A DNA stretch of 64,000 bases. Origin: Candidatus Thorarchaeota archaeon (lineage in GTDB: Archaea; Asgardarchaeota; Thorarchaeia; Thorarchaeales; Thorarchaeaceae). This document shows, in pieces, positions 1 through 64,000 of this stretch; the stretch's first letter is position 1, and every line of letters starts with the position of its first letter. The stretch is from positions 1 to 64,000 of the forward strand of contig SDNP01000017.1 of NCBI GenBank assembly GCA_004524445.1, written 5' to 3'. A model generated the notes under the pieces. The model did no database searches. It was given only the letters and a program-made list of their open reading frames with translations, and was not told the DNA's origin. Position numbers and translations under genes: made by a program.

Positions 1-96
1 ATCACTCTGTCATACGCGAATTCAAGTGTACCTAGAGGGGGTGTACATAGCTGGCTCGTCCAATCCCGAAGGTACTTCTCCTTTAGTCAAGAGAGG

Positions 97-633
97 TTAT
101 TCCACCGTAGATTGATGTTCTTTTTCCCTATTTCTAATCGCTTCATATTCCGCCTCTGCCTTGGCTAATCTCTTTGGGAAAAGCCATTTGACATCAATGA
201 TTCCGCCTATGCCCATAATTATGAACCCAATACCAAACAGCAATAACATACCCAGATATTGTTGAATACTAGGATAGGCAAGATACAATGCTATCATGAA
301 AATTCCAACGGCAAAAGCAATCGGAGCTCCAACATAGGATTGCTTTACTCCCTTCTTGATACCATCAATCTCAGTCAGTTTCTCGTGGATCTGTCTTTCT
401 CTATCATGCATCCAAACTAGACTCCCATTGTATCTAATATGCGGTTTGCCTATTTCAGTATGTCGAGTTTTTATATAAAGAATAATGGAATCGAAGAACT
501 CTCTGATTCTCTCCTTATCCGGCAATTGCTCCTGATCAAAGATTCTTATCAGATCGCGTAGGTTGTCATAAGAAACGTGAGGGGCCTCATAAAGGACGCT
601 TCTCCAGAAATGCTCTTTCTCAATGTCGAGCAC
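97..633 (-). CDS. Two-TM membrane protein of unknown function
   Basis: A 178-aa protein with a charged helical N-terminal half (residues 1-95) and two adjacent hydrophobic segments at about 101-120 and 125-147, followed by a short Lys/Glu-rich tail. The short turn between the segments makes a membrane hairpin with both ends on the same side, probably cytoplasmic. I recognise no family. The ATG start is preceded by a GGATGGAG-like purine-rich stretch at a normal distance. The next gene (696) is divergent, so the roughly 60-bp gap between them must hold both promoters. It is probably real because the frame is intact and the hydrophobicity pattern is protein-like; function cannot be inferred. 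Confidence 0.6.
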   Translation of the reverse strand: MLDIEKEHFWRSVLYEAPHVSYDNLRDLIRIFDQEQLPDKERIREFFDSIILYIKTRHTEIGKPHIRYNGSLVWMHDRERQIHEKLTEIDGIKKGVKQSYVGAPIAFAVGIFMIALYLAYPSIQQYLGMLLLFGIGFIIMGIGGIIDVKWLFPKRLAKAEAEYEAIRNREKEHQSTVE

Positions 634-695
634 ATCAATTGCTCCATCCGCGATTAGAATCTGAGGTGAATAAATAGGTCTGCATCTACAATAGC

Positions 696-1091
696 ATGAA
701 ATCCAAACATAGAGCGGACTGGTGCGTACGATTGGAAGAAGACTACAACGATCCAGACATATGTCCCAACACAGGGAAGACCAGATGGGAGTGTTCGTGT
801 TTCGACTGCAAACCGGATATCTTCAGATTCAAGTTTCTCTGCATCGGGTGTGATGACATAGACTGTGTCATTGGGGTGCTTGAGGGAACACTGGAGCGTT
901 TTCGCAGTTGGAAAGAACAAGGATATACAATCGGCGGAGGGATTGCAGATGATTACATGTACATTCTCCCCCCAAAGAGAGAGGGCTTTTTCGCGGTGAG
1001 CTGTTCATGTGGTGAGGTAGGTTATTGTGAGGTGAGGGGTAGTGATTGCTCATGTGAGTCCTGTGGAAGGGTTTGGACACTACCGTCCTAG
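696..1091 (+). CDS. Cys-rich small protein, probable zinc binder
   Basis: A 131-aa protein with 15 cysteines in clusters: CSCFDC near residue 34, CIGCDDIDC near 49, then CSCGEVGYC and CSCESC in the last 30 residues. The terminal CxC...C...CxxC arrangement looks like a zinc ribbon or knuckle. A TATA-like AATAAATAG lies about 25 bp before the ATG, so the mRNA is probably leaderless. An overlapping frame on the other strand (654-920) has no such pattern and is taken as a shadow. No named family is recognised. Metal binding is inferred from Cys spacing alone. Confidence 0.55.
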   Translation: MKSKHRADWCVRLEEDYNDPDICPNTGKTRWECSCFDCKPDIFRFKFLCIGCDDIDCVIGVLEGTLERFRSWKEQGYTIGGGIADDYMYILPPKREGFFAVSCSCGEVGYCEVRGSDCSCESCGRVWTLPS

Positions 1092-1297
1092 CAATATGCA
1101 ACTCTCAATCCCCACCGCGAGGTACCCCATAGCGCTCCGGGTATAGGAGCAACCAAGAGCTCTGTTTATGTTCCTTTGAAGTAGGTTCTTTTGATTGGTT
1201 AGGGGCCGTTCTAGAGTCTAGATTAATTAAACCCCCTTCACCAGCCTCTTTTTCTGGTTCGAAGAGATTGGCATGTCCCCACCAGCGATAATCACAA

Positions 1298-2569
1298 TTA
1301 CAGAAATATACCATCTCCATATGAATCTGGCAAATTGAAGACGGCTTGCGCTGCAGTGTAGCCCTGTCCATCTCCGTTGTCATTATACCATGGTGTTTCA
1401 TTTCGACTATCAGTGACAGCAGCGTAAACAAAGGCTTCTTTCATTGAGATCAGCCCATCATTATCATAGTCTGCATTAATGGTCAATTGAGGGTCATGAA
1501 ACGAGAAACTGACCAGACCACACATGAAATGGTAGACAAACTCATCCCAAGCTCCTTCCGTGTCCGCACCATACGAATTCTGATTATCAGCACACGCTGT
1601 CATAATCACCCTGTTCTCTGCGCTCAGGTAGGAAATGAATTTACCAGATACACACTGTTCCATGACAATTATCATGTGCCTGCACGTTATTGCATCAAGC
1701 CAGTTACCAACCTGAGAATGAGTGAGCGCACCCGTGTTATCCATGGGTCCCCATACACTGATTCCACCGGAGCCTCCATGATTGGTTGTATAGAAGAACA
1801 GAGTGTCTCTGGAGCCCATCTCATCTGCCAGGTCACCAAAGACTGTATCCAGGGAAGTGTGAGTTGCAGGGTGATCTACAGGTGTATATCCATCCTCAGA
1901 AATACCATCCTTATAGATAACATAGATATTTTCAGCTTGATAGCCATGCATCTGCAAAATGAAATACATGTAGATGATGTCGTTCCAGTATCGATAGTAT
2001 GCTTTCTCCACGTTGATTCCTCCGCTGTAGAGAACAGCATATTTCGTTTCAGTGAGGTCGAATTGATCGAATGGAATAGACTCAGGTAATGCATGAATCG
2101 CATCGGTATATACTCCGGGATATGTGTCTGAAGTTGTTCCTTTAAAGTAGGAATCAAAGACCAGTTCTCCGGTTCCATCCGATTCCCTGAAGACATCAAA
2201 TATCCCTTTAACACGGATCTCGTATCCCCGGTATTCTCCCATTGATTCGGGAATGGTCCCTGTTATGACAATGTGATTCTGGCTATCCAATGAATTGTTG
2301 AAAAACACCAGTGGATTGGATACCAGCATATGATGATCTGCAGCGTAGATATAGAATCCAAGTACGGAAACAACCTTTCCAATGAAGTTTTCCATATTCT
2401 CGCCGGTGATATCTGCTATACCCATTGGCACATCCTCAGCTGGTACTGAATCATCCAACACAAGAAAATATGCCACTGTGGCAATATTAGATGTCAAAAG
2501 AATCAGAACTAGCACACTTAGTCTTGATGATTTTCGCTTGGTGGATTTCTTATTCCCCTTCTTAGGCAT
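1298..2569 (-). CDS. Membrane-anchored C13 (legumain/caspase-fold) peptidase with EF-hand
   Basis: A 423-aa protein with a Lys-rich N-terminus and one signal-anchor segment (about residues 17-38), so the bulk should be extracellular. Residues 60-140 look like an OB-fold-type beta domain. The catalytic part (175-350) has the clan CD dyad: His264 in TTNHGG and Cys306 in EQCVSG, each after a hydrophobic strand, as in the C13 legumain family. A near-perfect EF-hand loop lies at 367-378 (DYDNDGLISMKE), suggesting calcium control or stabilisation. Legumain-type enzymes cut after Asn or Asp, and GPI transamidase is a relative; the specificity here is unknown. The next gene to the right is divergent. 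Confidence 0.75.
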   Translation of the reverse strand: MPKKGNKKSTKRKSSRLSVLVLILLTSNIATVAYFLVLDDSVPAEDVPMGIADITGENMENFIGKVVSVLGFYIYAADHHMLVSNPLVFFNNSLDSQNHIVITGTIPESMGEYRGYEIRVKGIFDVFRESDGTGELVFDSYFKGTTSDTYPGVYTDAIHALPESIPFDQFDLTETKYAVLYSGGINVEKAYYRYWNDIIYMYFILQMHGYQAENIYVIYKDGISEDGYTPVDHPATHTSLDTVFGDLADEMGSRDTLFFYTTNHGGSGGISVWGPMDNTGALTHSQVGNWLDAITCRHMIIVMEQCVSGKFISYLSAENRVIMTACADNQNSYGADTEGAWDEFVYHFMCGLVSFSFHDPQLTINADYDNDGLISMKEAFVYAAVTDSRNETPWYNDNGDGQGYTAAQAVFNLPDSYGDGIFL

Positions 2570-2650
2570 CGTATGAACCTCTTAATTGGATGAAGAATAC
2601 ATCCACAGCTAGTAATAAGTAGAACCTATTTCAGAAAGGAGTCATAAACA

Positions 2651-2800
2651 TTGCAAAAGAAATGCTATCTTTGTGATGTTGTGGGATATCTGATTGAAAA
2701 GCATGGATGGAAGATAGACCTGACTGACTCAAAACCGGCACCATTTGAAATCGTTATTCCAGAATACCAAATAATCCCATCATCAGAAAAAGATGATTGA
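2651..2800 (+). CDS. 49-aa protein with CxxC
   Basis: A short reading frame beginning at TTG with an AAGGAG ribosome-binding site nine bases upstream. The product starts MQKKCYLCDVVGYL and ends with an acidic SSEKDD tail. The single CxxC near the N-terminus could bind a metal as a dimer or act in redox. The codon pattern and the good ribosome-binding site argue that it is translated. It ends seven bases before the 3' end of the convergent SatD-like gene. No family recognised. Confidence 0.55.
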   Translation: MQKKCYLCDVVGYLIEKHGWKIDLTDSKPAPFEIVIPEYQIIPSSEKDD

Positions 2801-2806
2801 TTGTCA

Positions 2807-3430
2807 CTATTGTTGATACAGATCTTCAAGAAAAGCCATGGTGTTTTTGAGTATGTAGCATGGTGTTTTACTCAATGTCTTACTAACATTCGCTTTTGAT
2901 GTCTTTACTATCTCTGAAATCTCTGAAAGGTTCTTTTGATCCCATAGGTAATAATAGCACTGCTGCAGTTGGGTTGTGCTCTGTCCAAGGAAGGACGTGA
3001 GGAACAGAATCGAAGTAATAACCATATTTGCCTCAATCTTTGATGAGTTCTCATCTATCCTGAAATCAGCAGACCTCGTCATGTATCTCATTTCCTTGAT
3101 TTCATCGAGAGCCATTCTTGCATTCCAGAAAGCCGGTCCATCGCTCTCGTCAGCCTGATCCTTTTGTAGGGTAATTCCCCCAGTTCCGAGGCCGACACGA
3201 AATTGCAATCCATCCATGAGGAGTCTGTGAAAGAGAAAGACAACCGGTTGCCAACTTGTTACTAGTAACTCAATACTATCTCCTTGAGTAAGAGCTGGAC
3301 GGGAGCTGCAATACTTCTCAAACCGGTCATAGAGTGTTGTCAAAAGATTCCGAAGTTCGTCATCCATTTCTTTTCGGCTATCGGAATCGAGATCCTTGGA
3401 TTCTACAATATCAAGAATAGCCGCAATCAT
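2807..3430 (-). CDS. SatD-like protein
   Basis: A 207-aa soluble protein whose N-terminus (MIAAILDIVESKDL) and length match the SatD family, named from the satCDE acid-tolerance locus of Streptococcus. Residues 165-190 (LSEISEIVKTSKANVSKTL) read as a helix-turn-helix, so DNA binding is plausible. It follows the membrane gene at 3438-3968 by seven bases on the same strand, the SatD-plus-membrane-protein pairing seen in many genomes. The molecular role of SatD is not established. The three repeats upstream of the pair may be its target. Confidence 0.65.
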   Translation of the reverse strand: MIAAILDIVESKDLDSDSRKEMDDELRNLLTTLYDRFEKYCSSRPALTQGDSIELLVTSWQPVVFLFHRLLMDGLQFRVGLGTGGITLQKDQADESDGPAFWNARMALDEIKEMRYMTRSADFRIDENSSKIEANMVITSILFLTSFLGQSTTQLQQCYYYLWDQKNLSEISEIVKTSKANVSKTLSKTPCYILKNTMAFLEDLYQQ

Positions 3431-3437
3431 TGTACAT

Positions 3438-3968
3438 TCATCCGGTCAAAAGAAACCTGAACCCAAACCAGGTCAATGCCAGGGCCAAGGTAATGCTCAT
3501 GAGGGTACCGAGGATGTACCAGTCAGCACAAGCTCGATCATCTGTACCCCGACTCGAATACCTGAAAATTGCTTTACTTGCAACAATGACCGAGAGAAAA
3601 CTCAATACCGAAACAAGTGAGATGGCGCTGTCAAAGTATGCAATCATGAATGCCACGTATATGAGACTCCTCTCTGTATAGCCAATGAGGTAGCCACCAT
3701 ATTGCAGACCACCACATATTTCTGAGATGTCCCCTTCCTCCGCTGTTCCCAATCGGGAAAATACGAAGTCGATAAACAGACCGGGTAGGAACAGAGTCAG
3801 AAGAAAATTGAAGAGGATGATGAAAGGTTGGGTAGGGATTGCTGGAGATAGATACGTTTCCATCACATAGAGGGAGATGATGCTAAGCACAGTCATTGCA
3901 ATGCCAAGAATCCTTTGATACTTCTTCATGTTCACACTTCCGTCTACTTTCGTTGTTGCAGGGCCCAT
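3438..3968 (-). CDS. Polytopic membrane partner of SatD-like protein
   Basis: A 176-aa protein with about five hydrophobic segments (roughly 18-36, 45-66, 92-112, 113-131, 155-173). Near the C-terminus it carries a Lys/Arg motif followed by ADWYILGTLMS, which I associate loosely with membrane partners of SatD; this is memory, not a search. It is the first gene of a two-gene unit. The ATG at 3966-3968 sits about 22-25 bp after a TATAAA-like box, fitting leaderless transcription; an internal ATG at 3929 with an upstream GGAAG is an alternative. The protein is predicted in the cytoplasmic membrane. Confidence 0.6.
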   Translation of the reverse strand: MGPATTKVDGSVNMKKYQRILGIAMTVLSIISLYVMETYLSPAIPTQPFIILFNFLLTLFLPGLFIDFVFSRLGTAEEGDISEICGGLQYGGYLIGYTERSLIYVAFMIAYFDSAISLVSVLSFLSVIVASKAIFRYSSRGTDDRACADWYILGTLMSITLALALTWFGFRFLLTG

Positions 3969-3973
3969 AATAA

Positions 3974-4053
3974 GTTAACCTTTATAGTTTATAATACTTA
4001 TTGTTAACCTATATAGTTAATAATATATATAGTAAACCATTTTGGTTAGTATA
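3974..4053. promoter_or_regulatory. Three tandem 29-bp operator-like repeats
   Basis: Units begin at 3974, 4003 and 4032, exactly 29 bp apart. Units 1 and 2 share GTTAACCT-TATAGTT-ATAAT; unit 3 is more diverged but contains the clean palindrome AACCATTTTGGTT (4036-4048). Each unit has AACC...GTT dyad symmetry. The array overlaps the TATA box of the minus-strand gene starting at 3968. Binding by a repeated regulator is inferred. Confidence 0.55.
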
Positions 4054-4515
4054 TTTTGTTCGGCAAAGTTTACTCCCCACAATCTCGAATCCATGGTATT
4101 TGTGAGTGTCATTCCCAGATGAAAATGAACAAGAAAAAATACACGTGCGCGGGTTATGCCTTGAATAGCGGATAATACGTGGCAGATTACTACGAACATC
4201 GATTTGATATACTAAAATCTAAGTTTGTTCGGATTACAATGCCACGGAGAGAAGAAACGGTACTGGGTTGAACTCCTTGAGGTCGTGGGATGACTTGGGA
4301 TGAGAGTTCAGAAGCAGAGTACTCAAGCGCCTCACTAAAGCCTACTCATTGTATAAACTGCCATCTCATATATGTCCAGATTTGCTGAATCTGTTGGAAT
4401 ACCCGGACAGGTCACGGATAGAAGTCGTACATTATTCGGCAGTATCATTTGAGTTGCAGAGATACAACCGCGTGATCTAGAAATTCTATGTGCAGAATGC
4501 AAATATCCAAGACGA
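4054..4515. other. Intergenic, no convincing gene
   Basis: Short open frames occur on both strands (4017-4199 and 4335-4523, minus) but they lack ribosome-binding sites and protein-like composition. On the plus strand 4369-4450 encodes a short stretch beginning YMSRFAESVGIPGQV, reminiscent of a TFB cyclin repeat, bounded by stops. At most this is a decayed remnant. Confidence 0.4.
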
Positions 4516-4842
4516 CTACTCAAAAACTTCTAGCTCGCCTTCTATGGGGAATGTATCATCCGAGAAATCACTCTCTGCACTGGTGAGAGCCTTTTCAGCT
4601 GCCTTACACTTTTCAAGGTCCGGAACGTCTACGCCCAATATTCGCAGCTCCTCAACCACATAGTCGTTGATGTCGAATCTCCATACCTTACTGTATTGAT
4701 CCCATCCTCGATGAGAGAGTTTCCAATCCATTCTCTTGATGGACTTGACTAATTGCTTATTGTATTCAGTCTCGAGTGCAAATTTCATCCCGTAGCCATC
4801 TCCAGGATCTTCCAAATTCAGCTTATATGCCACCATTGTCAT
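4516..4842 (-). CDS. Small protein with HARP-like motif
   Basis: A 108-aa acidic protein. Residues 20-75 contain an F..YN..LV..IK.....WDQYSKVWRFD pattern followed by a helix and a LGVDVP strand. This resembles the short alpha/beta module (aromatic, basic, W-x-p-x-x-K-x-W) found next to SNF2-type helicases such as the HARP domain. Here it stands alone with an acidic, Ser-rich tail. If the resemblance holds, it would bind nucleic acid or a protein partner. Two ATG codons (4842 and 4836) are possible starts; the first has GGTGA nearby. Family assignment is tentative. Confidence 0.5.
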   Translation of the reverse strand: MTMVAYKLNLEDPGDGYGMKFALETEYNKQLVKSIKRMDWKLSHRGWDQYSKVWRFDINDYVVEELRILGVDVPDLEKCKAAEKALTSAESDFSDDTFPIEGELEVFE

Positions 4843-4927
4843 CTAAATCACCATCCTTTGTCATGTGGTAGCCAATACAAATCCATCGGTCTATTCACAA
4901 ATGAGTGGTCATTTCTTCATCTTCAAG

Positions 4928-5239
4928 CTAACGGATGTCATAACCACACTCCGGGCACCTAGTTTCCCCATATGGTATTGCCGTCCTACAAACTGGACAC
5001 TCATGGGCCGTCGGGCGTTCTAGGTGTTGCCCAAATCGTCCGGATCTTCTGATATTTTGTAACCCAATGGAGTCACTGTGTAATTCCGTATATCCACAGT
5101 TTGCACAAGTGTAAGAATCTAATGTTGCAGTTGAGAGGCCCGGAAGGTCCACCTTGATGTGTCCATCCCCACCATGAACATTATGAGGCCCGGCAATAGC
5201 ATTTCCTCCGCATTTGGGACAAGTGTTTGAGTTTTTCAT
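4928..5239 (-). CDS. Double zinc-ribbon protein
   Basis: A 103-aa protein with three Cys-pair groups: CPKCGG at residues 8-13, CANCGY near 45, and CPVC...CPECGY in the last 25 residues. The first two pairs can form one ribbon and the last two another. Between them lies a Gly/His-rich loop. Such proteins often bind RNA, DNA or polymerase subunits, but nothing here identifies a partner. It stands alone on the minus strand between the HARP-like gene and the ABC operon terminator. Confidence 0.6.
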   Translation of the reverse strand: MKNSNTCPKCGGNAIAGPHNVHGGDGHIKVDLPGLSTATLDSYTCANCGYTELHSDSIGLQNIRRSGRFGQHLERPTAHECPVCRTAIPYGETRCPECGYDIR

Positions 5240-5303
5240 TTCCCCTCAAGAAGTAGGTGCAATGAAAGCACATAATTCTTAGGTTCATTTCTATGAAAAA
5301 GAG

Positions 5304-5325
5304 AACCCGAGGTTAATCCTCGGGT
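5304..5325 (-). terminator. Hairpin terminator after ABC permease
   Basis: An 8-bp perfect inverted repeat (ACCCGAGG / CCTCGGGT, loop TTAAT) lies just beyond the stop of the permease gene. On the minus strand it is followed by a T-rich stretch (TCTCTTTTTC), as expected for termination of the ABC operon. Confidence 0.65.
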
Positions 5326-5333
5326 CAACATGT

Positions 5334-6596
5334 TTACTCGGATCTAAGTGCCTCTACTGGCTCAAGCTTTGAAGCTCGACGAGCAGGATAGATTGCGAAT
5401 ATCACACTCACAAGAACCCCGAATATCAGTGCTTGAAACGCCAAGAGGGGGGTGACAACAGGGGTAATGCCAATAGAACCAGCTCCAGGTCCCCCCATGC
5501 CACCCGCACCGCTAAAGACTCCTCCGAATAGATTTGCAAGAAAGACTCCTACACCGATACCAAGGATACCACCAATCAGACCAATGATTAGAGCCTCGCC
5601 GAGAAATATTCCGAGAATAGACCGTCCCTTTGCGCCAAGGGCCTTGAGAATGCCAATCTCCCGGGTTCGCTCCATGAGTGAAACAATCATGATGTTCATG
5701 ATTCCTATCCCGGCAACAAGCAGGGAGATGCCGCCAATGCCTGCAAGTAGAAGCTCAACAGTGGCCAGCGCACTTGAGATTGTGCTCAGTAAAGCTGTTG
5801 CAGAGGTGACTGTCACCTCATTGAGGAAGAGCTCCTCGATTTCATCAGATACACTAGCTATGAATTCCTCGTCATCACTTTCGAGTTTCACAGCAATTTG
5901 ACTCACTTCCTCAGTTTCAAAATAGACCATGGCTGATTCAAGCGGGATGTACATGCCACTATCCGAGGGTCCGAAGCCAATAGCACCAATTTCCTCCAAT
6001 ATTCCAACAACAGTCAATGATTTGTTAATTGGTACCAGTTGGGTCCCGTTTCTCTCGGTGTAGTACACGTTGAATGTGTCACCCAGTTCAACAGGGTGAG
6101 TACCATTTCCCCAAGGATCATAGAGCCTGTATCCGATGACCGCCTCATCGTCAGCCGGACTGTCGGGAATGCTTCCATATTCAGCAACAAATGTGGAATA
6201 TATTTGCTTATACGAATCAAAATTAACGCCCGTTAGACTGACTAACCTATCCATGTTTTCCAACTCGGCAGTGACTGTTTCTGAAACAGATGCGGAAGAT
6301 GTGACCACACCATCGATTTCGTTGATGAGGTCTGTATCATTGGCATAGAGAGTAAAATCCGAGTCATCACCACCAAATCCAAAGAAGCCACCTGACCCAG
6401 GAGAAACAGTTACAACGTCGGTTGAGAGACCCTCTTGAAATTGTCCTGAAATAGCAACTTGAAATCCTTGTGTGAAGGAGAGCAGTGCAACGATTGCTCC
6501 TATACCGATAACAATGCCAAGAGTGGTGAGACCAGATCTTAGTTTCCGAAGGCGGATAGCTCCAAATGAATAGGATAGCGTGTCACGAATTTTCAC
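5334..6596 (-). CDS. MacB/FtsX-type ABC transporter permease
   Basis: A 420-aa protein with the MacB topology: one N-terminal transmembrane helix (about 15-40, containing LGIVIGIGAIVAL), a large extracellular MacB_PCD-like domain (45-275), and three C-terminal helices (about 290-315, 340-365, 385-410). The cytoplasmic motif SLMERTREIGILKALGAKG between helices 2 and 3 is the FtsX hallmark that couples to the ATPase. A Gly-rich loop (FGGVFSGAGGMGGPGAG) precedes the last helix. MacB-type pumps act by mechanotransmission on periplasmic or surface substrates rather than by a classical channel. The ATPase gene lies one base upstream and a PadR regulator before that. Confidence 0.9.
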   Translation of the reverse strand: MKIRDTLSYSFGAIRLRKLRSGLTTLGIVIGIGAIVALLSFTQGFQVAISGQFQEGLSTDVVTVSPGSGGFFGFGGDDSDFTLYANDTDLINEIDGVVTSSASVSETVTAELENMDRLVSLTGVNFDSYKQIYSTFVAEYGSIPDSPADDEAVIGYRLYDPWGNGTHPVELGDTFNVYYTERNGTQLVPINKSLTVVGILEEIGAIGFGPSDSGMYIPLESAMVYFETEEVSQIAVKLESDDEEFIASVSDEIEELFLNEVTVTSATALLSTISSALATVELLLAGIGGISLLVAGIGIMNIMIVSLMERTREIGILKALGAKGRSILGIFLGEALIIGLIGGILGIGVGVFLANLFGGVFSGAGGMGGPGAGSIGITPVVTPLLAFQALIFGVLVSVIFAIYPARRASKLEPVEALRSE

Positions 6597-6597
6597 T

Positions 6598-7308
6598 CTA
6601 GTTCACCTCATCTGAAATAATCAATCCATCACGCATTCTTACTGTACGCCGTGCAAACTGGCTCGCTTCTGGATCGTGAGTTACCATGATAATGGTCACA
6701 TTCTCTTTGCTATTCAAATCTGCAACAAGCTCCATTACGCCTACTGCAGTCTTTGAGTCTAAATTACCGGTCGGTTCATCCATCAGTAGAAAGCTGGGAT
6801 TGTTCACCAGGGCACGAGCCATGGTCACCCGCTGACGTTCTCCGCCACTCAGTTCTGACGGCTTGTGGTGCCTCCGATCTGCAAGGCCAACCTTCTCCAA
6901 AGCTCTTTTTGCCAGATCTCGTCTCTCATCTCGAGGAACACCTGATATCATCAATGGTAGTTCCACATTTCCTTGTGCATCCAATCGCGGAATGAGATTG
7001 AAGAACTGAAAGACGAATCCAACATTCTTTCTCAGGTCTGCTAATTCATTATCATCCAACTCTGATATGTCAACGCCATCAATGATGACATTCCCACTAG
7101 TGGGTCTATCTAGGGCACCAACCATGTTCAGAAGGGTGGACTTACCACTTCCCGAAGGTCCTAGTATGGCAAGGAACTCCCCCTCATGCAATTCAAAACT
7201 GATTCCTCTCAAAGCTTGGACAGGAACTTCTCCAAGCCTATACGTCTTTGTTACATCTTTTACATTCAGTACTTTGCTCACTTCTTTCGACCTCTTTGAT
7301 ATGGTCAC
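6598..7308 (-). CDS. MacB/LolD-type ABC ATPase
   Basis: A 236-aa nucleotide-binding subunit with Walker A GPSGSGKS (50-57), Q-loop at Gln101, signature LSGGERQR (153-160), Walker B FLLMDEPT (173-180) and the H-loop THDP near 210. The sequence is of the LolD/MacB/FtsE class and pairs with the permease one base downstream. All catalytic motifs are intact. It lies 13 bp downstream of the PadR gene, so regulator, ATPase and permease form one operon controlled from the palindromes at 8100-8127. The exported substrate is unknown. Confidence 0.92.
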   Translation of the reverse strand: MTISKRSKEVSKVLNVKDVTKTYRLGEVPVQALRGISFELHEGEFLAILGPSGSGKSTLLNMVGALDRPTSGNVIIDGVDISELDDNELADLRKNVGFVFQFFNLIPRLDAQGNVELPLMISGVPRDERRDLAKRALEKVGLADRRHHKPSELSGGERQRVTMARALVNNPSFLLMDEPTGNLDSKTAVGVMELVADLNSKENVTIIMVTHDPEASQFARRTVRMRDGLIISDEVN

Positions 7309-7321
7309 AACGTACAGCTGT

Positions 7322-8074
7322 TCATTCTATGCGCTCCAGAATATCATCCAGCCTCTGTGAAGTCTTCTTGAAGAGCGAGTCTACTTCTTGAGCTAGATTA
7401 GGATCCGGGTTCTCGCAGATTTCTATAGCTAATTCCATCATCCGTCTAAAGAGACCCCGGGCAGAATCACTAAGATACTTGATATCATCTGGGAGCTCTA
7501 GAAAGGGAGGAGCAGGAACGGGACCCGAAATAAGGCGTTTCCTCATCTGTTCAAACATTCCCGTCTGCTCATCAAGGAAAGCCTGTCCCAACTCTGTGAG
7601 TTTGTATCTCTTTTTTCCATCTACTACTGGGAGTTCTTCAATAATTCCTCGTTCTTTCAGTTGCTGAAGAAGCGGATAGATAGATCCCGGACTGGGTCTA
7701 TAGCTTCCGGCAGTATCTCTTTCAATTTGATCAGAAATCTCTGATCCAGCCATCGACTTGTCCCTTAGCATGAACAATACTCGATAGCGCAAATACCCAC
7801 GAGGAACTCTTCCAGTTTGTTTTACCCAGTTGCTAAAGGGAATACCTTGTATCATGCCTTCTTTGATATCACTGGCATGTTTCTCATCGAGATAGTACTT
7901 ACCATCCTCTTCAAGGAAAGGCAGGTCAGCTCCCATTGGTGATGACATCAAATATTTGAACATCTTCGGTAAGCCAAGCTCTTCGAGCGTCAGGGCGCCT
8001 GCTTTGTTTGTGGCTCCCTTCTCTCGAAAGATCTTGATGGTCTCGTTGAGTTTTTCACGCAAATTAAGCTGCAA
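7322..8074 (-). CDS. PadR-family transcriptional regulator
   Basis: A 250-aa protein. Residues 95-170 are a PadR winged helix: GYLRYRVLFMLRDKSMAGSE, then SPGSIYPLLQQLKERGIIEE and a YKLTELG wing. The C-terminus is a long helical segment for dimerisation (200-250). The extra N-terminal 90 residues are not typical of short PadR proteins and may sense a ligand. It is the first gene of the ABC operon and sits next to two overlapping palindromes, so autoregulation is likely. PadR proteins commonly repress drug or antimicrobial-responsive transporters, which fits the genes behind it. Confidence 0.85.
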   Translation of the reverse strand: MQLNLREKLNETIKIFREKGATNKAGALTLEELGLPKMFKYLMSSPMGADLPFLEEDGKYYLDEKHASDIKEGMIQGIPFSNWVKQTGRVPRGYLRYRVLFMLRDKSMAGSEISDQIERDTAGSYRPSPGSIYPLLQQLKERGIIEELPVVDGKKRYKLTELGQAFLDEQTGMFEQMRKRLISGPVPAPPFLELPDDIKYLSDSARGLFRRMMELAIEICENPDPNLAQEVDSLFKKTSQRLDDILERIE

Positions 8075-8099
8075 GTTGTCACGAACCTATGTCATTAGT

Positions 8100-8127
8100 G
8101 ATATCGTAAGCGATATCGCATTCGATA
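8100..8127. promoter_or_regulatory. Tandem palindromic operator, probably PadR
   Basis: GATATCGTAAGCGATATC (8100-8117) is a perfect 7-bp inverted repeat with a 4-bp spacer. It overlaps a second one with the same spacer length, TATCG-CATT-CGATA (8114-8127). The centres are 12 bp apart, about one helical turn. The site lies 26 bp before the PadR start and 120 bp before the divergent MFS gene. Confidence 0.65.
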
Positions 8128-8249
8128 ATAAACTTTGTGTTGAGAGCCGTTGTCGTGAGAAAGTGGATGGTACCTAGGATCTGTCCACTCCGAAACAGTC
8201 TGCTTAAAAAGAGGAATACAAACGCTAATTCCTACATGAAGGTCTGACA

Positions 8250-9476
8250 ATGGAAGAGAAGTCACTTGTCTTTACTAGAAGTGGGGCAGCAATCATTCCC
8301 ATGCAGCTCACATCAGGCTTCATCAACTCACTCTATTTCACGTTCATACCTCTATACGTCTACGATCTTTACGGGTTTATTGCAAGCTCCCTCTGCCGGA
8401 CTCTTGTGGCAGTGACCGCCATCTTACTATCATGGGTGTGGGGGTGGGTGAGCGATGTCTTCTCGTCAAAGAAGAAACTACTAGTCATTTCTATTCTTGG
8501 CCAAGCGATTTTCACAGTGCTCTTTGCCCTAACTCAGATTGTTGGAGAACCTGGATTGATGAATCTCATCTTTATCCTCTTCATGTATACCCTTGCAGCC
8601 CTGTTTACGTCAATGTACAATCCTGTGAGAAATTCAGTAATCACTCTCATGTCCAAGGAAGAAGGTAGAGCATCAAATATCGGCTCTTTCTTTCTCTTTT
8701 CTTCAGCAGGGTGGGGAATAGGCGCTCTAATTATCGGCTATCTGTGGGAGATTATTCCTCTGTACTGGATCTTCATTTTCACCGGAGGGATACACCTTTT
8801 GTCCATGGTCATTTTTCAGGCGGTCTTCCAAGAGAGCGATGTAACAACAGAAGAATCCACACGAAGAGGAATCATTGAAGGGCTGAGAAACATGAAACCG
8901 CTCCTGCTATACATTACCCTAGCAATCCTGCTAGTGAGTGTGGGCAGAGGAATCTTTCTCCCGATTTTCCAAATCAAGATGTACATCATTTTTGGACGAG
9001 AGAGTCTCTGGATTGGCATCATCTCAGCATTGAGTGGACTGGCAGGGGCAATAGGGTCGTTTGCATATGGGAAGCTTACAGATCGTATTGGAGATTCATT
9101 TGCACTTAAACTGGGCATCTTTGGGAACGTGGCGCTCTTCCTTCTTGGCATTCTTAACCATCCATTAACCGCAGCCCTAGTTTGGATCTTTCCTGTTTGG
9201 CCATTGATTGCTGTTTCTTCGGTTTCACTCGCTGCAGGACATTCAGAAGAAACAAGAAGAGGCGAGGCACAAGGTGTTGTAGAGAGTGCAAGGTCTTTCT
9301 CCGGCTTCTTTTCAGTCATTGGCGGGATTGTGGCTACATTTGTAGGTGCTGAGGAGAATGTGGATAATCTGAATCCGTTCTTCTTCTCGTTGATAACGCT
9401 ACCACTCTTAGCATTGATTCCAGTCTCAAGAAGCAAGCTGGGTGAAGAAGAGAGGAGGAAGAGGGAAGAAGATTGA
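8250..9476 (+). CDS. MFS transporter
   Basis: A 408-aa protein with about twelve hydrophobic segments in two six-helix halves, typical of the major facilitator superfamily. A loop motif resembling the MFS signature appears after helix 2 (GWVSDVFSSKKKLL), with a matching one in the second half (GKLTDRIGDSFALK). The C-terminus is charged (RSKLGEEERRKREED). Substrate cannot be read from sequence. A TTAAAAAG TATA-like box lies about 35 bp before the ATG. It is divergent from the PadR/ABC operon and could share the operator. Confidence 0.85.
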   Translation: MEEKSLVFTRSGAAIIPMQLTSGFINSLYFTFIPLYVYDLYGFIASSLCRTLVAVTAILLSWVWGWVSDVFSSKKKLLVISILGQAIFTVLFALTQIVGEPGLMNLIFILFMYTLAALFTSMYNPVRNSVITLMSKEEGRASNIGSFFLFSSAGWGIGALIIGYLWEIIPLYWIFIFTGGIHLLSMVIFQAVFQESDVTTEESTRRGIIEGLRNMKPLLLYITLAILLVSVGRGIFLPIFQIKMYIIFGRESLWIGIISALSGLAGAIGSFAYGKLTDRIGDSFALKLGIFGNVALFLLGILNHPLTAALVWIFPVWPLIAVSSVSLAAGHSEETRRGEAQGVVESARSFSGFFSVIGGIVATFVGAEENVDNLNPFFFSLITLPLLALIPVSRSKLGEEERRKREED

Positions 9477-9526
9477 ACCTGTATCGGGCATATCTCTGGT
9501 GATAGAGCTCCGTAAGCCAGATGCTG

Positions 9527-10093
9527 CTAGAAGGATTTGATCAATTTCTTCTTTACAACCGACAACAGGGCATCAAAAGCTACAGGTTCTTGATCATTCT
9601 CTTTGGTCAGATGCTCAAGGACCCTTGCAGTCTTGACGCACTCCTCCTTGCCCACAATGGTGTCATCCGAATGATCTATGAAGTCCAATGCCCCTAGATA
9701 GCCATAATCTATACTGAGAGCTATTGCCCAATCCTTGAATTTACAGGCAATGCTCCAGGCCACAAATCTTAGGACAGAGAGATCTTTAGAACAGGCTCTG
9801 CGAGTGATATCCATTAAGAGATAGTCCAGCCGCGAATTCATTTGTTCAAGATTTCTTGATAATTCTTGTATGTTTTCTGCCAACTCTTCTTCTTGGATTT
9901 CGTCTGTCGTCTTGCTGAAGACATTGATTCTGTCCCAGGTTGAGATAGCACTCTTAACATCCGATAACATGGCCTCGGAGTCATCCATCCGATCTCGAGC
10001 ATAGGAAATGTCTTGAGCCAGTCTACTAATCTCGGATGAGTCTCTCGCTTTTTCAAGCAATAATTCTACGACATTTTCCGGCATGAATACCAT
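9527..10093 (-). CDS. Helical, coiled-coil protein of unknown function
   Basis: A 188-aa soluble protein, almost all helical. Residues 15-95 have heptad-like spacing of hydrophobics (RLAQDISYARDRMDDSEAML and a later LSRNLEQMNSRLDYLL), consistent with a coiled coil. Residues 105-150 contain a Cys and several aromatic residues and may pack as a small bundle. No catalytic motif is visible and I recognise no family. It stands alone, convergent with the MFS gene. Confidence 0.55.
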   Translation of the reverse strand: MVFMPENVVELLLEKARDSSEISRLAQDISYARDRMDDSEAMLSDVKSAISTWDRINVFSKTTDEIQEEELAENIQELSRNLEQMNSRLDYLLMDITRRACSKDLSVLRFVAWSIACKFKDWAIALSIDYGYLGALDFIDHSDDTIVGKEECVKTARVLEHLTKENDQEPVAFDALLSVVKKKLIKSF

Positions 10094-10200
10094 CGTCTAA
10101 TACCTACCACAAATTCTCTGAGATTCTGATTGAAGGGAATGAAATTCAGTTTTCTCTATAGTACGCATTCATTCATCTCACTATTAGTTTCTTCGACTTT

Positions 10201-10593
10201 CTAAGATGCTCTGCGGATAGCCAATAAATCTTCAATGAAAAGAAGTCCAAAAATCAAGTCACCCAGAACCACTCCTACTAAGATAAGAGATGCTTCTCCT
10301 ATCAAAAAGTAGGAAATTCCGATTACAAACACCCAAACCTTCTCGAAAGCTGCAATTTTCACGAGCCCATGGTTCTTTGCAGGATTCAAGCTAACGAGAT
10401 AGAATCCAATTCCAAAGGCAAAAACAAGCCCCATGAAGCAGTCGAACCATAGGAGGGTTGGAGGAATGGTATCGCCAGCAAGCGAGAAATAGCTTATGTC
10501 AATTCGAGGAAGCACTAAAAATGTAATGGCAAGCACCCAATTCCAAATGGCTGCAAAAGAGTACATCAATCTGTGATATTTCGCCCGGTTCAT
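10201..10593 (-). CDS. Four-TM small membrane protein
   Basis: About 130 aa with four hydrophobic segments (residues about 10-28, 42-62, 74-96 and 100-122 from the ATG at 10593). Polar conserved-looking features are a Trp-Asn-Trp in segment 1 and LLWFDCFMGLVFAFGIGFYL in segment 2. An upstream ATG at 10668 would add 25 residues without a clear role; a TATA-like AAATATTA falls between the two, which favours the shorter form. The overall pattern resembles small integral-membrane proteins of the DoxX/YphA kind, but I cannot assign a family. Confidence 0.55.
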   Translation of the reverse strand: MNRAKYHRLMYSFAAIWNWVLAITFLVLPRIDISYFSLAGDTIPPTLLWFDCFMGLVFAFGIGFYLVSLNPAKNHGLVKIAAFEKVWVFVIGISYFLIGEASLILVGVVLGDLIFGLLFIEDLLAIRRAS

Positions 10594-10718
10594 GTCAATC
10601 ACGATTTGACAGGGAAAATTCGCACCTAATATTTCCAACGTAAACTTGCGACAAGTCCCAAAAACCATAATGCCTATAGTCGGGGGGCACCTCTATTGAA
10701 CGGCAGGAGAATCACAGA

Positions 10719-11243
10719 TTGACTACAGATAAGGAGTTAATGAAGAGAGTAGAAACCCAACTCAAGAAAAGCTTTGAGGCAGTGGGTAGCTGCGAGTTGT
10801 TCATGGACCCGGACATGATTAAGGAGAAGGTTATAGAGTCAGCAAAGGAATTGGCAAGACCTGTGATTGAGTCCTGGGAACAATACCCAGAGATGATTGG
10901 CGAAGTATCCATTGAAAAACCACTCCCATCAGCATCGAAGAGAACTGTACTTGTTGAGATTGTTAGTGACCGTCCCACCCTCAAAGAAGTTTATCGACTG
11001 AAACGGTATGCTGAGGTCATAACTCCGGATTATTCATTTTTCATCTCAGAGAAACCATTTGATGACGAAATCAAGCTCTTCCTACGGGAAAACACACATG
11101 TTCTGAAATATTTGATAGAGGGGGCCACCGCATTCTCGGGATCGAAGCCAATTGTGGCTATGAGTCTGGAGGAGGACAATCTAGTACGAGATGAAGATAT
11201 GAGCCCTGCAGACCCGTTCGACCCAAAACATATGTGGACATAG
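10719..11243 (+). CDS. Conserved-looking soluble protein, unknown
   Basis: A 174-aa protein starting at TTG with an AGGAG nine bases upstream; an ATG at 10740 with AAGGAG is an alternative. Residues 70-130 alternate strands and helices (RTVLVEIVSDRPTLKEVYRL; YSFFISEKPFDDEIKLFLRE), like a small alpha/beta fold. The C-terminus is acidic. No motif identifies a function. A 52-aa gene follows after 33 bases on the same strand, probably in the same transcript. Confidence 0.5.
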   Translation: MTTDKELMKRVETQLKKSFEAVGSCELFMDPDMIKEKVIESAKELARPVIESWEQYPEMIGEVSIEKPLPSASKRTVLVEIVSDRPTLKEVYRLKRYAEVITPDYSFFISEKPFDDEIKLFLRENTHVLKYLIEGATAFSGSKPIVAMSLEEDNLVRDEDMSPADPFDPKHMWT

Positions 11244-11276
11244 CTCATTTGCGAATGAGCAGTAGGAGGTTTTCCC

Positions 11277-11435
11277 ATGGAAGAATCAAAACCAAAGAAT
11301 CTTCGCGATGAGTATGTAAACGCAAAAATGAAGAAAAAATGGATAATGGGGTCTCTCAATAAATTGACCCATGAGCAAGTAGACCTGCTCTATGGAATGA
11401 TAAAAAGATGGATGAAAGAGACCGAAACCTGCTAA
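11277..11435 (+). CDS. 52-aa basic helical protein
   Basis: A short gene with a strong AGGAGGT ribosome-binding site six bases before its ATG. The product begins MEESKPKNLRDEY, has a very basic middle (KMKKKWIMG) and an amphipathic C-terminal helix (THEQVDLLYGMIKRWMKE). The excellent ribosome-binding site and clean frame support translation. Homology is unknown. It may be co-transcribed with the gene ending at 11243. Confidence 0.6.
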   Translation: MEESKPKNLRDEYVNAKMKKKWIMGSLNKLTHEQVDLLYGMIKRWMKETETC

Positions 11436-11469
11436 TACCTTGCAGAGTCCCAGCCTCTTCATTGCGCTA

Positions 11470-14391
11470 TTATTGTTTTGTCCAAATATCAGAGGTCACT
11501 AGATTCGCTGCTGAATCATACTCAAAGCCAGTCCCAGAGAGGCTGCTCACAGTAAATGTGTAATCTCCGGTAGGCAAGAACTGGTTCGGTCTGAAGTAAT
11601 AGGTAAAAACGACTTCACCGTTCGAGTCAGTAACTCCTGTATAGCTCTCGATTGAGCCATCGGGTAATAACAAATCGCCATCAATAGTTACACCCTCGAT
11701 TGCAGAGCCAAATTCATCTGCTACCTTTACAGTAATGTCCAGGTATTCTGTCCGGCCATTAGCTGAATATCTGGTTGAGAAGGAGATACTTGATACATGC
11801 ACTTTTGTAGTTGAACTCTGACCGGCATTACTTTCTCCAGGGGTTGGTGAAGTAAAGGTGGTCCATGTGGATCCACCGTCGGTCTCACGACCATAACTGA
11901 CATCATCAGAAGAGGATGAGTAGCTGTAGGAGTCTAGAACAGTTGTCCCATCCGGCTTGAGGAAGTTCACAGTGTCGCCGTCATTGTTCAAAGCTATACC
12001 AGTTACACCTTGATAGAACACTACGAAGCCATATGCTGGGATTGTTGTTCCATCAGGGATGGCATAAGCTCCAGTTCCACCTGAGGTGATGTCATCCAAG
12101 ATATAGCCGGAGATGTCTACTTGAGTGTCAGATGGATTGTAGAGCTCGATCCATTCCTCACTGTATAAGGTATAGGGGTCTGGAAGGAACTCGTTCAATA
12201 GCACCACATCTCCACTCCCAGAAGTGCCGCCATTTGATTCTCCAGGGGTTGGTGAAGTAAAGGTAGTCCAAGTAGACCCGCCATCGGTCTCGCGTCCATA
12301 ACTGACGTCATCAGAAGAGGATGAGTAGCTGTATGAGTCTTGTACAGTTGTCCCATCGGGCTGGATGAGATTTGCTGTGTCTCCTGCATTATTCAAACCA
12401 ACCCCAGTAGTTCCCTGATAGAATACTAGGAAACCCTTTCCGGGAATGGTTGTGCCGTCCGGTATTGTGTACGGATTAGTCCCCCCATCTGTGATATCAT
12501 CCAAGATGTACCCAGATAGGTCGGCATCCAAGTCTTGTGGATTGTATAGCTCAATCCATTCTTCACTATACAGGGTGAAAGGATCCGGCAGAAACTCGTT
12601 GAGTACGACAAGAGTGGCACTTCCACCCTCGTTTGTGGTTGCAGCAGCAGGGTCAGATTTTGGCCCCTCATTCAGGCTTGTATCACGAGCCGAAACCTCG
12701 TAAGTGTATGTCGTACTGGGCTCAAGTCCAGTATCACTGTAGAGGGTATCATATACTTGTGCAATAAGAGCACCATCTCTGTACACACGGTAATGAGAAA
12801 GATCGGTTTCTGTGTTAGCGTCCCAAGACAAGTCGATTTGTGACATGCTCACAGTCGTTGCAGTCAGACCTGTGACTTGAGCTGGCGGAGTAGTATCTGG
12901 TTCGGATGTTGAATTCCAACTGACAAAGAGGTCAACAGAATAGTGGTCCGAACCTGTATCCGCGGTGGGTGTATCGCCACAAGTTGAATTAATCAGCTTG
13001 TCATTGAAATATGAATTGACTATCATGAAGTCGATTCTCGATGTATATTGCGTGTCTTGATGTCCGTAGGTATAACCGGGATCTGTGGGATTTAGTGTCC
13101 TGAAGACGTCCGTGAAGGTATGTACAGTGGATGAATATTGTCCATAAGTTGGATCTGATGGGTACATCTTCATCGTCATGGGTCCATAGCCTAAGTCGCC
13201 CATCGGGGCTAAGTCGCCGGTATCATCAGGAGAGAATGAATTGAGGTCACCCATGTACATAATGGGAACATTGCCAAGGTTATCCATGTAATTGATGATT
13301 CCCTCCGTTTCTCGTTCTCGCCTCCATTCATTTTCTGAACCTGACATTGCCTTCAAATGCGAACCAAAGACATGGACAACGGTTCCGTCAATATCCAACA
13401 CTGCCTCCACAAAGTCGTGAGTGACATCATAATCAGACCCATCATCAAGAGGAACAAGGGGGATTTGGTTGAACTCTAAGACAGGATATCTGCTCAGAAT
13501 GGCCTCTCCGCTGGTTGAGTAGGTGATATCTTGAGCACAATAGCCAGTATATGGTACTTCGTCTGTGAAGTACGAATTGAACTCATTGACGACATCGCTC
13601 AGGAGTTGGTTGCCATTATCATCCCAAGTACCCGTTTCTACAACAATAAGAATATCTGGATTTTCTTCCTTTACCACTTGTTTCCAATCCTCATTTGCCC
13701 CAGATGCTTCAATATTGTACGTCATTACCTTGAAGGCGTCACTGATTGGTTCCTGGGAGCCCGTATTGTCGATGGTCACAGTGTTGGTATCAGACCCAGT
13801 TAGACCACCAGTATCAGTGGCTTCTGCGAATATCTCGTGTGTGCCATCTGCATAACCAGTAGTGTCCCAATTGTAGGTGGATGCCGAGGCAACAAAAGTT
13901 CCATCAATGTATATATCTGGAGTGAGTGTTTCCTCATCATTTACGGATATAGTGATGCTTACAGTTCCAGAAACAGTTGAACCATCAACGGGATTCGTAA
14001 TGGTGACTGAAGGAGCAAGATTTTCGCCACTGTTGTCAACTGTGACCAAGATGGAGTCTTCACCCCAATTCTTTGAATTGTCTCTTGCCCTACATGTTAT
14101 GGAGTGGTCACCATCTGACTCTACAGTAGTGTCCCAGTCGTAGGTCTGGTCTTCGTAATAGAGTTGTCCATCTATAAGAATCTCATACCCTACGACCGGA
14201 TTCTCATCAGTGGCTGAAAACGTGATTGTGACAATCCCAGACACTATTTCACCATCGCTTGGATTGGTGATAGTGACCGATGGTGGTGTTGTATCCTTCG
14301 GAGGCCTGGCTGCAAATGTTGGTGAAACTATAGCTAGACCTATGAGAAGGAATGATACTGCAAAGAATAGAGTGAACTTATGAAATTTCAA
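11470..14391 (-). CDS. Secreted endonuclease/exonuclease/phosphatase-family protein with Ig, FN3 and lamin-tail domains
   Basis: A 973-aa exported protein. Domains in order: signal peptide (1-28); two Ig-like domains (about 34-120 and 125-212), each with a T(I)TNPxDGxxVSGxVxI signature; an EEP catalytic domain (218-495); an FN3 domain (500-590); two lamin-tail domains (about 593-725 and 728-860); and a C-terminal Ig-like domain (865-973). EEP motifs visible are MTYNI, VETGTW (metal-binding Glu), GSHLKA, GDLNSF and SDHYSV with the general-base His. All key residues appear present, so it is probably an active extracellular DNase or phosphodiesterase. Lamin-tail domains are common in secreted nucleases and may bind nucleic acid or the surface. 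Confidence 0.88.
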   Translation of the reverse strand: MKFHKFTLFFAVSFLLIGLAIVSPTFAARPPKDTTPPSVTITNPSDGEIVSGIVTITFSATDENPVVGYEILIDGQLYYEDQTYDWDTTVESDGDHSITCRARDNSKNWGEDSILVTVDNSGENLAPSVTITNPVDGSTVSGTVSITISVNDEETLTPDIYIDGTFVASASTYNWDTTGYADGTHEIFAEATDTGGLTGSDTNTVTIDNTGSQEPISDAFKVMTYNIEASGANEDWKQVVKEENPDILIVVETGTWDDNGNQLLSDVVNEFNSYFTDEVPYTGYCAQDITYSTSGEAILSRYPVLEFNQIPLVPLDDGSDYDVTHDFVEAVLDIDGTVVHVFGSHLKAMSGSENEWRRERETEGIINYMDNLGNVPIMYMGDLNSFSPDDTGDLAPMGDLGYGPMTMKMYPSDPTYGQYSSTVHTFTDVFRTLNPTDPGYTYGHQDTQYTSRIDFMIVNSYFNDKLINSTCGDTPTADTGSDHYSVDLFVSWNSTSEPDTTPPAQVTGLTATTVSMSQIDLSWDANTETDLSHYRVYRDGALIAQVYDTLYSDTGLEPSTTYTYEVSARDTSLNEGPKSDPAAATTNEGGSATLVVLNEFLPDPFTLYSEEWIELYNPQDLDADLSGYILDDITDGGTNPYTIPDGTTIPGKGFLVFYQGTTGVGLNNAGDTANLIQPDGTTVQDSYSYSSSSDDVSYGRETDGGSTWTTFTSPTPGESNGGTSGSGDVVLLNEFLPDPYTLYSEEWIELYNPSDTQVDISGYILDDITSGGTGAYAIPDGTTIPAYGFVVFYQGVTGIALNNDGDTVNFLKPDGTTVLDSYSYSSSSDDVSYGRETDGGSTWTTFTSPTPGESNAGQSSTTKVHVSSISFSTRYSANGRTEYLDITVKVADEFGSAIEGVTIDGDLLLPDGSIESYTGVTDSNGEVVFTYYFRPNQFLPTGDYTFTVSSLSGTGFEYDSAANLVTSDIWTKQ
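11835..12610 (-). repeat. Duplicated lamin-tail domain, 405-bp unit
   Basis: The segments encoding the two lamin-tail domains are close copies. For example CTCCAGGGGTTGGTGAAGTA occurs at 11835 and again at 12240, 405 bp (135 codons) apart. Much of the coding sequence between is near identical, marking a recent tandem duplication. Confidence 0.8.
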
Positions 14392-14587
14392 ATGCTTATC
14401 CTCCCGACTGGCGTACGCGAATTAAATTCCGCTGGACGGGAAAAAGCATAGTGGGTAATAAGTGTTCTTTACAATATCCCAAATGGATCGATAACCCAGC
14501 TGTGGACATGCAGATTAGTGCTCCAAAGGATCTACTGCAGCCGAGCAACTCAAATAGGTTAAGCTATTCTGGTAGAAACGAGTTCCA

Positions 14588-15064
14588 ATGTTCAAGACTA
14601 TTATTGTATACGAGAGCGTGTATGGTAACACTAAACACATTGCTGAAGAAATAGGTAAAGGAGTCGACACGCCTGGAAACATTCAAGTTGAAGTTGTCAA
14701 GCCGAGTGAGATTCATACCGATCAGCTGCTTGACTATGATGCGATTCTCCTCGGATGCCCAAACCATAACCAAAAGCCTGCCAATAACCTTGTCAAATTC
14801 ATAGAGAGGGCATCAATAGTCCACCCCGAATGCAAAATAGGAGCTGCATTCGATACGTATACAGGAGGTAACAAGGGTGTTGCATTGAACAAACTTGAGA
14901 AGATTATTAAAGATAAGCTGCCGGGCATCGAGTTTGTGATGTCAGGGCTTTCATGCAAGGTCGAGGGCCGAAAGGGACCTTTGGCGGAGGGGGAGAAAGA
15001 GCAAGCATTTGAATTTGGAGTGCGCTTCGCCAAGAAATTGCAGGAAGATCTTGAAGCTAGTTAG
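14588..15064 (+). CDS. Flavodoxin
   Basis: A 158-aa single-domain flavodoxin-fold protein. The FMN phosphate loop is ESVYGNTKHIA (residues 9-19) after the first strand. LLGCPNHNQKPA (54-65) is the loop that packs on the isoalloxazine ring, followed by FDTYTGGNKG. It is of normal short-chain flavodoxin length and cytoplasmic. It probably carries electrons between a reductase and an unidentified partner. It is followed 100 bases later by a thioredoxin-like gene on the same strand, suggesting a small redox neighbourhood. Confidence 0.85.
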   Translation: MFKTIIVYESVYGNTKHIAEEIGKGVDTPGNIQVEVVKPSEIHTDQLLDYDAILLGCPNHNQKPANNLVKFIERASIVHPECKIGAAFDTYTGGNKGVALNKLEKIIKDKLPGIEFVMSGLSCKVEGRKGPLAEGEKEQAFEFGVRFAKKLQEDLEAS

Positions 15065-15163
15065 TAGGGGGATGGCAGACATAATATTTTGTATTCACAC
15101 TAATTAGCTCTATATAGCAAAAGGGGTACTATAGCTCCGTAGTACAATCCGGGAGGTGTATGT

Positions 15164-15493
15164 GTGAAATCCAGTGCGCTTGCCACCACAGCATTGAATT
15201 CTCAACCAGGATGCGACCAATCCAGTTGCATCATCTTCTACAGGAGCGACTACTGTTTCTTTTGTGATGCTGCACATGAAATCCTATCGGACACCTTGAC
15301 TCAATTTGGCATGTCAAAGGACTCGGTGACGGAAATAGATGTAGGACAAAACGAGGAGAGTGTGTATGAGCGGGAGATTCTTGGGCTCCCGACGATTACA
15401 ATTTGCCAGGAGAAGATTCTAGGTCTTCCTGACAAAGGAGTAGTCAGAGATGCATTAATGAAAGCAATGCTACGCGATTGCTTCCGAGAATAG
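15164..15493 (+). CDS. Thioredoxin/glutaredoxin-like protein with CFFC
   Basis: A 109-aa protein with a GTG start and a GGGAGGTG ribosome-binding site. IIFYRSDYCFFCDAA (residues 24-38) is the first strand and active-site turn of a thioredoxin fold, with Cys32 and Cys35. The cis-Pro element is GLPTITIC near residue 73. There is an extra Cys17 before the fold, Cys77 beside the cis-Pro, and a late Cys105. It probably acts as a disulfide reductase in the cytoplasm. The CFFC dipeptide is unlike the CGPC of classical thioredoxin and closer to glutaredoxin/NrdH-like types. Confidence 0.75.
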   Translation: MKSSALATTALNSQPGCDQSSCIIFYRSDYCFFCDAAHEILSDTLTQFGMSKDSVTEIDVGQNEESVYEREILGLPTITICQEKILGLPDKGVVRDALMKAMLRDCFRE

Positions 15494-15614
15494 AAGTTCC
15501 AAAGATCCATGAACCTTGGGGAACATATCTAGTTTCACAAGTGGGAAAGCTATCTCTTCCAGGATGTTTGGCAACTAATTTCGCCTGAGAGTATTCAGGG
15601 TCTGACGATTTGGC

Positions 15615-15802
15615 CTACTTATTGCTTGCTCTCATGGTTTCCTCAATGCCAGTTATTGCAGCAGCAACAGCTGAAATAGCAAATGCGGCACTGACCAGAC
15701 CATTGCCTAATACAGCACTCCCAATGGCAATCAGTATGAAAATATAGGAAAAAAGAGCGCCCCACGACGAATCTGATTTTTCTGTTTTTTCTGTTCGGTC
15801 AT
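15615..15802 (-). pseudogene. Small membrane protein gene with one-base frameshift in an A-run
   Basis: On the minus strand a GGTGAT ribosome-binding site is followed seven bases later by ATG (15802) and MTEQKK, but this frame stops after 23 codons. The frame one base away continues as TEKSDSSWGALFSYIFILIA, a hydrophobic segment, then a second segment and a stop at 15615. Adding one A to the six-A run (15785-15790) would give an intact 62-aa two-TM protein. Either the base is missing through a sequencing or assembly error, the gene is freshly broken, or slippage on the run restores the frame. Confidence 0.55.
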
Positions 15803-15926
15803 ATTCTATATCACCTTGATATGAAGGAATAATAAGAATATGAGGTTTTCAGATGAGTCTGCCTTGGCAGATGTCTTATGTCTATTACCATAGGTGGATA
15901 GACGCATTTCATTATGATGCTGTGAC

Positions 15927-16382
15927 TCAGAAATCCACTCTCAGAGTTTCCCACCTAACCCTGCCGGCCTCCACTGCCTCTTTGATTCTCTTCTCAGTCC
16001 TGTTCAAGCGGGCACTACCAGTCTTAATATCCGCCAAGACCACAGTTATTGGCCTGCCTGAGTTCTTATCCTTCACTTCAGTGTAGCCATCAAAGATCAG
16101 GTAATCAATGGGCGATCCAATGAATCTTGCATCCGATGGGTCGTAGGTGAAGACATCACTCAGCATCGGAACCATGTGCTCGGCAATTTTACCCTTGAGA
16201 ACATACCGGCTTCTGTTTGCGGCATCCTTCCTGACACTCGACTCCTGTTCAGCCCAGAGTATTTGGAATTCGGACTCCACTTGGGATATGCGATGACGTA
16301 AACGAATCTGCATGATGAGGTATACGAAAAGGGAAATCAGCAGTCCAATTCCCAGGCCGATTAGAATGTCGTCGAATGCCAT
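15927..16382 (-). CDS. Membrane-anchored Holliday-junction-resolvase-related protein (Endonuc_Holl type)
   Basis: A 151-aa protein with one N-terminal transmembrane helix (6-26) and a coiled linker (28-55). The C-terminal domain has the pattern of the archaeal predicted resolvase-related family: KGKIAEHMVPML, FIGSPIDYLIFDG and VVLADIKTGSARL. These match the E...D...(E/D)xK arrangement of restriction-endonuclease-like nucleases. A membrane anchor on such a domain is a known trait of this family. TATATA lies about 25 bp before the ATG, suggesting leaderless mRNA. The biological substrate is not established. Confidence 0.75.
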   Translation of the reverse strand: MAFDDILIGLGIGLLISLFVYLIMQIRLRHRISQVESEFQILWAEQESSVRKDAANRSRYVLKGKIAEHMVPMLSDVFTYDPSDARFIGSPIDYLIFDGYTEVKDKNSGRPITVVLADIKTGSARLNRTEKRIKEAVEAGRVRWETLRVDF

Positions 16383-16701
16383 ACTATACTATAGGTATGC
16401 CAGTATATATTGTCAGGTAATAGTGGAGTATCCCCCCTATGATATCTGGATATACATAGCAGTGAGCAACTGCAGGCACGAAGGAACAGAGTGTCTTGCC
16501 AGTATCCATCTCCGGGAATCTCTTTACTTGACCTGGGAAGCGTCAATGGGTTTTCAGGCAGGAGTAAATGATAACAAGCATTCCACATAATCAACGATAT
16601 CTGAAATCAACGAATTTCTTAATTCCGCCCTGAGAAAGACTAATTACACCTTTTAGAGGATTCTTCAATTTAATGGCAGCTACTAGGAGAGAGTGCGACC
16701 A
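16383..16701. other. Intergenic between divergent genes
   Basis: No gene is seen. The left end holds the TATATA promoter of the minus-strand resolvase-like gene. The right end has an A/T-rich TTCAATTTAATG about 35 bp before the next gene plus its AGGAGAG ribosome-binding site. Open frames within it look random. Confidence 0.5.
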
Positions 16702-17115
16702 ATGAGGAATCAAACAAAACTCATTATCATTGGAGCGATCATAATGGTACTTCTTTCTAGTGTCATTGTCTATGCTCTTGTTGATGATGTTAAGGGGCCT
16801 TTGCTCTATCAGGTGGATATCCTGCCTCAGTCGCCTGTTGTGGGGGACATCGTCAGCGTCGCAGTCTATTGCATTGATCCCTCAGGAGTTTCAGGTGCCA
16901 AATTACACTACACCCTTGACGGGGATACCTGGAATACAAAGGAGATGCAATTCTTAGCATGTCTTTGCATAGCTGGAGGAAGATGGACTGCGTCTTTCGG
17001 TCCCCTTGAATCAGGCGACACGCCTAAATTCTATGCCACGGTATTTGATGACTCTCCCTTCAAAAATCCTGAGGACAGCGATGTATTCACTCTTGAGATT
17101 GAAGACTCAGAATAA
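16702..17115 (+). CDS. Membrane-anchored Ig-like protein, first gene of ABC/NosL-like cluster
   Basis: About 137 aa from the ATG at 16702, which AGGAGAG places better than the in-frame GTG at 16693. A signal-anchor helix (5-27) is followed by one extracellular beta-sandwich: VVGDIVSVAVYCIDPSGVSG, then a YTLDGDTW hairpin and a final FTLEIE strand. A CLC pair and one further Cys sit in the domain and could form a disulfide or bind metal. It overlaps the next gene (TAATG). It starts a tight six-gene unit ending with an ABC pair, so it probably works at the outer face with that transporter. Confidence 0.65.
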   Translation: MRNQTKLIIIGAIIMVLLSSVIVYALVDDVKGPLLYQVDILPQSPVVGDIVSVAVYCIDPSGVSGAKLHYTLDGDTWNTKEMQFLACLCIAGGRWTASFGPLESGDTPKFYATVFDDSPFKNPEDSDVFTLEIEDSE

Positions 17116-17324
17116 TGGTGATTGACATGAAACTACAGATTATACTAAATATGGTCATACTGATTCTTGGTCTCGTGGTGGCAATAGCACCATGGACCTT
17201 CGCGCCAGTATGTATCATCGAAATGAGATGCTGGCTAACTCGTGACGTGGAAACCGTTCTGGGAATAGCCATTGCTGTATTGGCATTAGTAGGGATGTAC
17301 AAAGGTATGGAAGAGCAGCTATGA
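17115..17324 (+). CDS. DUF4418-like small membrane protein
   Basis: A 69-aa protein with two membrane segments (about 8-28 and 45-63) separated by PVCIIEMRCWLTRDVE. This Cys...MxCxxT loop before a second helix matches my recollection of the DUF4418 family (C...MKCHWT...). The two cysteines face one side of the membrane and could hold a metal or disulfide. The ATG overlaps the previous stop codon (TAATG), so translation is coupled. The role of DUF4418 is unknown; its placement with an FtsX-type ABC pair and a NosL-like protein suggests metal or redox handling. Confidence 0.6.
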   Translation: MVIDMKLQIILNMVILILGLVVAIAPWTFAPVCIIEMRCWLTRDVETVLGIAIAVLALVGMYKGMEEQL

Positions 17325-17338
17325 AGTAGGATCTCAGA

Positions 17339-17806
17339 ATGAACTCTCAACAACGAACCCTTCTTCAGGTAGTCTTTGTAATCGTAGGAATCATTGGTAT
17401 CTATACCTTCACTTCAGTTGCTGCGCCTGTTCGGCACTATTGTTCCTGGACGGGGCTAGAAATAAAGGAAAGAATTGGTCACGAGGTGACATTCACATAC
17501 TTCAACGGATCAGTGGATTATTACTGCTGTGTCAACATATCCCTTTTGGCATTCCAGAGACTTGTAGAGGAAAACAGCTTGAATCTTATTGAAGAAATTC
17601 ATGTCCGGTGTCCGATGTGCGGCATGTTGATGGCTTGGGACGATCCCATGATTGTCTGGGTGTTATCAAAAGAATATACCAATCCGACTACGAACGAAGT
17701 CACAATAGTACCTCTTTGCGAGGATGTGGAGGCAGAGGATCTTTGTGAGAGCCATTTTTTGGATGTCTATGGTGGAGTAATCATTGAGAACCCATTCGAT
17801 TTCTAG
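17339..17806 (+). CDS. NosL-like Cys-motif membrane-anchored protein
   Basis: A 155-aa protein with a signal-anchor (8-28) and an extracellular domain with two Cys groups. The first is HYCSWTGLEIKERIG plus DYYCC; the second is RCPMCGMLMAW, the CxxCGM motif typical of NosL copper chaperones. Two more cysteines sit near the C-terminus (LCEDVEAEDLC). NosL binds Cu(I) during maturation of nitrous oxide reductase, but no nos structural gene is present here. A role as metal carrier for the neighbouring ABC unit is inferred. The assignment rests on one motif and the layout. Confidence 0.6.
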   Translation: MNSQQRTLLQVVFVIVGIIGIYTFTSVAAPVRHYCSWTGLEIKERIGHEVTFTYFNGSVDYYCCVNISLLAFQRLVEENSLNLIEEIHVRCPMCGMLMAWDDPMIVWVLSKEYTNPTTNEVTIVPLCEDVEAEDLCESHFLDVYGGVIIENPFDF

Positions 17807-17822
17807 ATGAGGTGTTTGCATA

Positions 17823-18233
17823 ATGAAGAAATCTTCTATCCCCGTTCTTGTTCTGCTTTTTTCATTAATGTTCAATCTAGGATTCTTCATTGCATATACT
17901 CTTGGCAATCATGTAAGCACAGGGTGGTCGCTGGTTGATATAGGCCCAGCAGTGATTCAGGACTCCTATTATGGTGGAGCAATAGCATTGGAGTCGCCAT
18001 TTGGGATGATTGGAGTGGTGCCAGGTGGCTATTCACCATATTTTGGCAATCCGCTTCAAAATCCGAGCTATCTACCTTATTCTCAGTGGATTGACAGCCG
18101 AGTACCAATTGAACTAGCGAACCCGTCAGTCGACATGAATATGCTTTTGGTGGCAGTGATTCTACTTGTCATTCCCATTTTCTTGGTCTATGCGATAGGG
18201 AGGAGGTCCTATGGGGCTACAAAAGCACAGTAA
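17823..18233 (+). CDS. Membrane protein with N- and C-terminal TM helices, unknown
   Basis: A 136-aa protein with a hydrophobic N-terminus (7-27), an extracellular segment of about 80 residues rich in Gly, Pro, Tyr and Ser (GVVPGGYSPYFGNPLQNPSY), and a C-terminal helix (106-126) followed by a basic tail. No family recognised. It overlaps the downstream permease by 23 bases, so the two are translationally linked. The loop is aromatic and low in charge, as in substrate- or partner-binding loops, but no function can be stated. Confidence 0.6.
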   Translation: MKKSSIPVLVLLFSLMFNLGFFIAYTLGNHVSTGWSLVDIGPAVIQDSYYGGAIALESPFGMIGVVPGGYSPYFGNPLQNPSYLPYSQWIDSRVPIELANPSVDMNMLLVAVILLVIPIFLVYAIGRRSYGATKAQ

Positions 18234-19425
18234 TCTCGCAGGATACGCACTCGGAAATATCTTGAAACATAAGACAAAGACGGTTGCATTACTGATAGCC
18301 TTGATTACATCGACCTTTCTTCTCGCGTCAACAGAATTTATTCGCGAGGGAGTGGTTAGAGATGTAAATTCATCACTAGAGGAAGGGCCTGATATTGTTG
18401 TGCAGAGATTGGTCGGAGGTAGACAGGTGGCCGTCCCCCATAGTTGGGTTGACAATGTATCAAAGACTGCGGGAGTCCAGCTAGCTTCACCGCGGGTCTG
18501 GGGATACTCGGATATCGGAACCGGTAGTTTGCTCACAGTGATGGGCGTGAATGCTTCAGATTATGGAGAAGCATATGGAGCAGTGGGAACCAATATTCTC
18601 GAGAGCGGCAGATTTCTTAGGGAGAATGATACAAACAGAATGGTTGTTGGAAAGGGGATTGTTGATCTAATGGCAGCATCCCATTCTAGCCTCCATGTAG
18701 AAGTTGGGTCCAATCTATCATTAATCTCCTATGATGGCAGATTGATCAATTTCCAGATAGTAGGCATTTTTACTTCAGAGTCGAAGATTTTCAGTTATGA
18801 TTTGATTTTGACTGACTTGGAGAGCGCAAGAAGTGTAATTGGAGGTGAGAATTCCACCTTTACAGATATTGCCGTGTGGACTGAACTCGGGGCACCTCTC
18901 AATGATGTGGCATTCCGACTCGACACTAGGATGCCAGATGCCAGAGTATTGACACGGGACGGAATTTCAGATTCGATGCTAAAGGTATATGGTGGACGAG
19001 CTGGTATAATCGCTATTCTATGGGCAATCATCCTCGTGATTGTGGTCCTACTGGCCTTGACTGTGTCAAGTGGAGGGTCAGATGAATCAAGGAGAGAAGT
19101 AGGGCTTCTGAAGGCACTAGGATTTGACACTGTGGATGTTATAGAAATACGAATGTTCGAGAGTACATTCGTGGGTTTGCTTGGAGGAAGTATTGGTCTC
19201 TCAGCGTCAATAGTATTCGATTTCATTCTTGGGGCGCCTGTACTATCAGGATATTTGCTCGGATGGAATCTGCTACTCTTGAATGGTGGTATTCCTCTAA
19301 GCTTTTCCCCACAAATCCTGTTCATCGTGTATTCAATGTCTGTCATCCCTATCCTAGTTGCAACTGTTTTGCCAGCATGGAGAAATGCAATCATTGAACC
19401 AGATTCGGTTCTGCGGGGGGTCTAG
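18211..19425 (+). CDS. MacB/FtsX-type ABC transporter permease
   Basis: A 404-aa permease with an N-terminal helix (about 22-42), an extracellular domain (45-265) and three C-terminal helices (about 268-290, 320-350, 368-392). SRREVGLLKALGFDTVDVIEIR between helices 2 and 3 is the FtsX coupling motif. The extracellular part is shorter than in many MacB proteins. The ATPase follows five bases downstream. Together they form a MacB/LolD-like machine in the same unit as the DUF4418-like and NosL-like genes. I infer that it extracts or drives a surface substrate handled by those proteins. Confidence 0.87.
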   Translation: MGLQKHSNLAGYALGNILKHKTKTVALLIALITSTFLLASTEFIREGVVRDVNSSLEEGPDIVVQRLVGGRQVAVPHSWVDNVSKTAGVQLASPRVWGYSDIGTGSLLTVMGVNASDYGEAYGAVGTNILESGRFLRENDTNRMVVGKGIVDLMAASHSSLHVEVGSNLSLISYDGRLINFQIVGIFTSESKIFSYDLILTDLESARSVIGGENSTFTDIAVWTELGAPLNDVAFRLDTRMPDARVLTRDGISDSMLKVYGGRAGIIAILWAIILVIVVLLALTVSSGGSDESRREVGLLKALGFDTVDVIEIRMFESTFVGLLGGSIGLSASIVFDFILGAPVLSGYLLGWNLLLLNGGIPLSFSPQILFIVYSMSVIPILVATVLPAWRNAIIEPDSVLRGV

Positions 19426-19429
19426 AAAA

Positions 19430-20104
19430 GTGGTGCTTGCCCGGGCAGAGAATGTATGGAAGATTTACAATAGTGGAGAGCCCCATGAAGTTTCCGCGTT
19501 GAGAGGGGTTTCTCTAAACATTGAGAGGGGGAGGGCTACCGCATTAGGAGGGCCAAGCGGTTCGGGAAAAACAACACTACTGAGTCTAATAGGTCTCTTG
19601 AGTAAACCCACAAAAGGAAACATATTCATAGAAGACCAAGAGTATTCAATCCTTTCAGAAGTCTACCGTACCAAAATACGTAGAGAGAAAATCGGATTCA
19701 TCTTTCAGTCGGAGTATCTGATGCCTCAGTTGACAACCATTGAGAATGTTGCTCTACCAAAGCTGGCTACAGACACACCTCGGTCAGTTGCAGAATCCAA
19801 AGCCAAGGAACGACTAATCGAGCTTGGGATGGAGAAGCGTCTCAATTTCCGAGTTGCGGAGTTGAGCGGCGGGGAACGTCAACGAGTCAGTATTGCCAGA
19901 GCCATGATAAATGATCCAGACCTTCTGATTGCTGATGAGCCAAGTAGTTCCATAGACCAAGAATTAACATTGGAGGTGCTTGAACTCCTCCGAAGTATGA
20001 TGAAACAGAATGCATTGACTGTGATAGTTGCGTCCCATGATCCGCTCGTCCTCGAATGGGCAGACGTAAAATACATGATGGAAGATGGGTCGATTATTAC
20101 ATGA
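19430..20104 (+). CDS. MacB/LolD-type ABC ATPase
   Basis: About 224 aa from GTG at 19430 (a second GTG follows directly); the in-frame ATG further upstream lies inside the permease gene. Walker A GPSGSGKT (41-48), signature LSGGERQR (145-152), Walker B LLIADEPS (165-172) and H-loop SHDP near 208 are all present. The D-loop reads SSSID where SGNLD-type sequence is usual. It ends the six-gene unit and is convergent with the Cys-cluster membrane gene at 20129. Confidence 0.9.
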   Translation: MVLARAENVWKIYNSGEPHEVSALRGVSLNIERGRATALGGPSGSGKTTLLSLIGLLSKPTKGNIFIEDQEYSILSEVYRTKIRREKIGFIFQSEYLMPQLTTIENVALPKLATDTPRSVAESKAKERLIELGMEKRLNFRVAELSGGERQRVSIARAMINDPDLLIADEPSSSIDQELTLEVLELLRSMMKQNALTVIVASHDPLVLEWADVKYMMEDGSIIT

Positions 20105-20128
20105 AAATGCATTTGCATATATTCGAAT

Positions 20129-21109
20129 TCAAGATGCGACGATTAAATGAGATACGAGGCTAGTGAGAGAAAAAATAAGGCACACCGCAGATACTTTCCT
20201 CGACAGTGCCAAAACCCCATCTATTTGATTTATGGACAGGCCGTTGCGACTCCAGAGGAATTCCAAGACCACGTTCCAAATAGACATGACAACCCCCAAC
20301 CAGAACAGTCCAGCAAAGACGGCAGTATCAGGAAACTCTTGAAACAAGCAATAGGGGCAATGGTGACTGGATAATCCAAGAACGACAGGAGCCACTGTAT
20401 CATGAATAGCAGTAAGATAAGAGAATCCAAGAAGTGGACCAAGTGTCAAGATTGTAATGAGCCGTCTATTAAGAGGAAGTTCAATCAATTCTATTGCTAT
20501 GATGATTGTGGCTAATGTAATTGTCAACACAATAATAGCAATCCCCACTTCCGGACCGAACAAGGCGGACGGAGAAAAGGGCGGTTCAACATCGTAAACA
20601 CTCGAACAGCAGGGAGCATATACCGGCTGAATTAGAGAAACAAGAAGTACATCTAGTACACTCTCAACTACGAGGACAGGAAGCAAAACTAGAGCGAAGC
20701 TTTTTGCCAATAGATTAGCCATTGCCAAATCTTTACTTCTTCTATTTGCTATCTCAATGAAAATCCATTGCCCGTAAAGCGCCGGTACGATGAGTTTGAG
20801 AGCCATATCAAGGGAGGAAAAAGGTTCTGAAACATTGACAACTCCCGAGATACACATTGCTCCAGGACAATAGGGAACAAGCGATTGAAGCATCCAGAAG
20901 AACAGGGGCGCGGCAACAAGTCTAGCTGCTAGGACAATCAAGCCAATCATGCCCAAGAGATAGTATTTTTGTTCGGCAGTCTGGCTGCCATTCGAATTTT
21001 CATTCTTATCTCCTGTGATAGATAATGAAATGTGCCCACCATAGAATGCTAGTACTAGAGATAGTATTGCTAGCACCATGAGGACAATGGTGGAAACGGT
21101 GATAATCAT
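20129..21109 (-). CDS. Polytopic membrane protein with three Cys clusters
   Basis: A 326-aa protein with about eight or nine hydrophobic segments. Cysteines fall in three loop groups: YCPGAMC (residues 80-86), APCCSS (166-171) and SHHCPYC (about 250-256). If all three loops lie on the same face they could form a metal or disulfide site; HHCPYC has a thioredoxin-like CxxC preceded by histidines. I do not recognise the family. It faces the NosL-like/ABC unit tail to tail, with 24 bases between stops, and shares its Cys-rich membrane character, so a joint function is possible. Confidence 0.6.
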   Translation of the reverse strand: MIITVSTIVLMVLAILSLVLAFYGGHISLSITGDKNENSNGSQTAEQKYYLLGMIGLIVLAARLVAAPLFFWMLQSLVPYCPGAMCISGVVNVSEPFSSLDMALKLIVPALYGQWIFIEIANRRSKDLAMANLLAKSFALVLLPVLVVESVLDVLLVSLIQPVYAPCCSSVYDVEPPFSPSALFGPEVGIAIIVLTITLATIIIAIELIELPLNRRLITILTLGPLLGFSYLTAIHDTVAPVVLGLSSHHCPYCLFQEFPDTAVFAGLFWLGVVMSIWNVVLEFLWSRNGLSINQIDGVLALSRKVSAVCLIFSLTSLVSHLIVAS

Positions 21110-21209
21110 TGGTCGAGCCTCTTGGAATTGAGCGATGCATTATGTTGTATTGGCTGGTATGTTTCTGCTTGATACTTCCGATGTTCTTCCGCTATGCGGT
21201 TCTACATGA

Positions 21210-22304
21210 ATGAATCGTATTTATATGTCCACCTTATTTGAATCGGTAGGGATATCGTTGTCTGGTGATATATTTACGACGCTCAAGGACCTATGTGATT
21301 TGCCAGGCCCCGTGGGCCGCGAAGGTGTTGTGCAGAAGCGGATCAGAGAGGAATTATCTCAGTATTGTGATGAGATTAAAACAGACAAGATTGGCAATCT
21401 AACTGCCACTATGGAGGGTACAAAAAGCCATTATGCTGTTGTAGCTCATGCGGATGAAGTTGGATTTTTGGTAAGCAGTATTGATGACAATGGATTCATT
21501 CAGGCGAAATGGAATACCCAGGGATATCAACCGGATATGCGTCTTATGCCTGGTCAAAGGGTTTTGTTCATGTCTGACCAAGGGATGATACCCGGTTGCT
21601 TTTGTGTGAAGACAGCTCATATCGCAGGAGCAAAGGGAAAAAAGAAGATACCCTCTTGGGATGAGGTATTCATCGATATTGGAGCTGAATCGTCAGAGGA
21701 AGTCCACGAGATGGGCATTGATATTGGGACTCATCTTGTGTATGACGCGGGAATCGAGCAAATCGGAAAGAATGTTGTTGGAAAATCCCTTGATGATAGG
21801 GTTGGGCTGGCAGTTATTTTGCATCTGGCAAAACTCTTCTCCCAGTTGCCACAAGTCAAAAAACCAAGAGTAACTTTTGTTTCCACAGTTATGGAGGAAA
21901 TAGGAGCGAAAGGGGCATCCGCTGTCGCAGATGAGATGGATGTTGACGCAGTACTCGTTTTGGAGATTGGACTAGCAGACGATTATCCCGGAACTCAAGG
22001 AGAGGCAAATGTTGATTTGGGCAAGGGACCGGTCATTGTCATCAAGGATAATCAGATTGTCTACTCTCACGAACTAACTAAGGCATTGGGAAATATATCA
22101 AAGGAGAAAGGTATTGAAACACAGAAGGCCGTATACCACAACTATGCTACTGACGGTTATAGGATGGCATCCCAAGGTCAAAAAGTTGCAGCCATCGGAG
22201 TTCCCTGTCGCTATTCTCATAGCAGTTTTGAAACTATCAGGATTGACGATGTGAAGAATACTCTGAAACTTGTCTATGAGTTTCTACTGAGAAACCATCG
22301 ATAA
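21210..22304 (+). CDS. M42-family metallo-aminopeptidase
   Basis: A 364-aa cytoplasmic peptidase. Dinuclear-metal residues are visible in order: VVAHADEVGF (first His/Asp), SLDDRVG (bridging Asp), VMEEIGAKGA (catalytic Glu-Glu), LEIGLADDYPG (Asp) and the late YRYSHSSFE (His). The middle GMIPGCFCVKTAH segment is part of the dimerisation/PDZ-like insert of M42 enzymes (TET-type aminopeptidases and endoglucanase-like relatives). It probably trims peptides released by the proteasome, as dodecameric complexes. A second Met at residue 6 is an alternative start. It has its own promoter. Confidence 0.88.
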   Translation: MNRIYMSTLFESVGISLSGDIFTTLKDLCDLPGPVGREGVVQKRIREELSQYCDEIKTDKIGNLTATMEGTKSHYAVVAHADEVGFLVSSIDDNGFIQAKWNTQGYQPDMRLMPGQRVLFMSDQGMIPGCFCVKTAHIAGAKGKKKIPSWDEVFIDIGAESSEEVHEMGIDIGTHLVYDAGIEQIGKNVVGKSLDDRVGLAVILHLAKLFSQLPQVKKPRVTFVSTVMEEIGAKGASAVADEMDVDAVLVLEIGLADDYPGTQGEANVDLGKGPVIVIKDNQIVYSHELTKALGNISKEKGIETQKAVYHNYATDGYRMASQGQKVAAIGVPCRYSHSSFETIRIDDVKNTLKLVYEFLLRNHR

Positions 22305-22314
22305 CGTGACCAAT

Positions 22315-22705
22315 TCACTCCTCTTGGACCCTAACACGAACCCTGAGGCTCTCGCGTGAAGTGATTACAACTTCGGTGCCTGGGTCTATTGATCCTTCGT
22401 CAGGTCGAGCATCCCTGATCTCCTGCCCCACCTTGACTTTCCCAGATAAACTATTTCTGAGTCACAGTAGAAGTGACATAGCCAGTGAGTCCATGAAGGT
22501 CGTATTGACCCGCTGTTGCTTCTTGTAAGGAGGGATAGACCAGATAGCACTTGATTGCGATAAAAATGGCGCATCCTACAACACCGATCACTCTGATTGG
22601 AAGAAGTATCTCTGGTAAGAAGATAGATACAGGAATGAATACGATAGGAACCAGAAATAGTTCATCTATTGTAATGGCTATGAATTTGATTTTGGCTGAA
22701 ACCAC
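22315..22705 (-). pseudogene. NfeD-like membrane/OB protein with frameshift
   Basis: The 5' frame (from ATG 22705) encodes two membrane helices (about 8-29 and 36-55), then YDLHGLTGYVTSTVTQ and a stop at 22451. The neighbouring frame continues SLSGKVKVGQEIRDARPDEG, then GTEVVITSRESLRVRV and a stop at 22315. The joined product is a short NfeD-type protein, with TM helices and a C-terminal OB fold with the G-x-V-x-V-G pattern. Removing one A from the AAA triplet at about 22454-22457 restores the frame. NfeD proteins work with stomatin-like proteases or flotillins; no partner gene is adjacent. Confidence 0.7.
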
Positions 22706-22845
22706 TTGTGAAACATACCCATTCCAAGTCTACAACATACTCCTTATGATAAGAAAAGAGGTTTCTGGAATAAGGTCCCTATCGTGACAGGGAAACCAGA
22801 CGCTTAATTAGATGATTTCATTCCGTTTCGAGTAGTGATGGCCAG

Positions 22846-23970
22846 TTGCGTACTGAAACGATCCAGATGATGGCTGGTGCTGCATTATTCTCTGCAGTTA
22901 CATACGTTCCCATACTGGCCAGAGAGTATCTTGGAACAAATGAGTTCTATGTCACATTTCTTGTTGGGGCCTATGCCACCGCCTCATTCGTGTCTTCGTA
23001 CATATTTGGCAGGGCGGGGGATGTCTATGGGAGAAGAGTCATACTCAGGCTTGGATTATTGCTTTGTACCATAAGCTTCGGGCTCCTTCTCATAGCCATT
23101 GACCCGGTAATCCTATTCTTGATACGAATTCTCAACGGATTCTGTATCGGAATGTATCCAGGAGCTTTAGCAGCTTTTGCCTACGAATCCGAGATGAAAA
23201 TGGGACGGTTTGCAGCCTTTGGAGCAGTCGGTTGGGGTATTGGAACGGTGACCGCTGGCTTTGCAGCAGGTTTCTGGATCTATGGTGCATTCTTGGTTTC
23301 AACTTCGTTTTTCGCCCTTGCCTTTGGTAGCGCAATGACTTTGCCCAAGGCACCTCATCAAGAAATGGATGTCCCTCTATTTCCTGTTGCAACCTTGAAA
23401 CGAAATTGGTCAGTATACACGGCAGTCTTGGTCCGTCATAGCAGTGCTTCAGCATTATGGACCCTATGGCCCTTGTTTCTTTTTGATATCGGAGCAGATT
23501 TCTTCTGGATTGGAGTAATTCAAGCAACAAATGCAATCTCACAGGTTGCGTTTATGGCTGGCATGACGGATAGGTTCGAATGTAGGAAGCTTGTTGCGAC
23601 AGGGCTTCTCGCGTCAGCTGCAACCTTCACATCCCTTGTTTTTGTCACTAACGTACTAGAGGCCATTCCAACTCAAGTCATCCTTGGCTTTGCTTGGTCA
23701 TGTCTTTATGTCGGAGCTCTCAAGTATGTCACTGAACGAAACTTGGATAGATCTACAGCCTCGGGCCTTCTAACATCGGTCATGTCGATATCCGGAGTCT
23801 TGGGCCCAATTTTTGCCACCGTGTTATTCGCGCTTTGGCCAGGATATCATGCGATTATGATTTTTGCAGCATTGATGTCAACAATGGGTCTATTGATATT
23901 TGCTGGAAGCAGTCGAAATGAAGAGTGTGATATTACATATCCGCCTAAGGCAAATAAGATGCCTAGTTGA
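22846..23970 (+). CDS. MFS transporter
   Basis: A 374-aa protein with about eleven or twelve membrane segments. The loop after helix 2 has FGRAGDVYGRRVILRLG, a good match to the MFS signature GxxxDRxGRR. The first half ends before a central charged loop (PKAPHQEMD) and the second half has the weaker repeat GMTDRFECRKLVATG. The start is a TTG with in-frame ATG codons at 22867 and 22870 as alternatives. The substrate is unknown. It overlaps the convergent methyltransferase by eight bases. Confidence 0.85.
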   Translation: MRTETIQMMAGAALFSAVTYVPILAREYLGTNEFYVTFLVGAYATASFVSSYIFGRAGDVYGRRVILRLGLLLCTISFGLLLIAIDPVILFLIRILNGFCIGMYPGALAAFAYESEMKMGRFAAFGAVGWGIGTVTAGFAAGFWIYGAFLVSTSFFALAFGSAMTLPKAPHQEMDVPLFPVATLKRNWSVYTAVLVRHSSASALWTLWPLFLFDIGADFFWIGVIQATNAISQVAFMAGMTDRFECRKLVATGLLASAATFTSLVFVTNVLEAIPTQVILGFAWSCLYVGALKYVTERNLDRSTASGLLTSVMSISGVLGPIFATVLFALWPGYHAIMIFAALMSTMGLLIFAGSSRNEECDITYPPKANKMPS

Positions 23971-24694
23971 CGTAAGCCTTAACTAACCAGTAGTTTGGGA
24001 TACCATTGCCTTGCCCAGATATTGTTTTAGAAATCTCATGCCTGCTAAAATCACGCTCGATTAAATCTACAATCTCTTCTTTCTCGAATGAGTAAGGTTG
24101 GCTTGTAGCCGGTGGATGCCTGGGACCGCGGATAAAACCAATGTACATGCCATTTGGTCGTAAGATGTTAGCAACTCGTTGGAAATACTTCCGCCTCAGA
24201 GTTGACGGAAGAGTCTGAAGGAAGGACCGTTCGAATACGTAGTCATAGGACCCCTCGATTTTCTTCTCATCAATTATGAAATCTGCAATAATAGTGTGTA
24301 TTTTCACATCTGCTGAGTTTGCCCTATGATTTAGCTTCCTTATAGCCTCTTGAGAAATGTCAACTGCAACCACTTCGAATCCGTGGCGAGCAAGATATAT
24401 CGCATTTTGGCCAAGACCAACCCCAGGGATGATGATTTGACCTGTGCTTAATTGTCCTGATTCCACCAATCTTGCTAATTCAGGATGATAACGTCCTATA
24501 TCCCATGGCGGATCCCCAGAGAGATAGGCTCGATCATTAGCAATGCGAGCAGCACAAGAGTAGTGAGCTGTTCCACCATCTCCGATCATCGAGCGAAGCC
24601 AGCCCGACGTCTTGACCCTAGTGTCATCTGCCTTAATGGGCTGACCACAAATCTCACAGATGACGTGTGTCTGGCCTTTCATTGTGGCATTCAT
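23963..24694 (-). CDS. SAM-dependent methyltransferase with N-terminal zinc finger
   Basis: A 243-aa protein. Residues 12-48 hold a CEICGQPI ... HYSC zinc knuckle. The methyltransferase domain has motif I at IIPGVGLGQNAIYLARHG (about 88-105), motif II VVAVDISQEAI, and YDYVFERSFLQTL (post-II/IV). The PWDIGRYHPEL start and GLGQNA loop resemble the thiopurine-methyltransferase-like (TPMT/TehB) branch that methylates small S, Se or Te compounds. The extra zinc finger is less usual for that branch. Substrate uncertain. Confidence 0.75.
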   Translation of the reverse strand: MNATMKGQTHVICEICGQPIKADDTRVKTSGWLRSMIGDGGTAHYSCAARIANDRAYLSGDPPWDIGRYHPELARLVESGQLSTGQIIIPGVGLGQNAIYLARHGFEVVAVDISQEAIRKLNHRANSADVKIHTIIADFIIDEKKIEGSYDYVFERSFLQTLPSTLRRKYFQRVANILRPNGMYIGFIRGPRHPPATSQPYSFEKEEIVDLIERDFSRHEISKTISGQGNGIPNYWLVKAYVN

Positions 24695-24738
24695 TTTAGT
24701 TCCTATTAATAACCGTTCTTACATTGAGAGAGTGTGTT

Positions 24739-26157
24739 TCAAAGACAAATCCAATACCACTCAGCATATTCGGGTGAATTCATGACACGCGAGTCAGAGG
24801 GAAGATGAATATGGTTGCCGTTGGTCTTGAAGTCTGTGTCACCTGATTCGTATACAAAGCCACAGGTTCCCACCGCCTGGTCACCATTAATGGCTGTAAC
24901 GAAATAATTGCGAACAAGATGAGCTGTGCCAATGCTATCATACCAGCTAATCTCGTAAGTGATGAGATTTTGGTCACCCAATGACATGATGACATCAATT
25001 CCTGTAATCACGTCAGGTTGAAAGATATCAGATCTCAAATCATGTGCAGTGACATTAACGTCTTCAAACGTCCAGACGTTGTTTCTCCCTGCAATTCTGA
25101 CATGCGGGATGATGAGGTTCCCAGTATTACTCTGAAGGCGCTCATTCTCCTCAACAAAAGAGGAGTATATCTGAGTGATTCTGCTCTCAGATGCTTGATA
25201 AAACTCGAGTCTGGTGAGAGGCTTCCAGTGATAGTGGTCCATTCTAAAGACATTACGCTCCGGCCATCCTCCACTATACCATGTTCGATACCACCAGAAC
25301 AACTCACCATTAATAGTGTCAATGACGAATGTATTCATGGTTGCATTGAAATGGTACGCCAACTGAATGTGTCCCAAATCTGCTATATGTACCAACACAT
25401 CAAACATCGAAAAGGCGCCCTCTTTGAATATATCCGGCCTTCTTGTAACAACATTGCTTGAATTGAATTGATAGCTGGTATCTCCAATAGTGGCAGATCC
25501 AACAGCATCTCCGATGGGTTCAATTGGGACGGTAGCAGTTGGATCATCATCCCCCGGATTTGTTGTTTGTATGGGCGGTGAAAGACCTGGTTGAAATTGT
25601 AGGAAACTGACTACCAACAAGAGGCCGATTGTTGTTGTGAATATAACTGAATTGGCCATCCTCTTCCTTATTCTCTTTCGGATTGTAAAGAATTTCAAAC
25701 CAACGGCAACATGGATTATTATTGTAACAACAAGACCAAAATCATAGACTCTATGCCAATTGAATGGTATTATGCCGTCAAGATAAACGGCGAAGAACTC
25801 GTACCCTAAGAGACCGGATGTGATTACAAGAAATGCGAAGGCTATGATCATCCAACTGGATACACGCTGGACTAATCTGAGAAGATTCACCTTCAGACCC
25901 CTCCCAGCCATAATTCTCTGCAATAATCGTTTCCTATTGATACTGAAATGCCAGAGTGTAATTCCTACATGAAGAGCAAGAAGGGCTATGAAGAATACCT
26001 CAAATACACGATGCAGAGCAGAAATGAGGTAGATTTGGGAAATCCAACCGCGAGAGAGGCTATACCCAGTCCCAATGGTTCCAATTGATACCAGGGCGAG
26101 CAGCCAAGATATTGCTCTGTGAATCATGATTTTGGAGGGTGGCATTACCACCTGCAA
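24739..26157 (-). CDS. Predicted di-heme four-helix membrane cytochrome with extracellular domain
   Basis: A 472-aa protein counted from TTG 26157 (ATG 26145 is an alternative). Five hydrophobic segments occupy residues 12-190. Two of them repeat one pattern: HRVFEVFFIALLALH (49-63) and HRVYDFGLVVTIIIH (135-149), each with His spaced 14 apart. This is what a four-His, two-heme bundle of the b561/DUF4405 kind would show. Residues 230-472 form an extracellular domain with a HIHLPSDSRV motif and a WYWICL end. It probably passes electrons across the membrane to or from that domain. The family name is a guess; the His repeat is seen directly. Confidence 0.65.
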   Translation of the reverse strand: MQVVMPPSKIMIHRAISWLLALVSIGTIGTGYSLSRGWISQIYLISALHRVFEVFFIALLALHVGITLWHFSINRKRLLQRIMAGRGLKVNLLRLVQRVSSWMIIAFAFLVITSGLLGYEFFAVYLDGIIPFNWHRVYDFGLVVTIIIHVAVGLKFFTIRKRIRKRMANSVIFTTTIGLLLVVSFLQFQPGLSPPIQTTNPGDDDPTATVPIEPIGDAVGSATIGDTSYQFNSSNVVTRRPDIFKEGAFSMFDVLVHIADLGHIQLAYHFNATMNTFVIDTINGELFWWYRTWYSGGWPERNVFRMDHYHWKPLTRLEFYQASESRITQIYSSFVEENERLQSNTGNLIIPHVRIAGRNNVWTFEDVNVTAHDLRSDIFQPDVITGIDVIMSLGDQNLITYEISWYDSIGTAHLVRNYFVTAINGDQAVGTCGFVYESGDTDFKTNGNHIHLPSDSRVMNSPEYAEWYWICL

Positions 26158-26216
26158 TGAGTTTAATCTATTAACTATTGGGAATCAGGTAACTTACGTT
26201 CTGTAAGCAAGCCAGA

Positions 26217-26244
26217 GAGGGTGGAGAAAGCAAACGCCACCCTC
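26217..26244 (-). terminator. Hairpin after MFS gene
   Basis: A perfect 8-bp inverted repeat, GAGGGTGG / CCACCCTC with a 12-base loop, starts six bases beyond the stop of the minus-strand MFS gene. A second smaller dyad (CTTAC-GTTCT-GTAAG) follows at 26192-26206. Placement suggests termination, although the T-tract is weak. Confidence 0.5.
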
Positions 26245-26249
26245 AAGAC

Positions 26250-27635
26250 CTATGCGGCCATTTCACTCTTGCTTTCATCGCCCACCTCGCCCGTTCTTAC
26301 AGCTAGGGTCAGAATAAATGCAACAATGAAAAACACAAGAGACAATGGAAATAGGAAGCTGATGGACGTAAGGTCAAAGAACACTCCTGCAACGAATGGA
26401 CCTACTATTGCTGCCCCCATGCTGGCTGCATAGTAGAGCCCAGTACCAGCTCCAATCCGGACCTTTCCAAGTAACTCCCACATAATAACAATACTGTTCA
26501 CATTCACAAATGCCCAACCAATTCCTGCCACAGCGAATATCCCGAGAATGGTATTATAGTCGGCTGAAAACCAGAGCGCAATCAGGCTTGCATGCATGAT
26601 CAGAAGGCCAACAAGTATCGTATTCCGCCTACCTAGCTTTTCAGCTAACAATCCTGCGGGAACTGCGAAGATGACAAATGATAGAGCAATGCCTGTAAGA
26701 AGGAATGAAGCATCTTCAACAGCAAAACCAAGAATTTCATTCCCGTATTTTGTGAACCATGTTTCGATTGCGTTGTACCCGAAAAACCACATGAAAATGG
26801 CACCAAGTATTGCTGCAGCCGACTTATCCTCGGAGAAGGAAACCTCACGAAATGCCTCAATAATCCCGATTTCTCGTGGTTTGTCCGCATCCACAGGAGG
26901 GACTTGCGGTTCTTTGATGGCGAAAAAGAGGATGATTACTGCCACAACCATGATGATTGAAGTAGACAGGAAAGTAAGAATAGGACCAACTTGTGCGGCA
27001 GTCACACCAAGTAATGCACCCAATGCAGGGCTGTTGATTTTGAATATTCGAGATGCAATCGCGAAAGCGTAGATTGCGCCAATGCCACCCATCAGATTAA
27101 TGATGCCATTTGCTTTTGTTCGGTGTTCTGAAGACACCAAGTCTGGCATCAGAGCTACAACAGGAGCTCGATAGAATGCCATTGAAATATTGAAGATGGT
27201 AATAATGGCCAGCATGAACCAGAAACCAAAGACTGCCCATCCATACGCAATTAGCGTGAAAAAGGCGGCAGCAATAGGGGTTCCAACCATGATATAGGGC
27301 ATCCTTCGTCCCCATCTCGTCCTAGTGCTATCGGATTTGGCCCCTATATATGGTTGAATAACCACGGCCAGAATGTTGTCTAATACCATTATAGCCCCGA
27401 TTATTGTATTTTGAAGGTCACCAACAATAAAGGTTGGAAGGAATTCTGCGGGGAGATAGCTGTTATAGACACTCCAACTGATTCCCGTGGTAAAGAATCC
27501 CAAGCCAATTGCCAAAACGTATAACCATCGCATCTGGCTCTGAGAATCTTGGTCGAATCCGGTTTCTTTGTGCTCATCTGCCGGTGTAGTTTCGAGTTCG
27601 ATTTCATCTTCGTGCATTTTCACATTCCTCTTCAT
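26250..27635 (-). CDS. GPH/MFS-type sugar-cation symporter-like transporter
   Basis: A 461-aa protein with twelve membrane segments after a 35-residue acidic N-terminus. The loop after helix 2 reads IGAKSDSTRTRWGRRMPYIM, the D-S-x-R-T-R-W-G-R-R-x-P motif characteristic of the GPH family (melibiose carrier, sucrose/H+ symporters SLC45). The second-half loop is EKLGRRNTILVG. It therefore probably imports a glycoside or disaccharide with H+ or Na+. No sugar-metabolism gene is adjacent. A terminator hairpin follows the stop. Confidence 0.85.
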   Translation of the reverse strand: MKRNVKMHEDEIELETTPADEHKETGFDQDSQSQMRWLYVLAIGLGFFTTGISWSVYNSYLPAEFLPTFIVGDLQNTIIGAIMVLDNILAVVIQPYIGAKSDSTRTRWGRRMPYIMVGTPIAAAFFTLIAYGWAVFGFWFMLAIITIFNISMAFYRAPVVALMPDLVSSEHRTKANGIINLMGGIGAIYAFAIASRIFKINSPALGALLGVTAAQVGPILTFLSTSIIMVVAVIILFFAIKEPQVPPVDADKPREIGIIEAFREVSFSEDKSAAAILGAIFMWFFGYNAIETWFTKYGNEILGFAVEDASFLLTGIALSFVIFAVPAGLLAEKLGRRNTILVGLLIMHASLIALWFSADYNTILGIFAVAGIGWAFVNVNSIVIMWELLGKVRIGAGTGLYYAASMGAAIVGPFVAGVFFDLTSISFLFPLSLVFFIVAFILTLAVRTGEVGDESKSEMAA

Positions 27636-27946
27636 GCAGGTTAATGCTGAGTTATTTGATATAAAACCAGTATAATAGATAGGCGGTTATTGAACCATAT
27701 ACTCCAGGTGACCCAGTGGATGAGAATTTCAACCTGAAAAATTGCCCTCAGTCCATTAACCACCATTGGTATGGTAGTTCATATCGCTTTTAGTGGGGCT
27801 ATATCATTCATAGATTCACCAGAATTCTATCTACCAATACCCAATAGGATGAATTGAAATAGCAATATTCTCACTATCTTCATTGCCGAATCCACCGATA
27901 TAGGGGAATGAAATACGAATGGAGTGGATTCAAGCTTTGAGGGAAT
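27636..27946. other. Intergenic between divergent transporter genes
   Basis: No gene is seen. It must contain two promoters. A near-perfect palindrome with 9-bp arms lies at 27758-27779 (AACCACCAT, TGGT, ATGGTAGTT; one mismatch) and may be an operator. Confidence 0.4.
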
Positions 27947-28930
27947 ATGATGAAAAGGAGTATGCTAGCTAGGCACCTGATTCGCTTCATAGGAATTGGT
28001 TTATTCATCTACATACTCACAACTATTGATTTCACCGCAATGGTCAATGCGTCTCTTTCAGTCACCCCCATCACTATTCTTGGAATTGCCTTTCTCATAA
28101 TTCCAACAATGGTGCTTAAGGGAGCTCGTTGGCAAATCATATCGGAGGGCCTTGGACTTAGGCTCAAGACAACCGAAGCCACTGAAGCGTTGAGCATAGC
28201 ACAGCTGGCTAATCTAGCTACTCCCGGTAGTCTAGGCGACTTCATCCGCGTTCCATACATGACAGCAAGAGGCAATCCAACTGACAAGTCTACTCTGAGC
28301 ATCTTCATAGACGCAATTATCTCAATTGTCGTTCCCTATTCCCTTGGTGGCCTTGCACTCCTCGTGCTTTTGGAGGTTGACATAACCATTCTCGGATTAT
28401 TCGGTGCATTGTTATGGTTTGCAGGATTCATCCTTCTTTACTATTTCATAAAGAAGACAATCTGGACATGGTTCTTCAAGGCAAGAATTGATAGGCTTCT
28501 GTCATCGGGATTCAGGGGAAGCTTTCTCTTCACTTTGCCTTCAGTAATCAAGTCAGTAGGGAAGAGAAATCTCTTGTTGAGTTTGGGGTATTCAGCAGTT
28601 GCATGGCTAACATATACGCTTCAAGCAACAGTTCTAGCTTGGTCATTCGGAATCAACGTCAATTGGATTTTCATCAATGTCGCACTTGCATTGTCTACGA
28701 TGGCAACTGCCATACCCATTTCAATTCAAGGGCTTGGAATCAGAGAGGGGGTATTTCTGTTCTTATTTGGACTGATCAATATCGACCCTGCCATCATCGT
28801 AGCGTTCTCCCTGAGCCTGATGCTAGTCAATATCACACCAATCAGCCTAGGACTCGTAAGCTGGGCAAGAGATCCATTTGATTTGACTCCGGAGGAAAGG
28901 CCCAATGAGTCGATAGGAGAGCTCAGATGA
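27947..28930 (+). CDS. LPG-synthase-TM (UPF0104)-type membrane protein
   Basis: A 327-aa polytopic protein with about eight membrane helices. Visible family traits are LKGARWQIISEGLG after helix 2, the LATPGSLGDFIRVPYM motif (G-x-x-G-[DE]-x-x-R), and SIQGLGIREGVFLFLFG in the second half, which together mark the lysylphosphatidylglycerol-synthase membrane-domain/flippase-like family. The aminoacyl-transferase domain of bacterial MprF is absent, so it is more likely a lipid or lipid-linked-sugar translocase. ATG at 27947 is followed directly by another ATG at 27950, which fits the upstream GAGGG better. Confidence 0.8.
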   Translation: MMKRSMLARHLIRFIGIGLFIYILTTIDFTAMVNASLSVTPITILGIAFLIIPTMVLKGARWQIISEGLGLRLKTTEATEALSIAQLANLATPGSLGDFIRVPYMTARGNPTDKSTLSIFIDAIISIVVPYSLGGLALLVLLEVDITILGLFGALLWFAGFILLYYFIKKTIWTWFFKARIDRLLSSGFRGSFLFTLPSVIKSVGKRNLLLSLGYSAVAWLTYTLQATVLAWSFGINVNWIFINVALALSTMATAIPISIQGLGIREGVFLFLFGLINIDPAIIVAFSLSLMLVNITPISLGLVSWARDPFDLTPEERPNESIGELR

Positions 28931-29010
28931 GAATAGCCAGATATCTGAACAAGAATGGAACGTTAACGGTTACTTCATATTTGATAAGAAGAGAGTAGAA
29001 AGGGATAGAG

Positions 29011-29310
29011 ATGTCTTTCGAGTACCTTATACAAAAACCTGTGCTTGAACTCTTGTTTGCACTGAAATGGAGTGACAAGTTCGAACGAGACCTCATTTCT
29101 CGTCTGCAAGATATCGTTGATGAGCCAAAGGCTTCATTTGAAGCTATCAAATCTAGATTAGTAGAGTTAGAACTAGCCAACGAGTATAAGGGGGGAGCCG
29201 GAAGTCCCTATCTTGCTCTGACAGATAGAGGACAGGCTATCGCAGATAGGCTCTATGAGATTAAATTTGTACTTGATCATCCAGACGAAAGGGCATTTCC
29301 CACCGAGTAA
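29011..29310 (+). CDS. Small winged-helix-like protein
   Basis: A 99-aa protein with the pattern helix, helix, SFEAIKSRLVELELANEYKG (recognition-helix-like), then SPYLALTDRGQAIADRLYEI, which reads as the wing and C-terminal helix of a winged-helix domain (…LTDRG.. is common in MarR/PadR-like proteins). It is probably a DNA-binding regulator but could be a protein-interaction module. AGAGGG-like bases precede the ATG. No target site is evident next to it. Confidence 0.6.
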   Translation: MSFEYLIQKPVLELLFALKWSDKFERDLISRLQDIVDEPKASFEAIKSRLVELELANEYKGGAGSPYLALTDRGQAIADRLYEIKFVLDHPDERAFPTE

Positions 29311-29457
29311 AAAATCGAGTCATAGGATATGTTATCCTATCCGTTAGTAGTCGGGAGCACATTGATATTAGGGCAAACAATCCTATTCTTTGAGGCATGA
29401 TTAGTTCTGAAATTAGAGGATCTAAAGGCACTCCGCTGTCCCAAATGCAGCAAAAAG

Positions 29458-30216
29458 ATGCATCTAACCGAGGTTTTGGAGCAGGAGGAGTCCATTGTTA
29501 CTGGAGTGGTGACCTGCGAAAAGGGGCACCTCTGGTACATTGAGAATTCGATAATTGATTTGTTATATCCACCCCTGAGGGAAGAGGACAGAAAATGGGT
29601 TGCTGAATACAACAGAATGGCAAAGGATTATGATGAAGCTGTTAAGAACTATGACGATTGGCTGCAAATTGACATGATGAAAGAACGAGAACACCTTGCC
29701 CAGTTTCTGCCAAATACTGGCCACATCAATATCCTAGATGCCAGTATCGGTACAGGCGCCAACTTCATCGCACTTGAAAACACTCTGCAGGATCAAGTAT
29801 CTAGACTATCGATGCATGGGTTGGATGTTTCAGACGGGATGCTAGAGGTCTGTAGGTCGAAGTTCGAGTCGGTCGACCTGTATGTCAACCTTGTAAGAGG
29901 AAACATTTTCAACATGCCATTTCGGAGTAACTACTTTCATATTGTAGTACATACCGGTGGATTGAACACATTTTCTGAAAAAGAAAGGTTCCTGCAGGAG
30001 ATGCTCAGAGTTGCAGTAAATGAAGGGACCATTGTTGTAATTGACGAGGGGATATCACCGAAGATTAGAAATGAAGAAAGGGGAAGGTCAATTATTGAAG
30101 AGAATTCTCTTTTCGGTACAAGACCGCCACTTGAATGCCTTCCTGAAGCAGCGCGAGATGTGGAAGTGGACTATATCATGAATGATACGTTCTATCGAAT
30201 TGTCTTCAAAAAGTAG
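29458..30216 (+). CDS. SAM-dependent methyltransferase with zinc ribbon; 5' end unclear
   Basis: A 252-aa Rossmann methyltransferase from the first in-frame ATG. Motif I is NILDASIGTGANFIALE (about 89-105), motif II MHGLDVSDGMLEVC, and NIFNMPFRSNYFHIVVHTG is motif IV-V, typical of class I UbiE/Methyltransf_11 enzymes. Upstream of the ATG the same frame continues back to 29401 and encodes LRCPKCSKKM; with CEKGHLWYI inside the gene this forms a normal N-terminal zinc ribbon. The true start is therefore probably upstream, but no ATG, GTG or TTG is in frame there. An ATG at 29397 lies in another frame. Confidence 0.75.
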   Translation: MHLTEVLEQEESIVTGVVTCEKGHLWYIENSIIDLLYPPLREEDRKWVAEYNRMAKDYDEAVKNYDDWLQIDMMKEREHLAQFLPNTGHINILDASIGTGANFIALENTLQDQVSRLSMHGLDVSDGMLEVCRSKFESVDLYVNLVRGNIFNMPFRSNYFHIVVHTGGLNTFSEKERFLQEMLRVAVNEGTIVVIDEGISPKIRNEERGRSIIEENSLFGTRPPLECLPEAARDVEVDYIMNDTFYRIVFKK

Positions 30217-30236
30217 GTAATGTGTTGCAGAGTATC

Positions 30237-30279
30237 AAAAAAAGGAAGTCTGTGCTCATGTCGCTTCGAGCATGAGCAC
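30237..30279 (-). terminator. Intrinsic-like terminator of the micropeptide unit
   Basis: A perfect 9-bp inverted repeat, GTGCTCATG / CATGAGCAC (30252-30260 and 30271-30279), is followed on the minus strand by CTTCC and then seven T residues (30237-30243). This is a textbook hairpin plus T-run for transcripts coming from the right. It may also stop the convergent methyltransferase transcript. Confidence 0.7.
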
Positions 30280-30381
30280 TTCTTTGCATGAGAGCCCACG
30301 ATCTCTATTTGGGTCTACCGAGTGACAATCAGTATCTCTATCTTCAGATCGGTTTGATTGATAAGGGGATACCATTACCAT

Positions 30382-30462
30382 CTACCTTCTGAAGTAAGAG
30401 TAAGCGATTGCATTGGTTGAGATGTGCGTCTTCTCATTCTTATTCTTCTTAGCAATAACCAT
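30382..30462 (-). CDS. Micropeptide, 26 aa (second of pair)
   Basis: A 26-codon frame with a strong GGAGGT eight bases before its ATG; that site overlaps the end of the preceding micropeptide gene. The product begins MVIAKKNKNEKTH and ends TNAIAYSYFRR. The end resembles that of its neighbour (T-x-A-..Y-x-Y-..RR), so the two look like paralogues. It is basic, with no membrane segment. Function unknown; candidates are a small regulatory or nucleic-acid-binding peptide or an antitoxin-like peptide. Confidence 0.5.
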   Translation of the reverse strand: MVIAKKNKNEKTHISTNAIAYSYFRR

Positions 30463-30467
30463 CTAGT

Positions 30468-30575
30468 TTACCTCCGATATTGGTATGCGTAGCCAAGAGC
30501 CTCAGTTGTCTGAACCTTGCCCATTGGCATAGTTTTCGAATGACTCATTTTGGTTGCGTTCTTTGCTTCAGCCAT
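30468..30575 (-). CDS. Micropeptide, 35 aa (first of pair)
   Basis: A 35-codon frame from ATG 30575 with a TATA element (TTTATATG) about 30-38 bp upstream, so the mRNA leader is short. The peptide starts MAEAKNATKMSHSK and ends TTEALGYAYQYRR. It is basic and Met-rich, with no hydrophobic segment. It is followed by a coupled second peptide and a terminator, making a self-contained minus-strand unit divergent from the winged-helix gene at 30747. It is unlike any family I know. Confidence 0.5.
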   Translation of the reverse strand: MAEAKNATKMSHSKTMPMGKVQTTEALGYAYQYRR

Positions 30576-30603
30576 GTTTTTTCACAAGAATACTGTGTGT
30601 TAA

Positions 30604-30643
30604 ACACATATAAATATTGCGTATGGTTTGGTATCTAAACCAT
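30604..30643. promoter_or_regulatory. Divergent promoter with palindrome
   Basis: A TATA element for the minus-strand micropeptides (plus-strand CATATAAATA, 30606-30615) adjoins a perfect palindrome with 7-bp arms, ATGGTTT and AAACCAT, and a 7-bp spacer (30623-30643). The plus-strand gene has its own TTATAA at 30710-30715. The palindrome is in the right place to regulate the micropeptide promoter. Confidence 0.5.
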
Positions 30644-30746
30644 TTATTAACAAACTATTTGTTTCACAACAAAATATTGTAATTTACGTTTGTAGCATAA
30701 TCGTTAACCTTATAATCGGTGTTTCCTATGTTTAAACGTTATAGAG

Positions 30747-31520
30747 ATGGGTCTAGCTGCAGTAGAAATAGGTGGAAAGAGCTTGAATGCGGATATTCCA
30801 GATAGCCTAGAAGGCATTGAGTTGACAGAAGAAGGAAAAGGACCTCAAGAAGAGATTGTTTTTATAAAAGATCCCGAAAGAGCTGCGGAGCTGGATGACA
30901 GCGCAAGGCTTTCGATTCTTAGAGTATTGAGGGAGGGAATACCCGACACTGTCACTAGCAAGAGACGGGATGAAAAGACAGGAGACTTAATCATCCGTCA
31001 ACGTGAAATCCAACGGCACGCACTATCGGTAGTAGAAATAGTGAAACAGTCAAAGAAGGTGGAGGGAGCAGAAGAGGTTACCAAGAATCAAGTATATCAT
31101 CATCTCCCAAAACTCATTGATGCCAACTACGTAGTTAAGTACGGTACTGTCACGACAGGCAAGCGAACTACGGATTACTATCGAAGAACAGCAAAAGGGT
31201 TCGTTGTGACTACTGGTATGCTTGACGCTGATGAAAAGGTACTCAAGAAGAAGAGCAGAAACTATGTTGAAAAAATCACCCAAAAATTCGATATCGAATT
31301 GACTGAGGAGCAACAGAAAGAGCTGGCAAATCTTCTGTTACAAAAATACAAACTGGAAATGCAACCCAGACGAGAAGTGGCAAATCTGATTAGAGGAGAT
31401 TTGGCTGATAAGGAACTCCTCGACCTGTATGAGTTTCTTATTGAAATTCAGTCACTCGGACAAGAAGCCTACATAGATCTTCATAGGCGGATGCGGGAGA
31501 TCATCTTCTCAAACAATTAG
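30747..31520 (+). CDS. Winged-helix regulator
   Basis: A 257-aa protein. Residues 45-150 read as an ArsR-like winged helix: DDSARLSILRVLREGIPDTV, a polar insert, then a KNQVYHHLPKLIDANYVVKY recognition helix and a TDYYRRTAKGFVVT wing. Residues 160-257 are helical and charged. It probably binds DNA as a dimer. The GTTAACCTTATAA element about 35 bp upstream is its likely promoter and resembles part of the 29-bp repeats at 3974. The divergent micropeptide unit with its palindrome is a plausible target. Confidence 0.7.
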   Translation: MGLAAVEIGGKSLNADIPDSLEGIELTEEGKGPQEEIVFIKDPERAAELDDSARLSILRVLREGIPDTVTSKRRDEKTGDLIIRQREIQRHALSVVEIVKQSKKVEGAEEVTKNQVYHHLPKLIDANYVVKYGTVTTGKRTTDYYRRTAKGFVVTTGMLDADEKVLKKKSRNYVEKITQKFDIELTEEQQKELANLLLQKYKLEMQPRREVANLIRGDLADKELLDLYEFLIEIQSLGQEAYIDLHRRMREIIFSNN

Positions 31521-31581
31521 TATACTGAACGGTGTAACTACTTCCGCGTCCTTTGTTATAGTGCCTTAGAATTTCAAATCG

Positions 31582-31953
31582 CTAGCTTTGCTTACCTAAG
31601 GATATTGCATGATACTGGAGGTCAACTATAGCAAGCCCGGGGTCAGAATCGGGAGCTGCCCATGCAACCATTGACCGATTCCTATCCACATTCGAAACTA
31701 GCAGGTGCCCCTTTTCGCCTGCTGTAGCCACATAGTAATCTTCCGACGATTCTATATGAGAGTAATCGATTCCAGCAAGTGTGACTGTTGGAACTTCATT
31801 TTTTGCCATCTCGACAATCGTAGGGCCATCTTCAACGACGTTCCAATTTGATGTCTGCCAGATGACGGTCGAGGATTCAATAACGGCCAGGGCCTTAATG
31901 TTTGGATTACTTGTGTACAGAGAACTCCAAATTTCCTCAATCAGAGAGCTCAA
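31582..31953 (-). CDS. Asgard profilin-like protein
   Basis: A 123-aa protein with the order helix, strand pair (ALAVIESSTVIWQTSNWN), helix (VVEDGPTIVEMAK), a GIDYSHIESSEDYYVAT strand pair, then GHLLVSNVDRNRSMVAWA and a C-terminal helix. This order, the W in the second strand and the G-x-x-Y-x-x-I...G-x-x-x-x...W pattern fit profilin. A paralogue lies 85 bases upstream on the same strand; both share the motif (V/L)-x-W-Q-(S/T)-x-N-W. Asgard profilins bind Asgard actin. A roadblock/LC7 domain is the main alternative. Confidence 0.6.
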   Translation of the reverse strand: MSSLIEEIWSSLYTSNPNIKALAVIESSTVIWQTSNWNVVEDGPTIVEMAKNEVPTVTLAGIDYSHIESSEDYYVATAGEKGHLLVSNVDRNRSMVAWAAPDSDPGLAIVDLQYHAISLGKQS

Positions 31954-32038
31954 TGTTCCTGTTCACACCCTTACCAGATAACCAGTGGAATGCATACACG
32001 TGGGCAGATGCGCCATATAGTTTGTCTGCAAGACAGCC

Positions 32039-32419
32039 CTATATTTTGCCTTTCAGCGCTTTGGCCGCTCGATCTATATCGACATAGACGCTGTCAGGTG
32101 CTGCATCAGCACTAGCCCATGCAACAACCCATTTATCATCCTCAATCCTTGCAAGGATGAGAGTTCCATTTCCTTGTACATTTCTTGCAACCAGACTCTC
32201 AGGGCTTGTTCTAATGGTGCTGTACTTCACATCATTCTGTTTCACACTTGCAGATTGATTATTCACAGCAGAGATTAGTTGCTGTGCATCGGCACTTAAA
32301 TCCCAATTGTTGCTCTGCCAGAGAACAGATCCATCAGCTTTAATCACTCCAAAGGCTTGGACCATCTGGTTCGACGCTTCATATGCTTGTGTGTATGCTT
32401 CCATAACAGGATCAGACAT
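32039..32419 (-). CDS. Asgard profilin-like protein
   Basis: A 126-aa protein starting MSDPVMEAYTQAYEAS; an upstream ATG at 32494 would add 25 unlikely residues. QAFGVIKADGSVLWQSNNWD forms the first hairpin, LSADAQQLISAVNNQ a helix, NDVKYSTIRTSPESLVARN the next strands, and GTLILARIEDDKWVVAWAS plus VDIDRAAKALKG the final hairpin and helix. The K-Y-x-x-I...G-x-G-x-x-I/L...W pattern is that of profilin. It is the first gene of a two-gene unit with the paralogue at 31582. It probably regulates the actin of this archaeon; no actin gene is in the window. Confidence 0.6.
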   Translation of the reverse strand: MSDPVMEAYTQAYEASNQMVQAFGVIKADGSVLWQSNNWDLSADAQQLISAVNNQSASVKQNDVKYSTIRTSPESLVARNVQGNGTLILARIEDDKWVVAWASADAAPDSVYVDIDRAAKALKGKI

Positions 32420-32535
32420 TTCCAATTTACTCCGTAGACTTATCCATTCAGTTCCGAGGTTGTAGCCGCACATATTGTATAAAAAACAATTCACGACGGA
32501 ACAGATTCAAATATTCCAATTGTACTTTTAGCAGT

Positions 32536-32847
32536 ATGAGAGATAAAACCATTTGGGAAGCTGACGCGGGAACATTCATGCGTGTTGTAGTTAGACCCAA
32601 CTCGAATGAAGAAGATTTGATTCGAGAAATGGCGGAAGACCTTATTGTTTTTGACCTCAAGAGCTCGCCCCAGAAAGGGAAAGCTAACAGAGAGCTGGTG
32701 AAAAGACTATCCAGTCTCTTGGAAATTTCAAATAGTGATGTCGTTATTGCTGCAGGTCACCTATCAAGAGAAAAGACCTTGGTGATCTACGGGATGCGCC
32801 CATCTCAAGTTAGAGAAAGATTGGAAACTTGCATAAATGATAAATAA
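32536..32847 (+). CDS. DUF167/YggU-family protein
   Basis: A 103-aa protein with the DUF167 pattern: RVVVRPNSNEEDLI, then LKSSPQKGKANRELVKRL and VVIAAGHLSREKTLVIYG. The P-x-x-G-K-A-N-x-E-L motif is diagnostic for the family. The fold is a small alpha/beta domain found in all domains of life; its role is not known. It is divergent from the profilin pair, with a TTTTAG-type promoter close to the ATG. Confidence 0.88.
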   Translation: MRDKTIWEADAGTFMRVVVRPNSNEEDLIREMAEDLIVFDLKSSPQKGKANRELVKRLSSLLEISNSDVVIAAGHLSREKTLVIYGMRPSQVRERLETCINDK

Positions 32848-32950
32848 CGACAGCTGACCACTGAATTCTGGTCCATTCATTATGTGAATATTCAGCAGCA
32901 GAGAGCAGGTTCTATGCTGTATCATGCTCTCCTTGGAGATTGATTAAAGG

Positions 32951-35164
32951 ATGAAAAAGCCCAAATCGAACCGAGCTCTCCTGCTAGGTTTGTACATTGC
33001 AGGGCTCTTCTATGCACTCGTTGTTCTTTTCCAGGGGAGGATAGACTATGGTGTAATCACTGCGATAATAATTGAAACCACACTTTTGGTAGGTTCTTTG
33101 ATAACGGGGCCTCTAAATAAGAAGGGTCTGGCTCTTTTATGTTTGGGGATAGTGCTCTATGTTTCATTAGCGACACTATTGGGTACATTTTCGGAAGTTG
33201 TTATCATGGCTGCAGGCGGATTGGCAGTATACGGGTTTGTTGCTAGCGAGCCTAAATTTCCCTTAACAAAGAGGGCGCTTGGTACTGGAGTTGTCGTCGG
33301 GGTTGTCATGACCTTCTTAGGAATCTATCTTGCACTGAAGCTTGGTGTTGTCTATTTCGTTGGTGCTGAATTGTTGGGGTTCTTGATTCTGACCCTGTTT
33401 GGAAAATACACTCCAGAAGAGAATGCTGTGGTCGTGGCCATTGCCAATAGCTCATCAATGGTATCAATTGGGGTCCTGATTACTTTTCCAGCTATCGCTA
33501 TTTTTCAGCCAAGCATCGCTTCATCACTTATTACCTATCAGTTCATAGCCTTCGTAACTGGAACAAGCGCGATTTTTGGGCTAATACTGATGGTGCCCTT
33601 CAGGGATAGATTCATGGATGAGCCATGGCCGCAAGTCCTGCCTCAGGCGGAGTGCATCAATTGTCTAGGAGCGGATGTAAACGCAAAGAGGACCGTTATA
33701 GCAGGGCTCGGAGCTGCAGCGTCATGGACCGCCGCAACCAGAGCTGCGGAGTATATAGTCAGTTCTGGAACTGAATCACCAGCTTCATTCAGTTCTTTTC
33801 CTAATGCAGTTAGCCCAATTGTTCCAGACTGGATAGGTATCAATAATTCACCACTAATAGCTGCAATCGGATTCTTCGTTGGATGGAAACGGGTTTTGAT
33901 CATGGCAGCGGGAAGTCTCATCTCACTAGTCATATGGCTAACTCTTGAAGGTGCAGCGTTCATTCCATTTGGAGAACATCTCACCAGGCCTGAGATTCTC
34001 TATCTTGCACTCGGAGTGTTTGCATCGATAATTCTGGGGGATGTTTTCACAGGTGGAACTCGTGACGAATTACCAGTCGACGAGTTTGAACGTTCGGTGA
34101 ATCAAAAGAGCGCTGAAACCAATGACGCTCAGGGGGTAGTCATAGAGGACCCACATTCGCCCTCTGAACTTGAACGACTCATGAGACTAAGAAGAGAATT
34201 GTTCTCAGTCAAGGCTATAAAAGAGGAAATTCGTGCAATGCTTTCTGACCCTAGTGCGTATTTGGATTCTAGAAAAGGGCAAATCCCCCCTTGGGTCGCC
34301 ATCATTTCTATGCTAATATTCATGGCAATTGGAATCTTCGCCTTTTGGATAGTAAGGCTGTTTTCAGGGCTACAGATACATTGGCTGTTATTTGTGATTG
34401 GATCACCCCTAGCACTGGTTTCGGCCTATTTCACAGCAAGGTCAATCAGTGAAACTGGCATGCTAGCTGGCTATATTTCGGACACAGTGGCAATTCCTGC
34501 AATTCTCTTTTTCCGTCTATCATTTGCAGCAATAACCACTTTCATGACAATGCTGGGTGCACTTCAAGATGCTGCCATAGCAGTATTGGTTCACTTGAAA
34601 CTAGGTAGCCTCACAGGAGTAAAGGGAAAGGACATACTCAAAGCAGTCTTCGTTGGGGCTCTTCTTGGAACGTCTGTTGGATCATTGATAACGTATATGA
34701 TTTTCCTTACCTATGGGTTTGGCGGATCGGATTTCCCGAGTCCTGCTGCACATCTTTTTGGATTCCTGGTTGTTAGTCTGACAGGTCTGGGCAATCTGGA
34801 GATACCAGGTGTTGACCAACTTCCAAATGTTCATCCGTATCTCGGTTTTGCATATCTTTTTGCCTTTGGGGTAATAGGATTCTTGGCAGGAAGAGAACTA
34901 AGCAAAAGAGGCATGAGTCCAATGAGTCTTGCAGTTGGGCTCTTGATTCCACCAGCAACAACAGTGACCATGCTTATTGGTGGATACATTGACTACAGGA
35001 TGAAGAGAGAGGTGCCTGTTTCTACTGAGCTAGACTCATGTGGAGTCACTGAGAACTTTCCTCGCTACGAACGAGTGAGTAGACTTCTGAGTGGGGTTGT
35101 CGCGGGAGAAGCGATTGTAACGGTTATTTGGGTCCTTTGGAGTGCCATTAGTTTCTTCGCTTAA
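32951..35164 (+). CDS. OPT-superfamily transporter
   Basis: A 737-aa protein with about fifteen hydrophobic segments. Typical OPT features are the N-terminal GVVMTFLGIYLALKLGV stretch, FRDRFMDEPWPQVLPQAE (compare the P-F-R-x...P-x-x-x-P pattern before the central domain) and the second half GSLTGVKGKDILKAVFVGAL. A cytoplasmic loop of about 80 residues (360-440) is charged and helical. OPT carriers import oligopeptides, siderophore- or metal-peptide complexes by proton symport. A CINCLGAD loop near residue 236 is a possible metal site. It is convergent with the DHH gene, overlapping four bases. Confidence 0.75.
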   Translation: MKKPKSNRALLLGLYIAGLFYALVVLFQGRIDYGVITAIIIETTLLVGSLITGPLNKKGLALLCLGIVLYVSLATLLGTFSEVVIMAAGGLAVYGFVASEPKFPLTKRALGTGVVVGVVMTFLGIYLALKLGVVYFVGAELLGFLILTLFGKYTPEENAVVVAIANSSSMVSIGVLITFPAIAIFQPSIASSLITYQFIAFVTGTSAIFGLILMVPFRDRFMDEPWPQVLPQAECINCLGADVNAKRTVIAGLGAAASWTAATRAAEYIVSSGTESPASFSSFPNAVSPIVPDWIGINNSPLIAAIGFFVGWKRVLIMAAGSLISLVIWLTLEGAAFIPFGEHLTRPEILYLALGVFASIILGDVFTGGTRDELPVDEFERSVNQKSAETNDAQGVVIEDPHSPSELERLMRLRRELFSVKAIKEEIRAMLSDPSAYLDSRKGQIPPWVAIISMLIFMAIGIFAFWIVRLFSGLQIHWLLFVIGSPLALVSAYFTARSISETGMLAGYISDTVAIPAILFFRLSFAAITTFMTMLGALQDAAIAVLVHLKLGSLTGVKGKDILKAVFVGALLGTSVGSLITYMIFLTYGFGGSDFPSPAAHLFGFLVVSLTGLGNLEIPGVDQLPNVHPYLGFAYLFAFGVIGFLAGRELSKRGMSPMSLAVGLLIPPATTVTMLIGGYIDYRMKREVPVSTELDSCGVTENFPRYERVSRLLSGVVAGEAIVTVIWVLWSAISFFA

Positions 35165-36150
35165 GTCCTCTCAGATACATATTCGGTCAGTTTATGAAGA
35201 AAATTGGGGAAGTCACCCTTCTTCATCGTGGCTCCTGAGGCAGCAGGATGTCCGCCCCCATGTGCATCGTCTATTGTGGAGAGAATTTCAATGAGTGCCT
35301 TATTCAAATCGACCCGTGGACCTCTTCTACGAAGGCTCATATCTACTACATCCGCGAAGGACCTAGCGCTGATTCCTACACGGGATTGAGTAAGGTATGC
35401 AGCAAATTTGGCTGATTTTCCACGGTAGCCAGAGAGTGGCATGTCTAAAATGTATCCCACTTCACCCATCTTTCGCGCATTTTCTCTCACGTATGTGAAG
35501 ATTTCATGCTCGATTCTTGTAGCTCTCATTGCAAGCTCCACGATATTACTCATGGAACTGGGAGGGATTCCTAATGTGAGTTCTCGAACAAGATCTTTGG
35601 ATTCTCTGCGATAGTCTATTTCTTGAAGAGCCTGTACTAGCAGCCCGGCTTCCAAGTATAGTGTTCTTTTATCGTAATCTTCGAGATGCTCTCTCGCAAA
35701 GGGAGTATCATCACAAAAGTCCCCAATCGCCCCATAAAGCGCAAGATGGATTGCATGTTCAGGAAGCTTGTCTTCGTATTTCCTGTAGACCAGTTCAGCA
35801 GCACTAGGCCCCTTCTCATGAAAAAAATCAACCCGCTTTTCCAATTCCTTCCTGTGTTTGTTTAGAATTGGGTGATGGTCAATCCAAGTAATTTCGGTAT
35901 TGTCAGGAAACCTATCAAGCGCACGAATGACTTCTGGAAACTTCTTTTTGTTGATTGCTATGTCACTTATATTGACCTTATCGGGGCGATCCTTAGCTAT
36001 ACGAAATAGATCCATGTGTATTTGAGATGGTCGTGTGAAGTAGAACGTAGCACCGGGGGTAACAAGTAACGCTATTGCCCCAGCAGTTATGCCATCAGCA
36101 TCACCATGAGTGAGTACAATGTTCTGCATCAGATACGGAGCCTCATCCAT
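35161..36150 (-). CDS. DHH-family phosphoesterase
   Basis: A 329-aa cytoplasmic protein with DHH motifs I (THGDADGITAGAIAL, residues 14-28), III (WIDHHPILNKH, about 90-100) and IV (GAIGDFCDD), plus the C-terminal DHHA1 domain with GGGHPAASGATM. It resembles nanoRNase/pAp phosphatases and archaeal RecJ-like proteins, using two Mn2+ to cleave short RNA, DNA or cyclic-dinucleotide products. It starts directly after the stop of the upstream membrane gene (36151), so it may be the last gene of the MoxR operon. That is unusual company for this enzyme. Confidence 0.85.
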   Translation of the reverse strand: MDEAPYLMQNIVLTHGDADGITAGAIALLVTPGATFYFTRPSQIHMDLFRIAKDRPDKVNISDIAINKKKFPEVIRALDRFPDNTEITWIDHHPILNKHRKELEKRVDFFHEKGPSAAELVYRKYEDKLPEHAIHLALYGAIGDFCDDTPFAREHLEDYDKRTLYLEAGLLVQALQEIDYRRESKDLVRELTLGIPPSSMSNIVELAMRATRIEHEIFTYVRENARKMGEVGYILDMPLSGYRGKSAKFAAYLTQSRVGISARSFADVVDMSLRRRGPRVDLNKALIEILSTIDDAHGGGHPAASGATMKKGDFPNFLHKLTEYVSERT

Positions 36151-37536
36151 TTATCTCTTGAATTCCTTTTCAAGGGCTTGGTCCCATTCGTCACCTTCAA
36201 CCTCGCTTTCTCTTCCGGATTTTGCGTCCCTTCTCTTTCTTTTGGGTATCTTTTGAATCATGCTCTCCCTAGTCATCTCTTTTTGTTCCTCTACAGCGGA
36301 TATCTCTTCCTTGGTAAATAATACAATTATCATTGCAGCCAGAGGGAATAATAGTAGGATGGGGAGAAGAAAGAAGACTACCAATTCGGGCTGAGCAATC
36401 TCAACGCTATTCTGTATGCCCGGAGGGAGTTTGAAGAAAGATATGAAAAAGGCGGGATTCATGAAAACAAAGGACAGAGTGATAACACCGGCAAAACGGA
36501 TTGCAGAGCCCAATATGGTTGAGCCGATGACATAACTTTCAGATGGGGCTGCTGCACTAGCCGTCAAGTTATTTTTGGCTTCAGGATTGGACTTCAGCAA
36601 TTGATCAACAAAGATTTGCAATCTTCTAACATCTGAGATAACGTCAAGATTTTCGATGGCGTCCTTTCGACCCAGAACTTTCCGTTCAATTGCCTCTCTT
36701 AAAAAAGAAAACGCAGTGGCTCCAGAGACTCTACTCATTCCTGTTGTTCGGAGCTTTTCATCGCGTTCAATCGCATCTTGCTTCTTTGTTTCTTGTCGAA
36801 GTGCCAGCAGTTGTTTTTTGAGGGTTTCTTCCCTTTCCTCAACGGGTTTTCCTACTGAGTCGCTATACAGCATTTGGTAACTGAACTCCAGATATGCAAA
36901 AGAAACCACTGCCAGAATCTGAGGGCTGCTTGTTAGAAATACAAAAATGTCAGTCGGAAAGATTTCGAAATTGGGAATATCCACTGTGGCTAATATCGGT
37001 GCCGTGATGATACCTCGGCTAACAAGGAATTCAGCAAATGCAGATATGACCAGGATTCCCTGAATAGCCAGAAATGAGCCCCCGACAAATTTGTGATTCA
37101 TTCTAACCATGGACTGGAGGAACAGTGCAACGCCCAGGGCAGCGAAGAGGAAATAGATGAATATGAAAGTATTAACCTGCAATATCTGCCAGATGCTCAA
37201 TAAGTTGCCAATGAAGTTCTGAAATACTGCCTCCACAGAGGTAAATGGGCCGCTCACACCAAAGGGTTGCAGATACCAGCCCCTCAACACTAATGTATTA
37301 TACAGACCAACTATGAGTGGACCCGGTTGAGAGCCTGTTACGCCAGCAACTAACCCGCTCATGACTATAGATGCTACAAAAAACAAAACCATTGAAATCA
37401 ATCTGAACACAGTGACTATGAAGACATACGGGGCATCCCAATCCCATAGACCAGACATTATGTTATAGACAATCCAGCACATGGCAATGAACGCCAAGGT
37501 TGAGAGTATTCTTAGAATCCATGTGACTGTCTTCAA
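36151..37536 (-). CDS. Polytopic membrane protein of the MoxR operon
   Basis: A 461-aa protein starting at TTG 37536; this TTG overlaps the stop of the DUF58 gene (TTGA), so translation is coupled. It has six or more N-terminal membrane segments (to about residue 245), then a charged coiled region (250-330, EEREETLKKQLLALRQETKK), two more membrane segments (about 365-385 and 400-425) and a very basic tail (KRKRRDAKSGRE). I recognise no family. Its place suggests it is a membrane subunit working with MoxR and DUF58. A start further upstream would lie inside the DUF58 gene. Confidence 0.7.
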   Translation of the reverse strand: MKTVTWILRILSTLAFIAMCWIVYNIMSGLWDWDAPYVFIVTVFRLISMVLFFVASIVMSGLVAGVTGSQPGPLIVGLYNTLVLRGWYLQPFGVSGPFTSVEAVFQNFIGNLLSIWQILQVNTFIFIYFLFAALGVALFLQSMVRMNHKFVGGSFLAIQGILVISAFAEFLVSRGIITAPILATVDIPNFEIFPTDIFVFLTSSPQILAVVSFAYLEFSYQMLYSDSVGKPVEEREETLKKQLLALRQETKKQDAIERDEKLRTTGMSRVSGATAFSFLREAIERKVLGRKDAIENLDVISDVRRLQIFVDQLLKSNPEAKNNLTASAAAPSESYVIGSTILGSAIRFAGVITLSFVFMNPAFFISFFKLPPGIQNSVEIAQPELVVFFLLPILLLFPLAAMIIVLFTKEEISAVEEQKEMTRESMIQKIPKRKRRDAKSGRESEVEGDEWDQALEKEFKR

Positions 37537-38855
37537 TACATTGCAACCCCCCGCTGTTTTGCATTCTCGTATTGTTTGATTATTGTCGGTAAGAAATCCT
37601 CTGGGCCTACATTGATGACATCTATGCCAAATCTGGCAAGCGCTCTGGAGATTTTGCGACGTCGCTCCCATAATTCCTCTGAAACCGCTTCAGCTAGCAC
37701 TCGTTCCACGGGGCCAAATTGGCCTATTGGTGCTTCGAACCAAGGGCCAAAAGGACTGATAACCATGGCTTTGTGACCATTTGCTACGACTTTCTTCATA
37801 GCATTAAGTAGCGGAGCAGGAGATTCCTCCAAATCAGTTAGCCAGATTATGAATGACCGATTCTTTGTCTGATTGGTGACATAAGATATAGCAGCCTCAT
37901 AGTCACTCCAGCCACTGGGCTCCGCACGTGCCAATGCGTCTAAGACGTCGTACATATGATTCGGATGCAAAGAGGGGGGTACGTACGAATGCACCAAATT
38001 GCTGAAGACACAGGTGCCCACGAGATCCTTGCGTTCTAATCCAAGATTGGTTAGAAGCACCGCTGCACGTATTGCATATTCCAGTTTGGTGTTTTCAGGA
38101 TAGCCATTCCCCATACTTCCGGATGAGTCGACCATGCAGATGATTTGGACGTTTTTCTCCATTTCATATTGCTTGACAATCAAATCTCCACGTCGGGCGC
38201 TGCTTTTCCAATCAATTACTCTGAAAGCATCACCCGGTACATAATCTCTGAAGCCTGCAAAATCGGTTCCCATCCCAACAACCTTTGTTCTATGAGCACC
38301 GAACATCAGTCCCAGCTGCCGTTGTTTTCCAATAGCTTCGAGTCTCCGCACATCCTTCCAAGTCGGATAAACCAGCATCTCGGTTCTTTCTCTAACTGTA
38401 CGTTTGTAGTAATGGAGTCCCAGTCGGTCCCTCATTATGACCTCTGTAGGTCCCAGATAGTAGGAGCCACGCATTCTGACCTGTACAATATATGAAAAAG
38501 TGATGCTACTATTGGGTTCGATTCTTGATGCGATGAAATTTTCTCCAATCGCCAATATCCAAGTTTCGGGGTACTGGTCATGTACTTCAATAAAATCAAA
38601 GTGTCTTCTTGAGGTGTTCTTCACAACTACTTTGACTTTCAGGAAATCACCTGAGAATATCTTTGTCTTGTCGATATATCGCTCAACTTCAATTCCAGAG
38701 AGATTTGCTGTCATTGCGAAGAGAGGGAGAGTTATCACTAATCCAACGAGTAAATATACTCCCACCAGTGTGAGGTAGAAATTATCAAAGGAGAATCCAC
38801 TGGTAAGTAGTAACACACCGGAAAAGAGAACAATCCAACCTCTCTGTGTTATCAA
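37533..38855 (-). CDS. DUF58 (vWA-like) protein of MoxR operon
   Basis: A 440-aa protein with two N-terminal membrane helices (8-25 and 30-48), a beta-rich middle (55-200) and the DUF58 core: DFAGFRDYVPGDAFRVIDWK (about 205-225), then the vWA-like VDSSGSMGNG with the MIDAS DxSxS motif (about 248-257). Metal binding appears intact. DUF58 proteins are regular partners of MoxR AAA ATPases. The stop overlaps the TTG of the next gene and the MoxR stop is 20 bases upstream, so the genes are co-transcribed. Confidence 0.9.
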   Translation of the reverse strand: MITQRGWIVLFSGVLLLTSGFSFDNFYLTLVGVYLLVGLVITLPLFAMTANLSGIEVERYIDKTKIFSGDFLKVKVVVKNTSRRHFDFIEVHDQYPETWILAIGENFIASRIEPNSSITFSYIVQVRMRGSYYLGPTEVIMRDRLGLHYYKRTVRERTEMLVYPTWKDVRRLEAIGKQRQLGLMFGAHRTKVVGMGTDFAGFRDYVPGDAFRVIDWKSSARRGDLIVKQYEMEKNVQIICMVDSSGSMGNGYPENTKLEYAIRAAVLLTNLGLERKDLVGTCVFSNLVHSYVPPSLHPNHMYDVLDALARAEPSGWSDYEAAISYVTNQTKNRSFIIWLTDLEESPAPLLNAMKKVVANGHKAMVISPFGPWFEAPIGQFGPVERVLAEAVSEELWERRRKISRALARFGIDVINVGPEDFLPTIIKQYENAKQRGVAMY

Positions 38856-38875
38856 TATTCGCAGTCCTCTTGGTT

Positions 38876-39862
38876 CTATCTAGGAATGTCAACTTCTCCG
38901 AGAATCTTGCTTACCACTCTCTCAACAGTAAGCCCCTCGAGTTCAGCCTCTGGTTTGAGAATGAGCCTGTGATTTAGGGTTTGTACAGAGAGTCTTCTTA
39001 CATCCTCTGGAATTACATAATCTCGTCCGTGCATTGCAGCCCGTGTCTTAGACGCATTCATAAGAACAAGCGAAGCCCTAGGAGACCCTCCCAGCAAAAT
39101 CTGAGGGTCATTGCGGGTTCTAACCACGATATCTCGAATATATTCAATGATATCCTCATCCATGTATACCGTCTTGCAGGCATCCTGCATTCTAACAATG
39201 GTCTGTGGATTCACCAAGACTCGGAGGTCATCAACTTCACCTCTATGTTTCCGGCGAATGACTTCTGCCTCTTCAATTCCGGTGGGATAATCTAAAACCA
39301 ATCTGAACATGAATCTATCAAGCTGAGCTTCAGGAAGGGGATAAGTGCCTTCTTGTTCAACTGGATTCTGTGTGGCAATGATCAGGAATGGTCTAGGTAA
39401 CTTTCTTGTCACACCCTCGATGGATACCTGACGTTCTTCCATTACCTCTAATAGTGCACTCTGCGATTTCGGAGGACATCTGTTTATTTCGTCAGCAAGT
39501 ACTAAATTAGCAAAGACCGGTCCTTTTCGAAACCAAAATTCCCCTGTCTGCTGGTTGAAAACATTCGTTCCAAGGAGGTCAGCAGGCAATGTATCAACTG
39601 TGAGTTGAATTCTCTTGAAAGCGCACCCCAGTATTGATGCAAATGTTCTAGCCATGTACGTCTTTGCCAAGCCAGGAACACCCTCTAGGACAACATGTCC
39701 GTCAGATAGAAACGCAATCAGAACGTCTCTAAGGATTTCAACTTTCCCAACTATGATTCGGCCACATTCATGGATGATTTCATCTGCAATATCGTTTACT
39801 TGTGAGATAGACATAGGGGATTCTGAGTTCCCCACAGCCGTATCTGTCGATTCTGTAGTCAT
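38876..39862 (-). CDS. MoxR-family AAA+ ATPase
   Basis: A 328-aa protein with Walker A GVPGLAKT (61-68), Walker B VLADEINR (121-128), sensor 1 in IIATQNPVEQEGTYPLPEAQ and the arginine-finger segment LDRFMFRL. The NxxxQxGTxxLPEAQxDRF run is the MoxR hallmark. MoxR proteins are thought to act as chaperones that load or remodel vWA-containing and membrane partners; here these would be the DUF58 protein and the large surface protein upstream. All ATPase motifs are intact. It lies between the DUF4350-like and DUF58 genes, with 14- and 20-base gaps. Confidence 0.93.
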   Translation of the reverse strand: MTTESTDTAVGNSESPMSISQVNDIADEIIHECGRIIVGKVEILRDVLIAFLSDGHVVLEGVPGLAKTYMARTFASILGCAFKRIQLTVDTLPADLLGTNVFNQQTGEFWFRKGPVFANLVLADEINRCPPKSQSALLEVMEERQVSIEGVTRKLPRPFLIIATQNPVEQEGTYPLPEAQLDRFMFRLVLDYPTGIEEAEVIRRKHRGEVDDLRVLVNPQTIVRMQDACKTVYMDEDIIEYIRDIVVRTRNDPQILLGGSPRASLVLMNASKTRAAMHGRDYVIPEDVRRLSVQTLNHRLILKPEAELEGLTVERVVSKILGEVDIPR

Positions 39863-39876
39863 TATTATCTTCTACC

Positions 39877-41262
39877 TCATTTTGTTTCAATCAGTTTGTT
39901 TTGGATGTCACGCATCCAAAAGAACAAACTCATCATTTCATCTTCCTTGATCTTAATGTCAGACTTCGATTTTATTTCTTCAATTCTATCAATCTTTTCG
40001 AAGAAGGCATCCTTGTCCATGTTAGGCATTTTATGACGCAATATCTCCCATAAATCATGGGGGTCAAATTGGGACCAATGATATTGTTTCTGCAATTCAC
40101 GTCGTAAACGGCGATACAGCATCCTTACCACTCGCCCATAATTGCCCTCCGTTCGGTAGTAAGACATTCGCTCGCTGAAGTATGTCTGCCCCCTTCTCAT
40201 GAATACCTCTGACACGCTTTTAACTTCAGGCTTTTTCATGTCCGGTAGATACTTCCTGATGCCAATTGCAGTCATCAATGGATATACGGGAGCTAGAAAC
40301 AGGTTGGTAGAGGCCCAAAATATTCTCCCAAGAAATGCCCCAAAAAAGAACTCTGCGGAGGAAATGGGAGTTGCGAGAAGCTGTTCCGAAAATATGATTG
40401 TATTGTTGAGGACCCTTTCTGTTGCCCAATCTATAATGTTCATGGAGAGCCTTCTGTTGCCCTCAAATCTGCCATACATATCATTTATGAAAATGCTTGG
40501 ATCTGATATTGCCACGAGCTTTCCCGCTCCTTCAAAAAACGGACCAATGTCAATTGCTCCCACAACAGGCAAAACTCCGGAGAGTTCACCTTCATTTGGC
40601 GAGGGATTTGGGTCGGTGATATTTGTTTCACACCAAGCCCGAGAAGTTGTACGGGCGATTCCAGCGAACCCAAGTGCAGACGTTGGACTGAGTACTGTGG
40701 CATTATTGAGATAGAGAGAATCCACTCCTTCAGTGAGGGGGTGCGATACAAAATCGCGAATAACAGGGACTTTGGGTGTCGTGTCATAAGAGTCCAAATC
40801 TAGAAGGACACCATCCGCGAACGAAACAAATCCATCAACACCTAATGCTTCCAAATACTGAGCTCCGATTATGTCAAGAAGATACTCGTTCAGCAGTGAA
40901 AATGAGGTGTTGGCAGTGCCAAAGTCATCGGCAATGACAACAGTGCCACCAGCCAGTATATGCTGAAAGATTGTAAGTGTCGCATCAATTGTGAAGTCCC
41001 TCACAGGACCAATTATGAAGAGAACTGCATTTCCGTCATAACGCGTGACAGTGCTCATAGTGGATTGAACCACACTAACATCATAGCCTTGTTCTTCGAT
41101 TTGAATCCGATAGTCACTCAATCCATTCCAATCCGAGTTGAATACTGAGAAATCCTGAGGGTATGCTCCTGTGCCACCGGAAAATGTTGTGACTGCTAAG
41201 AAGCCAATCGGAACCCAGGCTAGAATGAAGAGCGTAATTTGCAGTGCTTCTTTCCAACCCAT
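39877..41262 (-). CDS. DUF4350-like membrane protein of MoxR operon
   Basis: A 461-aa protein with an N-terminal helix (8-28), an extracellular glutamine-amidotransferase-like fold (45-285) and a membrane segment near 305-335, then a basic cytoplasmic tail. Within the domain, VLFIIGPVRDFTIDATLTI and HILAGGTVVIADDFGTANT match the DUF4350 pattern, in which a flavodoxin-like fold lacks catalytic residues. ISDPSIFINDMYGRFEGNR is the late conserved block. DUF4350 genes regularly sit beside MoxR and DUF58. It probably senses or binds something outside the cell. Confidence 0.75.
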   Translation of the reverse strand: MGWKEALQITLFILAWVPIGFLAVTTFSGGTGAYPQDFSVFNSDWNGLSDYRIQIEEQGYDVSVVQSTMSTVTRYDGNAVLFIIGPVRDFTIDATLTIFQHILAGGTVVIADDFGTANTSFSLLNEYLLDIIGAQYLEALGVDGFVSFADGVLLDLDSYDTTPKVPVIRDFVSHPLTEGVDSLYLNNATVLSPTSALGFAGIARTTSRAWCETNITDPNPSPNEGELSGVLPVVGAIDIGPFFEGAGKLVAISDPSIFINDMYGRFEGNRRLSMNIIDWATERVLNNTIIFSEQLLATPISSAEFFFGAFLGRIFWASTNLFLAPVYPLMTAIGIRKYLPDMKKPEVKSVSEVFMRRGQTYFSERMSYYRTEGNYGRVVRMLYRRLRRELQKQYHWSQFDPHDLWEILRHKMPNMDKDAFFEKIDRIEEIKSKSDIKIKEDEMMSLFFWMRDIQNKLIETK

Positions 41263-41289
41263 TTCGCTTGACTCCTTTGTTTCTCTCTA

Positions 41290-41751
41290 TTATGACGCGG
41301 AAGTTGCTGCAATCGACGGTGTTGCACCTTCTATGCGAGGATAGATATCTGTGAATATCTTGATTGCAGATTCATAACTGTCCCGGGATAATTTGTGATC
41401 TGAAAATCTGGCCTTATGGTAAATGTCGATAAAGGTTTCAACCTTCTCAGCGTTAAGTGGTAGAATCTTCAGTGTGCGCTGAATGAATTCTCGAGCTGTT
41501 TCTGAGCTCGCACGATTTGAGCGGGTCTTATTCCCTACCATCTCTTCAAAGGTTCGATATGCCAGAATGATAGCCTCGTCGTACTTGCCCGAATCGGCCA
41601 TCTTCTTTATTCTTCGCAGTTTCTGGGGCATATCTACAGTTGTAATAGTATCACCATTTCTGAAGTATCCCTTAACATAGTAGAGATATAGCAGCACGAC
41701 TATGACGGCGCCGGCAACGGCGGCTACTGGCATTATTGTTCCAAGCTGCAT
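41290..41751 (-). CDS. DUF4129-like protein of MoxR operon
   Basis: A 153-aa protein with one N-terminal membrane helix (9-27) and a cytoplasmic helical domain. The domain has KYDEAIILAYRTFEEMVG, then SSETAREFIQRTLK and FIDIYHKARFSDHKLSRDSY, closely matching the C-terminal DUF4129 domain often fused to or next to transglutaminase-like proteins in MoxR operons. Here it is a separate gene, seven bases after the giant surface protein gene. It is likely a cytoplasmic adaptor between that protein and MoxR. Confidence 0.75.
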   Translation of the reverse strand: MQLGTIMPVAAVAGAVIVVLLYLYYVKGYFRNGDTITTVDMPQKLRRIKKMADSGKYDEAIILAYRTFEEMVGNKTRSNRASSETAREFIQRTLKILPLNAEKVETFIDIYHKARFSDHKLSRDSYESAIKIFTDIYPRIEGATPSIAATSAS

Positions 41752-41757
41752 TTCTTT

Positions 41758-44700
41758 TCACCTTGTTTCTTTCTTAGATTCTATAGATTCTTTCTTCTCC
41801 ATCGTTATTCCTGAACCAAAGGGGCCACCCGAAGAACGATAGCGGGTCAGTAGAAGAGACCCGACGACGATTTCTGCAACAATTGCAATAGTCCAAAACA
41901 TCATCATAATAGTATCTATGGCAGGCCCAGAAGATACTTGGATTAGGACTGTTCCCGATGCTCTTTCGAACTCAATTCCATCAATTGTATGAAGAGCAAT
42001 GATATAGTTTAAACGAGAGCCATCTGGATAACCACCTCTAATAGCATATGCAAAAGCACCATTTTCGTCCGTGGAAGTGGTTTGGTATTCCGACGTGCTG
42101 TTCAGATATATTCGCACTCTTCGCCCGACAATGGGATTCTCTTGGTCATCCAGCAGCCTCCCAGATATTGAGAATGTTGAGTCGGGAAATACGGATGACG
42201 GAGATAGGTCAAGAATTTCAACAGCCACAACGATATGCACCGTTGATTCACTTGTGTCGTCTGAAGCGTCAATGAGCCCTACACCGCTGAAGACCGCTCT
42301 AGCAACAAAATGACCACTTCCGGCAGTCCAGCCAGTAGAAATATCGATGGTTGTGGTGAAGAGACCGGTTCCGGATAGAGTGACTGTCTGCATTAGCGTG
42401 TTGTTTAGGTAGATGTCAACATCTTCTCCACCTACTGAATTTCCATCCTCATCCACTAGATTGACACTAACTGTGAAATTCTCACTGACAAGAACAATGC
42501 CATCGCTTTCAATAACAATGGAAACTATTGAACGCAGGTGTACGTCCACTATCCAGAAGTCTGATGCCTCGGATAGTTCGCGATAGCTAGACACTGCAAT
42601 AGCACTGAGATTGTATGAACCAGCCTCCTGGTCAGATTCTATGACAATGGTGAAGATGAAGTTACCGTTTGAATCGGTAGTGGTGGTTAGTCCTGTGAGT
42701 GTGCCGTTGACTAACAGCTCCACCTCTAAGTCACCAATTCCACCCCCTTCGTTGGTTACACTGCCATTCATTTCAAGTGAGTCACCCCTGTTAACGACAG
42801 CGACCTCTTGAGTATCGAGGATGATTGTGATTGAATCACGCACTTCTACAAATTCTTCAGTTGTTTCGGCTTCGGAATACGCTTCTGATGGTTGAACGAA
42901 TCTGGCATAGAGGGCAATCAGACCAACATCTTCAAAGTATGGCAAGTTCAGATAGTGAATATAGGATCCGTCTATGCCATCTTCAACTGTGATTGTGGCT
43001 ATTAGTTCACCATTCCAGAAAATCTCTACATCTTCATTGACGATAGCTGTACCATTTCCAAAGGTAAGAGTGCCATTGATTGTGATAGTATCGCCCAAGT
43101 ATGCCAAAGACACGTTAGCTGATACAGTGAGCGAAACTGGAATCTGTTCAATAAATGCACTTCGAATGGATGACTCTCCTGATGCAACATAGGAGTCAGT
43201 CGGAGTACAATTTGCCCAGATATCCTTGAGGCCAAGCGTTTCAGTATTTCCAATTCTAAACAGGTATTGAAACGAGCCATCAGCTTCAGTGACGACTGAA
43301 ATAATGAGTTCTGCGAATTCATCTGAGCCAACTGATATCCAGTAGATATCTACAGTCTGTCCTCCATACGATGTTCCGTCGTCTAACTCAAGGGTCCCAG
43401 ATATGTTTAGCCATTCACTCCGATAGACCGTAAGTGGATAGGATATCGCACTGTTTAGTGTTAGTGTCCAGACTAGTTCATACGGGTCAATATCGATGGA
43501 TATAGGGGCAGATGTCGTATTAGATATCCAGTTATTGGATGACGTGAATCTAGTTGTCAAATCGTATGTACCAGGGGGATACGACTGTGGAACTGTCCAA
43601 TAACCTGTGAATGAACCATCGGCGGCTGATGTTGTAGTGTCAACTACTTCTCCATTAACAAGAATCTCTACTATGCCCCCACCATATGGCACATCGGGAT
43701 CGGGTTCATCATAATACAAGATTCCCGATATCACGATGGTTTCCGTTGGATGATAGGAGGTTGTCCCGCCCGTACTGATGGAGGAGAATGTCGTTGACCA
43801 TCTCAATAATGTGAGTGACTGATGAGCAGACTCCTTGGCCTCGATAAGACTCGTCCCAGAATAGGTTGCATACACCTCCACTGACAGGATAGTGTCCTCA
43901 TCCATCTTGTCATATATGAAAGAGACCTCTCCCGTGGCATTTGTTGTGAGTGTGACCAGATTGAAATCTGTTCCATTGTACCACCATAGAGTTATCTCTG
44001 CGTTTGAGATATCAGACCCATTTAGAAAGAACAGGTGTGCTGTTATTGTCACTGTTTCATTAAGATGCACCGGATTTGGATTAACACTAACATCAAGGAC
44101 AACCGGATAAAGCTGCAACGTAATAGTGGTGCCTGGTATTGAGGATGCATCATCCCAGAGGGCATTTGTGCTGGAATAGTCCGCCCAGATTGTGACATCA
44201 CCCGGAGAGTCATCCGGTGGAGAGAGGTTGATTGTCAAGTTGTAATGGCCGGTTGAATTGGTGGTATGGAAACCAAGATCAATCTCATCAGTACCATTAT
44301 CCCAAAATACACGAACCTGCTCGTTCGGAATTCCTGTTCCGTTGTGTGTGAAAGAAAGCTGCCCAAAGATGAAGACGGCCTGATCAAGGTAATAGGAAGA
44401 GCTATTGGTTGCAGTTGTGAGGTCTAGTGCATAGAGAATTACTTGAACAGTCCTCATAGGAGAGGTTGCATTATCCCAAAGGGGATTGGTACTCCTATAC
44501 TCTGCCCAGATGTAGATAGCTCCCAATGCGTCGGCAAATGAATAATTGTAGAGGAATGAATATCCTCCAGATGAGTTTGTTATCCTGAGGTATTCAGAGA
44601 CTGTTTCATTACCATAGTCATAGAAGATGCTTATCGTTTCTCCTGATATTGGTGCGCCATTCTCGACAAAAGAAAGGGTCCCGGAGAATAGTAGGACCTC

Positions 44701-47700
44701 GTCTTGGTGTACTTGGGTTGCATTTACAGTACCGGTCAAGTCCAGTTGATAGAGCTGCACTGTGAGAGATGGACTGAGCCAAGCCGATGAGCTGTTGTAT
44801 ATCGGATCGGTAGAGGTGTGAATTGCCTGAATATCTATTATGCCTTCTGAGTCTTGACTCAGTGAGAAGTTGTAAACGAATGAGTAATCTCCGCTTGAGT
44901 TCGTCACCACAAAGAAGGAATATGCTGAGCCATTGTCCCATTGTATCTCGACTGTATATCCAGCTAGGGGGGTTCCATTATTCAAATGCAGATTCCCATA
45001 GATGAGGATAGACTCATTTAGGTGGACAATAGTTGAGTTTGAATTAACTGATATGATTGAGGCGTAGTTCGAAACAGACAATGAGATATGTTGGGACTCG
45101 TTACTTGCGAATGCGGCTGTGGGGGATATGAATTCCGTCCAGACTCGTACGGCTGCAAGTTCATGGTCGATAGGAACTTGATAATCAAACAGGTAGCCAC
45201 CGCTTGAATTGGTATATGTCCCCGTAAGGTTATGAGTACCGGTTGAGTTCTGCCACCAGATTGTTAGATGAGCTCCTTGAAGCAAGGCAGGGATTTCCGG
45301 CAAAACAACCAACCCTTGGATACGAACAACTTCTGATCTACTAACGGGATTAGGAGTTGCGGAGATAGTGATAGTAACATCATACTTCTTCACAGTGATT
45401 GAAAGATTCACTGAGCGGCTGCTCTGATAGTAAGGTTCTGTTGATGAAAATTCGCTCCAATAGGTCACTTGACCTTCATAACCGCTTGGAACGGTGTATA
45501 CAAATTCATAATATCCAGTTGATGTTGTTGTGTTACTCCCGATTTCGACGGGCCCGCCATCAGCCTCCCACCATATGTCTATCGTTCTGTCGGCAAGTGC
45601 GGTACCATTCGAGGCATCTGTAAGATAGCCATAGATTGTTATGTTCTCAAAAATATGCACTGGGTCGGGGGAGCGAGGTGAGGAGTCAATGCTCAAGTCA
45701 GTAAGTCCCGACCTAATAGTAATTGGAATCGGGATGCTCGTATTACCATCCAGAAGGGAGAATGTGGATGTCCAGTTGACCTGTGCGTAGGCTGTACCTG
45801 GGGGATAGTCCCAAGGGACATCATAGCTAAATAGGTAGCCTCCTGAGCTATTAGTTGTGGTTGTGGAAACCAGTGTTCCATTAAGAATGATACCAACTGT
45901 TTCTCCAACTAGAGGTGTACCATTAAGTAGTTCTAGAGTTCCCTCATATGTGATATTTGAACCAGCATAGGTATCAGTTGGAGATACTGAAAGTCCGAAG
46001 CTTGGATGTCCACGAACTTCCACCGTGGAGTTATCTTCGGATCGACCCGGCAATATAATCGGAAATCCTGTTTCGCTGTCATATTCGCCAGCATACTGAG
46101 CCCATAGTAAGTGGTCGCCCGTTACCATGCGAACAAGGTCCGCAGGATTAACAAAGATATCAATCTCATAGTGCCCATCCGATTCAATTGTGGCATTGCC
46201 ATAGAATAATTCATCCCACATTATCTGCATCTGATCGTTATCCAGTGTTGTACCATCCACAGGTTGACCATTGACAGTTAGGGTGCCATACACATGAAGG
46301 ACATCTTCCCAATGAGCGGTGTAGTTATCAAAGCCAAGCTTGATATTCACGTCGGTTGTTTCGCTCGGAATGAAATTCGAGCTCTTTCTGAGGGGTTGTG
46401 TCGACAATGGATTGGCCTCACCCACAGCATATACTGTAGTGAAATTGCTTATCGAATAGACGTCAGAATTCCAAGTTGCTGATATATTATGGGAACCAAT
46501 TGTTGCATTGTCGGGGAACGTGTAGGTGATATTTGCCAAGGGCAAATAAGTTCCCTGTTCAATCTCCGCTGTGCCCATCAATACATTGTCTGTCTCATCA
46601 CGATAAACAATTGTTTCATTTCTGGTCACTGGGATGTCATTTACGAGGAGGAGCGAACTCAAATTGAATGGTTCACCAATGAGAGACCATTGTGGTGGAA
46701 AGACGTAGAGGGAAACATTTCCTTCTCCGGAATTAGCTGGGAGCTCACCACCGCCCATATTATCTGGAAGACTAAGCGGTATGACTTGAATCCACTCTCC
46801 ACCTCCGCCCTGAAGAGGAATAAAGACTTCCGCGTAAAACATCATATGACGTACTCGAATAATTCGATAGCCGTCCTGGGCATCCCCAAGCGCATAACCT
46901 GTTGTCATTCGTGCAGGTATTCCTAAGTCACGCATGAAGACACAATAGGCGGTCGCGAAGTCCATTGGCAGGCCTCCACCTCGTTCTATAAACCAATCTG
47001 TCACTTCACGGTCACTTGGAGGTCTCTCATTGATGCGGTCCTCATCAATTATGAGATCATAGGTGTCACGAAAGTATACCTCAACTGCGCGTGCTTTCTG
47101 ATAGGCATTATCTCCGACATCAACGAATTGGTCCACTTCGTTTTGGACGCGAGGTGTGAGTTCACCCACCAAGGAGAGGTCAGTATACAGGCTGGTGATA
47201 CTAGCTGGGGCTGCGCTGCCTTCTACTGCATTATCTGAGATGTTCTGTTGATTTTGTTCGGTGTATGTCACATTATAGCTGACTAGTATGGTTTCGTTTG
47301 TATCACCCAGAAGCATTGGACTAAATCGTACTGTTCCATAATCATCGGTAGAGAGTTCATAACTCTCAATCCTTCCCGCAGGTTCACTCTGAAACGAGTC
47401 TTGGATTATCTGAGCCTCAGGAAAAATCGTCGGCAACTGAATCTCACCCACGTTAGGCCCAACAGAAATATTCAGGTAAATGGTATAGATAGTATTCCCT
47501 TGATTGGTCGCCACTTCTTGTGAGATGCCAGAAAAGGAGTATTGGGAAGCTTGTGTTTTTGACCAACCAGAGCCGTCATACTCATCGTATGCGCTATTCC
47601 GCCATAATTGAGGAGGTTGGTCCGGTTCTGCTATAAAGACAACATTTTCCATTTGTTCAAGAAGATTCTCCGGTAGTTCTTGATCTAGTGGTAAATCAGT

Positions 47701-47928
47701 ATAATTCACGTTCTCAAACCAGTTAGTACGTCCACCGGCCCATTCAAGGTCGTATTCCCAGGGAGGGATTTCCTCATATGGTTGATGTGGCTGATATGCT
47801 CTAACGTTTCCGCTCTGTATCATTATGAGGGTATAAGTCCCCCAAATAATGGTGGCAATAATGAATAGGGAACTAGCTATGGTGATTATTCCCATTTTTC
47901 GTTTGGTCTCTATCTTGCTGGCACTCAA
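41758..47928 (-). CDS. Giant Ig-repeat surface protein with degenerate transglutaminase domain
   Basis: A 2056-aa protein: a cytoplasmic start, TM helix (about 13-37), a beta-rich region (60-240), a transglutaminase-like domain (about 270-390), then some 14 Ig-like repeats of about 100 residues with recurring NGT-x-L-x-G-x-x-V-x-I-x-W and TNSSGGYxFxY motifs, and a C-terminal TM helix (about 2005-2028) with a Lys-rich tail. In the transglutaminase domain the region RGGGLPMDFATAY has Pro321 where the catalytic Cys belongs. His361 is kept in RHMMFYAEV, but Ile383 replaces the Asp (WIQVIP). It is probably non-catalytic and used for binding. It has many N-x-S/T sites. It heads the MoxR operon. Confidence 0.85.
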   Translation of the reverse strand: MSASKIETKRKMGIITIASSLFIIATIIWGTYTLIMIQSGNVRAYQPHQPYEEIPPWEYDLEWAGGRTNWFENVNYTDLPLDQELPENLLEQMENVVFIAEPDQPPQLWRNSAYDEYDGSGWSKTQASQYSFSGISQEVATNQGNTIYTIYLNISVGPNVGEIQLPTIFPEAQIIQDSFQSEPAGRIESYELSTDDYGTVRFSPMLLGDTNETILVSYNVTYTEQNQQNISDNAVEGSAAPASITSLYTDLSLVGELTPRVQNEVDQFVDVGDNAYQKARAVEVYFRDTYDLIIDEDRINERPPSDREVTDWFIERGGGLPMDFATAYCVFMRDLGIPARMTTGYALGDAQDGYRIIRVRHMMFYAEVFIPLQGGGGEWIQVIPLSLPDNMGGGELPANSGEGNVSLYVFPPQWSLIGEPFNLSSLLLVNDIPVTRNETIVYRDETDNVLMGTAEIEQGTYLPLANITYTFPDNATIGSHNISATWNSDVYSISNFTTVYAVGEANPLSTQPLRKSSNFIPSETTDVNIKLGFDNYTAHWEDVLHVYGTLTVNGQPVDGTTLDNDQMQIMWDELFYGNATIESDGHYEIDIFVNPADLVRMVTGDHLLWAQYAGEYDSETGFPIILPGRSEDNSTVEVRGHPSFGLSVSPTDTYAGSNITYEGTLELLNGTPLVGETVGIILNGTLVSTTTTNSSGGYLFSYDVPWDYPPGTAYAQVNWTSTFSLLDGNTSIPIPITIRSGLTDLSIDSSPRSPDPVHIFENITIYGYLTDASNGTALADRTIDIWWEADGGPVEIGSNTTTSTGYYEFVYTVPSGYEGQVTYWSEFSSTEPYYQSSRSVNLSITVKKYDVTITISATPNPVSRSEVVRIQGLVVLPEIPALLQGAHLTIWWQNSTGTHNLTGTYTNSSGGYLFDYQVPIDHELAAVRVWTEFISPTAAFASNESQHISLSVSNYASIISVNSNSTIVHLNESILIYGNLHLNNGTPLAGYTVEIQWDNGSAYSFFVVTNSSGDYSFVYNFSLSQDSEGIIDIQAIHTSTDPIYNSSSAWLSPSLTVQLYQLDLTGTVNATQVHQDEVLLFSGTLSFVENGAPISGETISIFYDYGNETVSEYLRITNSSGGYSFLYNYSFADALGAIYIWAEYRSTNPLWDNATSPMRTVQVILYALDLTTATNSSSYYLDQAVFIFGQLSFTHNGTGIPNEQVRVFWDNGTDEIDLGFHTTNSTGHYNLTINLSPPDDSPGDVTIWADYSSTNALWDDASSIPGTTITLQLYPVVLDVSVNPNPVHLNETVTITAHLFFLNGSDISNAEITLWWYNGTDFNLVTLTTNATGEVSFIYDKMDEDTILSVEVYATYSGTSLIEAKESAHQSLTLLRWSTTFSSISTGGTTSYHPTETIVISGILYYDEPDPDVPYGGGIVEILVNGEVVDTTTSAADGSFTGYWTVPQSYPPGTYDLTTRFTSSNNWISNTTSAPISIDIDPYELVWTLTLNSAISYPLTVYRSEWLNISGTLELDDGTSYGGQTVDIYWISVGSDEFAELIISVVTEADGSFQYLFRIGNTETLGLKDIWANCTPTDSYVASGESSIRSAFIEQIPVSLTVSANVSLAYLGDTITINGTLTFGNGTAIVNEDVEIFWNGELIATITVEDGIDGSYIHYLNLPYFEDVGLIALYARFVQPSEAYSEAETTEEFVEVRDSITIILDTQEVAVVNRGDSLEMNGSVTNEGGGIGDLEVELLVNGTLTGLTTTTDSNGNFIFTIVIESDQEAGSYNLSAIAVSSYRELSEASDFWIVDVHLRSIVSIVIESDGIVLVSENFTVSVNLVDEDGNSVGGEDVDIYLNNTLMQTVTLSGTGLFTTTIDISTGWTAGSGHFVARAVFSGVGLIDASDDTSESTVHIVVAVEILDLSPSSVFPDSTFSISGRLLDDQENPIVGRRVRIYLNSTSEYQTTSTDENGAFAYAIRGGYPDGSRLNYIIALHTIDGIEFERASGTVLIQVSSGPAIDTIMMMFWTIAIVAEIVVGSLLLTRYRSSGGPFGSGITMEKKESIESKKETR

Positions 47929-48103
47929 TGGCGTCCCTCTAGGCTTCCTTGGGCGTGCATCTGTGAAGTTAGAAACTTCACTGCATAGGCAAAACCTCAG
48001 GTGGTATTCAGACTTCCTAAAGGTAGTGTTTAAAGGATTTCTTGCATGGCTCCCTTCAATAAATCGATACGGGAAGGCACTAGAGTTGAATCAATCCGAG
48101 GAC

Positions 48104-48697
48104 ATGACCGAATTCCCGAGGGAACCTATTGAAGAATACGTGAAACAGACTCTGGGGGATGATGAAATCGGAGCGCATACCTACGATCATATTGAGCGTG
48201 TTTTGACTTTGGCATTGGATATGGCTGGTGAGATGAGAGTGAATATTCGAGTGCTAGGTGCTTCTGCCCTGCTCCATGATATAGGAAGACCCTTCGAAAA
48301 ACAGGTGGAAAAATCTCACTCAGTACTATCAGGTGAAATGAGTGTAGAGATTCTGAGAAATCTGGGATATTATGACTCAGAGATTGATTCTGTTATTCAA
48401 GCAATTAGAACCCACAGATTCAGCGAAGGGCTAGAACCCGTCAATGTCGAAGGTGAAATTCTAAGCGATGCTGACAAGCTGGATGCGATGGGAGCCATTG
48501 GAGTTTTTCGAGCCATTGCACAAGCCTCAGTCGACAACCGTGGCATCGAGGGGTTTCTTCAGCATGCACATGAGAAGCTCCTAAGATTACGTGACCTGAT
48601 GTATACAGAGATTGGACAACAGATGGCTCAAGAGCGTCACAAGGTACTAGAGGAATTTGTGAATCAGCTGGAGAAGGAAATGGGTCTTGTTAGCTAA
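48104..48697 (+). CDS. HD-domain hydrolase
   Basis: About 197 aa from ATG 48104 (an in-frame TTG at 48086 is an alternative; the open frame extends further left but overlaps the divergent surface gene). HTYDHIERVLTLAL (residues 27-40) gives the first His, ALLHDIGRPF (about 61-70) the HD pair, and ILSDADKLDAMG (about 121-132) the last Asp, so the metal site is complete. It is close to the YedJ/uncharacterised HD phosphohydrolase group. The substrate is probably a nucleotide or phosphoester. Its 3' end overlaps the convergent CYTH gene by eight bases. Confidence 0.85.
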   Translation: MTEFPREPIEEYVKQTLGDDEIGAHTYDHIERVLTLALDMAGEMRVNIRVLGASALLHDIGRPFEKQVEKSHSVLSGEMSVEILRNLGYYDSEIDSVIQAIRTHRFSEGLEPVNVEGEILSDADKLDAMGAIGVFRAIAQASVDNRGIEGFLQHAHEKLLRLRDLMYTEIGQQMAQERHKVLEEFVNQLEKEMGLVS

Positions 48698-49286
48698 GAG
48701 ATTTTTTGGCGAGGTATAATTCCAAATAAGACTCTCGAATCGAGTCTTTGCTGTTATACCCGATTCGTTCAACCAAATCCAGAAGCTCTTTCCGGGCGGC
48801 TTCAACTAAATCAGCCTCGGTAACCATTCTTTCGATTTCTACAAAGCACCCAACGTCTAATACATTGTCAAGGCCGATAGTAAGGTCGCCATATCTGTAG
48901 AAGATTCTCTGCTTCTCGATGCTGGCAACTTCTATGAAACCAAGTGAGGAGAGTATGGATTTAGCATTTTCAAGACTATCAACTCCAACTGAGGACTCGA
49001 CCCGCGTCTTCGTAGTTTTGTCAAGCTTAGGCCCTTTATACGTAATCTCAATGATAGGAAAATCCTCAAGATCGGTATTTTCGTGCCCTGTTTTAGCGAG
49101 TATTCTTCGCCTGAGACGCAGCGCCTCATCGGTCACTGAGTAATCCCTACACGGATGGTTATAATACAAGTCAACTTGTTTTTCTGAATTCTTCAGCTCG
49201 GCCCCAATAGACACTAATTGTCGTTCTACAGCCTCTAGATTGTCAACCTCAATTTTTACTTCCGCTTCAATGCTGGTCTTCTTCAT
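48690..49286 (-). CDS. CYTH-domain protein (CyaB/thiamine-triphosphatase type)
   Basis: About 198 aa from ATG 49286. The N-terminal IEAEVKIEV is the ExExK signature of the CYTH superfamily. Further traits are LRLRRRILAK, IIEITYKGPKLD and the later GFVEVASIEKQRIFY and VEIERMV strands that build the triphosphate tunnel. CYTH proteins include class IV adenylate cyclase and tripolyphosphatases; in archaea the activity is usually unproven, so I name the fold only. An upstream ATG (49370) would overlap the divergent threonine synthase gene. Confidence 0.85.
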   Translation of the reverse strand: MKKTSIEAEVKIEVDNLEAVERQLVSIGAELKNSEKQVDLYYNHPCRDYSVTDEALRLRRRILAKTGHENTDLEDFPIIEITYKGPKLDKTTKTRVESSVGVDSLENAKSILSSLGFIEVASIEKQRIFYRYGDLTIGLDNVLDVGCFVEIERMVTEADLVEAARKELLDLVERIGYNSKDSIRESYLELYLAKKSLS

Positions 49287-49391
49287 AGTCAATAGCCTCA
49301 TCGAGAACCCATACGAGCGAATGAATATTCGCCGATTGTGCCAGGAACTAATGTGCAAGCCACAAGCCACATAACCTTGGCATACTCTGTG

Positions 49392-50663
49392 ATGGTGGTT
49401 GATGTAAAAGTGTCTTTTGTCAGTACGTACCGGTGTGCAAAGTGCGGCAAGACATATGAAAATGAAACGGTGCCGCCTAATGACGGATGTGGTGGACGTA
49501 TTGATATTGAGCTTGATATCGAGTCACTAAAGGATGTAATGGATAAGACCACACTTGTAAATAGAGAAGCAGGACTTTGGAAATACTTTGAATTCCTACC
49601 CTTGACTAAAAGAGAGAGTATTGTCACTCTGGGAGAAGGCAACACTGCGCTACTAGAGAGCAAAAGACTCGCAGAGAAGATGCATCTCAAACATCTTTTC
49701 CTTAAGGATGAAACCACCAATCCATCGGGTTCATTCAAGGATAGACCCATCTGCGTAGGAATCAGCAGAGCCCTTGAAGATGGTGTGAAAACTGTTGCCG
49801 CAGCCTCTTCTGGAAATGCGGCTGCATCAATGTCAACATATGCGGCCAGAGCAGGTCTTGAGGCTATGGTATTTGTACCTGAAAATGCCCCCGCAGGAAA
49901 GCTAATTCATCTTAGGACTCTAGGAGCCAATGTGTTCAGAGTTAAGAAGGAGAAAGAGGGTGTCGACCCCACAACAACTCTTCTGAAGGATGCATGTGAC
50001 CAACTGAATTGGGTACCCTGTCCGTCGTTTGGCCCATTCAACTGCTTCCAGTATGAGGGAACAAAATCCCTTGCGTATGAAATATCCGAGCAAATGAATT
50101 GGAAGCCTCCCGACTGGATCCTCTTCCCCACTGGAAGCGGAGGACTAATGTCAGGAACCATGAAAGGATTCTCTGAATTTGAGCAGATGGGACTAATCGA
50201 TGAAATTCCTCGACCAGTTGTTGTTCAGCCGGAAGGGTGTGCACCCATTGTTCGAGCATTCAAGGAAGAACAACCGCCGTTGGATATCAAGCCATGGGAC
50301 TCAAATGAAACCATAGCAGGAGGACTTGCGGATCCATTTCCGTGGGATGGTGATGCCGCCTTGAAGCACTTGAAGGCGGAGGATGGCCAGGCTGTTTCGG
50401 TTCCAGATCCCCTAATTGAGAAATATCTCTTAGAACTGGGTAAGTTAGAAGGCATTTTTGCTGAACCAAGTGGAGTCGCCGCATTGGCGGGACTTGAACT
50501 ACTAGTCGATGATGGAACTATTGATTCGAGCGATAGAGTTGTCGTCCCTATTACTGGATCTGGGTTCAAAGACCTAGCAACCCCGGATAGGCTCACGCCC
50601 GATGTGAGAGTCATAACAGCTAGCGTCAAGGATTTAAAGACCGCCTTAGCAAAAAGGAAATGA
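49392..50663 (+). CDS. thrC: Threonine synthase
   Basis: About 423 aa from ATG 49392. It begins with a zinc-ribbon-like CAKCGKTYE ... DGCGG (residues 10-35) found in many archaeal threonine synthases. The PLP domain has the lysine loop TTNPSGSFKDRP (Schiff-base Lys near 118), SSGNAAAS, and a C-terminal PITGSGFKDLATP. It converts O-phosphohomoserine to threonine. A related cysteate or diaminopropionate-forming enzyme is possible but less likely. It is followed 21 bases later by the cytosine-deaminase-like gene. Confidence 0.85.
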   Translation: MVVDVKVSFVSTYRCAKCGKTYENETVPPNDGCGGRIDIELDIESLKDVMDKTTLVNREAGLWKYFEFLPLTKRESIVTLGEGNTALLESKRLAEKMHLKHLFLKDETTNPSGSFKDRPICVGISRALEDGVKTVAAASSGNAAASMSTYAARAGLEAMVFVPENAPAGKLIHLRTLGANVFRVKKEKEGVDPTTTLLKDACDQLNWVPCPSFGPFNCFQYEGTKSLAYEISEQMNWKPPDWILFPTGSGGLMSGTMKGFSEFEQMGLIDEIPRPVVVQPEGCAPIVRAFKEEQPPLDIKPWDSNETIAGGLADPFPWDGDAALKHLKAEDGQAVSVPDPLIEKYLLELGKLEGIFAEPSGVAALAGLELLVDDGTIDSSDRVVVPITGSGFKDLATPDRLTPDVRVITASVKDLKTALAKRK

Positions 50664-50684
50664 TACCAAGGAGATAGGGAGACC

Positions 50685-51122
50685 ATGGACGGATTTATGC
50701 AGTCAGCCATAGATGAAGCAAAGAAAGGGTTGAATGAGGGAGGGATTCCGATAGGAGCTGTCTTAGTTATTGGCGACAGGATAGTTGGTAGAGGTCATAA
50801 TAAGCGCATACAAGAGGACAGTCCCATCCTTCATGCAGAAATGGACTGCCTAGAGAATGTGGGACGCTTGACGGCAGGAGAGTATCAGAAGTCCACCCTA
50901 TACACAACTCTATCGCCTTGTGACATGTGCAGCGGAGCGGTGCTCTTGTATGGGATTCCTAGGGTTGTAATAGGCGAAAATCGAACTTTCCAGGGCCCGG
51001 AAAATTATCTTAGAAGTCGCGGAGTTAGTTTGAAGGTATTTGATGATGCTGAATGTGTTGCGATGATGACCCAATTCATCAAAAAGAACCCAGACCTCTG
51101 GAATGAAGACATTGGAGAATAA
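50685..51122 (+). CDS. Cytosine deaminase, fungal FCY1-type
   Basis: A 145-aa zinc deaminase. HAEMDCLENVGR carries the zinc His and catalytic Glu, and LSPCDMCSGAVLLYGIPR the two zinc Cys. Agreement with yeast cytosine deaminase as I recall it extends along the whole chain: EGGIPIGAVL, GRGHN, TLYTTLSPCDMC, YGIPRVVIGEN and the final W-x-EDIGE that closes the active site. The product is thus probably a cytosine (or related pyrimidine/pterin) deaminase in the cytoplasm, making uracil for salvage. It sits between threonine synthase and the m5C methyltransferase, probably in one operon. Confidence 0.82.
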   Translation: MDGFMQSAIDEAKKGLNEGGIPIGAVLVIGDRIVGRGHNKRIQEDSPILHAEMDCLENVGRLTAGEYQKSTLYTTLSPCDMCSGAVLLYGIPRVVIGENRTFQGPENYLRSRGVSLKVFDDAECVAMMTQFIKKNPDLWNEDIGE

Positions 51123-51160
51123 CAACCACATGAACAGGGGATTAATTGAGGTGGGCACTG

Positions 51161-52138
51161 ATGGTGAGTAGGGAGATTCGAGAGCGGGCGAAGGAGATTG
51201 CGGAGGAGTGGGGATATCTTCCATATATGTTAGAACGGTATCTCACCCTCTGGGGAGAGTCTGAAACCTTGGCATTCCTTGAAGCCTGTGAAAGTCCCAT
51301 TCCAACCGCAATAAGATTGAATCCGTTGCGGGCATCGCCGTCTGCAACAATTGAGCGCCTAAACAAAAAGAGAGTCTATCTTGAACCAATCGATTGGTTA
51401 GACCTCGGGTATATTGCAGATTTCCAAGGTTTGTCACCTGGTGCGTTGATGGAACATATGTTAGGCCATTATTATGTCCAGGGAGTTCCATCCATGACTG
51501 TAGTAGAGGTGCTTGACCCACAGCCGGGTGAAGTGATTATGGATTTAGCGTCTGCTCCAGGAGGGAAGACAACACACATCGGTCAACGGATGAACAATTC
51601 GGGCATTCTTCTGTCCATAGAGAACGACCGGAAGAGGATTCAAAGTCTTGAGAGCAACATTCAGCGTTGTGGAGTCACGAATTCAATAGTCATCAGAGCT
51701 GATGCCAAAAAATTGGACGGAATTAGTATTGAACCCGATAGAATACTACTAGATGCGCCATGCTCTGGAGAAGGCCTCATTCCAATTGATTCATCTAGAA
51801 AGACTAGCAAGTCTATGGCTGATGTTCGCTACTGCGCGACAAGAGAGGGGGATATGCTTGAGGCCGCAGTACAGAAACTGGCGGTCGGAGGGGTTCTGGT
51901 CTATGCAACCTGTTCCATAGCGCCAGAAGAAAACGAGTTTGTAGTGGACAATATCCTTCGAAACCATCCAGAAATGGAAATTGAGGAAATAAGTCAGAAC
52001 TTTGGGTCACCTGGATATTCACAGCCTTATGGCGTAAGACTGGATGAGTCACTGGAAAAAACAAAACGGTTTTTGCCTCATAAGGATGGCACGGAGGGGT
52101 TTTTCATTTGCAGGATGATAAAGGGTGGTGCCCAGTAA
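51161..52138 (+). CDS. RNA m5C methyltransferase (NSUN/RsmB type)
   Basis: About 325 aa from ATG 51161, which has GAGGTG six bases upstream. An N-terminal helical RNA-binding part (to about 100) precedes the Rossmann domain: DLASAPGGKTTHI (motif I), LLSIENDRKRI, LDAPCSGEG (motif IV, with one catalytic Cys) and YATCSIAPEENE (motif VI, the nucleophilic Cys). Both Cys needed for 5-methylcytosine formation are present. It acts on tRNA or rRNA. The next gene, ATG directly after its stop codon, encodes a PUA-like RNA-binding protein and may help it choose substrate. Confidence 0.9.
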   Translation: MVSREIRERAKEIAEEWGYLPYMLERYLTLWGESETLAFLEACESPIPTAIRLNPLRASPSATIERLNKKRVYLEPIDWLDLGYIADFQGLSPGALMEHMLGHYYVQGVPSMTVVEVLDPQPGEVIMDLASAPGGKTTHIGQRMNNSGILLSIENDRKRIQSLESNIQRCGVTNSIVIRADAKKLDGISIEPDRILLDAPCSGEGLIPIDSSRKTSKSMADVRYCATREGDMLEAAVQKLAVGGVLVYATCSIAPEENEFVVDNILRNHPEMEIEEISQNFGSPGYSQPYGVRLDESLEKTKRFLPHKDGTEGFFICRMIKGGAQ

Positions 52139-52681
52139 ATGGGAGTAGAACTAGTTGAAACTACATACTGGAGCAAAATTGCTTTCGAAATCAATAGGGA
52201 TTTTGGAGATGGGATCACAAACAAGCTGATAGCAGATTACTTGCCAGTAAAAATCGAAGACGTAGAGCCAGTATCTATCTACCTAGTTCCGAGGAACTGG
52301 AGTGGAATAATTGAGGACAAAATCTCTAATCTTGATATCTATTCGCTTGGACTGTGGTTTGGCGATGTATACCAGAATAGATTCAGGCTTAGTTTGCCGA
52401 TTCTCAATCCGCTGGCAAAGCTAACGTCAAATATAATCCATGTTAAACAAATTGCGGCAGAATCCTTTACCTATGGTAGAAGCATCCTCAAAGAGTCCGT
52501 GATTGATATTGATGAGTCATTGAAAAGACATCAGCGAGTGATAGTTCTGAATGAGAAGGACGATGTCTTAGGTCTTGCCGAGTTGGTTACTGATGCAATA
52601 CGAGTGTCCGATATGAAGGATGATGACCTAATAGCCAAGAACCTCATTGATATCGGTTGGTATATCCGGAAGTTAGGATAG
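52139..52681 (+). CDS. PUA-like protein, partner of the m5C methyltransferase
   Basis: A 180-aa protein whose start codon follows the methyltransferase stop without a gap. The C-terminal half (about 100-175), ESFTYGRSILKESVIDIDES then HQRVIVLNEKDDVLGLAELV, resembles the PUA fold as in NIP7: a G-R-x-x-L-K segment and a strand-rich V-x-N-x-x-D-x-x-L-G-x-A block. The N-terminal half would be the NIP7-like pre-PUA part. It probably binds rRNA or tRNA together with the methyltransferase. Family placement is by pattern only. Confidence 0.65.
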   Translation: MGVELVETTYWSKIAFEINRDFGDGITNKLIADYLPVKIEDVEPVSIYLVPRNWSGIIEDKISNLDIYSLGLWFGDVYQNRFRLSLPILNPLAKLTSNIIHVKQIAAESFTYGRSILKESVIDIDESLKRHQRVIVLNEKDDVLGLAELVTDAIRVSDMKDDDLIAKNLIDIGWYIRKLG

Positions 52682-52694
52682 TTATTTTTCGGCA

Positions 52695-53435
52695 TCATAG
52701 GTACATTTGTGAGGGATCACTATCGGATTCGATGGACTTTCTCATCTTCTCCAAGCGCTCAATCTCTTTGCTCTCTTCGATGAGTTGATCCACATTGGCT
52801 GAAACACCAAAAACATCATTGATTTTCTCAAGCATGCTTGCAGCAGACCGGGGATCTGGACGCCCTCTAGTGGCATAAGTAAGCAGTCCTATGGCTGGAG
52901 ATTCATTCATCTCCAAGTGTGCCAATAGCAAAGCGAGAGGTCCTGCTACAAAGAGGCCTTCTTCCAATACTGGCACATTCCACTTGTCCAGCTTCGTTCT
53001 GTATGTATTAGTGGGAACCGCACGCATATCTTCCTCGCCTTCTTTAAAGCTGGCATCGAGCCCACCTAACAAGAGAACCTCATCGAATTTTTGTTCCATA
53101 ATCCAGTTTGCTAGATGTTCAATAAATCCCCATTGTTCGGATTGATGGGGCTGAAACCGGGGAACAAAGAAAATCATATTCTTCTCTGTGTAGGAATAGA
53201 TTTCAAAGGGAAGCACCATTTTGTCATTTTCCATCGACACAAACAGCGGCAACATATCACTCTTGATGAAACCAACGCGTTCAGCTTCTAGGGTTCGTGT
53301 CAGATGAGCTGTGCTAAGGAAACCAACCTCTCCAAGCCCGTGAAATCCAGATATGAATATGGAGCCGGGTTTTACTTTAAACCCCTTTTTCAATATTATT
53401 TCGAAAGTGCTATCTTTAGTTGCTACGAAAGCCAT
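52695..53435 (-). CDS. PAC2-family proteasome-assembly-chaperone-like protein
   Basis: A 246-aa protein with the PAC2 pattern: ISGFHGLGEVGFLSTAHLTR near the N-terminus, EVLLLGGLDASFKEG in the middle, and LEEGLFVAGPLALLLAHLEM plus a Y-A-T-R-G-R-P-D-P loop late. Archaeal PbaA/PbaB relatives exist as complexes that bind the proteasome, although their role in assembly is unclear. It is convergent with the PUA-like gene. A short plus-strand frame at 53434 overlaps its start codon. Confidence 0.85.
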   Translation of the reverse strand: MAFVATKDSTFEIILKKGFKVKPGSIFISGFHGLGEVGFLSTAHLTRTLEAERVGFIKSDMLPLFVSMENDKMVLPFEIYSYTEKNMIFFVPRFQPHQSEQWGFIEHLANWIMEQKFDEVLLLGGLDASFKEGEEDMRAVPTNTYRTKLDKWNVPVLEEGLFVAGPLALLLAHLEMNESPAIGLLTYATRGRPDPRSAASMLEKINDVFGVSANVDQLIEESKEIERLEKMRKSIESDSDPSQMYL

Positions 53436-53607
53436 GACTTTCAGTCCTCATGGAGATTGGAACTACCAAAGCCTCCAACTTCGGGTGACAATACTAGGTT
53501 CACCATCTTTTGCTTTTCAATCGGTATATGATAGAGGTATTGTTGTGGCAACAGGTCCGTTGGGAATCTTAGTACGGCCGCTGAGCAAAAAGCGAATCAA
53601 AATGTAA
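53434..53607 (+). CDS. Possible 57-aa protein, doubtful
   Basis: A short frame beginning MTFSPHGDWNYQS and ending PLSKKRIKM, whose ATG overlaps the divergent PAC2 start codon by two bases. The C-terminal part (RGIVVATGPLGILVRPL) is protein-like, but there is no ribosome-binding site and the promoter of the PAC2 gene should lie here. I list it as uncertain. Confidence 0.22.
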   Translation: MTFSPHGDWNYQSLQLRVTILGSPSFAFQSVYDRGIVVATGPLGILVRPLSKKRIKM

Positions 53608-53771
53608 TTAAACCTTATTAAAGGATGGCTTACATTTTTTGGCTTCCGAGTGGCGCATTATGGAGATTTATGAATATTTTTCGAGAGTTTTGACATAAAA
53701 AGGGATAATAGGAGAGAATACAATCCTCTTGAAGTGCATTTGCGCATTTGAAATCAGGGAGTGGATATAAT

Positions 53772-55979
53772 TTGAGTACTCTACGTGAACTCGAGTATGC
53801 TCAGATTTCGCCTCGTCTGTTAGAGATATTGAGGCGAGAGGGCTGGGCTAGCCTCACTGATTTCCAGAGAGCCTCTGTTCGAAAGGGCCTTTCAATTGGT
53901 AACAGCCAAATTCTTGTAACCTATGACTATGACGAGGCATATAAGATAGCAGAGGTGGGGCTTCTTCATAGAGTTGCCTCCAATTTTAGGGCAAAGGCAA
54001 TAGTTCTGACTCCAAATCCCCACCAAGCTGAGAAACGGTTCAAATCAATAAGCAAACATTGTAGGCGTTTAGGTATAGAGGCAACCATGCTAGCAAGGAG
54101 ACGCAGTGCCCTAGATTCTAAGGAGATTAATGGCAGGGTTATTGTAGCAACATATACTGCGTTGAACATCGCTCTTCGGACTCATCCAGAGATTCTTAAT
54201 GACATTCAATGCGTACTAACAGAGCGCCTTGACCTAATTGGTGAGCCTGAGTTAGGTGCACGTCTTGAAGCAATACTCGTGACGATTATGGGAAGAGGAG
54301 CAGATTTGCAGCATATAGCCATTTGTCCGCCGGTAGAGGATTTGGTGGAGCTCGTCACGTGGCTTGATGCAACTCCAATTGTAGATGAAAAGGCGGATGT
54401 CAAGAGAATATTTAGTGTCAAGGTATTTGAGAATATGAACGAGTCACTCAAGGATTTGACTCAATTCGTACACCGACGCGGGGGGCAAATCATGATTATG
54501 ACCCCGAATCGGGATATGGCAAACCACTTAGCATTAGGTTTGGCTGGAGTCGGTAAGAGTAATGGTGTGAGGCTCGAGCTACCTTTAACACTTGGACATA
54601 GAGAAGAACTCAGAGAACTCTCCGAAGAGATTACTGACCATTATAAGAATTGCAGGATGACCAAGAATCTTGGGCGGACAATTTCCAGGGGTATAGCATT
54701 CTTCCATCAGGGCGTTTCTAGAATACAGAGGCGTGCTATATCTAAGGCATGGGAGGACAGGCTTCTACCTGTTTTGGTCATGCCCTCGAAATTTGCAATA
54801 GCTAGCGGACTAAGAGCCACAGTAGTATTTCTACTGGGTGTTTTCATGCAGGAAAAAGAAACAGAACCGCTCACACAGGGCCTCACAATGTTATCTGAAT
54901 GGCAATTGGATAAAATACTCCAATCTGCAGGAAGACGGAATCTGGATAATGAAGCATTTGGAGTTGTTGTGCTTGACTCGGAAACAGAAAAGACACGTGT
55001 GATTAATAGATACTTCATAACAGACCCCAAGGGGGATATCGCTCCAAGAGCTGGAGAGGTAGATAGCATGCTCGATGAAAGTGAGAACATGCAAGATCTC
55101 ATTCTCGCAGAGTTATGTACCAGTCGGGGGAACAAAGCTGACCCCTTTAGTATCCTAGACCGAACGTTCTGGGCACATAGTAACAAGACGGCTGCAAAGC
55201 TCACTGGGAAAGGATACATTGAGTCTGAAGCATCAGTTGATACCCTTCTTGCTCTACGGTCAACAAAAATAGCTCGTGAGAGAGCAGAGAAGATTCCAGA
55301 TAAGAGCGTGAGGATTGTCAGTACTCGTCCAAACAAAATTGAAGGACTAGTGCATAGTCAATCGAGAGATTTGTGGCATCATGTTTTGCTCAGAGCAGCA
55401 GAGGGCATTTCCTGTACATGCGAAGCGTGGAAATACCAAGGGGCAAAAAGGCACAGGCTCTGCAAACATATTGTGAAGTTCATCAGGACCGCCGTAAAAA
55501 CAGAGGCATCCACCTACGCCACCGCTGTGGTACAGCAGGCCCTAACAGGACTAGAAGTTATAGATGACCTTGAATCAGTAGATCTCATCAGGAGGGCAAA
55601 AGATGGTCTTGAATGCACCAGTCTCGGAGAGAACGTTGCAATTCTAGGCGTCCCAGTAGAAGACGCAAAACTGGTCACAAAAGCCGTTGCGAGGAAACGT
55701 GTGAATTTAACTGATCTGTTGGAACGGGTTGTTGTGGACCGCACGGGGGCACCAAGAGAATTGGTAAGAAGAGTGATTGTTTCAGCTGAAGATGATCACG
55801 ACAGGGGTATCCCTTATTGTGAGGATGATTCACCGGGGATATTGGAGAATGTCATTGAGGAGCTTAATTACGTTAATTCCATTATTCTGGGACTAACCAG
55901 CAGAGAGAGAAGACAACTCAGGCAAAGGATAAAGTCACTGGGAGATGGATTTGGGCGTTTACTCGGCCATTTCAGTTAA
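53772..55979 (+). CDS. Degenerate SF2 helicase (Hel308/Ski2-like) fused to SWIM zinc finger
   Basis: About 735 aa from TTG 53772, which GGGAGTGGA precedes; TTG 53748 is an alternative. Domain 1 keeps the SF2 layout (FQRASVRKGLSIGNSQILV; KAIVLTPNPHQAEKRF; RVIVATYTALN), but the Walker A loop is TYDYDEAY instead of PTGxGKT and the DExH box is TERL. RLDLIGEPELGARLEAI is typical of Hel308/Ski2. Domain 2 keeps a weak motif VI, QSAGRRNLDNEAFGVVVLD. Near residue 545 a SWIM motif appears, CTCEAW...LCKHI (CxCx(n)CxH). A helical tail follows. It probably binds DNA or protein without ATP-driven unwinding. It has its own A/T-rich promoter. Confidence 0.75.
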   Translation: MSTLRELEYAQISPRLLEILRREGWASLTDFQRASVRKGLSIGNSQILVTYDYDEAYKIAEVGLLHRVASNFRAKAIVLTPNPHQAEKRFKSISKHCRRLGIEATMLARRRSALDSKEINGRVIVATYTALNIALRTHPEILNDIQCVLTERLDLIGEPELGARLEAILVTIMGRGADLQHIAICPPVEDLVELVTWLDATPIVDEKADVKRIFSVKVFENMNESLKDLTQFVHRRGGQIMIMTPNRDMANHLALGLAGVGKSNGVRLELPLTLGHREELRELSEEITDHYKNCRMTKNLGRTISRGIAFFHQGVSRIQRRAISKAWEDRLLPVLVMPSKFAIASGLRATVVFLLGVFMQEKETEPLTQGLTMLSEWQLDKILQSAGRRNLDNEAFGVVVLDSETEKTRVINRYFITDPKGDIAPRAGEVDSMLDESENMQDLILAELCTSRGNKADPFSILDRTFWAHSNKTAAKLTGKGYIESEASVDTLLALRSTKIARERAEKIPDKSVRIVSTRPNKIEGLVHSQSRDLWHHVLLRAAEGISCTCEAWKYQGAKRHRLCKHIVKFIRTAVKTEASTYATAVVQQALTGLEVIDDLESVDLIRRAKDGLECTSLGENVAILGVPVEDAKLVTKAVARKRVNLTDLLERVVVDRTGAPRELVRRVIVSAEDDHDRGIPYCEDDSPGILENVIEELNYVNSIILGLTSRERRQLRQRIKSLGDGFGRLLGHFS

Positions 55980-56063
55980 ACTTTTTATGTGGCAGGTCGC
56001 GAAGGCGGCTTAACCCGGGGGACAAAATACTCAACCCCCATTCTCCAAGAAGGAATGAAAGCA

Positions 56064-57209
56064 ATGAAGCTATTCGAGCATGAAGCAAAGGATATCTTCC
56101 GGTCTTTTAAGATGCCAACTCCTGCTGGGGGTGTAGCGAACACGCCCGCGGAAGCCAAAAAGGTTGCCAGTGAGATTGGAAAACCTGTAGTCGTGAAAGC
56201 ACAGGTACTCTCAGGCAAAAGAGGAAAGGCTGGAGGTATCAAATTTGCCGATACACCTGACGAAGCTGCGAAGTACGCTCAAGAGATTCTTGAGATGAGA
56301 ATTAACGATTTGCCTGTTGAAGCTATTTTAATCGAAGAGAAACTCGACATTGAACAGGAAATCTATGCAGGGATTACTATTGACAGAAATGAACGAAAAT
56401 ATGTTGTAATCGGTAGCTCTGCAGGTGGGATGTCGATTGAAGAGCTCGCAGAGGAGAGTCCTGAAAAAATTGTTAAAAAGCATATTGACCCCTTAATGGG
56501 ATTTCAGCCCTACGAAGCTCAACAGATGGCTATAGATATGGGATTCTCAGGAAAACAGATTATCAAGCTGGCTGGATTTTTCCGGTCTTTGTGGAACATA
56601 GTGCAGGAATACGATGTAGAATTGACTGAAATTAATCCACTCATACTTACAACCGATGGAGAGTTTCTTGCTGCAGATGCAAGGCTGAACATAGATGATA
56701 ATGCACTCTATCGTCATCGCGAATTGATTGATGAGCTGGACAGGAAGGCAGCTGAACAGAATGAACGGGAAAGGATGGCCTCACAGGAAGGAATGGCATA
56801 TGTAGAACTCGAGGGCAACATTGCTTGTATCTGTAATGGGGCTGGCCTCACTATGGCAACTCTTGACGCCGTAGCTCTCCATGGAGGAGATGCCAGTACC
56901 TTCCTAGACTTGGGAGGAGGAGCCGATGCCGAGAGAGTCGAGAGAGGCATTGAGATTGCGTTGATGTATGACAAAGTGGAAGCGATCCTAGTTAATATCA
57001 TGGCGGGGATTACCCGCTGCGATGAGGTTGCAAAAGGAATTGTTGCTGCAAGAGAGGAGAGAGGAATAAAAGTGCCCTTGGTAATCAGGATGGTAGGAAC
57101 AAATGAGGATGAGGGGCAAAAAATCCTAAATGAAGCTGGAATTCCCTTCCTGCAAACCATGGAGGAGGCAGCTGCGAAGGTAGTTGAGTTAGCGAAGGAG
57201 GAAAACTAA
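56064..57209 (+). CDS. sucC: Succinate-CoA ligase, beta subunit
   Basis: About 381 aa from ATG 56064 with AAGGA nine bases upstream (ATG 56055 is possible). The ATP-grasp start MKLFEHEAKDIFRSFKMPTP is typical, with VVKAQVLSGKRGKAGG for nucleotide binding and the C-terminal CoA-ligase domain containing GNIACICNGAGLTMATLDAV and a GGGAD motif. It forms succinyl-CoA from succinate, CoA and ATP or the reverse, within the cytoplasm as part of the TCA cycle. The alpha subunit starts directly after its stop codon. ADP/GDP preference cannot be read. Confidence 0.93.
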   Translation: MKLFEHEAKDIFRSFKMPTPAGGVANTPAEAKKVASEIGKPVVVKAQVLSGKRGKAGGIKFADTPDEAAKYAQEILEMRINDLPVEAILIEEKLDIEQEIYAGITIDRNERKYVVIGSSAGGMSIEELAEESPEKIVKKHIDPLMGFQPYEAQQMAIDMGFSGKQIIKLAGFFRSLWNIVQEYDVELTEINPLILTTDGEFLAADARLNIDDNALYRHRELIDELDRKAAEQNERERMASQEGMAYVELEGNIACICNGAGLTMATLDAVALHGGDASTFLDLGGGADAERVERGIEIALMYDKVEAILVNIMAGITRCDEVAKGIVAAREERGIKVPLVIRMVGTNEDEGQKILNEAGIPFLQTMEEAAAKVVELAKEEN

Positions 57210-58079
57210 ATGGCAGTACTTGTCAACAGAGACACACGAGTCCTCATACAAGGAATAACCGGTTCTCAAGGGGCATTCCATAGTGGTGCAATGCTAGAAT
57301 ACGGAACAAGAGTCGTTGCTGGTGTGACGCCCGGAAAAGCTGGACAAAAAGTTCATGGAATACCGGTCTATGACAGTGTAAAACAGGCGAAAGAGGAACA
57401 TGATGTGAATGCCTCGGTAATCTTTGTTCCTGCTCGTTTTGCAGCTGATGCTGCACTAGAAGCCATTGCAGCTGAATTAGACCCGGTGGTGGTAATCACT
57501 GAGCATGTTCCAGTCAAAGATGAAATCAAAGTAATTCATGCCGCCAAGAGAAAAGGGGTTACTGTTATCGGCCCCAACACACCCGGCATTATCACGCCCG
57601 GAGCAAAACAGAAGCTAGGGATAATGCCAGGCCACGTCTTCTCACATGGGGAGGTTGGCCTTATGTCACGCAGTGGGACTCTCACCTACGAAATCGCCGC
57701 GGGTATGACAAACGAGAATCTGGGGATCTCAACGGCTATTGGTCTCGGGGGAGACCCATGTGTTGGTTTAACACCCATTGAAGCTGTGAAACTCTTTCAG
57801 AAGGATAAAGACACGAAGGCACTGGTCTTAGTGGGAGAAATTGGCGGTGATGCTGAGGAGAGAGCTGCTGCCTATATCAAGGAACACTACGATAGGCCTG
57901 TTGTAGGTTTTATAGCAGGTAGAACTGCTCCGCCAGGAAAACGTATGGGTCATGCAGGAGCCATTATCAGCGGTAGTACCGGTACTGCAGCGAGCAAGAT
58001 TCAGGCTCTCAATAAAGCAGGTGTTGAAGTCGCTAAGAAACCCAGTGACATCGCCCGACTCTTAGATGAGATGATCTAG
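57210..58079 (+). CDS. sucD: Succinate-CoA ligase, alpha subunit
   Basis: A 289-aa protein. The N-terminal CoA-binding Rossmann domain has VLIQGITGSQGAFHS (residues 12-26) and VFVPARFAADAALEAI; the ligase domain has GPNTPGIITPG, and GRTAPPGKRMGHAGAIISG (phospho-His loop, His near 249). The gene starts immediately after sucC, so the two are one operon with matched expression. Length and motifs are normal for the family. Confidence 0.94.
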   Translation: MAVLVNRDTRVLIQGITGSQGAFHSGAMLEYGTRVVAGVTPGKAGQKVHGIPVYDSVKQAKEEHDVNASVIFVPARFAADAALEAIAAELDPVVVITEHVPVKDEIKVIHAAKRKGVTVIGPNTPGIITPGAKQKLGIMPGHVFSHGEVGLMSRSGTLTYEIAAGMTNENLGISTAIGLGGDPCVGLTPIEAVKLFQKDKDTKALVLVGEIGGDAEERAAAYIKEHYDRPVVGFIAGRTAPPGKRMGHAGAIISGSTGTAASKIQALNKAGVEVAKKPSDIARLLDEMI

Positions 58080-58260
58080 AATAAGAGGTCATGGTGACGC
58101 TGGCAGGGGACGGGTGGAACACAGAAGCCTCAGACACGTTGAGTTCACTCAATATGTCAGAAATAGTTCTTAGAGGAATAGGTTTAAATTCTCAGTGTCT
58201 GGGTTGGCCTGAGCGGGCTGACTACTACAGAGTCATCACGCTTACAAAGAGGTCATACTA

Positions 58261-58419
58261 ATGCCAGTTTCCGATATTGAGAAGCGAAGACTTGCACAGC
58301 ACTATTTGCTCTACAAATCAGTCTGTCGAGACTGCGGAGCTACAAATCCCATTAAAGCGAAAAAGTGTCGCAAGTGCAAAGGTAAGGACCTCCGGCCGAA
58401 GAGACGAAAGAGGCAGTAA
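58261..58419 (+). CDS. rpl40e: Large-subunit ribosomal protein L40e
   Basis: A 52-aa protein beginning [20 protein letters not shown], with the four-Cys zinc ribbon CRDCGATN ... [12 protein letters not shown] and a basic end. This is the eukaryote/archaea L40e (the part fused to ubiquitin in eukaryotes); here there is no ubiquitin domain. A TTTAAAT box lies about 70 bp upstream. It precedes an intron-containing tRNA-Val and the L38e gene, so this is a small translation cluster. Confidence 0.93.
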
Positions 58420-58443
58420 AATACAGTATAGCCAATAGAGTCT

Positions 58444-58550
58444 GGGCCGGTGGTCTAGTTGGCTATGTTCTGGCCGGATTTACCGGTCAGTTAGAAAACG
58501 TCGCCTTCACACGGCGAAGGTCGGGCGTTCAAATCGCCCCCGGCCCACCA
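58444..58550 (+). tRNA. tRNA-Val (anticodon CAC), with intron and encoded CCA
   Basis: The acceptor stem GGGCCGG (58444-58450) pairs with CCGGCCC (58540-58546), followed by A73 and a genomic CCA. The anticodon arm TCGCC-TTCACAC-GGCGA gives CAC; the T arm is GGGCG-TTCAAAT-CGCCC. The D arm is only complete (GTCTAGTTGGCTATGAC) if 30 bases (58468-58497) are removed, leaving a 77-base product including the CCA. The intron thus lies in the D stem, not at the canonical 37/38 position. Confidence 0.88.
58468..58497 (+). other. tRNA intron in D stem, 30 bases
   Basis: The inserted segment forms an 8-bp hairpin CTGGCCGG / CCGGTCAG with loop ATTTA. TTA or AGTT and other unpaired bases flank it, so a relaxed bulge-helix-bulge for the splicing endonuclease is possible. 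The exact edges may shift by one base because the flanks are ambiguous. Confidence 0.75.
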
Positions 58551-58580
58551 CAAAAACAGTAAATGAAAGGGGCTAAAATA

Positions 58581-58802
58581 ATGCCTAAACAAATCTACGA
58601 TGCAGAAAAGTTCATTGAGATGAGCGAAGACGCAACGGAATGTCGTGTTAAGAGAGGCAGCGACCAAGTAAAGCTCAAACTTCGCACTCCAAGATATCTC
58701 TATACTTTAGTAGCTAAGCCTCAGCAGGCCGAGGATATTCTTCAAAATATTAGATGTCAAGTCGTTGAGGCTCGACCTTCTGAAGAAGCTGAAGTACTTT
58801 AG
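58581..58802 (+). CDS. rpl38e: Large-subunit ribosomal protein L38e
   Basis: About 73 aa from ATG 58581. LKLRTPRYLYTLVAKPQQAE matches the conserved core of eukaryotic L38e (K-x-R-x-x-R-Y-L-Y-T-L-V), preceded by the MPKQIYDAEKFIEM helix. L38e is absent from many archaea and present in a few lineages including Asgards, so it helps place the organism. It lies 30 bases after the tRNA and its stop overlaps the convergent aCPSF2 gene. Confidence 0.85.
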   Translation: MPKQIYDAEKFIEMSEDATECRVKRGSDQVKLKLRTPRYLYTLVAKPQQAEDILQNIRCQVVEARPSEEAEVL

Positions 58803-60067
58803 ACTTGATACGTTTCATTTCTTTCTGGAACAGTAGCCTTACGTCCAATCTCCCGCAATTTCTGAGCAAGAGCTTCACAAGACTCGGGTTCTCCATGTAT
58901 GAGGAAGAATTCTGGATCGCCGGGTATATTTGATAACATTTCCAGCATTCCGTTTGCGTCAGAGTGGCTACTGAGATGGTGGTATCGAACCTTAGCGGTG
59001 ACTTTGTACAACCTGTTACCCACGGTGGCCATTTTCTTTGCCAGCAACTCGGCGCCAGGCGTCCCCGGTATTTGGAAGCTCACCAATACGATGGCGTTCC
59101 GCGGATCATCATGAACCTTCTTGAAGTATACATGGGAAGCGCCTCCCTTGAGCATTCCTGCAGGCGATATGATAATATTGCCGGGCGCAACGGCCGCATC
59201 TCTGTCCCTATTATTGTGAATGGTATGGGTCTTCTTCATGGCACTTTCAAAATCTCTAGGAGAACCAACATACTCAGGATGTTTGAGTAGAATTTTGTTC
59301 ACGGCCCTCGCCATGCCATCGATATGAGTTGGAAAATTATCTAGTACACCATAATTTTCCAGGATACACATAACTTCTTGACTCCGCCCCACAGCAAATG
59401 CAGGGATAAGAACAGTTCCTCCGCTTTCAGCGGTTTCAATAACGGTATCCACAAGGTCTTGCTCAATCTTCTCACGGTCAGGATTAATCCTTCGAGCATA
59501 TGTGCTCTCAGTAACTACATAATCATGTTTGGGAAGGTTGTTCCGAGCTCCAGCGCATAGTCGGGATTCGGTTGCATTGAAATCGCCTGTGAATAGAATA
59601 CGTTTGCCATTGTATCTCACTGATACCATAGAGCTACCCGGAATATGTCCAGCATTAAACAGTGTCATTTCAAAATGACGGCCGATGGGCATGGTCTCTT
59701 CATATGTCAAGGCTTGGCACTGTCTATTGACTCTGGCCAAGTCCTTTTTTGAGAAGGGTAACCTTCCCCTTGAGATTTTATACATGTCGTGAACAAGGAG
59801 AGTAACTATATCACGTGTAGCTGGGGTACAAAACAATGAGAGATGGGGATTCTTTGAGAGAATCCATGGTACTCCGCCTGAGTGATCTAAGTGTGCATGA
59901 GTGATGGCCACTCCTTGAAGATTAGAAGTATAAACCATATCTGGAAAAGTCGGTGGATTACCAAACTTCACACCATAATCAACTAGAAGGGTTTCATCTT
60001 GTTCTTCTAGAAGATAGCCGGCCTTCCCAATCTCCTTTGTGGCTCCTAAGAAGGTAATTTCTGCCAA
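58799..60067 (-). CDS. Beta-CASP ribonuclease, aCPSF2 type
   Basis: A 422-aa metallo-beta-lactamase protein. Motif 2 is THAHLDHSGG (about 55-64), motif 3 FNAGHIPGSSMV, motif 4 FTGDF, then beta-CASP motifs A (VVTESTYA), B (LIPAFAVGRSQE) and C (HHLSSHSDANGM). It lacks the N-terminal KH domains of aCPSF1, so it belongs to the shorter aCPSF2-like group. These are endo/exoribonucleases for RNA 3' processing or decay. All zinc ligands appear present. It overlaps the L38e stop by four bases. Confidence 0.88.
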   Translation of the reverse strand: MAEITFLGATKEIGKAGYLLEEQDETLLVDYGVKFGNPPTFPDMVYTSNLQGVAITHAHLDHSGGVPWILSKNPHLSLFCTPATRDIVTLLVHDMYKISRGRLPFSKKDLARVNRQCQALTYEETMPIGRHFEMTLFNAGHIPGSSMVSVRYNGKRILFTGDFNATESRLCAGARNNLPKHDYVVTESTYARRINPDREKIEQDLVDTVIETAESGGTVLIPAFAVGRSQEVMCILENYGVLDNFPTHIDGMARAVNKILLKHPEYVGSPRDFESAMKKTHTIHNNRDRDAAVAPGNIIISPAGMLKGGASHVYFKKVHDDPRNAIVLVSFQIPGTPGAELLAKKMATVGNRLYKVTAKVRYHHLSSHSDANGMLEMLSNIPGDPEFFLIHGEPESCEALAQKLREIGRKATVPERNETYQV

Positions 60068-60287
60068 TTAGTAAACATCCAATTGAAATCGCCGCGAGCA
60101 TCAAGAAAAGTGTTGTGACCTGATACAAAAGCAAGATGTGGTTCGTATTTTGGCAAGTGGGAGCCTACATCGCTATATTCCTCATCGAAATCGGTGATAT
60201 GAATGACAGTCATATTAAACGAAATCTATATGAGTCACGCTCAACTCAATATATCGAGCTGGATTTCTCCCAGCGGAGAGAATTCAC

Positions 60288-60599
60288 GTGGCGGAGGAAC
60301 AGAATTCGGAACATTCCGAAGACAATGATATCGGTGATTCAACAGTTCTTGTGGGGTCTAAGAATGTCATGAGCTATGTATTGGCATGTGTGACTCTATT
60401 CAATAAAGGAGCCACAGAGGTCGAGATAAAGGCTCGAGGGAGATTGATTAGTAGAGCTGTTGATGTGGCAGAGATAACCCGGAACAGATTCATCCAGGAC
60501 GTCGATGTTTCGGACATCATCATTGGCACCACGACTGTAAAGACGGACAAGGGCAGCGATCTCAACGTGTCAACAATAGAAATCACGCTATCAAAATGA
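60288..60599 (+). CDS. albA: Alba family DNA/RNA-binding protein
   Basis: A 103-aa protein from GTG 60288 with GCGGAGAG at a good distance. After a 17-residue acidic tail the Alba core reads [20 protein letters not shown], then [20 protein letters not shown] and a [10 protein letters not shown] end. The Lys-Asn of VGSKNV is the nucleic-acid contact (Lys16/17-type). Alba coats chromatin and binds RNA. A TCAATATATCG box lies about 35 bp upstream. The acidic N-terminus is longer than in Sulfolobus Alba. Confidence 0.9.
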
Positions 60600-60671
60600 C
60601 CTTTGGTAAGTTTATTATTGCATTGCCTAAGAAGACCTATTGAGCTGTCATAGGTTTATTAGGCGAAGAAA

Positions 60672-61256
60672 ATGAAACTACCAGTCTGTGTATTTGACCT
60701 CGAAACGGATATGCTTTGTCCAAACTGCCAAGAGCGTCTTGAGAGGGGAGAAATAACCAAGTTTGAAATCGATTTTTGTAAATGGATATTAGAGAAGAGA
60801 GATATTTATCCATCTCTCGAAGAACTCGAGCTGTTAAAGGCTATACAGACAGATGACCTTCTCATTCTAGTTGTAAAGAAGGGAAAAAAGCAAGTCTTAA
60901 CATCCAATGATGATTTGATGGGTGAGATTGAAGAGAACTACGGAGAAACCTTGGTTGTAGAGGGGCCAGCCAAGCTCCATTCTACAATTCGGTCACTCAT
61001 CAAGCCAGCGGTTGAAGTTGGCGTCAACAGCCTATATTTGCCAACTGGTGTCAAAGAGAGTATAGTGATCCTTAGATCGGAGGATAAGGATAGAATTGCC
61101 TACACAAAAGAACAACTAAGAGACATTGCTACTGCCATTGTTGGGGATCCGGTGATTTTCCAGTTCCAAAGTGAGCGTGAGAAGCAGGAAGAAAGAACAG
61201 AAGACGACGATGCATATGAAGAGAAAATGATGGATTTCACAAGACGGCGCCCATGA
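60672..61256 (+). CDS. NusA-like KH-domain protein with CxxC
   Basis: A 194-aa protein. Residues 1-30 are MKLPVCVFDLETDMLCPNCQ...ERG, the Cys-containing N-terminus of archaeal NusA-like KH proteins, in which a zinc site is expected (CPNC plus an earlier Cys). The body looks like two alpha/beta KH-type units with poor GxxG loops (VVKKGKKQVLTSND). The C-terminus is acidic. These proteins are predicted transcription elongation or RNA-binding factors. It lies 72 bases after Alba on the same strand. Confidence 0.65.
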   Translation: MKLPVCVFDLETDMLCPNCQERLERGEITKFEIDFCKWILEKRDIYPSLEELELLKAIQTDDLLILVVKKGKKQVLTSNDDLMGEIEENYGETLVVEGPAKLHSTIRSLIKPAVEVGVNSLYLPTGVKESIVILRSEDKDRIAYTKEQLRDIATAIVGDPVIFQFQSEREKQEERTEDDDAYEEKMMDFTRRRP

Positions 61257-61257
61257 A

Positions 61258-62607
61258 TTAGACCCGATTTATGGGATTATTTTTCATTATTTCCCTCATT
61301 ATTATGGTTGCGTAAGAGCCCTTTATTATACTGAAGGAAAGATCGAGAGATTCATCTCTGCATTCTACTTTGAGATTGGGAACTTTTATTGAAACAAGAC
61401 GAAGTCCTCCAGCAGAGTCAAGTTGCTTTCGTTCCGGATTTCGGAAGTCAATAAGTCGAATTCCTTCTTTCTTTAGCACCACTCTCAACAACTTAGATGG
61501 TTTTCCTGGCGGCAACTTTGTTGAATATCCGGGAATATGAGCTGCAAGACCGTATTCTCCAGTTTTCACGAGTTTTCTTCTCTCATCTAGACTTCGTTCA
61601 TTTACGTACAACCATTGGTCTCGCCCAGAATGAGTCATATCTTGCTTAACAATGAAGTCACCAATCTGAGGGGTTTCTATTGATAGACCTCTTTTAGCCC
61701 GAAGACTGATGAGTCGATTGAAGATGAAGGATTGATATGCGTGAACAAAGAAAGCCTGCATGCGCGACGGAATACGGAAAAATGCCTTTTCATACTCTCC
61801 CGGGTGATTCATCAAGTACTCTATGACTTTGCGTTCATATCGAAAATCACTAGGGAGTTCTTCCAGTAGACTCTCATCCAAGTTCCCGGAGGCAATCTCT
61901 TCTCTTAGAGCTGTAATTTCTTCCGATTCATAATCGCTTGTTGTTGAGAGCATAAAGGATATGGCTTCTTCGAAGTCGTTTTTTAGAAGTGCCTTACCTA
62001 CCAGATGGGTGAATGGGCGAACGACGCCAAATCTCTGGACACCGTAATAGTTCAACAGACTTGTCGCTCTCAAGGAATTGATTTCATTCAATCTCTCTTC
62101 ACAGGGAGAATCCATCTCTCTCAGTACAATCTTGAAGCGGTTTCCCCACAAGTCGCCAATATGAAGCTGCGCTCGTGAATACTCGGGGTCTCTTAACCAT
62201 ATATCGTATAATTCGAGAGCACCCAGTTTCTCAAATTGACTGCCGGGAATACACATACGCTGTGAGGTTATTGCTCTCTTGTCTTTGAGCCCAGCATGGG
62301 TTACCAAGTAACGTGGAATACCAAGCGAACTTGCCAAGATACTTGCGACATCGAACGTTGTCAATCCCATTTTTTGAACTGTAAAATGTATATGTTTGGT
62401 ACTGTCTTCGGGGTTTCTAGGAACCTGTTCATTGATAGGAGGCAGTGTGTTTGGATCGTTCAAAACCTCAAGGATTTTTCCACTAGGGGTAATCTCTTCA
62501 ACAATGAAGTCTGCATATCGGTTTTTTATCGAGCCACCCAGGCCTGACCAAGAGGTGCTATACAGTTCAATGCCCAAAGTTTTCTCGATTGGGAATGGGG
62601 TCTCCAT
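61258..62607 (-). CDS. truD: tRNA pseudouridine synthase TruD
   Basis: A 449-aa protein of the TruD family, which makes pseudouridine at position 13 in tRNA (Pus7 in eukaryotes). YLVTHAGLKDKRAITSQRMC has the catalytic Asp in the GxKD motif; the N-terminal F-I-V-E-E-I and later NYYGVQRFG block are typical. It has the large TRUD insertion (about 165-360). The peptidyl-tRNA hydrolase gene lies 10 bases upstream on the same strand, so they form a tRNA-related pair. Confidence 0.92.
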   Translation of the reverse strand: METPFPIEKTLGIELYSTSWSGLGGSIKNRYADFIVEEITPSGKILEVLNDPNTLPPINEQVPRNPEDSTKHIHFTVQKMGLTTFDVASILASSLGIPRYLVTHAGLKDKRAITSQRMCIPGSQFEKLGALELYDIWLRDPEYSRAQLHIGDLWGNRFKIVLREMDSPCEERLNEINSLRATSLLNYYGVQRFGVVRPFTHLVGKALLKNDFEEAISFMLSTTSDYESEEITALREEIASGNLDESLLEELPSDFRYERKVIEYLMNHPGEYEKAFFRIPSRMQAFFVHAYQSFIFNRLISLRAKRGLSIETPQIGDFIVKQDMTHSGRDQWLYVNERSLDERRKLVKTGEYGLAAHIPGYSTKLPPGKPSKLLRVVLKKEGIRLIDFRNPERKQLDSAGGLRLVSIKVPNLKVECRDESLDLSFSIIKGSYATIIMREIMKNNPINRV

Positions 62608-62617
62608 AGATTGTCAC

Positions 62618-62986
62618 TCACAGAAGCCTGAGATGACCTGTCAATCTGTCAATCTCTTCAGACTTGGCGGGCCCGATACCAACTACTGTAGCAGTGCCTG
62701 AGGGAAGCTCTGTTAGTCCTGCATCTTTGACCAGTGCATATGGTAGACCCATATTATTTGCACCACGAACAAGCTCGATGAGTTCCTCTTCCGACTCCAC
62801 TTTCACTGCAACCTTCTTCTGACCCTCTCTCAGCCATGCCTTGTAAATATCCTGTTTCATACTGCGTGTACGTTCACCCGCGCTGACCGCACCATGTGCG
62901 ACTTGGACTGCAGTCTTTCCTGAACTCATGTCTAAGTCAGTTCTTACAGCAATTACCTGCTTATACGTAAATGACCTATATTTCAT
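62618..62986 (-). CDS. pth2: Peptidyl-tRNA hydrolase, Pth2 type
   Basis: About 122 aa from ATG 62986 (GTG 63007 is possible). YKQVIAVRTDLDMSSGKTAVQVAHGAV is the characteristic Pth2 start: K-x-V-x-x-V-R-x-D-L-x-M-x-x-G-K-x-x-x-Q-x-A-H. The rest (GLPYALVKDAGLTELPSGTATVVGIGP) is equally typical. It releases tRNA from stalled peptidyl-tRNA. The archaeal/eukaryotic type is unrelated to bacterial Pth. It precedes truD in the same transcript. Confidence 0.94.
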   Translation of the reverse strand: MKYRSFTYKQVIAVRTDLDMSSGKTAVQVAHGAVSAGERTRSMKQDIYKAWLREGQKKVAVKVESEEELIELVRGANNMGLPYALVKDAGLTELPSGTATVVGIGPAKSEEIDRLTGHLRLL

Positions 62987-63007
62987 TGGGGACAATCTTC
63001 CTATCAC

Positions 63008-63626
63008 GTTCTTCGTTTGGAAAGAGATGCAATATCTCCTGTTTCCTAGTCTAACTGTCCAATAAAAGTGTTAGATTTTTCCCAAATATTCCCTCATACT
63101 AAAGTAACAGCAGACATGAATGAGGGCAACAAATCCTTTTTCATTCCTGAATCCTAAATCATCCAATTCATTTAGGTCGGTTAGTCAGGGATGAATTCAG
63201 ATCTAACACTTGTCCTCTGACCAAGTAACATCGCGAAAGAGTCCATGCGCCGGATTGACATTGTGAATATTCTGATAAAGTCCACCACCGACAAGCCCGT
63301 TTTCTCCGTTGTGGATAACAGTCATCCCCAGTCCACCACAATCCTCTCATTGAACGTCAGAATACCTGAATCTATCCATTTCCCGCGGACACGAGTGCAT
63401 TGCCCAAGAGAATAAGAGGACAGACAATCATGATTATGCCCAAAGAATTAGAAAACGTCTGTCCCCTGCTTTAGGCAAGTCCAAGCCCCATATTGATAGC
63501 AGCGCTATTTCGGGCTAGCGCAAATCTTTCAATAGGGAACGGGATACAACCAGTGAATATGGATCCGTATGTATCACTGGCGGACACATAGTATTGGCAT
63601 GTCATGTGGCATATTAACAAATCCCA
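63008..63626. other. Intergenic region with decayed or tiny frames
   Basis: The right side of the Pth2 promoter region is A/T-rich and without a gene. A 60-codon minus frame (63471-63653) ends in FPIERFALARNSAAINMGLG and looks like a broken remnant. The only frame with a ribosome-binding site is listed separately at 63203. No RNA gene or repeat is seen. Confidence 0.4.
63203..63325 (-). CDS. Possible 40-aa protein or remnant
   Basis: A short minus-strand frame starting MTVIHNGENGLVGGGLYQN and ending WSEDKC. A GGTGG seven bases before its ATG is a fair ribosome-binding site. The Gly/Asn-rich, strand-like composition is protein-like. Upstream codons in the same frame also look coding until a stop, so it might be the tail of a decayed larger gene. 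No family recognised. Confidence 0.3.
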   Translation of the reverse strand: MTVIHNGENGLVGGGLYQNIHNVNPAHGLFRDVTWSEDKC

Positions 63627-63815
63627 ATGAGCTCTAAAAAAAGTGAGATCCATAACATGCTCACGGTCTATCCACTCTGCGCGTCACCACGTAAGCAAGA
63701 AAGACAGGGCTGTGCCAATGCCGATTGTGGAGTCAAGCTGCGAGTCGAGCCAAAGGCTCTGAACTGGTGGATGTTTTACCCTGCATGCGATGGCTGGGCA
63801 AAGCTTGAGGAATAG
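63627..63815 (+). CDS. 62-aa Cys-containing protein, possible
   Basis: A short plus-strand frame: MSSKKSEIHNMLTVYPLCAS..., then GCANADCGVKL and FYPACDGWAKLEE. The Cys at 18, 29, 34 and 54 could hold one zinc. ATATTAAC about 15 bp before the ATG is a possible promoter. Its stop codon overlaps the GTG of the next frame (TAGTG), which favours a real coupled pair. No family recognised. Confidence 0.45.
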   Translation: MSSKKSEIHNMLTVYPLCASPRKQERQGCANADCGVKLRVEPKALNWWMFYPACDGWAKLEE

Positions 63816-64000
63816 TGAAAAAGCGATCTTTTGTTGTGGTGTTCGCAATCCCCGTTGGAAAACTCGAATTCAAGACCATCATGGATAGAATCTCAGAGGT
63901 ACAGTAGAAAATTGGAGCGAAGCGTTTGGTGTTAAATTCAGTGGCCGCGTTCCTTAACGATTTGGGCTTACAGGAAAGAAGAGAAGCAGTGATGAAGCTT
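63815..64000 (+). pseudogene. Partial reading frame with in-frame TAG, cut by the window edge
   Basis: From GTG 63815 the frame encodes KKRSFVVVFAIPVGKLEF... and reaches TAG at 63905-63907. The same frame then continues KIGAKRLVLNSVAAFLNDLG to the window end without another stop. The hydrophobic pattern and the helix-strand flow carry through the stop, so this looks like one gene interrupted by TAG. The KIGAKRLVLNSVAAFL part faintly recalls the archaeal ThrRS editing-domain fold. Sequencing error, pseudogene or stop-codon recoding are all possible. Confidence 0.35.

Follow-up and report, generated by a model that had tools for sequence, protein, structure and literature searches.

An archaeal gene cluster around a NosL-like protein

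A cluster of seven genes (g1–g7) in a Thorarchaeota genome raised the question of what function could bring together a NosL-like protein, an ABC transporter and cysteine-bearing membrane proteins. A preliminary description of the 64,000-nucleotide stretch of DNA that we analysed (hereafter the window) had listed six tightly packed plus-strand genes and a convergent membrane protein gene, and re-reading of the open reading frames (ORFs) found all of them in place:

16702..17115, + strand: g1, membrane-anchored Ig-like protein with a conserved CLC motif (FLACLCIAGGRW) (ORF and alignment)
17115..17324, + strand: g2, short DUF4418 protein (PF14387, 36.2 bits)
17339..17806, + strand: g3, predicted NosL-fold protein with a single N-terminal helix (model)
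17609..17626, + strand: CPMCGM motif of g3, residues 91–96
17823..18233, + strand: g4, two-helix protein (from sequence)
18211..19425, + strand: g5, FtsX-type permease (PF02687, 34 bits, cut-off 25.5)
19430..20104, + strand: g6, LolD-type ABC ATPase (ABC_tran, 115.4 bits)
20129..21109, − strand: g7, membrane protein with eight predicted long helices and three Cys motifs (predicted structure, hhalign)
20852..20872, − strand: YCPGAMC motif of g7 (GxMC conserved throughout the 29 sequences aligned)
20606..20611, − strand: CC pair of g7, within APCCSS (29 of 29 aligned sequences)
20348..20365, − strand: HHCPYC motif of g7, within SHHCPYC (alignment of 29 sequences)

In this ORF reading, g1 and g2 share 1 base, 14 bases lie between g2 and g3 and 16 between g3 and g4, g4 and g5 overlap by 23 bases, and g5 and g6 lie 4 bases apart; g7, convergent to g1–g6, ends 24 bases from the end of g6. 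The cysteine motifs were also present as described (MRCWLT in g2, CPMCGM in g3, and YCPGAMC, APCCSS and SHHCPYC in g7); of the seven proteins, g1, g2, g3 and g7 contain cysteine.

Among 227 Asgard genomes, 17 contained g3, and the same 17 contained g2. The genes g1–g6 were complete and collinear in 14 of these, the remaining three (L017, L024 and L029) being interrupted by contig ends alone. The convergent g7 followed downstream in all 15 genomes whose contig extends that far, adjoining g6 in 11 and preceded by inserted genes in four. The neighbourhood survey therefore upheld the idea of a conserved unit: the genes are not scattered and, because their order is kept in the 17 g3-bearing genomes up to the contig limits, the arrangement g1–g7 is not a product of chance. 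A thioredoxin-like gene (positions 15164–15493, with scores below the family cut-offs) stays near the set in several thorarchaeal loci. Beside the thorarchaeal copy of g1–g7 we found no known copper gene within the window, and a Cu-ATPase occurs in genomes both with and without the set.

A predicted NosL fold with a displaced motif

The likeness of g3 to NosL, as first proposed, holds for its predicted structure and not for the sequence profile. PF05573 (NosL) had no match in g3 at E-values up to 10 and none in the 227 Asgard genomes, in searches that yielded control matches in B. subtilis and Haloferax. The model of g3, in contrast, has the NosL fold; its top Foldseek matches were the NosL chains of NosDFYL, with MerB far below them in the list and nothing at an E-value of 0.001 or better, and a bacterial protein (L257) bridges g3 to NosL. 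We aligned 21 of the collected g3 sequences (alignment A3). The CPMCGM motif of g3 lies ~60 residues into the domain, whereas in the bacterial NosL aligned here it stands at the domain start, where g3 carries CxWTGL instead of a CPxCGM-type motif; when the profiles of g3 and bacterial NosL were compared, the motif alone aligned.

According to the available part of one source, NosL is commonly classed with nitrous oxide reductase (PMC6769254), and the accessible text of another records a NosL-NosDFY locus without NosZ in Parageobacillus (PMC13068155). Our PF18764 (NosZ) search found no match in the genome carrying g1–g7, but none in the control genomes either. The thorarchaeal set resembles NosDFYL in having a NosL-fold protein next to an ABC transporter. 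It differs in having an FtsX-type permease and a LolD-type ATPase where NosDFYL uses NosFY (no NosF/NosY-type transporter adjoins g3), in the displaced CPMCGM and in the additional g1, g2, g4 and g7; NosD was not seen among g1–g7.

The transporter pair and the anchored proteins

The description of g5 and g6 as an FtsX/LolD-type ABC pair was confirmed by their Pfam scores, and this combination is common to LolCDE and MacB. However, the ATPase and the permease are two separate genes, not one fused protein as in MacB, and the scores are far below the Lol-specific cut-offs (199.2 bits for g6 against 307.75 with the LolD model; 47.3 bits against 362.45 with the LolC/E model). In a tree of 44 FtsX sequences (15 from the bacterial gene set described below and 10 from Asgard archaea, all hand-chosen, and 19 from loci taken as ordinary), g5 fell together with FtsX from the bacterial set, apart from its ordinary relatives; the fork joining all except the long-branched L257 has a support of 91/90, below the star line. 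One locus entered as ordinary, L146, turned out to bear the set, so that 18 of the 69 ordinary loci are in the tree.

Among the small proteins, g1 matched no Pfam family, its Ig label being that of the preliminary description, and a weak relative (24–28% identity) adjoins g7 in three Heimdallarchaeota. The proposed DUF4418 relationship of g2 was substantiated, with a score above the PF14387 cut-off (36.2 against 27 bits), over positions 2–50 of the 117-position profile and thus not the whole domain; Asgard relatives reach up to position 65. Its PVCxxEMRCWxTR motif sits between two hydrophobic stretches, and an alternative start at 17127 agrees better with the relatives. In bacteria, DUF4418 adjoins an FtsX permease and an ATPase at locus L261, which differs from the thorarchaeal set in having neither a NosL nor a g7 relative, g2 moreover spanning half of DUF4418; a second bacterial locus with DUF4418, L262, begins where its contig does and shows no FtsX. 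In the available portion of a study on Bifidobacterium longum, the locus tag of a DUF4418 gene neighbours that of an ABC permease (PMC7701253). As for g4, described as another anchored protein, its sequence fits two helices better than one anchor; it has no cysteine and carries a conserved QDSYxxRAPALExxxGxIGDxPGGYS between its two helices.

A bacterial gene set with a homologous membrane protein

The large membrane protein g7 had no Pfam match over cut-off and no clear match to any solved fold. In its model (pLDDT 88.9, pTM 0.87) all Cys motifs are on one face, which is predicted to point outward, a topology for which we also cite the computed loop charge bias. In HHCPYC, the first His and first Cys are present in 29 of 29 aligned sequences, the second His in 28 and the last Cys in 27. 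Among 7998 candidates scored, 3615 were relatives of g7 at an E-value of 0.001, a Geobacter sp. sequence being among the named ones; none of the 120 relatives listed had a Pfam domain. We aligned 12 of the 13 thorarchaeal g7 sequences (alignment A2), leaving out a cut one (L020). Comparison of g7 with its bacterial counterpart by hhalign gave an E-value of 5.9e-39 over 317 columns and, judged by this sequence comparison, their homology is certain.

In bacteria, the g7 relative belongs to a recurring set together with one or two NosL proteins, a small anchored protein, FtsX and LolD, met in Thermodesulfobacteriota, Nitrospirota and Myxococcota (e.g., L145 in Syntrophobacterales, L203 and L238 in Nitrospirae, L146 in Myxococcales). 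We examined 20 of 30 matches (27 of 198 genomes); NosL was detected by blastp in 12 of these 20 places, and Pfam added L255 and L257. With a homologous g7 and an FtsX of the same group, g1–g7 is the archaeal form of this bacterial NosL-FtsX-LolD-g7 set, a relationship that is new here and that the preliminary description had not noted. Both have FtsX, LolD, g7 and a NosL-fold protein; g4 may be a further shared member, its match to the small anchored protein being weak (hhalign probability 37, 40 columns). However, the bacterial NosL are canonical, with CPxCGM at the domain start in most copies and not displaced as in Thorarchaeota, no g1 or g2 was seen in the bacterial set, and its g7 is co-directional instead of convergent. 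The set was not described in the titles and abstract openings listed by our literature searches, in a collection lacking most subscription papers, nor in the available parts of two articles containing NosL and an FtsX term (PMC13068155, PMC4326196).

Some bacterial copies adjoin genes for CusA/CzcA-type pumps or SCO1/SenC. In a search with profiles built from the set's own neighbours (only L249 and L252 lie outside the training rows), 13 of 21 set loci had no CusA-like or SCO1 gene in reach. The 21 loci include L251 (LolD and g7, FtsX unmatched) and both sets of G253, with L250 and L258 left out as having g7 without FtsX, although L250 has a CusA-like gene. Scored with the CusA/CzcA model (cut-off 701.45 bits), two sequences fell short: L249 (617.8 bits), which a contig end truncates, and, among the controls, L193 (587.2 bits, half a protein); another control, L148, is a multidrug pump. 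At a 500-bit line, set after the scores were seen, the count was 8 of 21 set loci against 1 of 69 control loci. Pumps for zinc, cobalt and cadmium likewise fall within the CusA/CzcA model. A role in metal or thiol handling had been suggested for g1–g7 and, given the SCO1 and CusA/CzcA-type neighbours of the bacterial relatives, metal is favoured, with copper first.

Possible functions of the set

The genes g1–g7 may well encode a machine of the cell envelope, with copper(I) held by the predicted NosL-fold protein, the push coming from the FtsX/LolD-type ATPase pair, and g7 handing the metal on outside the membrane. In NosDFYL, NosFY acts on NosL. By analogy, ATP hydrolysis by g6 would move g5 so that it acts on g3, and the putative eight-helix g7 would accept, store or deliver the metal outside the membrane, with g1, g2 and g4 as anchored partners. 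Several results speak against this reading: the silence of PF05573 in g3 and the Asgard genomes, the displaced CPMCGM, the profile and Foldseek comparisons of g3, the Heimdallarchaeal loci without g2 and g3 described below, the 13 bacterial set loci with neither a CusA-like nor an SCO1 gene in reach, the breadth of the CusA/CzcA model, and the thorarchaeal neighbourhood and Cu-ATPase distribution given above. The combination of NosL-fold proteins with an ABC transporter of the FtsX type and with a large membrane family that has no name points to a wider envelope copper route; Asgard archaea gain a candidate for copper handling that the NosL profile does not detect, and the g7 family becomes testable in bacteria.

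A rival link, which the preliminary description had not noted, comes from linalool dehydratase/isomerase (Ldi)-like proteins, absent from the window and tied to g1–g7 only through relatives. Three Heimdallarchaeota keep g1-like and g4-like genes and g5–g7 but lack g2 and g3, and in them a single run of genes holds Ldi, ECF-S, the g4-like gene, g5 and g6; that this core lies together with an Ldi-like enzyme and an ECF S-like protein is a real puzzle. In three thorarchaeal genomes (G010, G011 and G021) Ldi adjoins g1, with ECF-S in both copies read that far. The identity of the enzyme is backed by PF18566 (73 bits, cut-off 26.1), a match to LinD in the PDB (E = 2.6e-12) and the CEPx6CN motif shared with LinD in 22 of 23 Asgard sequences, which, at ~545 aa, are longer than LinD and carry an N-terminal hydrophobic stretch. 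We found Ldi in 29 genomes and examined 20 Ldi regions; it occurs in 17 of 20 set-bearing genomes against 7 of 27 others of the family (Fisher p = 8.8e-5, a test that ignores kinship). The ABC pair and g7 might then serve, in an isoprenoid alcohol or lipid surface system, an anchored Ldi-like enzyme and its ECF S-like partner, the Cys proteins protecting the enzyme's pair of catalytic thiols from oxidation or from metal. We consider this rather unlikely: in the thorarchaeal genomes read for its position the Ldi pair and the set stand apart, G096 carries Ldi but gave no g7 match, three set-bearing thorarchaeal genomes have no Ldi match, none of 20 scanned flank proteins of the bacterial set is Ldi, and the ECF-S matches score below Pfam cut-offs. 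The copper reading and this link might be joined, at a similarly low probability, in a second kind of NosL machine of anaerobic bacteria and two Asgard lineages, with FtsX/LolD in place of NosFY and an eight-helix GAMC/CC/HHCPFC protein as acceptor; its Asgard form would serve a surface Ldi-type isoprenoid enzyme, Thorarchaeota having shifted the NosL copper site into the opposite half of the fold and Heimdallarchaeota having lost NosL.

The cysteines of g1, g2, g3 and g7 would also suit a thiol/disulfide relay, in which g7 (through CC and HHCPYC) and g3 would carry electrons or disulfides across the membrane while FtsX/LolD releases matured surface proteins. The nearby thioredoxin-like gene and the AhpC-TSA/Redoxin neighbours in L246 and L244 agree with such a relay, but the predicted NosL fold and the SCO1 and CusA/CzcA neighbours suggest metal, and we deem it somewhat less probable still; SCO1 proteins can themselves be thiol enzymes, and that g7 had no clear match to a solved fold speaks neither for nor against an oxidoreductase. 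A defence role against some metal other than copper, such as silver, mercury or zinc, instead of copper delivery seems improbable, as the SCO1/SenC neighbours fit copper enzyme assembly and MerB ranked so low among the matches of g3. Finally, FtsX and LolD families are so common that g5 and g6 could be an ordinary Lol/MacB-like exporter beside unrelated Cys-rich genes, which is very improbable because the same gene company recurs across a family of archaea and bacteria of three phyla and g5 belongs to a separate FtsX group.

Conserved gene row in Thorarchaeota

The closest named proteins mark the window as thorarchaeotal. The gene layout of the preliminary description was borne out in the window, where the following genes lie at the positions described, and reading the protein sequences recovered the motifs that it had named.

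16702-20104, plus strand: g1 (anchored protein), g2 (DUF4418), g3 (predicted NosL fold), g4 (two-helix protein), g5 (FtsX) and g6 (LolD-type)
20129-21109, minus strand, convergent: g7, a membrane protein with three Cys motifs (YCPGAMC, CC, HHCPYC)

Pfam identified DUF4418 in g2 (36.2 bits against a cut-off of 27, covering half of the profile), FtsX in g5 and an ABC ATPase in g6; g1, g3, g4 and g7 had no Pfam match over a cut-off. The nearest NCBIfam models were LolC/E for g5 and LolD for g6, both far under their cut-offs. Among the seven proteins, Cys was confined to g1, g2, g3 and g7.

The row is a real, conserved unit. Of the 227 Asgard genomes searched, 17 carried g3. All 17 belong to the window's own family (47 genomes), and precisely these genomes also have DUF4418. 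Genes g1-g6 were complete and in order in 14 of them, the other three being cut by contig ends alone, and convergent g7 followed in all 15 whose contig reaches that far. Four of these 15 loci (L016, L018, L019, L022) have further genes inserted between g6 and g7. An exported protein, some 480-520 aa long, occupies this place in four Thorarchaeota genomes, with BNR (sialidase-like) repeats detected by Pfam in L016, the sole copy scanned:

L016: 8156-9604
L018: 3707-5275
L019: 11957-13507
L082: 10421-11899

At L022, two other genes separate g6 from g7. In total, 22 Asgard genomes carried g7: 16 of the 17 with g3, three further Thorarchaeota and three of family f20, which corresponds to Heimdallarchaeota (stretches of L080 and L081 were found in CP070695 and CP070760, records of that name). 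The three further thorarchaeotal loci (L082-L084) are on contig fragments, two of which comprise g5-g7 and end before g3, while the third ends beside g7.

Several other genes of the window were recorded:

11470-14391: exported 973-aa protein combining Ig, endonuclease/exonuclease/phosphatase and fibronectin III domains with a pair of lamin-tail domains
15164-15493: small CFFC-bearing protein resembling thioredoxin (scores under the family cut-offs); it recurs upstream of the set, a few genes away, in L016, L019, L023, L025, L026 and L085
24739-26157: membrane protein that weakly matches a cytochrome b561-type family (under cut-off); a similar gene is conserved a few genes past g7 in L023, L026 and L084
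41758-47928: protein of 2056 aa that joins a transglutaminase core to macroglobulin/Ig-like repeats

Bacterial counterpart

A bacterial NosL-FtsX-LolD-g7 set has its archaeal version, diverged in sequence, in the thorarchaeotal row; our literature searches yielded no account of the bacterial set. When the Asgard FtsX alignment was scanned against named genomes, the 80 top-ranking loci, retained under a cap, included eight from Asgard archaea, one from Nitrospirae (E 2e-51) and one from Syntrophobacterales (1e-46), before the matches weakened to 6e-13 (one Myxococcales locus) and beyond. In the Syntrophobacterales locus, a CusA/CzcA-type pump comes first, followed by two NosL genes, one for a small anchored protein, FtsX, LolD and lastly a membrane protein that carries the motifs GAMC, CC and HHCPFC. 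In the Nitrospirae copy, two NosL genes and one for the anchored protein accompany FtsX, LolD and g7, and the Myxococcales locus holds NosL, FtsX, LolD and g7. In the remaining 69 of these 80 loci, neither NosL nor g7 had a relative at E 0.001.

In the phylum of Syntrophobacterales, 27 of 198 genomes had g7 relatives; 20 places were read, with FtsX, LolD and g7 together in 17, LolD and g7 in one and g7 alone in two. NosL was present at 12 of the 20 by blastp, Pfam adding L255 and L257. Comparison of the Asgard and bacterial g7 families (probability 100, E 5.9e-39) shows beyond doubt that they are homologous. With 3615 relatives among 7998 candidates scored, this is a large family; none of the 120 relatives listed had a Pfam domain. 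In a tree of 44 FtsX proteins, those of the set grouped together, save the long-branched L257, at a fork that was not starred (91/90); the bacterial pair L255/L256 formed the sister group of the Asgard proteins (97/95).

A different bacterial row (L261: 7141-9511) contains DUF4418, FtsX and LolD-type genes without a NosL or g7 relative, which suggests that DUF4418 is linked to FtsX transporters in its own right.

Predicted placement of the proteins

The g7 model, built from 29 sequences (pLDDT 88.9, pTM 0.87), has eight long helices, with the three Cys motifs on short helices. Each motif comes after an even-numbered helix, so that all would share one face. Lys and Arg are richer in the opposite loops (means of 1.3-2.3 versus 0.2-1.1 on the motif face), which places the motifs, in this model, on the outer side. 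With one N-terminal hydrophobic stretch each in g1 and g3 and two hydrophobic stretches in g4, the conserved parts of these proteins would lie on the same side, as judged from sequence and, for g3, also from its model. The set may form an outer-face cluster of thiol- and metal-binding parts with FtsX/LolD as motor.

Possible role in copper hand-over

Genes near the bacterial sets included CusA/CzcA-type pumps over the NCBIfam cut-off (L145, L240, L247), one truncated copy scoring below it (L249), 'CusB or HlyD' fusion proteins (L247, L249), YtkA (L247) and SCO1/SenC (L239, L242, L243, L252). CusA-like or SCO1 genes occurred at 8 of 21 set loci versus 6 of 69 ordinary FtsX loci (Fisher p 0.003), an enrichment that is supportive only because the profiles came from the set's own neighbours and the taxa of set and control differ; one of the six control loci counted is a multidrug pump. 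Not every CusA/CzcA pump serves copper, and the SCO1 and YtkA neighbours speak more for this metal than the pumps do. PMC13068155 mentions a protein of the YtkA type that delivers copper. Among the genes scanned around the thorarchaeotal copy in the window, there was no CusA/CzcA, CusB/HlyD, YtkA or SCO1/SenC-type neighbour, and Cu-ATPases occur in Thorarchaeota genomes both with and without the set. Copper hand-over is the best-supported function of the set, with about an even chance of being correct.

Upstream of three bacterial sets, periplasmic-binding-type proteins adjoin the SCO1 genes (L239: 3744-5657, L242: 5080-6720, L243: 8436-10031), two of them with an additional cytochrome c domain.

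Association with a linalool dehydratase/isomerase-like enzyme

In three Heimdallarchaeota, g4-like, g5 and g6 genes form one run with a linalool dehydratase/isomerase (Ldi)-like enzyme and an ECF S-like protein (ECF-S), a label derived from matches under cut-offs; g7 and a g1-like gene are near by, and g2 and g3 are absent from these runs. Ldi also adjoins g1 in three Thorarchaeota genomes (G010, G011, G021), with ECF-S next to it in two. The Asgard protein is firmly identified as Ldi-like by PF18566 (73 bits), by its match to LinD in PDB (E 2.6e-12) and by CEPx6CN, present in 22 of 23 sequences. The set and Ldi tend to co-occur in the same Thorarchaeota genomes (17 with both, 3 with the set only, 7 with Ldi only and 20 with neither; p 8.8e-5, a value that ignores kinship). 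The set may serve the Ldi-like enzyme, or both may be parts of one lifestyle. In the Thorarchaeota genomes whose Ldi places were read, Ldi and ECF-S also form a separate unit elsewhere, as in the window's own genome:

L117 (contig C30): 9527-11815, Ldi-like enzyme, then ECF S-like protein

The Ldi/ECF-S pair recurs in many Thorarchaeota and four Heimdallarchaeota genomes, and one Thorarchaeota genome has two pairs (L121).
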